Shown piece after piece: positions 1-40,268 of a stretch of 40,268 bases of DNA. Position 1 is the first letter of the stretch; every line of letters begins with the position of its first letter. The position numbers were made by a program, and so were the translations under genes. Source of the stretch: Alphaproteobacteria bacterium. GTDB lineage: Bacteria; Pseudomonadota; Alphaproteobacteria; UBA9219; RFNS01. Under the pieces are notes generated by a model, which searched no databases, was not told the DNA's origin, and saw nothing but the letters and a program-made list of their open reading frames with translations. The stretch lies in the NCBI GenBank assembly GCA_016124955.1, contig WGMR01000010.1:1-40268 (forward strand). Reading direction: 5' to 3'.

Positions 1-64
1 GCGATTTTATGCTCGCTTGCTAGCCGGGGGCAGTGTGGCTACAACAACCGCCTTCCGGCCCCTC

Positions 65-140
65 GTCCCCTTCGTCTAGAGGCCCAGGACATCGCCCTCT
101 CACGGCGACAACACGGGTTCGAATCCCGTAGGGGACGCCA
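65..140 (+). tRNA. tRNA-Glu (anticodon CTC)
   Basis: A full cloverleaf can be folded. The acceptor stem GTCCCCT pairs with AGGGGAC, the anticodon stem TCGCC/GGCGA encloses loop CTCTCAC (anticodon CTC, reads GAG), and the T arm is ACGGG-TTCGAAT-CCCGT. The discriminator is G137 and CCA is encoded at 138-140. The stop codon of the convergent small gene begins at the next base. Confidence 0.97.
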
Positions 141-485
141 TCAATCGCCTTGAGTGAAATCGCGGATTACGCCCGCGCGACGCGGCCGCGATTTTACGGC
201 CTGAATAATAAGGGAGCCGCCAAGATAAACGGCGACGGGCGCCGTGAGCGTTATTGCGGTTACGACGAATCCGGTTGGATCCACAGACCAGCCGAGCGCG
301 CGCATGGCGCTCGGTACGGCATACTGCCGTATAATTCCCCCGCCCAGGACCTGGCTGTAATACGCGCCAATATCAATAAATGTTCCGGTCTCCGCCGCAA
401 CAGCGATGAAGGCCATGACGTTACTGAATGAAATATCATGCTTGCCCATGGCATTTGTGTTGCCGCTACCAAGAAATAGACTCAT
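141..485 (-). CDS. small protein of unknown family, paralogue A
   Basis: I do not recognise the family. The 114-residue product is clearly related to the product of 708..1097. Shared pattern: GxGNTxAM near the N-terminus, then ISFxN(V/I)MxF, ExGTxIDxGxYxS, GGG, VP and FVxTA. I chose the ATG at 485 because it aligns with the start of the paralogue and has GGAG at 492-495, six bases upstream. An in-frame ATG at 566 would add 27 residues with no counterpart in the paralogue. The region before the tail is hydrophobic (roughly residues 73-100), so membrane association is possible, and the tail is basic. The stop codon abuts the 3' end of tRNA-Glu. No function can be proposed. Confidence 0.72.
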   Translation of the reverse strand: MSLFLGSGNTNAMGKHDISFSNVMAFIAVAAETGTFIDIGAYYSQVLGGGIIRQYAVPSAMRALGWSVDPTGFVVTAITLTAPVAVYLGGSLIIQAVKSRPRRAGVIRDFTQGD

Positions 486-707
486 GAATGTCTCCGAATA
501 TGTATGAGACAAGAAAAGAACGATGAACCCTGCAATGTGAAATGTACGGGAATAATAATTTGCCATCGGCTTGAAAAAAACAAGAAGTGATGAAGCAAGA
601 ATATTGTTTATTATGATTTTTTGCAGCGCAACAAGTTAACCATGACACCGCGTTCATGCGTGAATGCTTTGACGATGGAAGCAAACGGCCTGTAAGCGGC
701 GGCGATA

Positions 708-1097
708 CTATGCGCCCGGGCCGCCTCGCGCGGCCGTTTTGCCTATGCGCATACTGCATAGCGCCTTGCGGATGGCCTTTGCCTTGTGCGGCGCATGCTT
801 GACTTCCTGCAATATAAAATCGTGGGGATATCGGCTGCCTTGCCCAAGCTCGACCGCTGTAATTACGAAGGATGAGGGAGCGTTTCTGTGCCCTTTGGGC
901 CAGCTTGCCAGCTGCGCGGTTTTGGGCACGACGAGCTTCCATGACGTGCCGCCGCCGAATTCGCTGGAACAATAGCCGCCGTTATCGATCAATGTACCTG
1001 CTTCGCGCGCGGCAGCCATGAAGCACATTATATTGGCGAACGAGATGCCGCGCTCGCTCATTGCGCGCGTATTGCCATCGCCCGTAATAATCGCCAT
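708..1097 (-). CDS. small protein of unknown family, paralogue B
   Basis: This 129-residue product is a tandem paralogue of the protein at 141..485, with the same GDGNTRAM start, ISFANIMCF, EAGTLIDNGGYCS, GGG and FVITA blocks in the same order. The ATG at 1097 has GGGGAA about ten bases upstream. The middle part is more hydrophilic than in paralogue A, and the C-terminal 20 residues are basic and unique. About 220 bases separate the two genes, enough for separate promoters. Such conservation between two copies argues that both ORFs are real, but no domain or catalytic motif is recognisable. Confidence 0.68.
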   Translation of the reverse strand: MAIITGDGNTRAMSERGISFANIMCFMAAAREAGTLIDNGGYCSSEFGGGTSWKLVVPKTAQLASWPKGHRNAPSSFVITAVELGQGSRYPHDFILQEVKHAPHKAKAIRKALCSMRIGKTAARGGPGA

Positions 1098-1222
1098 CGC
1101 GGTTCCCCGAGAAAAAATCAGTGGCGGCGCAAGAAAATAACTGGCGGGGTGAACCCCCTAATACGTACCTGCTATCTTTTATAATACATGATGGGGTATG
1201 GCAACGATTCTTGCCGTGCTTG

Positions 1223-2596
1223 TCACAAATGGCTGTTTAACAGGAAATGCGCACCGATTGCCGCAGCGTAGCCCAGCATGATCACCGGCGTCCACTTCAG
1301 GTGGCTGGAAAAAGTATAATAGCCGCGCGCGGTGCCCATCAGCGCGACGCCGGCCGCCGAACCAATGGAAAACAGGCTGCCGCCCACGCCGGTCGTCAGG
1401 GTGATCAGCAGCCATTGAAAATGCGGCATATCCGGATCCATGGTCAGCACGGCGAACATGACGGGGATGTTGTCGATCACGGCGGAGACGAGGCCGAGCA
1501 CAATGTTGGCCGCACTCGCGCCCCAACCCAGATACATGGTTTGCGAGGCCAGCTCCATGTAGCCGAGGAAAGAAAGGCCGCCGATACTGAAGATCACGCC
1601 AAAGAAGAACAGCAACGTATCCCATTCGGCGGATGCGACCAGTTCGAGCACGTCGAAATCCCTGTCTTTTGGTTTCGTCGTGCGCAGCACATAGGCCACC
1701 ATCATCAGCAGTGACAAGCCGACCATCATGCCGAGGAAAGGCGGCAACCCAAGCACCTGTTCAAAGCATACGGCGAGGGCGATGGTAAACAGGCCGAGAA
1801 AAATAATAAGACGCGCGCCGCGCTTGAGCGATATTTTTTCTTCCAGTTTGGCCGGCATGCTTCTCGGCACAAACACGCTCATGATTGCGGCGGGAACCAG
1901 AAAACAGGCAACCGAAGGCAGGAACAGTGCGAAGAATTCAAAGAAATCGACCTTGCCGGCCTGCCATACCATCAGGGTCGTGATATCGCCGAACGGGCTG
2001 AAGGCGCCGCCGGCATTGGCGGCGCAAACAACGTTGACGCAGGCAAGGGCGATAAATTTTTTATTCTGGGCGCCGACCGCCATGATGACGGCTCCGAGCA
2101 CCAGCGCGGTGGTGAGGTTGTCGGCGATGGGGGAAAGTATGAAGGCAAGTGTGCCCGTAACCCAGAAAAGCTGCCGCAGGTTCAGCCCCGAACGCACCAG
2201 TTTGGCGCGCAATACGGCAAAGACCTGTCTATCCTGTAACGCGCTTATATATGTCATGGCCGCGAGCAGGAAGAGCAACAAGCTACCGAATTCGTGCAAG
2301 CCATGAAAAACCGCTTCGTGCAGCGTGTGGTGATCGATGTTGTAGGAAGGCGCGATGAAGCCGATTGTGATCCAGATAATGCCTGTGCCCAGCATCACCG
2401 GCTTGGATTTCCGCAGATCGATCGCTTCTTCGAACAGCACCGCCGTGTAGGAAAGCAGAAAAACCGCGATACAGAACAGCCCCGCCCAATGGAACGGCGA
2501 AATGCCCATGGTGACGGCTTTCGCAGTTTCGGAGGCCATGGCTTCCGGTGAAGCCAGCAGCAAGAAAAACGCAAGCGCGGCGGATATTCGTTTCAT
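1223..2596 (-). CDS. nhaD: NhaD-type Na+/H+ antiporter
   Basis: The predicted 457-residue inner-membrane protein belongs to the NhaD branch of the ion transporter superfamily, which exchanges cytoplasmic Na+ or Li+ for protons. Evidence is an N-terminal signal-like helix (MKR then a hydrophobic run to about residue 20), many further hydrophobic segments, and the conserved SPIADNLTTAL and NAGGAFSPFGDITTLMVW stretches in the first half, which in this family form the ion path. A third diagnostic block, VIDNIPVMFA, lies near residue 370. I chose the ATG at 2596; an upstream in-frame ATG at 2662 would put 22 hydrophilic residues before the signal helix. The ribosome-binding site is weak. The gene is divergent from the lipoprotein gene. 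Confidence 0.9.
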   Translation of the reverse strand: MKRISAALAFFLLLASPEAMASETAKAVTMGISPFHWAGLFCIAVFLLSYTAVLFEEAIDLRKSKPVMLGTGIIWITIGFIAPSYNIDHHTLHEAVFHGLHEFGSLLLFLLAAMTYISALQDRQVFAVLRAKLVRSGLNLRQLFWVTGTLAFILSPIADNLTTALVLGAVIMAVGAQNKKFIALACVNVVCAANAGGAFSPFGDITTLMVWQAGKVDFFEFFALFLPSVACFLVPAAIMSVFVPRSMPAKLEEKISLKRGARLIIFLGLFTIALAVCFEQVLGLPPFLGMMVGLSLLMMVAYVLRTTKPKDRDFDVLELVASAEWDTLLFFFGVIFSIGGLSFLGYMELASQTMYLGWGASAANIVLGLVSAVIDNIPVMFAVLTMDPDMPHFQWLLITLTTGVGGSLFSIGSAAGVALMGTARGYYTFSSHLKWTPVIMLGYAAAIGAHFLLNSHL

Positions 2597-2676
2597 AGGC
2601 TCATGCAGGTTGATGTTAGGGGAAGAATTGACCAAACTGGCAGCTGATTCGAACTGTAACAAGAAAGAGCGGAATA

Positions 2677-2949
2677 ATGAAATTTATCGCCCTGGCACTT
2701 GTTGCTTTGCTTGCCGCTTGCGCGGGCGCGGATTCCATTGCCGTCGGCCGCACACCTGCGATGGCGACCGTTTGCCAATCATCGAACGACAGCTGGCAGG
2801 ATGTGCTGGATGTGGCGCAGGAGGAATGCGAACATTACGCCCGGTCCGCCCAGTTCCTTTCGCGCGACGGGGATTGCGCGACCGCGACAGGAGTTGGCGG
2901 CAGAGGCCTGAGCGGCACCGCCATCCATTTCAAATGTATCAGGAATTAG
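2677..2949 (+). CDS. small predicted lipoprotein
   Basis: The product has 90 residues. A short basic start and hydrophobic run end in lipobox L12-A13-A14-C15, so signal peptidase II cleavage and lipidation at C15 are expected. The mature part has four further cysteines (about residues 33, 50, 67 and 87), which could form two disulfides in the periplasm. I recognise no domain. The gene is divergent from nhaD, with about 80 bases between the two starts. Confidence 0.65.
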   Translation: MKFIALALVALLAACAGADSIAVGRTPAMATVCQSSNDSWQDVLDVAQEECEHYARSAQFLSRDGDCATATGVGGRGLSGTAIHFKCIRN

Positions 2950-3022
2950 CCGGTTTCGGGCATACTTGCCTCAACGGGGCCCGGATAGTATCAACATGCG
3001 GGTTCCAACATAGCCGAAACGC

Positions 3023-3226
3023 ATGAAAATGTTCCTCTGGGTCATTGTCGCCGTCATCGTTGCCGCCTTCGTGGCGTTTGCCGCCGCCAACGGCTGGCAC
3101 ATTGCGGGCGATGGCACGCCGGTTCGTGCCAACAAGATATTGAAGAAAAACCGGCTGGAGCAGGGCGGTTTCAATCCGCCCGGCGCGGACGATGCGGCGC
3201 CGGGCGATACGCAGGAAAAACCATGA
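3023..3226 (+). CDS. single-pass membrane small protein, first gene of sugar-nucleotide operon
   Basis: The 67-residue product has one transmembrane helix at about residues 4-22 and a short proline- and acid-rich tail. Its stop codon overlaps the start of the nucleotide-sugar dehydrogenase (ATGA at 3223-3226), so translation of the two is probably coupled. No family is recognised. The overlap and codon use support a real gene; a small inner-membrane protein tied to glycan synthesis is an inference from context only. Confidence 0.6.
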   Translation: MKMFLWVIVAVIVAAFVAFAAANGWHIAGDGTPVRANKILKKNRLEQGGFNPPGADDAAPGDTQEKP

Positions 3227-4503
3227 CCGAAAAAATCGCCATTATCGGCCTTGGCTATGTCGGGCTTCCGCTTGCCGTGGCGCTTGCGCGCGTGTTCGAC
3301 GACGTGATCGGCTTTGATATCGACCCGGCGCGCGTGAAGGCGCTGAAGGCGGGCAACGACTGGACCGACGAAGTTGACGGCAGCGATCTGAAGGGCAGCC
3401 GCATCATGCTGACGCATGACCCGGCCGCGCTGCGTGATTGCACCTTTTATATTGTCACGGTGCCGACCCCGATTGACGACGCCAAGCGGCCCGATCTTAC
3501 GCCCGTGCTCGGGGCATGCCGCACGATAGGCGAGGCGCTGGCGGGAAGCGCGCGTGGCGCGCAAAAACCCGTGATCGTGTTTGAATCGACCGTATGGCCC
3601 GGCCTGACGGAAGATATTTGCGGGCCCGAGATCGAAAAAATTTCGGGCCGCAAGCACGGCGCGGATTTTACGCTCGGTTATTCGCCCGAACGCATCAATC
3701 CGGGCGACAAACAGCACCGGCTGGAAACCATTACCAAGATCATCGCGGCGGAAGACGCCGAAAGCCTCGCGCGGCTTGAAGCCGTGTATGGCGGGATCAT
3801 TGCGGCTGGGCTGCACAAGGCGCAGAACATTCGCGTTGCCGAAGCCGCCAAGGTGCTTGAGAACACGCAGCGCGATCTGAATGTCGCGCTGATGAACGAG
3901 CTGGCGCTGATCTGCGACCGCTTGTCGATCCGCACCGCCGATGTTCTGGCGGCGGCGGGCACAAAATGGAATTTCATGAAATTCACGCCCGGCCTTGTGG
4001 GCGGTCATTGCATCGGCGTCGATCCCTATTACCTGACGACGCGCGCGGAAGAGCTTGGTTATCACCCCCAGGTCATTCTTGCCGGGCGACGCATCAACGA
4101 CAACATGCCGGTGTTCATCGCGCAGCGGATCGTGCAGCTTGTGGGCAAGAAAAAGGCCCGCATCGGCATTCTCGGGCTCACATTCAAGGAAAACGTGCAT
4201 GATCTGCGCAACAGCCGCGTGCCCGATATGGTGCATGCGCTCGCTCAGGCGGGCTGCGAGGTTATGGTGCACGACCCGATGGCGGATGCCGCGCAGGCCG
4301 TCCGCGAATACAAGCTCGAGCTGGCGGACAAGGCGGCGCTGACCGACCTTGATGCGCTCGTGCTGGCTGTGCCGCACCGGCAAGTGATGGCGGATACCGC
4401 CATGTGGCTCGGGCGCGTGCAGGCCGGCGGCGTGGTTGCCGATATCAAATCGGTGCTGGAACCCGCATCTATCCCCGCGCAATTACGTTACTGGAGCCTT
4501 TAG
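3223..4503 (+). CDS. nucleotide-sugar dehydrogenase (TviB/WbpO-like UDP-sugar 6-dehydrogenase)
   Basis: The enzyme would oxidise the C6 hydroxyl of a UDP-hexose or UDP-HexNAc to a uronic acid with two NAD+. The 426-residue length is normal for the family. The N-terminal Rossmann motif is GLGYVG (residues 9-14). The central dimer domain carries K210 and N214, and PGLVGGHCIGVDPYYL contains the catalytic C263. The C-terminal UDP-binding domain has GLTFKENVHDLRNS. The PGLVGGHCIGVDPYYL form is typical of the TviB/WbpO/WbpA branch rather than simple UDP-glucose dehydrogenases. The gene is followed after three bases by a UDP-glucuronate 4-epimerase-like gene, so a UDP-galacturonate-type product is likely. 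Glucose versus N-acetyl sugar specificity cannot be read from the sequence. Confidence 0.9.
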   Translation: MTEKIAIIGLGYVGLPLAVALARVFDDVIGFDIDPARVKALKAGNDWTDEVDGSDLKGSRIMLTHDPAALRDCTFYIVTVPTPIDDAKRPDLTPVLGACRTIGEALAGSARGAQKPVIVFESTVWPGLTEDICGPEIEKISGRKHGADFTLGYSPERINPGDKQHRLETITKIIAAEDAESLARLEAVYGGIIAAGLHKAQNIRVAEAAKVLENTQRDLNVALMNELALICDRLSIRTADVLAAAGTKWNFMKFTPGLVGGHCIGVDPYYLTTRAEELGYHPQVILAGRRINDNMPVFIAQRIVQLVGKKKARIGILGLTFKENVHDLRNSRVPDMVHALAQAGCEVMVHDPMADAAQAVREYKLELADKAALTDLDALVLAVPHRQVMADTAMWLGRVQAGGVVADIKSVLEPASIPAQLRYWSL

Positions 4504-4506
4504 CTC

Positions 4507-5472
4507 ATGGCGATCCTTGTCACCGGCGCGGCGGGCTTTATCGGCACCCATGTGTGCCATGCCTTGCTGGCGCGCGGGGACAAGGTCTTGGGTGTTGACA
4601 ATCTGAACGATTATTACGACGTGCAGCTTAAGCACGCGCGGCTCGGCCAGCTTGAAAGGCAAGCGGGTTTTGTGTTCGCCAAGATCGATATCGCCGACCG
4701 CGAAGCGATGGAAGCTTTCGGCCAGCGTTATGGTGATGCGATCGACGGCATTATTCATCTGGCGGCGCAAGCAGGCGTGCGTTATTCGGTGACGCACCCC
4801 TACGCCTATATCGAAGCCAATGTCATGGGGCATATGGTGATGCTTGAGCTGGCGCGGCATTTGCCCAAGCTGCGGCATCTTGTGTATGCCAGTTCGTCTT
4901 CCGTCTATGGCGGCAACAGCAAGGTTCCGTTCGCGGTCGGCGACCCGGCCGACAACCCGGTTTCGCTTTATGCCGCGACCAAGCGCGCGGACGAACTGTT
5001 CAGCCAGGCCTATCACCACCTGTTCAACATTCCCGTCACCGGCTTGCGCTTTTTCACGGTTTATGGCCCGTGGGGCCGCCCGGACATGGCCGCATATCTG
5101 TTCGCACGCGCCATGCTGGCGGGCGAACCGATCAAGGTTTTCAATCACGGCAAGATGAAGCGCGATTTTACCTATATCGATGATGCGGTGAAGGGTGTGC
5201 TGGCGGCTTATGATCGCGCGCCGCAAGGCCACAAGATTTATAATATCGGCAACGCGCATGCCGAAAACTTGATGGACTTTATCGCGCTGATGGAAGATGC
5301 GCTTGGGGTCAAGGCAAAGACGGATTTCCAGCCGATGCAGCCCGGCGACGTGGCCGAAACCTTCGCCGACATTGCCGAAAGCCGCCGCGACCTCGGTTTC
5401 ACGCCCAAAACCGCGATCAGCGAGGGCATTCCCCGCTTCGCGGCCTGGTACCGGGAATATCACAAGGTTTGA
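4507..5472 (+). CDS. NAD-dependent sugar-nucleotide epimerase (UDP-glucuronate 4-epimerase-like)
   Basis: This is an extended short-chain dehydrogenase of 321 residues. The cofactor loop GAAGFIG is at residues 7-13, the SSSSVYG block at about 129-135, and the catalytic Y155-x3-K159 follows. The RFFTVYGPWGRPDMA block after the active site is characteristic of UDP-glucuronate 4-epimerases (the LspL/Cap1J group). The gene starts three bases after the dehydrogenase stop, so the pair would convert a UDP-sugar to its uronate and invert C4, supplying a galacturonate-type donor for capsule or LPS. The stop codon abuts that of the convergent xth gene. Confidence 0.9.
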   Translation: MAILVTGAAGFIGTHVCHALLARGDKVLGVDNLNDYYDVQLKHARLGQLERQAGFVFAKIDIADREAMEAFGQRYGDAIDGIIHLAAQAGVRYSVTHPYAYIEANVMGHMVMLELARHLPKLRHLVYASSSSVYGGNSKVPFAVGDPADNPVSLYAATKRADELFSQAYHHLFNIPVTGLRFFTVYGPWGRPDMAAYLFARAMLAGEPIKVFNHGKMKRDFTYIDDAVKGVLAAYDRAPQGHKIYNIGNAHAENLMDFIALMEDALGVKAKTDFQPMQPGDVAETFADIAESRRDLGFTPKTAISEGIPRFAAWYREYHKV

Positions 5473-6258
5473 TCAAGCGAGATCAAGCATCACCGGCACG
5501 TGGTCGCTTGGTTGCTGCCAGCCGCGCGCTTCGCGCAATACGTGGATGCGCTTCATGCCGTCCGCCAGACCGGGCGTGACCCAGATGTGATCGAGCCGGC
5601 GGCCGCGATCGGATTTTTTCCAATCCTGCGCGCGGTAGCTCCACCACGAATAAAGCTTTTCTTCCGGCGGCACGAAGTGGCGCATGGCATCGACCCAGCC
5701 GTGTGATTTTTGCATATTTTCCAGCCGTTCGATCTCGGCCGGGGTATGGGAAACAATGCCGCGCATTTGTTTGTGCGACCAGACGTCATGCTCCTGCGGC
5801 GCGATATTCAGATCGCCAACCAGAATTTTTTGCACGGTCTTTTTCTGCTTCTTCCACCATGCCGCCTGCTGTTCCACGAACTGCAGCTTGTGGGCGAATT
5901 TGTCGTTGGCTTCCGGGTCGGGGATATCGCCGCCCGCGGGCACATAAACGCAATGCACTTCCGTGCCGCCGGGCAGTGTGGCCACGATATGCCGCCTGTC
6001 TTCCTTGCCGCACCAGTGCTTCGCGCCGGTTTTGCCGAGCGGCAGGCGCGAAAGTATGGCGACGCCGTTATAGCTTTTCATGCCGTGCACATGGCGGTGC
6101 TTGTAGCCTTTGGCCAGCAAGGGCGCGTGCGGGAAAGCATCGTCAACCACCTTGGTTTCCTGCAGGCAAATGACATCCGGCTTGTGTTCGTCGATCAGCC
6201 GCAGCAAAAGCGGCATACGAAGACGGACGGAATTGATGTTCCAAGTGCAGATGCGCAT
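5473..6258 (-). CDS. xth: exodeoxyribonuclease III
   Basis: This AP endonuclease/3'-exonuclease of base-excision repair has 261 residues. All expected catalytic blocks are visible: WNINS at residues 6-10, LQETK with metal-binding E34, GDLNIAP with D149 and N151, RLDHIW with D223, and the terminal SDHVP with D252-H253. The YVPAGGDIPDP form is common in alphaproteobacterial members. It lies on the same strand as the lolA- and ftsK-type genes; the three are neighbours in many alphaproteobacteria, but here a plus-strand gene (6427..7062) sits between xth and the lolA-like gene. Confidence 0.95.
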   Translation of the reverse strand: MRICTWNINSVRLRMPLLLRLIDEHKPDVICLQETKVVDDAFPHAPLLAKGYKHRHVHGMKSYNGVAILSRLPLGKTGAKHWCGKEDRRHIVATLPGGTEVHCVYVPAGGDIPDPEANDKFAHKLQFVEQQAAWWKKQKKTVQKILVGDLNIAPQEHDVWSHKQMRGIVSHTPAEIERLENMQKSHGWVDAMRHFVPPEEKLYSWWSYRAQDWKKSDRGRRLDHIWVTPGLADGMKRIHVLREARGWQQPSDHVPVMLDLA

Positions 6259-6426
6259 GATAGGAAAGGGCCATGGTTGTGGTTAACAGCAATTGCATAG
6301 CAGGTTCGGGCCGCCGTTTGAACGCGGTAATAGGGTTAATGGCAAGCCGGTTTTTGCGATGATTTTTGCTGCAATTTCTGCGGACCTGCTTTATAACGCC
6401 CGGCTATTGAGTAAGGAGAGATTACT

Positions 6427-7062
6427 GTGACAGACCATTACATTCCGTTCAGCCATCATTTTGCCCCCTACATTGCGGATGTTCGTCATCGCTTGATCAG
6501 CTTTCCATCCGGCCACAGGCGCGTGGCCTGTTTTTCTGTGCGGGTGGGTCCGCATAAGCTTCTGATGGGCGTTCCATATGCGGAAGCAAGTGGCGGGCGA
6601 TATGGGCAGATCAGCGTGCCCGAAGCCGCCGCCCGGTTTGGTTTAACGCTTGCGCCGGACGGCCGGACTGCCTGCCGCCTAACCGAGGTTGCCGAGGCCG
6701 ATGACAAGAAAATCGCTGCGCTTCGCAAAACCGTCAGCGAATTTGATTATGTGATGACCCGGCTTGAAAGCAAGGCCGCCAAACAAGGCGATCAGCTTGA
6801 ACGGCAAGCCACCCGTTTCAGAGACGATCTTCAGGCCGGCAACGGGGCCACCATGCTTGCTCACCTTGATACGCCCGGTATCGCCAACGCACACATAACG
6901 CCGGAGGAACGGCGGGCGGGGTTTACACTGGCCGCGCGCTATTGGTGCGGACAAGTCCAGATGAAAAGTGCGTCGCCTCAGCGGGTTAAAAGCTGCATGC
7001 GTGAACTGAAACGCGCGCAAGCCGGGCTTGCGGCAGTTCCGCAACCGAGGCAAGGCGGTTAA
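6427..7062 (+). CDS. hypothetical protein with central helical region
   Basis: The 211-residue product has no family I recognise. The start is GTG, supported by a strong AAGGAG at 6413-6418. The first 80 residues look globular, with a repeated aromatic/basic pattern. Residues about 90-140 are rich in charged residues and could form a helix or coiled coil. The C-terminal part is basic and has two cysteines. No signal peptide or membrane segment is visible, so it is probably cytoplasmic. It has its own upstream region, divergent from xth, and interrupts the xth-lolA-ftsK neighbourhood, which suggests a lineage-specific insertion. Confidence 0.7.
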   Translation: MTDHYIPFSHHFAPYIADVRHRLISFPSGHRRVACFSVRVGPHKLLMGVPYAEASGGRYGQISVPEAAARFGLTLAPDGRTACRLTEVAEADDKKIAALRKTVSEFDYVMTRLESKAAKQGDQLERQATRFRDDLQAGNGATMLAHLDTPGIANAHITPEERRAGFTLAARYWCGQVQMKSASPQRVKSCMRELKRAQAGLAAVPQPRQGG

Positions 7063-7069
7063 ACCGCGG

Positions 7070-7699
7070 TTACTGTAACTTTCCCGGCTTGCCGAAATTC
7101 GGCGGCCGGTAAACGAAGGTCCCGGATGGAAAATCGACCCCGCTGCGCAGATCTTGCAGCGCTACGGTGGTGACGCGGCCTTCCGCATCCTCAACCTTCC
7201 ATTGCCGCAACAGGAAGGGGCTTTCTTCGAACATCAAGGTCATTGCGCCTTGTTCCGGGTCATCGCTTTCCACCATGGTGATGGAAAGCGAAGAAGCCGT
7301 ACGCGTGACTTTTGTGACCGTAATATCGCCCGAAAACTTGATGTCGTCGCGCAATATGACGTTCGCGAGGCTGTAGCTGATGGGGATGCTGGTGTTTTGC
7401 TGCATCTCGCTATCCCACATATTCACGAAATCCCCGTCGGCAACGATGAAGTCCTGCGAAGGCGGATCGTACACGAGCCGCATTTTCCCGGGGCGGCTGA
7501 GCTTGAAGGTACCGGTTACGGTCGCGCCGCTATCGGCGATCTGCACGAAATTAGCGGAAAGCGTGCGCATGGCATCGAGCCAGCTTTCGGCCCGGGCAAT
7601 ATCCGCCTTGTCCGTATCCGAAAGCGGCGGCGCTTCGAACGCGAAGGCGGCGGCGGGGAAAAACAGGGTGAGGGCAAACAAACAACGCGCCAGTATCAT
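7070..7699 (-). CDS. lolA: LolA-like outer-membrane lipoprotein carrier
   Basis: The product is a periplasmic carrier that would take lipoproteins released by LolCDE to the outer membrane. It has a signal peptide (hydrophobic run ending FAFA at about residue 20) and the alpha-type LolA pattern: SANFVQ near the start, GTFKLSRPGKMRLVYDPP, then FIVADGDFVNMWD, and a C-terminal strand with LRSGVDFPSGTFVY. The length of about 209 residues is normal. An ATG at 7720 would add seven residues, and neither start has a good ribosome-binding site. The gene lies between ftsK and xth on the same strand, as is common in alphaproteobacteria. Confidence 0.85.
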   Translation of the reverse strand: MILARCLFALTLFFPAAAFAFEAPPLSDTDKADIARAESWLDAMRTLSANFVQIADSGATVTGTFKLSRPGKMRLVYDPPSQDFIVADGDFVNMWDSEMQQNTSIPISYSLANVILRDDIKFSGDITVTKVTRTASSLSITMVESDDPEQGAMTLMFEESPFLLRQWKVEDAEGRVTTVALQDLRSGVDFPSGTFVYRPPNFGKPGKLQ

Positions 7700-7741
7700 G
7701 GGTAATATATAGACGCCCATGATGGCGAAAGCTAGGCGAAG

Positions 7742-7942
7742 TTAGATTGTGTATGTTCTTGTGCGCCGGCCCGGATGTAACGCCAGAATTGTTCTGGAAG
7801 ATGGCCTTGAAGCAAAACTAACCAAGGAGCTTGCTTCGTCACCATGTTCCCCGCCCGGTTGCGTGATGTCCCAGTCAGGGCTGTCTTCATTGATGGGCCT
7901 CTCTGCTTCATTGTCGTTTGCGGGCGTGCCGGGACTTGCCAT
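7742..7942 (-). CDS. possible 66-residue protein
   Basis: This short ORF begins MASPGTPANDNEAER; small alphaproteobacterial proteins often begin with a similar disordered PANDN-type segment. GAAG lies about eight bases before the ATG. The first half is acidic and the last 15 residues are basic. No domain is visible. It lies in an otherwise empty 390-base gap between lolA and ftsK. A longer overlapping reading frame on the same strand has no such support. Confidence 0.4.
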   Translation of the reverse strand: MASPGTPANDNEAERPINEDSPDWDITQPGGEHGDEASSLVSFASRPSSRTILALHPGRRTRTYTI

Positions 7943-8031
7943 GTTGATATCTTCAATTGGTTTTTATTAATCCGTGAATGTTGGGTATGGTGCATAATAG
8001 TGGAATAAAATGTCAATTCATATCATTTTCA

Positions 8032-8061
8032 CGAAATAAAATTTTGTGCAACGCACAAAAT
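8032..8061 (-). terminator. terminator downstream of ftsK
   Basis: There is a perfect 9-bp inverted repeat: ATTTTGTGC at 8041-8049 and GCACAAAAT at 8053-8061, with a 3-base loop. On the minus strand the stem is followed by a T-rich stretch. It lies 25 bases past the ftsK stop codon. An operator role is possible but less likely from its position. Confidence 0.55.
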
Positions 8062-8086
8062 CTTCGTTAATTCACTTATAGCTCAA

Positions 8087-10492
8087 TTAGTTGTAATCCT
8101 CGCCCGGGTCGCGGCCGAACACTTCGCGCTTGCCCACATGGTTGGCGGGGCTGATCACGCCCTCTTTTTCCATGCGCTCGATCAGCGTGGCGGCCTTGTT
8201 GTAGCCGACCTGGAAGTGTCGCTGAATGAAGCTGGTCGATGCCTTGCGCTCGCGCAGCACGAGATCGACCGCGCGGTCGTACATCTCGTCGCCCGAACCG
8301 CCGCTCCCGCCGCCCATGTCGCCGAACATGCCGCCGCCGCTGTCATCTTCCTCGGTCACCTCGTCAAGGTATTCGGGTTCGCCCTGCGCCTTGAGGAAGC
8401 TCACGATCGCCTCGACCTCGTTGTCGCGCACGAAGGGCCCGTGCACGCGTGTGATGCGCCCGCCGCCCGCCATGAACAGCATGTCGCCCTGACCGAGCAG
8501 CTGTTCGCCACCCTGTTCGCCCAGAATGGTGCGGCTGTCGATCTTCGATGTGACCTGGAAGCTGATGCGCGTGGGGAAGTTAGCCTTGATCGTGCCGGTA
8601 ATGACATCGACGCTGGGCCGCTGCGTCGCCATGATCAGGTGAATGCCGGCGGCGCGCGCCATCTGCGCCAGCCTTTGCACCGCAATCTCGATCTCCTTGC
8701 CGGCCACGAGCATCAGGTCCGCCATTTCATCGACGATTACGACGATGTAGGGCAGCTCGGTCAGATCGAGCGGCTGTTCTTCGATAATCGGCTGCTCGGT
8801 TGCCGGGTCGTAGCCCGTTTGCACCTGCCGCATCAAATCTTCGTTGCGGTCGCGCGCCTGCTTGAGGCGCATGTTGTAGCCTTCGATGTTGCGCACGCCC
8901 AGCTTGGACATGGCGCGGTAACGTTCTTCCATCTCCCGCACCGTCCATTTCAGCGCGACAACGGCCTTGCGCGGCTCGGTCACCACGGGCGCGAGCAGGT
9001 GGGGGATGCCTTCATAGACCGAAAGCTCGAGCATTTTGGGGTCGATCATCACGAAGCGGCATTTTTGCGGCGAAAGCCTGTACAGAAGCGACAAAATCAT
9101 GGTGTTGACCGAAACCGATTTGCCCGAGCCCGTGGTGCCCGCCACAAGCAGATGCGGCATGCGCGCCAGATCGGCCACAATCGGCTGCCCCGCGATGTCC
9201 TTGCCGAGAATGAGCGGCAGCGAGGCTTTTGCGTCCACGAATGCATCGGTCATCAGCAGTTCGCGCAGGTACACGATCTCGCGATTCTGGTTGGGCAGCT
9301 CGATGCCGATCACGTTGCGGCCGGGCACGACCGCGACGCGAACCGAAGCCGCGCTCATGGAACGCGCGATATCGTCAGCGAGCGCAATCACGCGCGCGGC
9401 GCGTATGCCGGGGGCGGGTTCCAGTTCGTACAATGTTACAACCGGCCCGGGCGATACGTTGGTGATGGTGCCGCTGATGCCGAAATCGGATAAAACGCTT
9501 TCCAGCAATTTGGCGTTTTGTTCCAGCGCCGCTTCCGATATTTCGCGCGGACGCAGCGCGCCTTCGGGCATATGCAAAAGTTCGAGCGGGGGGAGCTGCG
9601 TTTCGGTGTCGCCGCTCAGCATCAGGCGCGCTTGCCGTGCCGAAGCCGCCGCGCGGCGCACCATCGGGCCCTTGCGCGGTGCGGGTGCGCGCGCCGCGGC
9701 GGGTTCTTCATCCTCCGCCTCGTCGTCTTCCTCAGCGGCGGGGGATTCGTTCAAGTAATCTTCGGCCGCCTGTTCGCGGCTGCGGCGCAGCATGTGCCAC
9801 ACCATCATCGCGCCGCGGCTGGCATGGCCGAAAAGCCAGAACGCGCCGCGCCTGATCGCCTGCCCCGCCGCCATCCATTCGCCCAAGGTCAGCGCGCATG
9901 CCATATAGGCGGCGGCAAACGCGATCACCAGCGATCCGCCGGCGATGGCATAGCCGCCCCACAATTTTGGCAAAAGCCCCGCCAGCTTGCCCGCCAGCAG
10001 CTGGCCTATCGCGCCGCCTATGGGCCGCATGACGGCGCTTTCGCCGCCGCCCGTAACCGGGAACAGGGCGCCGAGCGCGATCGCAAGCGCGATCAACGCG
10101 ATCGCGGTGGTGACGGCGCGTCCGCCAAGATGATCAAGCCCGCGGCGGCGCGCGATGCGCCAGCCCCACGCCGCCAGCACAAGGCACAGCAGGTAGGATG
10201 AAAACCCGAAGAATTGCACCAGAATATCGGCAACATGGCTGCCCGCTTCCCCAAGCCAGTTGGCGACCTGCGCCGTATCGGCGGCCGGCGGGGCGGTATT
10301 CCATGAAGGATCGGCCGGGCTGTAGCTGAAGATTGCCGCAAAGCACAGCAGCCCGAGAAAAATTACGGCGCCGCCGATTATGGTTGCGACATTGTCCGCC
10401 ATTTGTGAGCGCAGATCGGACGGCAGGATGGGCGACCCGCGGCGCCGGCCCTTGGGGGAATAGGATGTGCGAATGACGGTGCGTGCGGGCAT
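8087..10492 (-). CDS. ftsK: DNA translocase FtsK
   Basis: FtsK anchors at the division septum and pumps chromosome ends towards dif for resolution. The 801-residue form has an N-terminal membrane domain (hydrophobic segments at about 34-58, 88-111, 125-146 and 180-204), an acidic/alanine-rich linker (about 240-300), and the RecA-like motor. The motor has Walker A AGTTGSGKS at 451-459 and Walker B IVVIVDEM at about 583-590. A C-terminal winged-helix gamma domain recognises KOPS sites (last 65 residues, SFIQRHFQVGYNKAA). The linker is short compared with E. coli FtsK. I used the ATG at 10492; a TTG at 10501 is in frame. Confidence 0.96.
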   Translation of the reverse strand: MPARTVIRTSYSPKGRRRGSPILPSDLRSQMADNVATIIGGAVIFLGLLCFAAIFSYSPADPSWNTAPPAADTAQVANWLGEAGSHVADILVQFFGFSSYLLCLVLAAWGWRIARRRGLDHLGGRAVTTAIALIALAIALGALFPVTGGGESAVMRPIGGAIGQLLAGKLAGLLPKLWGGYAIAGGSLVIAFAAAYMACALTLGEWMAAGQAIRRGAFWLFGHASRGAMMVWHMLRRSREQAAEDYLNESPAAEEDDEAEDEEPAAARAPAPRKGPMVRRAAASARQARLMLSGDTETQLPPLELLHMPEGALRPREISEAALEQNAKLLESVLSDFGISGTITNVSPGPVVTLYELEPAPGIRAARVIALADDIARSMSAASVRVAVVPGRNVIGIELPNQNREIVYLRELLMTDAFVDAKASLPLILGKDIAGQPIVADLARMPHLLVAGTTGSGKSVSVNTMILSLLYRLSPQKCRFVMIDPKMLELSVYEGIPHLLAPVVTEPRKAVVALKWTVREMEERYRAMSKLGVRNIEGYNMRLKQARDRNEDLMRQVQTGYDPATEQPIIEEQPLDLTELPYIVVIVDEMADLMLVAGKEIEIAVQRLAQMARAAGIHLIMATQRPSVDVITGTIKANFPTRISFQVTSKIDSRTILGEQGGEQLLGQGDMLFMAGGGRITRVHGPFVRDNEVEAIVSFLKAQGEPEYLDEVTEEDDSGGGMFGDMGGGSGGSGDEMYDRAVDLVLRERKASTSFIQRHFQVGYNKAATLIERMEKEGVISPANHVGKREVFGRDPGEDYN

Positions 10493-10570
10493 GGGGCTCA
10501 ATACTGCTTGGGCGAATCAATGCCTGCAGCTTAATGCAAAAACCCGCTTTTTATCAAAAGCAAAGGGGGA

Positions 10571-11464
10571 TCAGGTCTGTACGACCGACAAATGAGGCTT
10601 GTCCTGTGCCCGGGCGGTATTTTCCTGATCCGCCGGGGGTGCCGGGGGCAGGGGGTTGAGCGAGAGAATTTCAAGCACATGGCCGGTGCCATCGAGGCAG
10701 GCGGTGAGCAGGGGGCCTTTACCCTCCCGCGTATCGAGCGTGAGCGTGGCGTCGCGCACATCGAGCCCGAGCCCCGCCGGGTCGAAACCGCGCACGATGC
10801 GGTTGAAGCCCTGGCATTCGCCCGTGATGCGGCCAAAGCCGTGGATGCCGGACCATAACGCCTCGCCCTGATCGCCGAGGCTTTTGGAAGGGTCGAAGCC
10901 GCCGGGCACAAGCACCAGCCCGCGCGGCGTGCCGCCGGGGCTCGTGGTGTATGCGGCGCGGCGCATGGCGCTGGCGATCTGTTCGTGCCCGGCGAATTGC
11001 CGCACCTGCTGGCGCAGGCGGCCGGTCCAGCGTGTCATGGTCGGTACGCCCGAACGCACGATGCTTTGCGCTTCGGCCAGCGTAAGGCCGTAACCGGTTA
11101 GGTAAATATCGGCGCCGTCATCGAACAACCGTTCGATTTCCCGCTCCGGTTCGCGTGCAAACGGAATGCGGAAAAGCTTTTGCCATGCTTCTTCGGCGCG
11201 GCCGCGCAGATAGACGAAATCGCGCGCTTCCATACCCGGCCGCATCAAAAGCGTGCGGCGGAACAGCAACATTTCATCAATGGCCGAAAGCCCGTGCGCG
11301 GCGCTGGCGTAGCCGCCCATATAGACGATACGGTCACCCGGCTCGACATGGTCGATCAGAAAATCGTGCAGCTGCATCAAGCGCGGCGTATCGCCATACA
11401 GGCAGCCCACCGCCCAGACGCGCCGCGGCTGCCCCAGCGCTATGAATTTCTCATCCACCTGCAT
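10571..11464 (-). CDS. calcineurin-like phosphoesterase-fold protein without metal ligands (probable pseudoenzyme)
   Basis: The 297-residue product aligns by pattern with bacterial PPP-type serine/threonine or Ap4A phosphatases, but each signature appears altered. GDxHG is GCLYG at residues 20-24. GDYxDRG is GGYASAA at 50-56. GNHE is GRAE at 88-91. The late HAG block is P187-G-G, and GHTP is GFDP at 226-229. The surrounding hydrophobic strands and the end pattern (DATLTLDTREGKGPLLTACLD) are kept, so the fold is probably intact. Catalysis by the two-metal mechanism looks impossible. The ORF is undisturbed, so this is not a decayed gene; a binding or regulatory role is inferred. It lies upstream of ftsK on the same strand, with about 80 bases between. 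Confidence 0.75.
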   Translation of the reverse strand: MQVDEKFIALGQPRRVWAVGCLYGDTPRLMQLHDFLIDHVEPGDRIVYMGGYASAAHGLSAIDEMLLFRRTLLMRPGMEARDFVYLRGRAEEAWQKLFRIPFAREPEREIERLFDDGADIYLTGYGLTLAEAQSIVRSGVPTMTRWTGRLRQQVRQFAGHEQIASAMRRAAYTTSPGGTPRGLVLVPGGFDPSKSLGDQGEALWSGIHGFGRITGECQGFNRIVRGFDPAGLGLDVRDATLTLDTREGKGPLLTACLDGTGHVLEILSLNPLPPAPPADQENTARAQDKPHLSVVQT

Positions 11465-11584
11465 ATGCGTAAAACCGAATCGTTCAAGGTGCTTGCGACA
11501 AGGTTAGGCACAGCAAAAACACCCGCGCAAGCGGCGCGCCCGAGTCGCGTGCGGCAAAAGCCATAAAAAATGCGCTAGCGCGGA

Positions 11585-11620
11585 GGCAAAAAGAAAGGGC
11601 GGGATTTCTCCCGCCCTTTT
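11585..11620 (-). terminator. rho-independent terminator of carD
   Basis: A GC-rich stem, GGGCGGGA/TCCCGCCC with loop TTTC, is flanked by A-runs on one side and T-runs on the other, so it can work on both strands. It lies 33 bases after the carD stop, where the minus-strand T-run TTTCTTTTT follows the stem. Confidence 0.85.
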
Positions 11621-11652
11621 TACCACTCATCACTCTTGGGGAACTGTATGCC

Positions 11653-12177
11653 TCAGGCCGCCTTTTTCATGCGTTCCTTGGTGAGGATCGTTTCGATCTT
11701 CTCCGCGGCCTTGGTCTGGTCGGTCTTTTCGACGGCGGCCAGTTCACGGGCCAGGCGTTCCAGCGCGGCCTGATAGATCTGGCGTTCGCTGTAGCTCTGT
11801 TCCGGCTGTTCGGTGCCGCGGTGCAGATCGCGCACCACTTCGGCGATCGACACGGGGTCGCCCGAATTGATCTTGGCTTCGTATTCCTGCGCGCGGCGGC
11901 TCCACATCACGCGGCGGACCTTGACCTTGCCCTGCAGCGTGCCCATGGCGTCGCGGATACGGTCCTTGGAGCTGAGACGGCGGAGACCGGCGGTCTTGGC
12001 CTTGCCCACGGGAACCTTGAGGCGCATGCGATCCTGTTCGAACATGATCGAATAGAGCGAAACGCTCGCGCCGGCGATCGCAAAGTTTTCCACGCCTTCA
12101 ACGCGGCCCACACCATGGGCCGGGTACACGACGTAATCACCCTTCTTGAATTCAACCTTATCTGCCTTGCTAGCCAT
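11653..12177 (-). CDS. carD: CarD-family transcription regulator
   Basis: The N-terminal domain is the RNA-polymerase-interacting fold shared with the TRCF/Mfd RID. It is recognisable from FKKGDYVVYPAHGVGRVEGVE at about residues 10-30 followed by LKVPVGKAKTAGLRRL. The C-terminal helical DNA-contacting domain includes the basic RVMWSRRAQEYEAKI segment. The length (174) is normal for alphaproteobacterial CarD, which acts at promoters, including rRNA promoters, to stabilise open complexes. A strong AGGAG precedes the ATG. Placement near fdxA is common in alphaproteobacteria. Confidence 0.93.
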   Translation of the reverse strand: MASKADKVEFKKGDYVVYPAHGVGRVEGVENFAIAGASVSLYSIMFEQDRMRLKVPVGKAKTAGLRRLSSKDRIRDAMGTLQGKVKVRRVMWSRRAQEYEAKINSGDPVSIAEVVRDLHRGTEQPEQSYSERQIYQAALERLARELAAVEKTDQTKAAEKIETILTKERMKKAA

Positions 12178-12498
12178 AAAAACCCCTCTCCTGCTTGCGC
12201 TGTTGCGTTAACTATTGTTAACAATCAAGCCATCACCAACGGAAACGCTATCGGACAAATAACAAAAAACTGCCCGGCAAAACCCGTGGGGCCTTGCCAT
12301 ATCCAGCTTTTCCGATGGTGCTGGGCACCGATGTCAACTTGGGAACGGGCGGAAATATCCCCCAACAAACCGCGCCATTTCCAAAAAAGATCATACCATT
12401 ATTTGGGCATGTAAGCAAAAAGTTTTAACTGGTTAAAATAGTTTCATCACTATTTTTCAATTAGTTAACGCCAACATTTCGTCATATTGGTTAACGAA
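12178..12498. other. AT-rich intergenic region between carD and fdxA
   Basis: No gene is seen in these 321 bases. It should carry the carD promoter. It contains four GTTAAC hexamers (two as a pair at 12208-12222, plus two near 12463 and 12489) and an AT-only-stem inverted repeat, AAAATAGT/ACTATTTT, at 12435-12456 followed by a T on the plus strand. The repeat could be a weak terminator past fdxA or an operator. Confidence 0.5.
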
Positions 12499-12840
12499 TC
12501 AATTGCCTTCGCCGGGCTTGTCGCTGAAATGATTGGCAAACTTTTCCTCAACGTCTTTCCATTGGTCGGCGTCTTCGGGGGCTGGTTTCTTACGGGTTAT
12601 GTTGGGCCACTTTTCGGCATATTCCCGGTTCATTTCCAGCCATTTTTCGGCGGCCTGCGAATCGTTGTCGGAAATAATGGCTTCAGCCGGGCATTCCGGT
12701 TCGCACACACCGCAATCGATGCATTCATCCGGGTGGATCACAAGCATGTTTTCACCCTCGTAGAAGCAATCTACGGGGCAAACTTCCACGCAATCCATGT
12801 ACTTGCACTTGATGCAGGCTTCGGTAACGACGTAAGGCAT
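12499..12840 (-). CDS. fdxA: seven-iron ferredoxin FdxA
   Basis: The 113-residue ferredoxin has the Azotobacter FdI-type pattern. C9, C17 and C50 are placed to bind the [3Fe-4S] cluster, and C21, C40, C43 and C46 the [4Fe-4S] cluster; C12 and C25 are extra cysteines. The C-terminal half ([16 protein letters not shown]) is the conserved extension of this type. It is a cytoplasmic low-potential electron carrier. AAGGG stands about nine bases before the ATG. Confidence 0.95.
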
Positions 12841-12953
12841 TAAAGCGGACCCTTAAAATCCTTTGACCGGATGTGGTGATCCTTTAATCTAACATTGTTG
12901 TCAAGAGCGTCCGCGCGGCAGGCCCCGCCCGGACCCGTAAACAGGGGGTCGGC

Positions 12954-13391
12954 ATGATTTCACGCCTTGAAAAGCTGTGCGTCGAGCGCGGCCTGAAGAT
13001 GACCGAGCAGCGCCGGGTTATCAGCCGCGTTTTATCGGACGCGCACGACCACCCGGATGTGGAGGAAGTTTACCGCCGCGCCCATTCGCTTGACCCCCAC
13101 ATCAGCATTGCCACCGTGTACCGCACCATGCGCCTGTTCGAGGAAGCGAACGTGATCGAGCGGCTCGATTTCGGCGATGGCCGTGCGCGCTATGAAGAGT
13201 CGCGCGACGAACATCACCATCATCTGATCGACCTGAATTCCGGCGAGGTAGTCGAATTTCAGGATGAAGACCTTGAAAAGCTCAAGGAAAAAATTGCTAC
13301 CAGCCTCGGCTATGACCTTGTCGGCCACCGGCTGGAACTTTACGGCGTCAAGAAAGGCACCAAGCCCAAGACGGATAAAGTCAGGCGATGA
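12954..13391 (+). CDS. fur: Fur-family metal-responsive repressor (alpha type)
   Basis: The 145-residue protein has a winged helix at about residues 15-80 (recognition region HISIATVYRTMRLFEE) and a dimerisation domain with H87-H90 and the SGEVVEF strand. The CxxC pairs of the structural zinc site in E. coli Fur are absent: HHHHLIDLNSGEVVEF replaces the usual HHDHLxCxxCG form, as in alphaproteobacterial Fur/Mur proteins. The effector (Fe2+ or Mn2+) cannot be decided from sequence. GGGGG lies about eight bases before the ATG. The stop overlaps the start of the next small gene (ATGA). Confidence 0.92.
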   Translation: MISRLEKLCVERGLKMTEQRRVISRVLSDAHDHPDVEEVYRRAHSLDPHISIATVYRTMRLFEEANVIERLDFGDGRARYEESRDEHHHHLIDLNSGEVVEFQDEDLEKLKEKIATSLGYDLVGHRLELYGVKKGTKPKTDKVRR

Positions 13392-13624
13392 ACGCCTCCG
13401 TCCGTAAACCTTTGAGCAAAGACGAGATCGCGGATATTTGCGCCGGCGATTGCTGTTCGGGTGCCGTGCGTCGCGCCTACAGCGAAATGCTCGATAGCGG
13501 CGCGCCGGACGGCAGGGCCTATGAAGCGGCGCTCGCCGTGTTCGGTTGGTACCATCCTGAAGTGGCGGCGCAGCAGGCGCACGCGATCGTGAGCCAATGG
13601 GTCAGGCCGCAGGTGACTCATTAG
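13388..13624 (+). CDS. small protein translationally coupled to fur
   Basis: The 78-residue product is not a family I recognise. Its ATG overlaps the fur stop codon (ATGA at 13388-13391), so it is probably cotranslated. It has a cysteine group, C18 with C22-C23, then a helical stretch and WYHPEVA. The cysteines and nearby acidic residues could bind a metal, which would fit the fur context, but that is inference. Confidence 0.65.
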   Translation: MNASVRKPLSKDEIADICAGDCCSGAVRRAYSEMLDSGAPDGRAYEAALAVFGWYHPEVAAQQAHAIVSQWVRPQVTH

Positions 13625-13713
13625 TTAACATTAACCTTCCGCACGGGCGGAAACGAATTTATTGACCATTGTGGCCGGAATAACTAGGTTTGCGGCACTT
13701 TCAGTGTTGGCGC

Positions 13714-13789
13714 GCCGTTGTAGCTCAGTTGGTAGAGCAGCGCATTCGTAATGCGCGGGTCGGGAGTTCGAGTCTCTTCAACGGCACCA
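13714..13789 (+). tRNA. tRNA-Thr (anticodon CGT)
   Basis: The acceptor stem GCCGTTG pairs with CAACGGC. The anticodon stem GCGCA/TGCGC encloses TTCGTAA (anticodon CGT, reads ACG). The T arm GGGAG-TTCGAGT-CTCTT contains two G-T pairs. The discriminator is A13786 and CCA is encoded. Confidence 0.97.
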
Positions 13790-13815
13790 TCACCTGATCG
13801 AAAATCGAACAAAGC

Positions 13816-13850
13816 GAGCCGGCGATTTTGCGCGGGCTCCGTAATTTTTT
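13816..13850 (+). terminator. probable terminator of tRNA-Thr
   Basis: The stem GAGCC (13816-13820) pairs with GGCTC (13835-13839), with partial pairing inside, and is followed by a run of six T within a few bases. It lies 26 bases after the tRNA and overlaps the last codon of the convergent small gene. Confidence 0.5.
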
Positions 13851-14151
13851 ACAGATTGATAACCAGCATGCTCATGATGCGCGCCTGGGCTGTCTGCAAC
13901 GGTCTGTAGGCCGAAATATACGATCTTCCGTTTTTCTCGCGCATATATGCCCGCCCCGTTTGCGCAAGCTCCGAAGCGGCGTCGAACAAACTGCATTTTC
14001 GGCTGTAGATATCGATGCGGCCGTATTCTTTTAGCACTTCCACCAGTTGATCGCGCAGGGCCTCCGGCGGCCGGCCGTTCATGGCGGCGTATTGTTCGTA
14101 CGGGAGAGTCTTGAAGGGACCCCTGTAAATGATTTGATCCGTGCTGGCCAT
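13849..14151 (-). CDS. hypothetical protein of about 100 residues
   Basis: No family is recognised. The protein is soluble and mixed helical, with YGRIDIYSRKCSLFDAASEL in the middle and a hydrophobic C-terminus (IMSMLVINL). I chose the ATG at 14151 because GGGGA stands at a normal distance there; the ATG at 14157 would leave almost no spacing. The gene is divergent from the PBP1A gene and convergent with tRNA-Thr. Confidence 0.6.
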   Translation of the reverse strand: MASTDQIIYRGPFKTLPYEQYAAMNGRPPEALRDQLVEVLKEYGRIDIYSRKCSLFDAASELAQTGRAYMREKNGRSYISAYRPLQTAQARIMSMLVINL

Positions 14152-14350
14152 GACCATCCCCGCATACTGGGTCCGGCATCATAAAATAACCGCCAGAGTC
14201 GTTACAATTCAAAACACCTGCTGCAGTGCAGCAATCCATGTGGCACAATCGCCCTGATTGCGTCACTTTTGTTTGGCTAATGCGCTGGCGGAAACCAGCT
14301 TACGCGCCGGTGACCTATTTGCTAGTAAGAAACTTTCCCGGGGAAAGCGC

Positions 14351-16387
14351 TTGACCAAACGCCGCACATCAAAAAAATCACGCCGCCGCCACGGCTTGCG
14401 CGCCCGGATGCGCCATGCGCGCAAGCGGTTCGGGAAGCTGCTTGGGCGGCGCTTCGGTCGTTTCTGGAAAACCATTGCGCGGCCTTTCGCGCTTACGCCC
14501 GCGCGGCGGCGCAAGCTGTTCACGGCAGCCGCGCTCGCGGTTATTTGGGGCGGCGTCGGGCTGTTCTTTCTTTTGTCGTGGTACGCCTATGATCTGCCGG
14601 ATGTGCGGCAGGTCGAAGGGCCGACCCGCCGCCCTTCGATCGTGCTGATGACGCAGGACGGCACACAGTTCGCGCGCTTCGGCGATTTGTATGGCGAACA
14701 GGTTCCGCTGGCGCAGCTTCCCAAATATCTGACGCATGCGGTCATGGCGGTGGAAGACCGGCGCTTTTTCGACCATGGCGGGGTGGATGTGTTCGGGCTC
14801 GCGCGCGCGATGTTCGCGAACCTCAGGGCCGGGCGCGTGGTACAGGGCGGATCCACCATCACGCAGCAGCTTGCCAAGAATTTGTTTCTGACGCCCGAGC
14901 GCACTTTCCGCCGCAAGGTGCAGGAAATGATGCTCGCGATCTGGCTCGAACATACTTATAGCAAGGACCAGATCCTCGGCGCTTATCTCAATCGCGTTTA
15001 CCTCGGTTCCGGCACCTATGGCGTGGATGCGGCGGCGCGCGTCTATTTCGGGAAAAGCGCGCGCAACATCAATCTTGGCGAAGCCGCGCTGCTGGCCGGG
15101 TTGCTGAAGGCGCCTTCGCGCTACGCCCCCACCAACAACCCGGACCAAGCCAAGGCGCGCGCCGCGCTGGTTTTGAACCTTATGGTGGAAACCGGCTTTA
15201 TAGACGAACGCCAGCGCCGCTTTGCGATGGCGGAGATGGGCGAGATCAAACCCGCCGTGATGGCCGATGCCCGCTATTTTGCCGCATGGGTGGCCGATCA
15301 GGCGACGCAGATAGCCGGCAGCACGGGGCAGGATATTCTGGTGACCACCACGCTCGATATGGGTTTGCAGCGCGCGGCGGAAAAATACCTTGAAGCGACG
15401 CTCGAGAAGGATGGTACAGCGGGCAACATAGGTCAGGCCGCGCTGCTCAGCCTTGCGCCGGACGGCGCGGTGCGCGCCTATGTGGGCGGGCGCGATTTCC
15501 GTGAAAGCGAATATGACCGTGTTACGCAATCGCGGCGGCAGACAGGCTCCGCCTTCAAGCCGTTCATCTATCTTGCCGCTATTCAGGCCGGTTTGCAGCC
15601 CGATACGGTTCTGGAAGACGCGCCGATCAAAATCGGATCCTATTCCCCCACCAATTACGACAACCAGTACAGGGGCGAGGTTACGGCAAGGCAGGCGCTG
15701 GCGGAATCGCTCAATACCGTCGCGGTGCGCGTGCTGCACGATATCGGCATCGCGCCGGTGGTGCGCGCGGCCGGCGCGCTTGGGATCACTTCGCCGCTCA
15801 ACCGCGATCTTTCGCTTGCGCTCGGCACCAGCGAAGCCAGCCTGATGGAACTGACGACCGCCTTCGCCGCCATCGCCGCGGGCGGCCGTGCGGTGACGCC
15901 CTATGCGGTTATTTCCATACGCGTGCGCGACGGGCAGGAAATCTATCGCCGTCCGGAAAGCGCGGTGCCGCCGGTGGCGGTCGATCCGGAAGCGATTGCC
16001 GTGCTGACCGATATGATGATGAGCGTAGTGCAGGAAGGCACCGGCCGCCGCGCCCGGCTGGACAGGCAAGCGGCGGGCAAGACCGGCACGACGCAGGATT
16101 ACCGCGATGCATGGTTCGTGGGCTTTACGTCCGATTACACCACGGGCGTGTGGATGGGCAACGATGACAATGCTTCGATGAAGCGGGTCACGGGCGGCGG
16201 CGCGCCCGCGCAATTGTGGCACGATTATATGGCGGCGGCCGAGGCCGGCCGGCCGGCGCAGGCGCTGCCTTCGCTATATGCACAATATAACTACAATCGC
16301 GCGCAAGCGGGCACCACGGCGGCGCAAGGCTCCGAACAATCCCAAAGTCTCACGGGCTTCATCATGCGCCTGCTTGGTGTAGAGTAG
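14351..16387 (+). CDS. class A penicillin-binding protein (PBP1A-type)
   Basis: This bifunctional peptidoglycan synthase polymerises lipid II and cross-links the chains in the periplasm. A very basic cytoplasmic tail is followed by one membrane helix (about residues 57-78). The GT51 domain has [12 protein letters not shown] with the catalytic glutamate near 135, and [13 protein letters not shown]. The transpeptidase domain has S400-x-x-K403 in [11 protein letters not shown] at about 453-455 and K577-T-G-T. I chose TTG at 14351 because GGGGAAAG stands just upstream; an earlier TTG at 14258 would add 31 residues that do not look like coding sequence. The first ATG (14408) would remove much of the basic tail. 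Confidence 0.93.
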
Positions 16388-16392
16388 CGCGC

Positions 16393-16833
16393 ATGACGAA
16401 GGACGATGATGTTGTCGAGATATTCACGGATGGCGCGTGCAGCGGTAATCCGGGCCGCGGCGGCTGGGGCGCGCTTTTGCGCTATAACGGCGCGGAAAAG
16501 GAAATATCGGGCAGCGCCAAGGATACGACCAATAACCGCATGGAGCTGATGGCCGCTATCATGGCGCTCGAAACGCTTAAACGCTCATCGTGCGTGAAGC
16601 TTTATACAGACAGCCAGTATGTGCGCAACGGCATCACCGAATGGGTGTCTTCATGGCAGAAGCGCGGCTGGAAAACCGCCGACAAAAAGCCGGTGAAGAA
16701 TGTCGATCTGTGGAAACGCCTGATCGAAGCTGCGGCGCCGCACGATGTCGAATACATATGGGTGCGCGGCCATGACGGCCATGTGGAGAACGAGCGCGCC
16801 GACGCGCTCGCGCGCGCCGCAAGCGAAGGCTAA
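16393..16833 (+). CDS. rnhA: ribonuclease HI
   Basis: The enzyme cleaves RNA in RNA-DNA hybrids. In 146 residues it keeps the whole active site: D13 (FTDGA), E51 (NNRMEL), D73 (YTDSQY), H127 (RGHDGH) and D137 (ERADALA). It lies five bases after the PBP1A stop, so the two are probably cotranscribed. The stop codon almost touches that of the convergent peroxiredoxin gene. Confidence 0.96.
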
Positions 16834-16836
16834 GCT

Positions 16837-17331
16837 TTAAGCCGCTTTCGCCTTGCCGACCATTTGCAGCATCGCTTCCGCGCTCGAAACCTCGAACTGG
16901 CCCGGCGCTTCGACCGCAAGCTGCTTCACGACGCCGTCTTCGGCATAAAGCGCAAAACGCTGGCAGCGTGTGCCGAGGCCGTAACCGCTGCCGTCCATTT
17001 CAAGCCCGAGCGCCTTGGTGAAGCTGGCGTTGCCGTCCGCGAGCATGGTGATGCCCGAGGCGTTGCCCTGCTTGGCCCACGCGTCCATCACGAACGGGTC
17101 GTTGACCGAAAGGCAGGCAACTTCGATGCCTTGCTGCTTGAAGGAGTTTAGGTTGTTGACATAGCCGGGCAGATGGCGGGCCGAGCAGGTCGGCGTGAAA
17201 GCGCCGGGAACCGCAAACATCACGACCTTTTTGCCCTTGAAAACGCTTTCGGTGTTCAGGTCCTGCATGCCGTCCGCGGTCAGTTGCTTAAGCGCGATAG
17301 CGGGGATTTTGTCGCCGGTCTTGATGGTCAT
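16837..17331 (-). CDS. Prx5-type peroxiredoxin
   Basis: This thiol peroxidase of the AhpC/TSA superfamily, PRDX5 branch, has 164 residues. The peroxidatic cysteine is C49 in the PGAFTPTCSARHLPGY motif, and the resolving partner is probably glutathione or a glutaredoxin as in related bacterial enzymes. The ATG at 17331 has AGGAG seven bases upstream; an in-frame extension to 17397 has no such support and would add residues without counterpart in the family. Confidence 0.94.
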   Translation of the reverse strand: MTIKTGDKIPAIALKQLTADGMQDLNTESVFKGKKVVMFAVPGAFTPTCSARHLPGYVNNLNSFKQQGIEVACLSVNDPFVMDAWAKQGNASGITMLADGNASFTKALGLEMDGSGYGLGTRCQRFALYAEDGVVKQLAVEAPGQFEVSSAEAMLQMVGKAKAA

Positions 17332-17411
17332 GCCGTTCTCCTTTTCGGGTGAATAAATCAGCACGCCCTTTGTACGCACTGCGCATGCATGCGGCAAGCC
17401 CGTTCGTGCCT

Positions 17412-19535
17412 TTATTGCGCGGCGCGCGCTTTCTTCAAGGCTTTCAAGACGATGCTTTCGGTCAAAAGTTCAGGCAACAGGATGGGCCGCTTGCTGCCCG
17501 GGCCGTAAACGACGTTAAAGGGAATACCATAGCGTTTATGCTTCTTCAGATAGGCGGCGATGGCCGGGTCCGGGTTTGTCCAGTCCGCCTCCATCGCGAC
17601 GACATCGTCTGCGAACAAGGCTTCGCGCACATCTTCGGTATCGAGCACGAAGCGCTTGTTCGCCTTGCATGTCAGGCACCATGAAGCCGTAACATCCACG
17701 AACACGGTTTTGCCGGCGCCGACCAGCACGGGGATCTGTTCTTCATCGAACTTGTGCCAATTATATGCGCCGGTATAGGCGGGCGGTTCGGCGGGGTCGG
17801 GCGCGCCAAGCGCGGCGAGGATAAAGCATGTGCCGATTAGCAGCGCGATTGCGGCTTTGATCGCGCGCCTCACATGCCCTTCGGTAAGGCGCTTGGCGGC
17901 AAGCAGCAGCACGGTGCCGCCGAGGCAGGCGGCAACGGCCAGTGCGGCATCCACACTCGCTTGCGTTGAAAGCACGAAAAGCAGCCACGCGGCGGTCACG
18001 ATCAGCGCGAGGCCGAGAATACGGCGCAGCCCCGTTATCCAGTGGCCGGGGCGGGGCAATAAAGTGGCCAGCCCCGGCCGCCATGCGATCAGAAGGTATG
18101 GCAATGCCATGCCGGTGCCGAGCGCGAAGAAAACCAGCAATATTTCCGTTGTGCCGGCTGCGAGCGCGAAACCGATGGCGGTGCCGAGAAACGGTGCGGT
18201 GCAAGGCGTGGCGAGCAGAGTGGCGAAGGCGCCGGTGGTGAAATCACCCGCCAGCCGAGGGTGGTAGCTGGCGTAAGCGACCTGATCGCTGAGCCAGTAA
18301 GGCAGGCGAACGCCAAGCAATTCCCAAAGATTTGCGGCGAACAGAACCAGCAGCACGCAAAGAAACACGATGAACAGGGGCTGCTGAAACTGTACGCCCC
18401 AGCCGACCGCAAGCCCTGCCGCCTTCAGCGCGATCATCATGCCCGCGAGCACGAGAAAGGAAAAGACGATGCCCGCGCTGGTGGTCAGGAAGCTGCGCCG
18501 CACGGTCGCCCGCTCCCCGCCGCCATGACTGATAACCGACAAAATCTTCAGCGAAAGCACCGGCAGCACGCAAGGCATGAGGTTGAGGATAAAGCCGCCG
18601 ATCAGCGCGAAAAGAATGACGAGCAAAAGCCCGTCATTTGGTGGGTCCAGTTCGGTCGCGGGCTCCTCTGATAGGGCGGGCTGCGCTTCGAGGATGAGAT
18701 CGACCTTCTGTTCGCGCGAACGATCGCCATCCGTGACGGTCAGCGTAAGCGGCAGCCCCCCGCGCAACGCTTCCTTGTCCGACATGGCGGCCAGCGGCAG
18801 GCGCATTTCGGCGAACAGCGTATCGGGGCTTATTTCGGTCGCGGCGGCGGAGAAGATCAGGCTTTCGGATGTTTCGACGAACACATCCGGCATCTGCAGC
18901 GGCTTTTCGGATGCGATATCGACCGTCAGCACGCCGTTTTCGACATCCATCACAGCGGCCGTGACCTTTAGCCCGGCTTCGTCGCTATCGCGCGGGACCT
19001 TGGCGCGGTATTCGTCGATCAGCGCCGCGACATCGCTGCGCGCGGCCGCGCCTGTGGGCAGCGCGAGCTTCATATCAAAACGGTGGGGGATGCATATATT
19101 CTTGCACACCAGAATATCCACGCGTGCATCGAGCGTCACGGGCTTGCCCGGCTCGCGCGGCTGCAATTCAAGCGGGAAGATAACATGCGTGCTGTAGCCG
19201 AACGTATCCAGGCCCTGCATCGTGAAGCGGTGGGGCGCCGGGTACAGGATTGTAATGCTGTCGATGTTTCCGTCCGGTTGCGATTTGAGCCAATCGATAT
19301 TCGGCGGCATACCGGCATCGCCGGGCGAGCGCCAATAGGTATCCCATTCCGGCGCCAGTTTCACTTCGAGCCCGAGCGGGATCACGCTCAGGTCGCCCAC
19401 GGCATTGACCCCGGAAAGCAGGCGCACGCTTAGCTGTTCATTGGATTGCCATGGCGTGCTGGTCGCGGCTTGCGCGGCGGGCATGCCTATGATGACGGCG
19501 GCAAAAACAATTAGCGTGGAAAGCAAGCGAATCAT
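17412..19535 (-). CDS. DsbD/ScsB-like thiol:disulfide interchange protein
   Basis: The protein would carry reducing equivalents from cytoplasmic thioredoxin across the inner membrane to periplasmic partners. Its 707 residues hold a signal peptide (to about A24), a periplasmic N-terminal domain with C144-x3-C148, a membrane domain of about eight helices with the paired cysteines C322 (LMPCVLP) and C445 (ATPCTAP), and a C-terminal thioredoxin domain with W619-C620-L-T-C623. The large N-terminal domain resembles the ScsB/DsbD_2 branch rather than E. coli DsbD. The periplasmic partner is not identified here. It is divergent from yqgE. Confidence 0.88.
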   Translation of the reverse strand: MIRLLSTLIVFAAVIIGMPAAQAATSTPWQSNEQLSVRLLSGVNAVGDLSVIPLGLEVKLAPEWDTYWRSPGDAGMPPNIDWLKSQPDGNIDSITILYPAPHRFTMQGLDTFGYSTHVIFPLELQPREPGKPVTLDARVDILVCKNICIPHRFDMKLALPTGAAARSDVAALIDEYRAKVPRDSDEAGLKVTAAVMDVENGVLTVDIASEKPLQMPDVFVETSESLIFSAAATEISPDTLFAEMRLPLAAMSDKEALRGGLPLTLTVTDGDRSREQKVDLILEAQPALSEEPATELDPPNDGLLLVILFALIGGFILNLMPCVLPVLSLKILSVISHGGGERATVRRSFLTTSAGIVFSFLVLAGMMIALKAAGLAVGWGVQFQQPLFIVFLCVLLVLFAANLWELLGVRLPYWLSDQVAYASYHPRLAGDFTTGAFATLLATPCTAPFLGTAIGFALAAGTTEILLVFFALGTGMALPYLLIAWRPGLATLLPRPGHWITGLRRILGLALIVTAAWLLFVLSTQASVDAALAVAACLGGTVLLLAAKRLTEGHVRRAIKAAIALLIGTCFILAALGAPDPAEPPAYTGAYNWHKFDEEQIPVLVGAGKTVFVDVTASWCLTCKANKRFVLDTEDVREALFADDVVAMEADWTNPDPAIAAYLKKHKRYGIPFNVVYGPGSKRPILLPELLTESIVLKALKKARAAQ

Positions 19536-19625
19536 GGTAGCGCCCTGTGATCTTCCGGTTTATGCTTGTTTAACCAATCACCATGTTAAGATAAACCACG
19601 ATTGTTAAGATACAGGGTTTTTTTG

Positions 19626-20219
19626 ATGCCGGAAAAACCGGGTTCGAAGGCAACGAAAAGCGAAACCAACTGGTTAACCGGCCAGCTGCTTATCGCCATG
19701 CCCACCATGGCCGACCCGCGCTTCGCGCACGCGGTCATTTATATGTGTTCGCACAACGAACAGGGCGCGATGGGGCTTATCGTCAATCGTCTTTACGGTT
19801 CACTGAATTTCCGCACGCTGCTCGAACAGCTCGATCTTACGCTCGCGGACGCGGCGCATGATGTGCGCGTGCATTTCGGCGGGCCGGTGGAAAGCAACCG
19901 CGGTTTTGTACTGCATACCGCCGATTACCGGCGCGAAGGCACGATGATGATCGATGACGGGATCGGCATGACCGCGACGGTGGAGATTTTGCAGGAACTT
20001 TCGCGGGGGCAGGGGCCGGAACAGTGCCTGCTCGCGCTTGGCTATGCCGGGTGGCAGCCGGGGCAGCTGAATGCCGAATTGCAAGCGAACGGCTGGCTTA
20101 CATCGTCAAGCGATACCGGGTTTTTGTTTGACGGCCAGCTCGAAAACAAATGGGAGCGCGCGATCGCGCGGCTCGGTATCTCTCCCGCCATGCTTTCGGG
20201 CGATGCCGGTCATGCCTGA
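19626..20219 (+). CDS. YqgE/AlgH family protein
   Basis: The 197-residue protein belongs to the YqgE/AlgH (DUF179) family, whose biochemical role is still unclear. Typical blocks are LTGQLLIAMPTMADPRF at the start, HNEQGAMGLIVNR, FGGPVE, and LGYAGWQPGQL near the C-terminus. I chose the ATG at 19626; an in-frame TTG at 19602 has no better ribosome-binding site. Its 3' end overlaps the next gene by eight bases. Confidence 0.92.
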   Translation: MPEKPGSKATKSETNWLTGQLLIAMPTMADPRFAHAVIYMCSHNEQGAMGLIVNRLYGSLNFRTLLEQLDLTLADAAHDVRVHFGGPVESNRGFVLHTADYRREGTMMIDDGIGMTATVEILQELSRGQGPEQCLLALGYAGWQPGQLNAELQANGWLTSSSDTGFLFDGQLENKWERAIARLGISPAMLSGDAGHA

Positions 20220-20976
20220 AGCCTTGCGGCGCGAACCGTTCGCCGATCATTTCTCCGGCCATGCCGATATTTATGCGCGCTACCGCCCGCGCTATCCCGA
20301 TGCCTTGTTCGATCATATCGCCAATCTGTGCCCGGCGCGCGAGATCGTTTGGGATTGCGGCACCGGCAACGGGCAGGCGGCCGTGGGCCTCGCAGCCCGT
20401 TTTGCGCACGTATTCGCGACCGATCCGAGCGCGGAGCAAATCGCCCGCGCCGCGCCGTGCCCGAATATCACATACAGCATAGCGGCCGAACGCGCGCCGC
20501 TTGATGCCGGCGCGGCTGATCTTGTCAGCGCGGCCATGGCGGCGCACTGGTTCGATCACGGCAGGTTCAACGCCGAAGCGCGGCGCGCGCTGAAGCCCGG
20601 CGGCGTTATCGCGCTGTGGGCTTATGGGTTCTTTCGCTCCCGCGAACCGGCGATAGACGCGGCGATAAACGAGATTGCGCATGGCGCGTTCGGCCCCTAT
20701 TGGCAGCCGCAGAACAAGCTTATTTGGGGCGGGTACAAAGATATTCCGTTTCCGTTCGATGAATTGCCGGCACCGGATGTTGCGATTGCCGCCGCGCACG
20801 ATCTGCCGCACATGCTTGGCTATCTGTCAAGTTGGTCGGCGGCGCAGAAATTTGCGGCGCAAAACGGCGCGGCGGCGCTTAAAGAGGTTTATGCGCCGCT
20901 TGCCGCGCTATGGGGCGACCCCGCGACGGTGCGCGATTTTTCCTGCCCGCTTGCGATCAGGTTGGGGCGAGTTTAG
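20212..20976 (+). CDS. class I SAM-dependent methyltransferase
   Basis: The enzyme would transfer a methyl group from S-adenosylmethionine to an unknown small molecule. In 254 residues it shows the Rossmann-like core: motif I VWDCGTGNG at about residues 46-54, an acidic end of strand 2 (FATDPS), and the AAMAAHWFDHGRF post-motif common in UbiE/trans-aconitate-type methyltransferases. I chose the ATG at 20212, inside the yqgE stop region, which makes coupling likely; another ATG lies at 20203. The substrate cannot be named. Confidence 0.85.
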   Translation: MPEALRREPFADHFSGHADIYARYRPRYPDALFDHIANLCPAREIVWDCGTGNGQAAVGLAARFAHVFATDPSAEQIARAAPCPNITYSIAAERAPLDAGAADLVSAAMAAHWFDHGRFNAEARRALKPGGVIALWAYGFFRSREPAIDAAINEIAHGAFGPYWQPQNKLIWGGYKDIPFPFDELPAPDVAIAAAHDLPHMLGYLSSWSAAQKFAAQNGAAALKEVYAPLAALWGDPATVRDFSCPLAIRLGRV

Positions 20977-21509
20977 CCCTTATTCTTTCTGCCGAGCCTG
21001 ATTTTTAATGTCAGCATATATATCAAATAGATTGTAGAAAGACCAATGAAAGCCGCAACGGCAACGAAGAATGGATGCCAGTTGTATTTTAGAATTGCGG
21101 GAATTTGCAATGCGAACGCAAAGGAAAAAAACAAAATCGTAACTATGAGGATGCTGTAGTCAACTACACTCAATATGAGCGCCCTTGCTTCTATGACATC
21201 GAATTTTCTTGGGCTTGCTTCCAGACTCTCTGGCACCGCTTTTTTCCTGACATACAGGTTTGCTGCAAATCCGAAAACGATGAGGAAGACCGCTGATGGG
21301 GGGTAATTTGTTATGTATAATACAAGTGCGGCAACGATAAAAATGACCACGGGTATGATTATACCTTTTGCTATTTTCTTCTTGATTTGTTCTTTTTCTA
21401 TATCGGAGGGAACGACATATCCTTTGCCGAAGCGGCCCACAGGATAATAAATCAGGTTTCCTTGTTCGTCTTTTTGGAATGATCGGTCAGGAAAATTAAG
21501 GTAAATCAT
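20973..21509 (-). CDS. AT-rich predicted membrane protein
   Basis: No family is recognised. The 178-residue product has a hydrophilic N-terminal stretch with QKDEQGNLIYYPVGRFGKGYVV, then about four membrane helices (roughly 48-68, 70-86, 110-136 and 146-166) and a basic tail. Base composition is visibly lower in GC than both neighbours and codon use is A/T-ending, which points to a transferred gene. Even so it overlaps rlmB by four bases at its start (ATGA-type) and the methyltransferase stop by four bases at its end. Confidence 0.75.
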   Translation of the reverse strand: MIYLNFPDRSFQKDEQGNLIYYPVGRFGKGYVVPSDIEKEQIKKKIAKGIIIPVVIFIVAALVLYITNYPPSAVFLIVFGFAANLYVRKKAVPESLEASPRKFDVIEARALILSVVDYSILIVTILFFSFAFALQIPAILKYNWHPFFVAVAAFIGLSTIYLIYMLTLKIRLGRKNKG

Positions 21510-22402
21510 TTTCCAGCCTTCTCGGTTTGCCTCCGCGCTTCATACAGCGCCACCGCGGCGGCGTTCGAAACATTGAGGCTGCCGATCGGCCCTTGCGTCG
21601 GCAGATGCGCAAGCTCGTCGCAGCGTTCGCGCGTCAGACGCCGCAGCCCCGTGCCTTCCGCGCCCAGCACGAGCGCGGTCTTGCCGCTGAGATCGAGTGC
21701 GGCGATGGAGCGCGCGCCTTCTTCCGCCAGGCCGACGCACCAGTAACCGGCTTCGCGCAATTGTTCGAGCGCGCGCGCGAGGTTGACGACATGCACGAGC
21801 GGTACGGCATCGAGCGCGCCGGAGGCCGATTTCGCCAGCGTGCCGGTGGCGCCCGGCGCGTTGCGTTCTGTCAGCACGAGCCCGCCTGCGCCGAACGCGG
21901 CAGCGGAGCGCAAAATCGCGCCAACATTGTGCGGGTCCGTCACCTGGTCGAGCAGCACGACAAGGTTCGGCTGTGCGGCAAGCAAATCTTCAAGCTGCAT
22001 TTCCGGCAGCGGCGCGGCATCGAGCGCGATACCCTGATGCACGCAGCCTGAAAGCATGGCATCAAGTTCGGTTCGCGATACGATGCGGGGGGAAGGGCGG
22101 TTCAGTTTCAGCGCGCGCGCTTCTTGCAGCGTGGCTTCAAAACTTTCGGCTGCGCTATCGGCAAGCCATAATTGGCGGCAATTGCGGCGCGGGTTCAGCC
22201 AAGCGGCCCGCACGGCATGTAACCCGTGAAGCCAGGCGCCCGATGCGCGCGGTGCGCCCGCCGTAGCCGGGGTGTTGCCTTGCGGCTGGTTTTTGGGCGG
22301 CCTGGCTTCGCGCTTGGAATCGCGCTGATCGCGTTTTGGGCCGCGCTTGGGGCCGTGCTTGTCGCGGCGGGGCCGGAAACGGTCTTTTTTGGCTGATTTC
22401 AT
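21506..22402 (-). CDS. rlmB: TrmH/SpoU-family rRNA 2'-O-methyltransferase, RlmB-like
   Basis: The SPOUT methyltransferase would methylate the ribose of a guanosine in 23S rRNA (G2251 in E. coli for RlmB). The 298-residue protein has a long basic, disordered N-terminus, a substrate-binding domain (GLHAVRAAWLNPRR), and the knotted catalytic domain with DQVTDPHNVGAILRSA, VLGAEGTGLR and GSLNVSNAAAVALYE as motifs 1-3. I chose the ATG at 22402; upstream in-frame sequence to 22486 lacks a supported start. Its stop overlaps the start of the AT-rich membrane-protein gene. Confidence 0.93.
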   Translation of the reverse strand: MKSAKKDRFRPRRDKHGPKRGPKRDQRDSKREARPPKNQPQGNTPATAGAPRASGAWLHGLHAVRAAWLNPRRNCRQLWLADSAAESFEATLQEARALKLNRPSPRIVSRTELDAMLSGCVHQGIALDAAPLPEMQLEDLLAAQPNLVVLLDQVTDPHNVGAILRSAAAFGAGGLVLTERNAPGATGTLAKSASGALDAVPLVHVVNLARALEQLREAGYWCVGLAEEGARSIAALDLSGKTALVLGAEGTGLRRLTRERCDELAHLPTQGPIGSLNVSNAAAVALYEARRQTEKAGK

Positions 22403-22431
22403 GGGCTTCACATAAGGCCAAACCGCATAAG

Positions 22432-22460
22432 TTGACAAGCCTTGCCTATATTCGTTACAC
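22432..22460 (+). promoter_or_regulatory. possible promoter upstream of tRNA-Tyr
   Basis: A perfect -35 hexamer TTGACA lies at 22432-22437. With a 17-base spacer the -10 would be TTACAC, a poor match; TATATT at 22447-22452 is too close. It lies about 140 bases before tRNA-Tyr. Confidence 0.3.
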
Positions 22461-22507
22461 GGCTTGTCTTTCCTGCTATACGGCACGGCCCCATAGACAG
22501 GGGAGCG

Positions 22508-22530
22508 CCCGCCCGCAAGGCGGGTGTTTT
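22508..22530 (+). terminator. terminator-like hairpin before tRNA-Tyr
   Basis: CCCGCC (22508-22513) pairs with GGCGGG (22519-22524), followed by TGTTTT. It lies between the putative promoter and tRNA-Tyr, where a terminator is not expected. Confidence 0.45.
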
Positions 22531-22550
22531 GAATAACCGCGAGGCCCAGA

Positions 22551-22572
22551 CTTGGCCGGCCTTGCGGCCAAG
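22551..22572 (+). other. perfect hairpin abutting tRNA-Tyr
   Basis: CTTGGCCG pairs with CGGCCAAG across a six-base loop, ending two bases before the first tRNA base. It could guide 5' processing or be a remnant repeat. Confidence 0.5.
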
Positions 22573-22573
22573 T

Positions 22574-22659
22574 GGACAGGTGGCCGAGTGGTTAATGGCA
22601 GCAGACTGTAAATCTGCCCGCGCGAGCGTACGAAGGTTCGAATCCTTCCCTGTCCACCA
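22574..22659 (+). tRNA. tRNA-Tyr (anticodon GTA)
   Basis: This is a class II tRNA with a long variable arm. The acceptor stem GGACAGG pairs with CCTGTCC, and the anticodon stem GCAGA/TCTGC encloses CTGTAAA (anticodon GTA). The discriminator is A22656 and CCA is encoded. Confidence 0.97.
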
Positions 22660-22675
22660 TTTTCCCGGCCACTGC

Positions 22676-23332
22676 CTAAAACTCGGTATGGCTGGTCAGA
22701 ATATCCTTAATGCTTTTGCCGTTCTCGATCATGGTTTTTATATCCGCTTCCTTGCCCACCATGATGCGCACGGCCTTGGCGACATCTTCCATGCGCGACG
22801 ACGGAATGAACACGACGGCGTCCTGATCGGCAAAAACATAATCGCCCGGCTGCACCGTAATGCCGTCGATGACCACGGCAACATCGGGGGACGTGACACG
22901 CCCGCGCCCCTTGATATCGACCGGCGAATAGCCTTTGGCGAACACGGGAAGTTCGATGGTCTGGGTGTACCAGGTATCGCGCGTCAGGCCGTCGATCACC
23001 ACGCCCGCCAAACCTATTTCCTGCGAGAGGCGTGACATAAGCTCGCCGAAATAGGCGAAGCTGCGGTTGCCTTTCACGACAAATACATCGCTGCTGCCTA
23101 ATGATGCCAGAAAATTCAGGCCAAGCTGGATTTGCTCGTCCTTGGTATCAAGTGCTTCAACCGTCAGCGTGCGAACCTTGCCAAACAATCGGCCGCGCGG
23201 ATTGTTGATCTTCCATTCGTGCGTGACGCGGCCGGACAGGCCCATTTTGTCCATGCAATCGGAAAATACGCCGGTGCAGTATTCGTCAAGGTGTTCGCGG
23301 CCGAACCAGCGTTCAAATTCAGCATTCATCAT
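22676..23332 (-). CDS. RraA/HMG-aldolase-like protein in ulosonate operon
   Basis: The 218-residue protein belongs to the RraA-like superfamily, which includes 4-hydroxy-4-methyl-2-oxoglutarate aldolases that release pyruvate with a divalent metal. The active-site pattern is present: G96-E97-L98 in the first block and VVIDGLTRD with D114, R118 and D119. RraA proteins that only bind RNase E usually lack part of this, so an enzyme is more likely. It starts two bases after the stop of the CMP-sugar synthetase/phosphatase gene and is last in a four-gene operon. Since 3-deoxy-2-ulosonic acids are 4-hydroxy-2-oxo acids, a role in making, editing or breaking such a sugar is a reasonable inference. 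Confidence 0.8.
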   Translation of the reverse strand: MMNAEFERWFGREHLDEYCTGVFSDCMDKMGLSGRVTHEWKINNPRGRLFGKVRTLTVEALDTKDEQIQLGLNFLASLGSSDVFVVKGNRSFAYFGELMSRLSQEIGLAGVVIDGLTRDTWYTQTIELPVFAKGYSPVDIKGRGRVTSPDVAVVIDGITVQPGDYVFADQDAVVFIPSSRMEDVAKAVRIMVGKEADIKTMIENGKSIKDILTSHTEF

Positions 23333-23334
23333 TG

Positions 23335-24483
23335 TCAGGCGTCCAGGATGTAGGTGTGGATGAATTCGCTTACGCAGCCATGGCCGCCCTTGCGCTGCAG
23401 CGCGTAGCGGGCGATGCGTTTGATCCGGGCATCGGCATCGGCAGGGCAGGCGGCGTGGCCAGCCATCTGCATCGGGCCAAGATCGGCCATGTCATCGCCC
23501 AGATAGGCGGTTTGTTCGGGCGGTATTTTGAATTCTTCGCACCATGCGGCAAGCTGCGCTGCCTTGTCCTTGCAACCCGCCATGTAGGTTTTAATTCCGA
23601 TGAAATCAGCCCGTTTCCGAAGCACATCGGGTTGTTCGGTGGAAGATAGCACGGCGACTTGAATGCCGGCCTTGATGGCCTTTCTTGTGGCGCTGCCGTC
23701 GCGCGCATGGAAACCAAGCGTTTCAAAACCCTTGTTCGAGAAATACAAACGGCCGTCCGTCATCACGCCGTCCATATCCATCACCAGAAACTTGATGCGT
23801 TCGCGCTTCAAAGCGCCGATGCCTTTGATGTATTCGCTGTCCGCGGGCAGGCCGGCGGCGACGCTACGCGCGAAATCAAGGTCATGGGGGTAATCGATAT
23901 CGATCGCTTCATACCTGTCCAGTTCGATCATTTCATAAGGCCGGCTGATGCGGGTGCGATTGTGCAGCAAGGCATCGCGGCGTGTCGCATAGAAGCCCAT
24001 GCCTTCGCGAATGAGCGGCGGCAGGGTGTAGCTGTTCGGAACGTTTAGAGGATCGTATGAAGGGCCTTGTTCGGTCCACACATAGGCTTGTTCCTTTTGC
24101 GCACCGAAGGCCGATTGCTTGCCTGATGCAATAGCGTCCAGTGCTTTCCTGATGGTGCTTTCCCTTAAAAAGGCCATGGGGGGCAGGTGCTGAACAAGCA
24201 CGTCGCATGCGATGTTTTCCGCCTCCCAGATCATGAAGCGATTGCCATCCGTCGCATTGGTGGCAAGATCGGCGGGGCGTTTGATGGTCTGAAAGCCGGC
24301 GGCGCGGGCTTCGGCCAGAATTTCATCGCTGTCGCTGTCTATATATATATCCTGCTTGGGCAGCACACGGTTCAGGTTGTTGGCAGCCCACAGAAATAGG
24401 GGAATGCCGCGTATGCATTGGCGGTTTTTATCAGGCAGACGACTGCTTGACCCTTTGGCGGGAACAACACCGGCAACTTTCAT
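23335..24483 (-). CDS. fused CMP-sugar synthetase (NeuA/KdsB-like) and KdsC-like phosphatase
   Basis: The product has two domains in 382 residues. Residues 1 to about 215 resemble cytidylyltransferases for acidic sugars: VVPAKGSSSRLPDKN near the start (the CTP-binding loop), a KRPADLA block at about 68-74, and a final EAIDIDYPHDLDFA. Residues about 228-382 are a KdsC-type HAD phosphatase: D236-M-D238-GVMTDG, GFHARDG, LSST with S280, and GDDMAD at 329-334, ending RKGGHGCVSEF as in KdsC. The pair would dephosphorylate a ulosonate-8- or 7-phosphate and activate it with CTP. Fusions of NeuA-type and HAD domains are known in nonulosonate pathways. AGGG stands before the ATG. Confidence 0.87.
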   Translation of the reverse strand: MKVAGVVPAKGSSSRLPDKNRQCIRGIPLFLWAANNLNRVLPKQDIYIDSDSDEILAEARAAGFQTIKRPADLATNATDGNRFMIWEAENIACDVLVQHLPPMAFLRESTIRKALDAIASGKQSAFGAQKEQAYVWTEQGPSYDPLNVPNSYTLPPLIREGMGFYATRRDALLHNRTRISRPYEMIELDRYEAIDIDYPHDLDFARSVAAGLPADSEYIKGIGALKRERIKFLVMDMDGVMTDGRLYFSNKGFETLGFHARDGSATRKAIKAGIQVAVLSSTEQPDVLRKRADFIGIKTYMAGCKDKAAQLAAWCEEFKIPPEQTAYLGDDMADLGPMQMAGHAACPADADARIKRIARYALQRKGGHGCVSEFIHTYILDA

Positions 24484-24514
24484 AACGACCCTGTGTGATG
24501 CTGATGGCTGTTTG

Positions 24515-25507
24515 TTATATTAGCACGCGCCCGACGGCGGCTGCGACGGGTTTCAGGCTGTTATAAAGCTCTGAAAACTCGCCGTAGGTCAACTGCTGCG
24601 AGGCGTCGGATAAGGCCAGCTTCGGGGCGGGATGAACCTCGATCAACAAGCCGTCCACGCCCATGGCCATGGCGGCGCGGGTCAGGTCCGGCACGCCGTA
24701 GGCGTATCCCATGGCGTGGGACGGGTCGATAAACACCGGCAGGTTCAGATGCTGTTTGATAAAAGCCACGCCGCATAAATCAAGCGTGAAGCGGGTTTTG
24801 GTTTCGAAGCTTCTGATGCCGCGTTCGCATAGAATAACCTGTGGATTGCCGCCGCTCAGCACAAATTCGGCGCTTTGCACAAATTCCTGCAGCGTGGCGC
24901 CGAAATGACGTTTCAGCAAAACCGGCTTGCCGCAGCCGCCGACGGCGCGAAGTATGCCGTGATCGTACATGGCTTTCGCCCCGATCTGAATGATATCGGA
25001 CAGATCGATCACCTGATCTACCTGTGTGGCGTCGCGGGTTTCGGTCACCACCTTCATGCCGAAATGGTCCGCTGCTTCGCGCAACTGCTTTAGGCCATCG
25101 CGGCCCAGCCCCTGGAACGAGTAGGGGGATGTGCGGGGCTTGAACGCGCCCGCACGCAAAAAGCGTACGCCAAGCTTGCCGACATGTTCGGCGGTTTTGA
25201 ATATCTGATCGCGGTTTTCCACCGAACATGGGCCCGCTATCATAACCGTGCTGGCGCCGTCCCCCAGGGTTATGTCGCCCACCTTAATCGTGCGGCGCTT
25301 GATATAACTGTTGTCCGCGAGCTGGATATCGGTCTTGAAGGCAAAGGTCTGTTTGGCCAGCTGCCGGTATTCTTCAGGCAGGGCCGTCATGGCGCCGCTG
25401 CTCACCAGGATTTTTTTGCCTTGATCGGTCAATATCTGGGCGGGGTGGCTGGCCAGAAATTTTTGCAGAAGAACTTCATCGATTTTCTCGTTCAAAACAA
25501 TAATCAT
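24515..25507 (-). CDS. divergent DAHP-synthase homologue (type I-beta, KdsA/AroF superfamily)
   Basis: The enzyme would condense phosphoenolpyruvate with an aldose phosphate to a 3-deoxy-2-ulosonate phosphate. The 330-residue protein has an N-terminal small domain of about 70 residues, as in many DAHP synthases, then the barrel with AGPCSVE (C94), RAGAFKPRTSPYSFQGLG (about 119-135), CERGIRSFE and DPSHAMG. KPRTSP favours erythrose-4-phosphate as in DAHP synthases, but the usual KRG-sAT and TRNTLD blocks are changed to KRHFGAT and TRFTLD. It lies in a sugar operon with no aromatic gene nearby, so a role outside the shikimate pathway is likely. The start overlaps the upstream stop (ATGA), with GGGAG seven bases before it. 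Confidence 0.85.
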   Translation of the reverse strand: MIIVLNEKIDEVLLQKFLASHPAQILTDQGKKILVSSGAMTALPEEYRQLAKQTFAFKTDIQLADNSYIKRRTIKVGDITLGDGASTVMIAGPCSVENRDQIFKTAEHVGKLGVRFLRAGAFKPRTSPYSFQGLGRDGLKQLREAADHFGMKVVTETRDATQVDQVIDLSDIIQIGAKAMYDHGILRAVGGCGKPVLLKRHFGATLQEFVQSAEFVLSGGNPQVILCERGIRSFETKTRFTLDLCGVAFIKQHLNLPVFIDPSHAMGYAYGVPDLTRAAMAMGVDGLLIEVHPAPKLALSDASQQLTYGEFSELYNSLKPVAAAVGRVLI

Positions 25508-26508
25508 ACATGATCTCCCAAAATCTGGCGCAGGCTAAGCCCGCCCAGCAAGCGTCTATCGGGCCCCAGAACCGGCATGAACAGCACGACGCGATCGGCC
25601 ATTTCCACGGTTTGCAGTGCTTCGTGCAGGCTATGTTCTGGCGTTACAGAAAGAGGGGAATAGTTGATTATATCGGCAGGGTTGGGTAGCGCCAGCTCCG
25701 TGCCATTGTTCAAAATGCCGCGGCGAATATCGCCATCCGTGATCATGCCAACCAGAATGTCGTTATGATCGACGATCAACACCAAACCCATTTTATGCTT
25801 ATTGATGGTGGTCAAGACCGATTTGAGCGTCAGATTTTCGGTATGCAAAGTGGGCAGGGCGTTACGGGCCTGCATAAAATCGCGTACGGGAAAATTCGAC
25901 CGCGACCCGTTCTTCAGGGCAAAAACGGCGGCGCTCAGCGAGCCGGCTTTGGAAAGGAAGTTGCCCGATATAACGACATCCACCCCGCAATCGCGCAAGC
26001 GGCCGCTCACGGCATCGTTCACGCCGCCATCCACATGCAGGGCTTTGCCGGGAAAGCGCCGGCGGGCGGCGCTGATTTTATCGTAAGCGTCTTCGCCGAA
26101 GGTGCCGCCGCTTTTGCCGGGCGTTGTGGCCATCAGCATAAGAAACTGGAATTTGTCTGCCACGGCATCGAACACGGCCAGATCGGTGTCAAGCATGAAG
26201 GCCATGCCAAGGCGCGCGCCGGTTTCCTCGCGGATATCGGGAACGCGCGCGGCGGTTTCATACTGGAAGCAAACCTGTTCGACATGAAAGCGTGAAACGA
26301 GCGGAAGGAATTTTTCCGGAGTGGGGCTGATGATGTGTAGATCAATCGGACAATGGGTGTGGGCGCGGATGGTGTCCATGTCATTAAATACTTGCGGATC
26401 ATCGTTGCAGTCCACATGAATGTAGTCCACGCCAAGCCTGTCCAGTTGTTGGACTGCGTCCGGCAAGGGGCTGTCGGCAAAGGCGGCAATTGAACCGGAT
26501 AGTTTCAT
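25504..26508 (-). CDS. ribulose-phosphate 3-epimerase-like barrel fused to a CBS-domain pair
   Basis: Residues 1 to about 205 match the RPE barrel and keep the metal ligands: H31 and D33 (HVD), H58 (DLHII) and D160 (HVDGGV). D33 and D160 are the acid/base pair in this family, so activity is plausible. Residues about 215-334 form two CBS motifs, the first ending GMITDGDIRRGI, as in the C-terminus of KdsD/KpsF arabinose-5-phosphate isomerases. It therefore looks like KdsD with its SIS domain replaced by an RPE barrel. It is the first gene of the operon. The ATG at 26508 is listed; a TTG two codons upstream (26514) is better spaced from AAGGA and may be the true start. Confidence 0.83.
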   Translation of the reverse strand: MKLSGSIAAFADSPLPDAVQQLDRLGVDYIHVDCNDDPQVFNDMDTIRAHTHCPIDLHIISPTPEKFLPLVSRFHVEQVCFQYETAARVPDIREETGARLGMAFMLDTDLAVFDAVADKFQFLMLMATTPGKSGGTFGEDAYDKISAARRRFPGKALHVDGGVNDAVSGRLRDCGVDVVISGNFLSKAGSLSAAVFALKNGSRSNFPVRDFMQARNALPTLHTENLTLKSVLTTINKHKMGLVLIVDHNDILVGMITDGDIRRGILNNGTELALPNPADIINYSPLSVTPEHSLHEALQTVEMADRVVLFMPVLGPDRRLLGGLSLRQILGDHV

Positions 26509-26765
26509 GCCCAATTTGTTTCCTTGTCAGACAAGTTCATGCAGCAGCCAAAAGTATGGTTGGGTGAATATAGAGGCCCGGCATATGCGCTACAAGGCTG
26601 GAGGCTTCACCCCCTTAATTATATGTAGTAAGTATTGCCCCGGCCGTCACTTTCCCCTACATAGCCACCTGTTTCGGGCTTGGTTTATGGCCTGCTACAG
26701 TTTCTGATGCCGTGCGCTTTCCGCAACTTTGGGCGCCCGGACATGCGCATAAGCAGCAGAGCGTA

Positions 26766-28247
26766 ATGAAAATACTCTTTTACGTTGAGCCATGGATTGA
26801 AAAAAACCACCCCAGCTGGAAAACCGGCTGGATTACGGGTGTGCTGCTGGATATGGCGCATCAGTTGAACCATGCGGGCGGGCATTCCGTTTTCTTTCTC
26901 ATGGGCGATGCGCAGGATGAATGCGAACCGGAGCTGCAAAAAGCCGGCTGCACAAGTGCCATTATCTCGCAAACCGAGCTGCGCCAGATTCATAACGATT
27001 ATCTTCAAGCATCGCTGGAATGGCATCAAGGCACATATAAACCGGAAACCATGGCCGCCATGCAGTCGCTGGTGCGCAAGAAGCTGAACGGGTTCGAACC
27101 CGACATCATCATGAGTTTTATAATGGCCGTGCCGTTCTTGCGCGATATGTTTCCCGGCGCGCTGACGCTGGTTCAGGAAACCGCTATTTTTGCCTATGGG
27201 GCCAAGCCGTACCCCACCACATGGTATTTCGACCCCATGGGTTCGTTCCAGAACAGCTTTTTCCGGAAATATGGCGTGGAGGCGGCAGGCGAGTTGCCGG
27301 AGGAGGGGCGCAAATTTCTGGCGCTTTTTCGCAAAAAATTCCTCGATCGCATTTTACGCAAAAAAACACCTTATACGCGCGCGCAATTGATCGGCGGGCG
27401 CAAGGTGGATTATCTGTTGCTGCTTCCGTTGCAGCAGGGTCAATATTTTCTCTTAAACGGGTGTTCGCGCTATGCCGCGCCGTGGGACATAGTGTGTGAC
27501 GTGCTTGATCGTGCCGGTCCGCGCATTGGCGTGGTGGTCACCGAGCATGTTCACTGGCACGAAGACAGCATTGCCCGGCATAATGCGCTGACATACCTGC
27601 GCCGCCGCTATCCCAACTTCATTTATCTGGAAGACTTCGCGTGTTGGGAAAATGTATCACATTTGCTGCTGCCGCATATTGATGCCGTGGCATCCGTGTC
27701 ATCTACCGTGGCGCTCAATGCCTTGCTGTGGCAAAAACCGGTGGTGGCGCTGGGCGACAGCCAGCTGAACGGCGTGGCAGACTTGGCTGATATAGAACAG
27801 CTTGCCGGTTATCTCGATGCCAAGCGTTATCGGCACAAAGACAATGTGCTGTATTTTCTCCTTACCCGCTATGCGTTTATGGATGAATATGTCCGCAAGA
27901 GCCAGCGGTTGATCGGAATATTGCAAACCTTGCTGGATACATGGCGTAAAGCGGGCGTAACCAAAGATTTTTATGCGCAAACCTATGACACGCCCTGGCG
28001 CTTGCTGAAGGCCTATTTCAGGGCCGCGGATGCCAATGTGCCTAAGCCATATGTAGATTCGGTTCAGGGAAGGATTCTGGAGTTGGAAAAACATATCGAT
28101 GCCCAGCATCATCAAATTTTGGGATTGGAAGAGCGCATCCGATACATCTATGCCTCCGACATCTGGAAAGCAGGCAAGGTCATGTTTTATCTGACCCGCC
28201 CGCGGGAATTGCTTGGCTTTCTGATGCGGCGGTTAAAGCGGCTTTGA
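26766..28247 (+). CDS. glycosyltransferase-like protein resembling capsule polysaccharide synthesis enzymes
   Basis: The 493-residue protein has a Rossmann-like N-terminus (MKILFYVEPW, with a G-rich stretch at about 20-45), a central region with YLLLLPLQ, and a later VASVSSTVALNALLWQKPVVALG block. The last two resemble the KpsS/KpsC-type capsule synthesis family, members of which transfer beta-Kdo from CMP-Kdo. About 55 C-terminal residues form a short coiled coil followed by a basic amphipathic end, common in membrane-associated glycosyltransferases. I started at the ATG at 26766. It is divergent from the ulosonate operon with about 250 bases between, so it is a candidate user of that operon's CMP-sugar. 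The exact family assignment is moderate. Confidence 0.68.
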   Translation: MKILFYVEPWIEKNHPSWKTGWITGVLLDMAHQLNHAGGHSVFFLMGDAQDECEPELQKAGCTSAIISQTELRQIHNDYLQASLEWHQGTYKPETMAAMQSLVRKKLNGFEPDIIMSFIMAVPFLRDMFPGALTLVQETAIFAYGAKPYPTTWYFDPMGSFQNSFFRKYGVEAAGELPEEGRKFLALFRKKFLDRILRKKTPYTRAQLIGGRKVDYLLLLPLQQGQYFLLNGCSRYAAPWDIVCDVLDRAGPRIGVVVTEHVHWHEDSIARHNALTYLRRRYPNFIYLEDFACWENVSHLLLPHIDAVASVSSTVALNALLWQKPVVALGDSQLNGVADLADIEQLAGYLDAKRYRHKDNVLYFLLTRYAFMDEYVRKSQRLIGILQTLLDTWRKAGVTKDFYAQTYDTPWRLLKAYFRAADANVPKPYVDSVQGRILELEKHIDAQHHQILGLEERIRYIYASDIWKAGKVMFYLTRPRELLGFLMRRLKRL

Positions 28248-28324
28248 GGCGGCGCCCTCTGTGTCATCCATTTCTGTGACGGCGCGGCGATAGCAGAGAA
28301 GCACGCAATGCTTGATGGCTATCA

Positions 28325-28342
28325 TGGCGCGATGACGCGCCA
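28325..28342. repeat. short perfect palindrome
   Basis: TGGCGCG and CGCGCCA flank loop ATGA, in the gap between the glycosyltransferase-like gene and the J-like gene. Its role is unknown. Confidence 0.4.
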
Positions 28343-28370
28343 AAGGACCCAATAGAACCCGAAATAGAAC

Positions 28371-28399
28371 AAGGGCCGGCGGTCAAGCCGCCGGCCCTT
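28371..28399. terminator. strong bidirectional stem-loop
   Basis: A perfect 12-bp stem, AAGGGCCGGCGG/CCGCCGGCCCTT, encloses a 5-base loop. It lies between two convergent genes (ends 28247 and 28417). Neither side has a long T-run, so it may act by pausing or as a 3' stabiliser. Confidence 0.6.
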
Positions 28400-28416
28400 G
28401 CCTTCGGGGTGAATAA

Positions 28417-28635
28417 TTAGTTGTGGGCGCGCGCGCGCTTGCGGCGTTCCGGGCCGTGGATCAGCGTCATGTAGGCGCGGTCAACATTCTTGAGCGCCTG
28501 GCGCTTGGCCCAGCGCTGGTCGGGATCGGTTTCACGTACGGGGCTGCGGAACTTCATCCAGCGCTTGTACGCTTGGCGGATTTCTTCTTGGGTGGCGCCT
28601 TGTTGAACGCCGAGAACTTGCTCGGGGGTTTGCAT
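28417..28635 (-). CDS. J-domain-like small protein lacking HPD
   Basis: The 72-residue protein follows the J-domain pattern: VLGVQQGATQEEIRQAYKRW (helices I-II), then a loop, then LKNVDRAYMTL (helix III). The HPD tripeptide that stimulates DnaK ATPase is absent; KFRSPVRETDPD stands where KYHPDKN is expected. It should therefore not work as a canonical co-chaperone. A strong AAGGAGAT precedes the ATG. It may act as a binding or scaffold protein; it is a free-standing single-domain gene. Confidence 0.72.
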   Translation of the reverse strand: MQTPEQVLGVQQGATQEEIRQAYKRWMKFRSPVRETDPDQRWAKRQALKNVDRAYMTLIHGPERRKRARAHN

Positions 28636-29003
28636 AGCCTATCTCCTTGTCTATTCGGAACGTTATCGAAAAATTCGTTTCAGAAATTCACTCTACCGCG
28701 CAGTTGCTAATAAATTACTGCTCAAGCCATTGATTTAGTTAAAATTGCAGGAGATTTTCCTTATCTGTCTGTAAAAAAATAGTTTTTTTCGCAGATGCAC
28801 AGACGGCAAACGCGAAAAATATTCCGTTTTCGTTTCGACCGTATGGGGCCGGTGGAAAACCACGAGTCGGGCATACAAAAACAAGCGCGCGATTCATCAT
28901 TGTAAGACAAGTAATTAGCAAGTGCGGTTAACAACTTAGTAACCAATTCTTGCTGTGCTTAGGTGCCACAACTCTTATCAATAACAAACAAGGGAGAAAA
29001 GAC
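28636..29003. other. AT-rich intergenic region with promoters of J-like gene and amtB
   Basis: No gene is supported in these 368 bases. The region separates the divergent J-like gene and the first amtB, and should hold both promoters. I found no clear -24/-12 sigma-54 element or NtrC box. A repeat of A/T runs near 28770-28800 is the only visible structure. Confidence 0.5.
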
Positions 29004-30296
29004 ATGTTGCGACACATCAAATATGTGCTGTCGGCACTGGGGCTGCTGTTGCTGCCCTGTACGGCCATGGCGGCGGATGCACCCGCCATCGACAGCGGCG
29101 ATACGGCGTGGATGCTTGTATCAACCGCCCTCGTGCTCCTCATGACGCCAGGTCTGGCGTTTTTTTATGCCGGTATGGTCCGGAGCAAGAACGCCGTCTC
29201 CACGCTCTATCAAAGTGTCATCGCGCTTGGCGTGATCGGTCTTTTGTGGATCGTCGTCGGCTTCAGCCTTGCCTTTTCGGGCGATAACAGCGGCTTCATC
29301 GGCGATACCGCCAAGGTGATGCTGGCTGGCGTGGGCGTTGCGCCGGACGAAGGTTCGACCATTCCCGCAAGTGTCTTCATGGCCTTCCAGATGATGTTCG
29401 CCATCATTACCCCGGCCCTGATGACCGGTGCTTTCGCCGAACGTGTGAACTTCAAGGCATGGCTGGTTATCCTGGTGCTCTGGAGCCTCGTGGTCTATTC
29501 GCCCGTGGCCCATTGGGTCTGGACGGCTGATGGCTGGCTTGCTGCCAAGGGTGCGCAAGACTTCGCCGGCGGCTTTGTCGTGCACATGACGGCGGGTTAT
29601 TCGGCTCTTATTGCCGCGATCCTGTTCGGCAAACGCAAGGACTTCGGCAGCGATGCGAAGCCATACAGCACGGGTTACGTCGTGCTCGGCACCGCTCTGC
29701 TGTGGTTCGGCTGGTTCGGCTTCAACGCCGGTTCGGCGCTTGCGGCTAACGGCCTTGCGGCTGTTGCCTTCGTCAACACCTTCGCTGCTGCGGCTCTTGC
29801 CATGCTTGCATGGACGCTGACCGACAGGTTGAAGGATGGCAAGCCGACTGCGATGGGTGGCTGTATCGGCGTTGTCGCCGGCCTTGTTGCCATTACCCCG
29901 GCGGCTGGCTATGTGACGGTGCAATCGGCCATCATCATTGGCGTGGTCACGGGCGTGCTGTGCAACCTTGTTGCACGTGCGGTCAAGGGCCAGTTCAAGA
30001 TCGATGACAGCCTCGATGTGTTCGCTTGCCACGGTGTGGGCGGCACGATCGGTATCGTCATGACCGGCCTGCTCGGCAGCAGCGCCGTTCACGGCGCTGA
30101 CGGCCTTCTGAACGGCGGCGATACGCTGTTCAGCGCTAACCTCACCGGCGTGGTTGCCGTTGCGGTTTACAGCATGGTCGCAACCTTCATCATCATCAAG
30201 GTGGTGGGTGCGGTATGCCCTGTCAGGGTCACCGCCAAGGAAGAAGATCAGGGCCTCGATGCTTCGCAGCACGGCGAAAAAATCGATAACGCCTAA
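29004..30296 (+). CDS. amtB: ammonium transporter AmtB, copy 1
   Basis: The protein is a trimeric inner-membrane ammonium channel. In about 430 residues it has a cleavable signal peptide (to AMAAD), then PGLAFFYAGMVRSKN, FQMMFAIITPALMTGAFAER, AHWVW, DFAGGFVVHMTAG (first pore histidine) and DVFACHGVGG (second pore histidine). These are the usual Amt pore blocks. I chose the ATG at 29004, which has AGGGAG upstream; an ATG at 28950 would put a non-signal stretch first. It is convergent with a second amtB. No glnK/PII gene is adjacent, which is unusual. Confidence 0.95.
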   Translation: MLRHIKYVLSALGLLLLPCTAMAADAPAIDSGDTAWMLVSTALVLLMTPGLAFFYAGMVRSKNAVSTLYQSVIALGVIGLLWIVVGFSLAFSGDNSGFIGDTAKVMLAGVGVAPDEGSTIPASVFMAFQMMFAIITPALMTGAFAERVNFKAWLVILVLWSLVVYSPVAHWVWTADGWLAAKGAQDFAGGFVVHMTAGYSALIAAILFGKRKDFGSDAKPYSTGYVVLGTALLWFGWFGFNAGSALAANGLAAVAFVNTFAAAALAMLAWTLTDRLKDGKPTAMGGCIGVVAGLVAITPAAGYVTVQSAIIIGVVTGVLCNLVARAVKGQFKIDDSLDVFACHGVGGTIGIVMTGLLGSSAVHGADGLLNGGDTLFSANLTGVVAVAVYSMVATFIIIKVVGAVCPVRVTAKEEDQGLDASQHGEKIDNA

Positions 30297-30327
30297 GTCT
30301 GCGGGCAATACATAGCCCAATAAGAAA

Positions 30328-30362
30328 GGGCCGGTGGGTTACCCCACCGGCCCTGTTTTTTT
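30328..30362 (+). terminator. rho-independent terminator of amtB copy 1
   Basis: A perfect 11-bp GC stem, GGGCCGGTGGG/CCCACCGGCCC with loop TTAC, is followed by TGTTTTTTT. It lies 31 bases after the stop and 20 bases before the end of the convergent copy 2. Confidence 0.95.
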
Positions 30363-30382
30363 ACCCGAAAAACGGTTCCGGG

Positions 30383-31687
30383 TTACTTGCCTTCGCGATG
30401 CCGCGCGGTTTCACCGTGCTGCGCGCTATCGAGGCCGTACTGTTCGACCTCGGACGAAACGCGGAGCTTCGTAAACACGCTCACCACCTTGATGATGATA
30501 GCCGTGATGACGAAGGAGTAGATGATAACGGCAACGGCGCCCTTGACGTTCGCGTAGAACAGGCCGGTTTCGCCGCTGACCAGAAGGCCTTGCACCGAAA
30601 CGGCATCGTTTACCGAACTGTCTGCGAACATGCCTGTCATGATGGCGCCGAGAATGCCGCCCACACCGTGGCAAGCGAACACGTCAAGCGTATCGTCCAT
30701 CATATGGCTCATCTTCTTGATGATGCACGCGACGATGTTGCAGAACGCGCCGCCAATCAGACCCATGATCAGGGCCGAATTGGTGGTCACGAAACCGGCA
30801 GCCGGCGTGATCACCACGAGGCCGACGATGATGCCGATCGCGCCGCCAACGGCCGAAGGCTTGCCGCCACGGATCCAATCCACCGCAACCCAGGACGCAA
30901 AAGCGGCCGCGGCAGCGAGGAAGGTGGTCATGAAGGCATGTGCCGCAAGGCCGCCCGAAGTGATGGCGGAACCGGCGTTGAAGCCGAACCAGCCGAACCA
31001 CAGCAGAGCTGCGCCGAGCATGATCAGGCTGACATCGTTCGGTTTCAGCTTTTCCTGAGCATCGGTACGCTTGCCGAGCAGGATAGCCGCCATAAGCGCC
31101 GAACAGCCCGAGGTTGCGTGCACCACAAGGCCGCCCGCAAAATCAAGGCCGCCGTCGCCGGCGATCCAGCCGCCGGGGCCCCAGACCCAATGGGCCACGG
31201 GCACATACACCGCAAGGCTCCAGAGCACGAGGATCAGAAGCCATGCGCTAAAGTTGAGGCGTTCCGCCATCGCGCCGCTCATCAGCGCCGGGGTGATGAT
31301 GGCGAACATCATCTGGAACGCGACGAAAGCGATCGTGGGAACGCCGGTTTCGCCGAACGGTTCCTGGCCGATGCCTTTGAGGAACAGATTGTCGAGACCG
31401 CCGATGAACGGACCATCGCCCGAAAACACAAGGCTGTAACCGCAAATAGCCCAGACGATACCCGCCACGGCAAGCGCGGCGTAGTTCTGGAAAAGGGTTG
31501 CGACCACGTTCTTGCGCTTCACCATGCCTGCATAGAAAAACGCGAGGCCCGGCGTCATAAGCATGACCAGTGCGGTCGATACAAGAAGCCAAGCCGTGTT
31601 GCCGCTGTCTATGACAGGGGCAGCATCTTGCGCCATGGCCACATTCGGCACCATGACGGCAAGCAGCAATATCAAATACTTAATCAT
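30383..31687 (-). CDS. amtB: ammonium transporter AmtB, copy 2
   Basis: This paralogue of 29004..30296 has 434 residues with the same signal peptide and pore blocks: PGLAFFYAGMVKRKN, FQMMFAIITPALMSGAMAER, DFAGGLVVHATSG and DVFACHGVGG. It differs in its loops, for instance an insertion with ADSSVNDAV near the C-terminus. GAGG stands before the ATG. It is convergent with copy 1 and divergent from a receptor-like gene. Two copies could differ in affinity, regulation or sensing. Confidence 0.94.
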   Translation of the reverse strand: MIKYLILLLAVMVPNVAMAQDAAPVIDSGNTAWLLVSTALVMLMTPGLAFFYAGMVKRKNVVATLFQNYAALAVAGIVWAICGYSLVFSGDGPFIGGLDNLFLKGIGQEPFGETGVPTIAFVAFQMMFAIITPALMSGAMAERLNFSAWLLILVLWSLAVYVPVAHWVWGPGGWIAGDGGLDFAGGLVVHATSGCSALMAAILLGKRTDAQEKLKPNDVSLIMLGAALLWFGWFGFNAGSAITSGGLAAHAFMTTFLAAAAAFASWVAVDWIRGGKPSAVGGAIGIIVGLVVITPAAGFVTTNSALIMGLIGGAFCNIVACIIKKMSHMMDDTLDVFACHGVGGILGAIMTGMFADSSVNDAVSVQGLLVSGETGLFYANVKGAVAVIIYSFVITAIIIKVVSVFTKLRVSSEVEQYGLDSAQHGETARHREGK

Positions 31688-31958
31688 GCTGTACCTCGTT
31701 GATTTTTGGTTGGGTTGAGCAGAGATTAGTCTAGGAAAGAATCAGTCGATTCTTGCACTGCAATAAAATCTGCCCAAAAATAATGGTCGCGGCAAACAAA
31801 AATGTGCATGTTTAATAAAGTGATGAGCGTGCGTGGCGCATATGCAGTTAACCTGAAGGTAACAAATTGTGAGTATGCCTTTGTATAAGTACCGGATACA
31901 TCACGTTCTATTTCCCGCCCAAGCAACAAAATTCCATATTGTTGTGGAGTCGTAACAA

Positions 31959-32984
31959 ATGCCCGAACGAATTCTGGCCCTTTCAAAGGCTTTGTCTGAA
32001 ACTGCGACCAAAAAGGTCGATGAAATTAAAATGGTCACGAAATCGACCAAGATGCTGGCGCTGAACGCCCAGATCGAAGCGACACGTGCAGGAGAAGCGG
32101 GCAGGGGCTTTTCGGTGGTGGCGCAGGAAGTCAAGGTTATCTCCGAGCACATCGCCAAGATTTCCGACGAACTGACCGAAAAACTGGGCGGCCAGACCAA
32201 CGATCTGAGCGAACTGGGCCAAAGGCTGATCGCGCAGGTGCGCGGACGCCGTCTGACCGATCTTTCTCTTAACATGATCGAGATTATCGATCGTAATCTT
32301 TATGAACGCTCATGCGACGTGCGCTGGTGGGCAACGGATTCCGCCGTCGTCGATTGCTGCAGCAACCCGACCGAAGATGCGCGCGCTTTTGCAAGCAAAC
32401 GTCTCGGCGTTATTCTGAACGCCTATACGGTTTATCTCGATCTCTGGGTCGCCGACCTTTCCGGCAAGGTGATCGCGAACGGCCGCCCCAACAAATATAC
32501 CCGCGTGCAAGGCAGCAGCGTCGCACAGGAAGACTGGTTCAAGCGCGCGATCCATACCGCCACCGGCGACGATTACGTGGTGACGGACGTTGACACCAGC
32601 GGTCTGCTCGATGGTTCGGCCGTCTCTACCTATGCCGCCGCGATACGCGATGGCGGGGAAACGAATGGCAAGGTAATCGGCGCGCTCGGAATTTTCTTCG
32701 ATTGGGAAGCGCAATCACAAACGGTCGTCGATTCCGTCCGTCTTGAAGCCGATGAAAAAAGCCGCACGCGCTGCCTGTTGCTCGACAGTCATTTCCGCAT
32801 AATTGCAGCGTCCGACCACAAGGGCGTGCTTTCGGAAACCGTGCCGATCAGCACCGAAGGCCAGAAAGCCGGCAATTATGTCGATAGTCAGGGCCGCACC
32901 GTCGGTTTTTCGCTTACGCCGGGTTATGAGACCTATGAAGGGCTCGGCTGGTACGGCGCGATCATTCAGGAAAAGCTAAGCTAG
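31959..32984 (+). CDS. soluble receptor-like protein: chemoreceptor-tip fragment plus C-terminal Cache-like sensor region
   Basis: The 341-residue product starts with a short signalling-domain fragment: KSTKMLALNAQIEATRAGEAGRGFSVVAQEVK (residues about 28-59), the conserved chemoreceptor hairpin tip. The remaining 240 residues resemble a Cache-type sensor, with WVADLSGKVIANGRP, ATGDDYVVTDVDTSG, and a final GWYGAIIQEKLS. There is no membrane helix, and the sensor is C-terminal, the reverse of a normal chemoreceptor. The tip segment is too short for the full methylated hairpin, so the protein may only join a receptor array. Beside amtB copy 2, an ammonium-linked sensing role is possible. Confidence 0.75.
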   Translation: MPERILALSKALSETATKKVDEIKMVTKSTKMLALNAQIEATRAGEAGRGFSVVAQEVKVISEHIAKISDELTEKLGGQTNDLSELGQRLIAQVRGRRLTDLSLNMIEIIDRNLYERSCDVRWWATDSAVVDCCSNPTEDARAFASKRLGVILNAYTVYLDLWVADLSGKVIANGRPNKYTRVQGSSVAQEDWFKRAIHTATGDDYVVTDVDTSGLLDGSAVSTYAAAIRDGGETNGKVIGALGIFFDWEAQSQTVVDSVRLEADEKSRTRCLLLDSHFRIIAASDHKGVLSETVPISTEGQKAGNYVDSQGRTVGFSLTPGYETYEGLGWYGAIIQEKLS

Positions 32985-33857
32985 CTAGCGCGTGCTTTGG
33001 GCCATATAGGCGGGCCGCGCGGGTTCAAAGAATCCGCCAAGCTTGTGCTTTTTCATCAGCAACGACAATTCACCGCCATTCACGATTTCCTGCAGCGCGG
33101 TATCCAGCGCCATTTTCAGTGCCGGTTCGCCTTGCGGCAGGAGCAGCACATTCGCGAAGGTCATAAGCGGCGCGCCCGCCGTTGCGGCGCGGATGCTGCC
33201 CGGGTTGTTCGCCATGAATTGCTGTGCCACCGCGCTTTCGACGAACACGGTATCGACCTTGCCGCTTGTCAGGTTCATGAACAGATCGGTATAGGAAGCC
33301 AGCTCGGGCAGCGTGGTGATTTTTGCGCCCGTAAACTGCGTGCGCGCCATACGCTCTTCCGATGTGCCTTCCTGGGCCATGATGCGCGTGCCCGCGCGTT
33401 CGATATCGGCGCGCGAAGCAAGATCGGCGCGGTCCCGTTTCACCCACGCATGCACGGTGGACCAGCCGAACGGTTCCGTAAAGCTGACGAACTTGGCGCG
33501 GTTGGCGTTCTGCCAGATGTTGGTGCACACGGCGTCATAACGGCCGGTACGGATCCCCTCGATCATAGTGGCCCAGCCCACTTCCTCGACCCAATCGATC
33601 TTCAGGTTAAGCTTGGCGCCGATGCTTTCAGCCAAATCAACCGCGAAGCCGGAAATCTTGCCGCTTGCCGTGTTTTTGGTGATGAAGGGCGGGTACACCA
33701 CGTAAGCGCAGCGCAGGCTTCCGCGCGCGAGAATGGTTTCCATGCGGCTGTCGTCAGCCTGTTTCGCTTCTGCATTAACATGAAACATGCCTGAAAAAGC
33801 CAAGCCAACAACAATGGCAGTCAGAAGGCATATATATTTAACTATATGATACTTCAT
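32985..33857 (-). CDS. periplasmic solute-binding protein (family 3)
   Basis: The 290-residue product has a signal peptide (hydrophobic to about residue 24, ending near HVNA) and the family-3 pattern: GSLRCAYVVYPPFITKN, SGFAVDLAESIGAKL, VCTNIW and GKVDTVFVESAVA. Such proteins bind amino acids or other small polar ligands for ABC importers, but no permease or ATPase gene is adjacent, so it may instead serve a receptor or act with an unlinked transporter. It abuts the receptor-like gene with no gap between the two stop codons. Confidence 0.87.
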   Translation of the reverse strand: MKYHIVKYICLLTAIVVGLAFSGMFHVNAEAKQADDSRMETILARGSLRCAYVVYPPFITKNTASGKISGFAVDLAESIGAKLNLKIDWVEEVGWATMIEGIRTGRYDAVCTNIWQNANRAKFVSFTEPFGWSTVHAWVKRDRADLASRADIERAGTRIMAQEGTSEERMARTQFTGAKITTLPELASYTDLFMNLTSGKVDTVFVESAVAQQFMANNPGSIRAATAGAPLMTFANVLLLPQGEPALKMALDTALQEIVNGGELSLLMKKHKLGGFFEPARPAYMAQSTR

Positions 33858-33975
33858 AATAAAACCTGTATTCCTATTTGTCTGCGCAGGTTTATGATCT
33901 GATGCAAGTAATTTAAGGTCAAAATAACGTCTTTTATGTTATTATTGATGATTGTTTCAGCAAAGGTTCCCGGAC

Positions 33976-34728
33976 GTGCTCCCCGATATTTTCCGCGCTC
34001 TGCGCCAGATGCAGCTCAAGGACAGCGAAAGCCGCATCGTCATCGCGCTCATGCGGCGCAAGGACGGCATGTTTGTGCACGATCTTGTGAAGCAAACGAA
34101 ACTGCCGCGCAGCTCTGTTGTGCTGATCCTGAAGCGGCTGTTCGATCGCAGCCTTGTGACAAAGATCAAGGAAGGCCGCCGGTTGAAATACCGCGCGCAA
34201 AGCCCCGAACATATTTTGTTTTCGCAGGAACAGCTGGTCGAGAATTTAAGGGAACTGGTGCCGTTCCTGAAACGCATGGGCGCAAGCGACAAGGTCATGG
34301 ATGTTCAGTTTCTGGACGGGCCCGAAGGCATCCGCCAAATATATCGCGACATGTTGCTGAATTTCCGTTTTGCGGAAGGCCCAAAACGCGAATTGTACGA
34401 GATTGCCTCCGGCGCCGATGCGCTCAAGGTCTTTCCGGATATGCCGCAAACCTTTATCCGCCGCCGCATCCAGATGGGCGTGCCGATCCGCATCATCGCG
34501 CCCGATACGTCGCGCCATGTGCCGGTCTATATCAGTGACAGCAAGGAGTTACGCGAGGTTAAATATTTCGATGGCCGAGCGTTTCCGTTCCGCGTGAGCT
34601 TCGATATCTATGCCGACAATATATCGACCTATTCAACCGTTCCGCCCGTGGGCGGCGTGATAATCCGCAGCGAGCAACTGGCTGACAGCATGCGATCCCT
34701 GTTTAATTTGCTGTGGCAGACAATCTGA
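33976..34728 (+). CDS. TrmB-like HTH transcription regulator
   Basis: The 250-residue protein has an N-terminal winged-helix DNA-binding domain (about residues 12-70: RIVIALMRRKDGMFVHDLVKQ, then LPRSSVVLILKRL) and a C-terminal domain resembling the TrmB sensor region (RRRIQMGVPIRIIAP, then a long beta-rich end). TrmB proteins respond to sugars or other small ligands; the effector here is unknown. I chose GTG at 33976 because AAAGG stands nine bases before it; TTG at 33952 has no ribosome-binding site. It is divergent from the solute-binding protein gene, so autoregulation or control of that gene is possible. Confidence 0.75.
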   Translation: MLPDIFRALRQMQLKDSESRIVIALMRRKDGMFVHDLVKQTKLPRSSVVLILKRLFDRSLVTKIKEGRRLKYRAQSPEHILFSQEQLVENLRELVPFLKRMGASDKVMDVQFLDGPEGIRQIYRDMLLNFRFAEGPKRELYEIASGADALKVFPDMPQTFIRRRIQMGVPIRIIAPDTSRHVPVYISDSKELREVKYFDGRAFPFRVSFDIYADNISTYSTVPPVGGVIIRSEQLADSMRSLFNLLWQTI

Positions 34729-34748
34729 GAACCCGGTATTTATGTAGC

Positions 34749-34833
34749 GGTCTGCGGGTGTAACTCAATGCCCGCGAGCGTAGCGAGCATAGCTATAGAA
34801 AGCCGCGCAGTTTGTGCTAAACGTTGATGGTTT

Positions 34834-34850
<17 letters not shown>
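34749..34850 (+). repeat. 80-bp-spaced direct repeat of the tRNA-Gly 5' end
   Basis: Bases 34749-34770 recur at 34829-34850 with one mismatch in 22 and an exact period of 80. The first copy carries the first 17 bases of tRNA-Gly (GCGGGTGTAACTCAATG) and then diverges. The intervening DNA includes GAGCGTAGCGAGC. Confidence 0.8.
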
Positions 34851-34907
<57 letters not shown>

Positions 34908-34930
34908 CCCAATTTTTCTTAGGAAATTGC

Positions 34931-35881
34931 ATGACCGCCGTCCTGAAATCCACCAGCTTCCCCGAACTTGGCGAGCGCCGCGAAGGCAAGGTGCGCGATA
35001 TCTATGTGCAGGAAGGGCGGCTCGTGCTTATCGCCACCGATCGCCATTCGTCGTTCGACCGCATCATCGCCCATATTCCGGGCAAGGGCGAGGTTTTGAA
35101 CCGCATCAGCCTTTTCTGGTTCGAACAAACCAGAGACATCGTGCAAAACCACGTACTGGAAGCGCCGGACCCGAACGCGATCATCGCGCGCCGCTGCATG
35201 CCGCTGCCGATCGAGGTTGTGATGCGCGGCTATCTGACCGGCGTGACCGGCACATCGATCTGGACGCATTACCAGAAAGGCCGGCGCGATTTCGGCAACT
35301 TCACGCTGCCCGACGGCATGAAGAAGAACCAGAAGCTCGATAAGCCGGTATTCACGCCATCCACCAAGGAAAACGAGCATGACCGTACGGTTACGCCGGA
35401 CGAGATTATCGCCATGGGCCAGATCAGCCGCAAGCAGTTGCAGGAGATCGAAGAGGTGGCGCACAGGCTGTTCGCGCGCGGACAAGAGCTGGCGCGGCAG
35501 AAGGGCCTGATCCTCGTCGATACCAAATACGAACTCGGGCTCGATGAAGCCGGCAAGCTGACCTTGATCGATGAAGTGCACACGCCGGATTCGTCGCGCT
35601 ACTGGTTCGCCAATTCGTATGACGAGCGTTTCGCCGCGGGCAAGGAGCCCGAATATTTCGACAAGGAATTTCTGCGGCTCTGGTTCATGAGCAATTGCGA
35701 CCCGTACAACGACCCCGTGCTTCCCGAAGCGCCGCCCGCGATGGTGGAAGAGCTAGCCGGGCGTTACGGGCAGGTGTTCAACCTGCTCACGGGTGAAAAT
35801 ATCAGCCAACTCGCGCCGGGCGAAAGCATCGAGGGCCGCTTGCGCAAAAACCTCGCGCCCTACGCAAAAGCCGCGGCTTAA
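34931..35881 (+). CDS. purC: SAICAR synthetase (long form)
   Basis: The enzyme joins aspartate to CAIR in purine synthesis, using ATP. At 316 residues it is the long Ade1-like form rather than the 240-residue E. coli type. Visible blocks are GKVRDIY near residue 19 (ATP site), TDRHSSFDRII, VMRGYLTGV, and the late LIDEVHTPDSSRYW. TTAGGAAA stands before the ATG. It follows tRNA-Gly directly. Confidence 0.94.
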   Translation: MTAVLKSTSFPELGERREGKVRDIYVQEGRLVLIATDRHSSFDRIIAHIPGKGEVLNRISLFWFEQTRDIVQNHVLEAPDPNAIIARRCMPLPIEVVMRGYLTGVTGTSIWTHYQKGRRDFGNFTLPDGMKKNQKLDKPVFTPSTKENEHDRTVTPDEIIAMGQISRKQLQEIEEVAHRLFARGQELARQKGLILVDTKYELGLDEAGKLTLIDEVHTPDSSRYWFANSYDERFAAGKEPEYFDKEFLRLWFMSNCDPYNDPVLPEAPPAMVEELAGRYGQVFNLLTGENISQLAPGESIEGRLRKNLAPYAKAAA

Positions 35882-36588
35882 TACCCGGCTGCGGCAAGTT
35901 CTGCCTGCGCGGCCGCGAAATCCTGCATGAAATGTTTATCCTGGCGCAGCGCGTTGATCGTATAAAGTGCGGTTTGCCGCCCGCCCGCGAGATCGGCCGG
36001 GTAATGCACGCCCGCTTGTACGCGGTGCCATGCGATAGCATCGGCCCGGGCCAGCAATTCCTTTTTCCGCGCGGGCAACAAGCCCGCCAATATTTCCGCC
36101 CATACACGGCTGATGCTTGTGTGGCCGCTCGGGTATGATTTGTTGGCGATGCTGTCGATCATCAGCTTCACACGGCTGTCCGCCACGAAGGGGCGGCGTG
36201 TGCCCCAATAGACCTTGGCGCGTTCGGTGATGCGGTAGATATCGGCGCCCGCGCGATCGAGCAGCCTGAAAGTGCGGGGCAGCGCCGCGCGCGTGAAGCC
36301 GGGCCCGAGAATGGCGGAAACCATTTCCGGCTCGACCCGCTGTTCTTCGCGCGCCGCGATTTTATCCGCTTCGCTTGCATCGTCCTGCGCATCAAGCACG
36401 CGCGCGACCTGTTCTTCCCATGCGGCGCTGTTCTCCGCCGGTGGCGGCGTCAGCATGTCGGGTAAAACGGCATGCGGGGTTGATAGCTGGATATAACCCT
36501 TGGCCTTGGGCCCGGCATAGGATGCATCGGCAGTGCAGGGCCAGAGCAGGATGGCGAAAAGAAGGGGGAGGGCAAGCAGGCGTTGCAT
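35878..36588 (-). CDS. PAP2-family (class A) acid phosphatase
   Basis: The product is a periplasmic nonspecific phosphatase of 236 residues with a signal peptide (to about A22). All three vanadium-type phosphatase motifs are visible: K125-x6-R132-P133, P153-S-G-H156, and R189-x5-H195-x3-D199. The motif spacing is that of class A bacterial acid phosphatases. Its stop overlaps the end of purC by four bases on the opposite strand. Substrate range cannot be read from sequence. Confidence 0.92.
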   Translation of the reverse strand: MQRLLALPLLFAILLWPCTADASYAGPKAKGYIQLSTPHAVLPDMLTPPPAENSAAWEEQVARVLDAQDDASEADKIAAREEQRVEPEMVSAILGPGFTRAALPRTFRLLDRAGADIYRITERAKVYWGTRRPFVADSRVKLMIDSIANKSYPSGHTSISRVWAEILAGLLPARKKELLARADAIAWHRVQAGVHYPADLAGGRQTALYTINALRQDKHFMQDFAAAQAELAAAGY

Positions 36589-36663
36589 GGCATATACCTC
36601 GACAAGGGAATCAGGCAGCGCTAGTTTACGCGCATTGCGTGTTTTTATCTGTCTGGAAGATTT

Positions 36664-37569
36664 ATGGCGGTTGTCCTAAAATCCTATGTTTACACTGGTC
36701 GTACTCCGGGACCCCGGCTTTTGGTGCTGGGCGCCGTGCACGGCAACGAAAAGTGCGGCCCCATCGCCACCACGCGCTTTATCGAACAAATTGAAAGCGG
36801 CGCGGTTGCTTTGCTGAAGGGGCGCGTGACCTTCATCCCCGTCTGCAACCCGCAGGCACACGAAAAGAACGTCCGCTTCGTGGATGAAAACCTTAACCGC
36901 GATCTGCGCCCCAAGGAAAAGCCGACGACGTATGAAGCGCAAATCGGCAATGCGTTGTGCCCATACCTGGAAGACTGTGATGCGTTGCTCGATCTGCATT
37001 CCTATACAAAGGGAAGCGAACCATTTGTTATTACCGAGCGCGCAAACGAACAAGAAATATCGTTCGGCTGGAGCCTTGGTACCGCCATGCTCATGTGCGG
37101 GTGGCATGAAGCCCAGCTTCGGCATCCGCGTGGCAGGGAGCAAGCAGCCTATTCAACCGGCACTATTGAATACGCTCGCGCGCACGGCGCGATGGCGGTT
37201 ACGCTCGAATGCGGGCAGAATGACGACGCTAACGCGCCGGAAGTCGCGTGGCGCGCTATCGGCCGGGCGCTCGTGCATCTCGGTATGATCGATGCTGCCG
37301 TGGTGGTGCCGCCGCCGCATGACCTGCAGCGCCGTAAACTTGTGTTCGAGGAGGTTTTTTTCAAGCAGGAAGACGGCGATTTTATCAAGGATTGGAAACA
37401 TCTGGACGTTGTGAAGAAAGGCGAAGCGATTGCAACCACGAAAAGCGGCAAGACGATTACTGCCCCCGGTGATGGCTGTCTGATCATGCCGCATCGCGGT
37501 GTTGCTTTGGGGTATGAATGGTTTTATTGGGGCCGGATGGCCGAAGGGACGGACCATGCAACTGCCTGA
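36664..37569 (+). CDS. aspartoacylase/succinylglutamate desuccinylase-like deacylase
   Basis: This M14-like zinc enzyme has 301 residues. Zinc and catalytic residues fit the family: H26 and E29 (GAVHGNEKCG), NLNRD at 77-81, H112 (DLHS), and E182 (TLECGQ) as general base. It would hydrolyse an N-acyl amino acid or related amide. A GGAAG site precedes the ATG. Its end overlaps the next gene by 14 bases, so the two products are coupled and probably act on related molecules. Confidence 0.87.
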   Translation: MAVVLKSYVYTGRTPGPRLLVLGAVHGNEKCGPIATTRFIEQIESGAVALLKGRVTFIPVCNPQAHEKNVRFVDENLNRDLRPKEKPTTYEAQIGNALCPYLEDCDALLDLHSYTKGSEPFVITERANEQEISFGWSLGTAMLMCGWHEAQLRHPRGREQAAYSTGTIEYARAHGAMAVTLECGQNDDANAPEVAWRAIGRALVHLGMIDAAVVVPPPHDLQRRKLVFEEVFFKQEDGDFIKDWKHLDVVKKGEAIATTKSGKTITAPGDGCLIMPHRGVALGYEWFYWGRMAEGTDHATA

Positions 37570-38758
37570 AAACATCCTGACGACCGTGCGCCGTGAAGCG
37601 TGCAGGGAAGGCCAGCGTAATTTCTTCGTTTACGATACCGCGCCGATGCGGGAAAAGATCGCGAACCTGAAATCAATCATGCCTGAAGGCGTAGAGATTT
37701 TTTATGCCATGAAGGCCAACCCGCACTCAGCTTTCCTGAAGGCGGCGAAAGAAAGCGGCGTCACGGGCGTGGAAATCGCAAGTCTTGGCGAGGCTGAAAA
37801 GGCACGGTTGGCGGGTTTTGCGGCCAGCCAGATGATCTACACCGGCCCCGGAAAATCACCCGAAGAGCTGCGCTGGAGCGCCGCGCACGGGATTCATACC
37901 GTACATGTCGAATCCCTGACCGAAGCGCATCGCCTGAACCAGATTTGCAAAGAAATGGGTAAGGCGCAGGATATCCTGTTACGCATCAACCCGGATTTCG
38001 AAATTCACGGTGCGCAGAAAATGCTTTCGGGCGGTTCAAGCAAGTTTGGCATCGATACGGAAAAATTGCCGGACATTTTGCCGAAAATTCTTGAGTTGCA
38101 GAATTTGCGTTTTCGCGGCCTACATGTTTATGCGGCGACGGGCATTTTGAAAGTGGACGATCTTCTCAAGAATTGCGAACTGGTCTTCAGCCTGACACAA
38201 CAGATTGAGGCCGGTTTCCAAGGCGTGAAGTGCGATATTGTCGATTTCGGTGGTGGCTTTGGCATTGATTACCTTGAAACGGGACAGGATTTCTCGCTCA
38301 CATCCTATGCTGACGGCCTGCACAAGCTAATTGCGCAGTATAAATTGCATGGGCGGCATTTCATGCTCGAGCTCGGGCGTTACCTTGCGGCGGATTCCGG
38401 CTGGTATTGCACCGAAATTCTCGATATCAAGGACAGCCGCGGCAAGAAACAGATCGTGACGGCGGGCGGCACCAACCATTTCCGCCGCCCGGCCGCGCTT
38501 TCGATCAACCATCCTGTCGTTATCGTGCCCATGAAGCGGCCTGCGCTTTTCGCAGGGCAGGAGCATGTCGCGAAAGAAAAGGTCTATATCGGCGGGCCGA
38601 TCTGCAGCTCGGCCGACAAAATCGCCAGCGATGTGTATATAGAGGAAGCGCACATAGGCGATATCGCGGTTCTGTGCCTTGCCGGCGCTTACGGGCTTAC
38701 CATGTCGCATCTGGAATTCCTGAGCCACAAGCGCCCGCCCGAAATCGTGCTCGGGTAA
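37556..38758 (+). CDS. fold-type III PLP-dependent decarboxylase (LysA/ornithine decarboxylase family)
   Basis: The 400-residue enzyme has the alanine-racemase-like barrel: K53 in FYAMKAN binds PLP, then GGSSKFGID, LHVYAAT, FGGGFGIDY and a phosphate-binding ELGRYLAADSG. The C-terminal active-site block is GGPICSSADKI, where DAP decarboxylases have GPxCESGD. It is closer to the diverse decarboxylases of siderophore and acyl-carrier pathways than to LysA, but the substrate is not determinable. I chose the ATG at 37556, inside the upstream gene and with GAAGGGA before it; the family start aligns here. Confidence 0.86.
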   Translation: MQLPENILTTVRREACREGQRNFFVYDTAPMREKIANLKSIMPEGVEIFYAMKANPHSAFLKAAKESGVTGVEIASLGEAEKARLAGFAASQMIYTGPGKSPEELRWSAAHGIHTVHVESLTEAHRLNQICKEMGKAQDILLRINPDFEIHGAQKMLSGGSSKFGIDTEKLPDILPKILELQNLRFRGLHVYAATGILKVDDLLKNCELVFSLTQQIEAGFQGVKCDIVDFGGGFGIDYLETGQDFSLTSYADGLHKLIAQYKLHGRHFMLELGRYLAADSGWYCTEILDIKDSRGKKQIVTAGGTNHFRRPAALSINHPVVIVPMKRPALFAGQEHVAKEKVYIGGPICSSADKIASDVYIEEAHIGDIAVLCLAGAYGLTMSHLEFLSHKRPPEIVLG

Positions 38759-38961
38759 CCTGTTCTGCCGGTTATGCTTTTTCTGACGCGGGCCACAGGA
38801 ATTTCATACTGGCGCCGCACTGCCTGATCGGTTATAAAGCCTTATCCCAAACATGCTGATAGCCTGAAAATCCGGTGGCGCCGGAGGGGGCTTATCGGTC
38901 GGAATTCGGGGCAAGGTTTTGGTGATGGGCTGCGGTCACAGAATAGTCGCTGCCATGATAC

Positions 38962-39037
38962 AGGAGTGTAGCTCAATTGGTAGAGCACCGGTCTCCAAAA
39001 CCGGGGGTTGTGGGTTCGAGCCCCTCCACTCCTGCCA
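38962..39037 (+). tRNA. tRNA-Trp (anticodon CCA)
   Basis: The acceptor stem AGGAGTG pairs with CACTCCT. The anticodon stem CCGGT/ACCGG encloses CTCCAAA (anticodon CCA). The discriminator is G39034 and CCA is encoded. It precedes secE-nusG, the common bacterial order. Confidence 0.97.
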
Positions 39038-39065
39038 GCAAACAAGGTGAAAGCAGGGTCGCAAG

Positions 39066-39251
39066 ATGCAGAAGATTGTAGAATTCGGGCGCGAAGTGAA
39101 GCGCGAGGCGCAAAAAATCACATGGCCGTCGCGCAAGGAAACCATGGTCACGACCGTGATGATCGTTGTCATGGCCGTGCTGGTCGCGATCTTTTTCTTT
39201 TTCGTCGATAAGCTGATTGGCAGCTTCATCACATACATACTTGGTCTTTAG
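39066..39251 (+). CDS. secE: preprotein translocase subunit SecE
   Basis: The 61-residue short form has the conserved amphipathic segment FGREVKREAQKITWPSRKE and one membrane helix at about residues 27-55. It binds SecY and stabilises the SecYEG channel. AGGG stands before the ATG, and nusG follows after 17 bases. Confidence 0.95.
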   Translation: MQKIVEFGREVKREAQKITWPSRKETMVTTVMIVVMAVLVAIFFFFVDKLIGSFITYILGL

Positions 39252-39268
39252 GGTTTCAGGAGAAGGCA

Positions 39269-39799
39269 ATGGCACATCGTTGGTACGTGGTTCACGTTTA
39301 TTCGGGCTTCGAAAAGAAGGTCGCGCAGGGAATTCAGGAGCAGGCCGAGAAGAAAGGCCTTGTTGACCTGTTCTCGGAAATCCTTGTTCCCACCGAAGAA
39401 GTGGTGGAAGTGCGCCGTGGCGCCAAGGTGAACACCGAGCGCAAGTTTTATCCCGGCTATGTCCTGATCAAGATGGATCTGCAGGATGAAAGCTGGAGCA
39501 TGGTCAAGAACACGCCCAAGGTTACGGGTTTTCTTGGCGGCGGCGGCAAGCCGGCTCCGATCTCGGAAGCCGAAGCGCAGCGCATCATGAACCAGGTGCA
39601 GGAAGGGATCGAGCATCCCAAGCCTTCCGTCAGCTTCGATGTGGGCGAACAGGTGCGTGTTTCCGACGGGCCGTTCGCTTCCTTCAACGGCGTCGTGGAA
39701 GAGGTGGACGAAGACAAGGCCCGGCTCAAGGTCGCGGTTTCCATCTTCGGGCGCGCCACGCCGGTCGAGCTGGAATACACGCAGGTTGAAAAGCTGTAG
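39269..39799 (+). CDS. nusG: transcription termination/antitermination protein NusG
   Basis: The 176-residue protein binds RNA polymerase with its NGN domain (RWYVVHVYSGFEKKVA at the start, YPGYVLIKMDL) and Rho or S10 with its C-terminal KOW domain (VSDGPFASFNGVVEEVDEDKARLKV). GGAGAAGG precedes the ATG. It is normally followed by rplK; here it is not directly. Confidence 0.96.
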   Translation: MAHRWYVVHVYSGFEKKVAQGIQEQAEKKGLVDLFSEILVPTEEVVEVRRGAKVNTERKFYPGYVLIKMDLQDESWSMVKNTPKVTGFLGGGGKPAPISEAEAQRIMNQVQEGIEHPKPSVSFDVGEQVRVSDGPFASFNGVVEEVDEDKARLKVAVSIFGRATPVELEYTQVEKL

Positions 39800-39846
39800 C
39801 GATTCTTCTTTTCGTAACCGGTTGCCGGTAATATTGAATTTGCAGC

Positions 39847-39905
39847 ACTGGGCTTTACCCATAACGGGTAATCCCAGTGGCTTATTTATCTTATTTATGT
39901 GGATC
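39847..39905 (+). terminator. probable terminator after nusG
   Basis: ACTGGG and CCCAGT close a long hairpin (39847-39878) with an inner TTACCC/GGGTAA pair, followed by a T-rich stretch. It would end the tRNA-Trp-secE-nusG transcript. Confidence 0.65.
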
Positions 39906-39927
39906 TTGGTTAATTTTTTTTAGTTGC

Positions 39928-39957
39928 TTGATTGGCAGGCAGCAAAAAAAGTATTCT
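39928..39957 (+). promoter_or_regulatory. possible promoter of the terminal repeat-protein gene
   Basis: TTGATT (39928-39933) and TATTCT (39952-39957) have an 18-base spacer, upstream of the gene starting at 40004. The match is moderate. Confidence 0.35.
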
Positions 39958-40003
39958 GCGCCCGTTTGAAAGACCAAAGTTATAGCTTTAAGGAATTTTA
40001 CTG

Positions 40004-40268
40004 ATGGCCAAGCCCATTTATGAAATGACGCAAGAAGAGATTGCCGCACTTACGTCGCCAGAAATTGCCGCCATTCCATCCGGCGATTTATGTAGGACAA
40101 GCCATACACTTTTGCAGCTCTTCACAGCCGAGCAAATGAGCGCGCTGACGGCAAGCCAGCTGGATGCAATCGCCTTGCACAGTACCTCGACAGGTCCCTC
40201 GGTTTTTAAAATCAACCACTTCAAGCCGGAACAGATCGCACAGATCAAGCCGGAAGTGATCGGCAAGC
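40004..40268 (+). CDS. N-terminus of a short-repeat protein, cut by the window end
   Basis: The 88 residues seen have a repeating pattern of about 18: MTQEEIAALTSPEIAAIP, FTAEQMSALTASQLDAIA and FKPEQIAQIKPEVIGK, which is an aliphatic spacing of TxEQIxALTxxQIxAI type. Similar runs occur in long bacterial repeat proteins of uncertain role. AAGGAA lies eight bases before the ATG. The C-terminus is outside the window, so total length, secretion signals and function are unknown. Confidence 0.7.
   Translation, partial: MAKPIYEMTQEEIAALTSPEIAAIPSGDLCRTSHTLLQLFTAEQMSALTASQLDAIALHSTSTGPSVFKINHFKPEQIAQIKPEVIGK

Follow-up and report, generated by a model that had tools for sequence, protein, structure and literature searches.

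The window analysed here, a stretch of 40,268 nucleotides from an alphaproteobacterium (contig WGMR01000010.1), encodes a protein with the predicted fold of the PPP phosphatases in which none of the metal-binding and catalytic residues of these enzymes is left. The protein belongs to an old family that is found across the Alphaproteobacteria, and we consider it probable that this pseudophosphatase is a non-catalytic binding protein, with its partner most likely in transcription initiation. The gene, its motif positions and its neighbours are given in Table 1.

Table 1. Location of the pseudophosphatase gene, its motif positions and neighbouring features in the window.
Feature	Position	Strand	Remarks
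ftsK	8087..10501	-	Identified by Pfam; 69 bases downstream of the pseudophosphatase gene
Pseudophosphatase gene	10571..11464	-	PPP fold, 297 aa, ATG at 11464
Motif VI position	10709..10741	-	Residues 242-252, TLDTREGKGPL
Motif V position	10778..10789	-	Residues 226-229, GFDP for GHTP; family consensus V-V-R-G-F/Y-D-P
Motif IV position	10898..10906	-	Residues 187-189, PGG for HAG; family VHAG or VPAG
Motif III position	11192..11203	-	Residues 88-91, GRAE for GNHE; family consensus L-R-G-x-Q-E-E
Motif II position	11297..11317	-	Residues 50-56, GGYASAA for GDYxDRG; family consensus G-N-Y-L-G-x-G
Motif I position	11393..11407	-	Residues 20-24, GCLYG for GDxHG; family consensus A-A/S-I-H-G
Predicted intrinsic terminator	11594..11619	-	11-pair stem, T tail; after carD, before the pseudophosphatase gene
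carD/cdnL, RNA polymerase-binding transcription factor	11653..12177	-	Pfam CarD_C, CarD_TRCF_RID; conserved upstream neighbour
fdxA-type ferredoxin	12499..12840	-	Named from sequence; part of the conserved fdxA-carD neighbourhood

The original prediction described an intact reading frame, and the frame is indeed found exactly at the place given and is uninterrupted over its 297 residues. An alternative start, a GTG at 11458 that is used by many homologues, may apply instead of the ATG. Homologues of the window protein were found in 32 of 58 related genomes (E≤0.001), the differences from the nearest relative amount to 0.36, 0.33 and 0.59 at the first, second and third codon positions, and the GC3 of the gene resembles that of the neighbouring genes. 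From these observations, we conclude that the open reading frame is a real coding sequence.

According to the AlphaFold2 model (pLDDT 93, pTM 0.90, 71 aligned sequences), the window protein has a PPP-phosphatase fold over nearly its full length. The structural comparison with PPP phosphatases that had been proposed as a check gave matches to 2qjc (Z 18.1), RLPH2 (Rhizobiales-like phosphatase 2, 5vjv, Z 17.8), lambda phosphatase (Z 16.0) and ApaH (Z 14.9), with 197-226 residues aligned in the PPP matches at Z 16-18. Against a small search set, the profile of the family matched intact PPPs with E-values of 7.6e-25 to 2.4e-11; the value in a whole-genome search was 6.7e-22, and by this sequence profile the family and the intact PPPs share descent. 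The best PDB sequence match of the profile was again RLPH2 (E 0.0025). No model in Pfam or NCBIfam matches the window protein, and among 27 family members compared with these databases, three gave a weak match to Metallophos_3 (best E 0.0094). NodI, Abi_C and other weak matches of single members were judged to be due to chance, as were the matches to MCM5, the only ones obtained in a single-sequence PDB search. A search for viral relatives found none, and the plasmid homologues are distant metallophosphoesterases with less than 30% identity. The host genome contains three separate Metallophos matches and thus appears to encode ordinary phosphoesterases alongside the dead gene.

All five motif readings of the original prediction (motifs I to V) proved correct, and 0 of the seven metal and catalytic residues at the GDxH, GDxxDR, GNHE, H(A/G)G and GH positions are left in the window protein. 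Both arginines of the two-arginine phosphate clamp of PPP enzymes (defined in PMC8249667) are replaced as well, with A55 and S205 in their positions. The sixth motif reads TLDGGCGxGGPL in the family and IDTGAxxxGxLT in intact PPPs, and its DGGCG is kept by most of the family. In the columns aligned to the family motifs, intact alphaproteobacterial PPPs carry GDIHG(R), GDYVDRG, GNHE, VHAG and HGHT. Since the family profile aligns with these enzymes over nearly the full length, the substitutions stand at truly equivalent positions, and the correspondence is not accidental. Judging from these residues, the pseudophosphatase would have no catalytic activity.

A manual count gave family members, with E-values below 1e-50, in 134 of the 385 alphaproteobacterial genomes in the sample. 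They are well separated from ordinary PPP paralogues, which matched with E-values of 7e-22 and weaker, and no family match at 1e-12 was found in the 74 genomes sampled from other classes of the phylum. Among the 129 distinct sequences of the family, six have kept three of the seven residues, 52 have kept two, 50 have kept one and 21 have kept none. The equivalents of D20 (the motif I Asp) and N75 (the motif III Asn) are missing from all 129 sequences, while that of D49, the bridging Asp, is present in one; clamp Arg53 is kept nowhere, clamp Arg162 is kept once, and the motif IV His is present in 59. Family members with two His, to which the window protein does not belong, may show residual metal binding. 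In the phylogenetic tree, the family lies on one side of a branch that divides it from the intact alphaproteobacterial PPPs (SH-aLRT 100), and its position as one clade apart from these enzymes indicates that the loss is old. The alignment and the tree show that one bacterial PPP lost its two-metal centre, its catalytic His and its two-arginine clamp once, before the family spread. The changes noticed in the window gene are thus real, but they are a class-wide family trait rather than peculiar to one gene. They are fixed among the homologues, none of which has more than three of the seven residues, and a search for intact homologues at the same locus found none. Members from family f3 (L004, L010, L034 and relatives) have a C-terminal extension of 45-60 residues with a conserved YEREAANDFH-like stretch, which is absent outside f3; the tail of the window protein is shorter and unrelated.

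The genomic neighbourhood suggests where a partner may be sought. In 83 of 113 loci, the gene is preceded by a carD gene of the same orientation, and these are all the loci for which carD was found nearby; fdxA is usually located 5' of carD. The CarD protein of the window has Ala-Ala at its C-terminus, a degron of the kind that directs Caulobacter CdnL to clearance by ClpXP during starvation, and this C-terminus is shared by 71 of the 83 CarD proteins that adjoin the pseudophosphatase family. Downstream, about 43 loci have rpoH, which encodes sigma-32, no more than 500 bases away and in the same orientation, and 21 loci have a convergent M48-type protease gene, named from its sequence. Since many families have carD on one side of the gene and rpoH on the other, a partner in transcription initiation is most likely, and CarD/CdnL-RNA polymerase or sigma-32 would be the first candidates, a physical link being suggested by this neighbourhood. 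The ftsK neighbour emphasized in the original prediction is genuine, but it occurs in nine loci, all from the order of the window or its close kin, whereas the class-wide neighbours are carD/CdnL and often rpoH. A partnership with the chromosome translocase was therefore rejected as a general role.

Of the 83 loci with carD nearby, 65 have a predicted terminator behind carD, as compared with 8 of 83 shuffles, and the window has one as well. Terminators after the pseudophosphatase gene show no excess, with 5 of 43 against 3 before rpoH and 1 of 9 against 1 before ftsK. This pattern argues for transcription apart from carD, and an operon with carD was rejected for most loci. A transcript shared with the downstream gene rather than with carD appears more likely, and in the order of the window the gene and ftsK downstream of it would probably form one transcript. 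A caveat comes from the Rhizobiales, whose rpoH1 genes have promoter signals no further than 80-100 bases from the gene start (PMC4843759). In one locus of a genome that lacks the family (L203, G065 C8:47000-58000), fdxA, carD, rpoH and the M48 gene stand in a row, with no room for a pseudophosphatase gene between carD and rpoH; such adjacency without the pseudophosphatase means that the neighbourhood could be an inherited order.

A closer tie to carD would exist if the protein were a dedicated partner of CarD/CdnL that, itself dead as an enzyme, would bind CarD and adjust transcription from CarD-dependent promoters. A precedent is CarG of Myxococcus xanthus, which is encoded directly after carD, is inactive as a protease and associates with CarD in a complex (PMC8156234), so that a dead enzyme from a gene beside carD can be a cofactor of transcription. 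The frequent position of the pseudophosphatase gene directly after carD on the same strand is consistent with such a role. We nevertheless regard it as unlikely, given the predicted terminator between the two genes and their separation in whole clades, such as family f3. In 25 further loci for which the upstream sequence was long enough, carD is not adjacent, and in those of these genomes that were checked, it is located elsewhere. Furthermore, Myxococcus CdnL binds RNA polymerase only and not CarG (PMC8156234), and the fold of CarG is unrelated. A possible (p)ppGpp-sensitive adaptor for the degradation of CdnL by ClpXP has been raised (PMC11034885). That the family is a class-wide regulator of transcription or proteolysis with CarD/CdnL and/or sigma-32 as its targets, for instance as this adaptor, seems improbable to us.

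For a binding protein with a partner in transcription initiation, which we prefer, the former active-site face would be a pocket that is free of metal, is lined by conserved Arg, Glu and Asn and holds a protein or a ligand. Precedents for scaffolds made from a dead phosphoesterase fold are VPS29 and the B-subunits of eukaryotic DNA polymerases. Conservation in the family is highest in the loops of the former active site (mean entropy 1.10, versus 1.89 in the core; block permutation p 5e-5), which suggests that the pocket has been reused. It thus indicates that the old pocket face still matters in the family, though probably not as a metal site. The same loops would also fit a repurposed fold, that is, a metal-independent or differently coordinated enzyme using Arg225, Glu91/Glu92, Asn51 and His residues, and the newly fixed residues in LRGxQEE, VVRGFDP and GNYLG, together with the mostly retained DGGCG, favour this explanation. 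Such an enzyme is quite unlikely, however, as the family of the window replaces several of these residues (Y23, G51, A90, DTREGKG) and the gene persists, and the literature searched yielded no PPP-fold enzyme without a metal centre.

The original prediction also held that the loss looked selected and not like decay. Simple decay is at odds with 129 distinct sequences that all lack the residue set, with the single clade of the family and with dN/dS values of 0.04-0.13 between close family pairs, the window gene itself being without a close relative. Purifying selection is observed for these close pairs, and the fold appears to be retained under it across the family. The members from f2 (L029 and L030) have a very long branch (1.93), yet dN/dS between the pair is 0.088. 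The view of the loss as selected has to be qualified, in that catalysis was lost once, long ago, and the window lineage changed further. A recent pseudogene was rejected on account of the intact frame, the conservation of the family and the selection on it.

The further change in the window lineage is seen in departures from the family consensus at Y23, G51, A90 and P187 and in DTREGKG for DGGCGxGG. The pseudophosphatases of the window and of G003 are 53% identical, the FtsK proteins 60% and the CarD proteins 84%. No family member was found in G002, a genome of 95% estimated completeness in two contigs that belongs to the same family as the window, and a loss in that lineage is likely. The corresponding locus (L202, G002 C2:457000-470000) has kept fdxA and carD, without a pseudophosphatase gene and without ftsK beside carD. 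The additional departures and the missing member in G002 indicate that the constraint in the window lineage may be looser, and the role of the protein may be weaker there. It is very unlikely that the family role has been lost or weakened to the point that the gene is being lost and its frame survives by chance, an explanation for which these departures at pocket positions, the absence from G002 and the long branches in f1 and f2 would speak, but against which stand a frame intact at such divergence, an identity to G003 of 53% against 60% for FtsK, the excess of differences at third codon positions, the low dN/dS of the f2 pair on its even longer branch, and the confidently predicted fold.

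The open-access literature searched contains no described bacterial PPP pseudophosphatase and nothing on this gene, and the pseudophosphatases it does describe are eukaryotic. The class-wide family is thus apparently undescribed in this literature. As a bacterial PPP-fold family that occurs in about one third of the sampled alphaproteobacterial genomes, beside genes for transcription factors, it offers a target for studying a role of the phosphatase fold that is free of chemistry. A label of 'metallophosphoesterase' assigned on the fold alone would be wrong for such proteins.

The family resembles bacterial PPP phosphatases of the lambda phosphatase type in fold, in the order of motifs, in the positions of loops and in the C-terminal DTG/DGG motif, and differs from them in its lack of metal ligands, catalytic His and two-arginine clamp and in forming a separate clade. 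RLPH2, which matches in both sequence and structure, differs in that its aligned stretch keeps canonical motifs I and II (VGDIHG and LGDYCDRGP). CarG resembles the family as a dead enzyme whose gene comes directly after a carD gene, but it is a metzincin-like zinc protein without the PPP fold and is translationally coupled to carD, while a predicted terminator usually intervenes between carD and the pseudophosphatase gene, which argues against a simple copy of the CarG system. The retromer subunit VPS29 belongs to another branch of the metallophosphoesterase superfamily than the PPP enzymes. VPS29 is an inactive phosphatase fold that serves as a protein-binding scaffold (PMC7539009); it differs from the present family in being eukaryotic and in still binding metal ions. 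The B-subunits of eukaryotic DNA polymerases, which differ by their OB domain, their place in eukaryotic replication and their phosphodiesterase rather than PPP branch, contain a phosphoesterase domain with inactivated catalytic motifs that is now a scaffold (PMC4996933).
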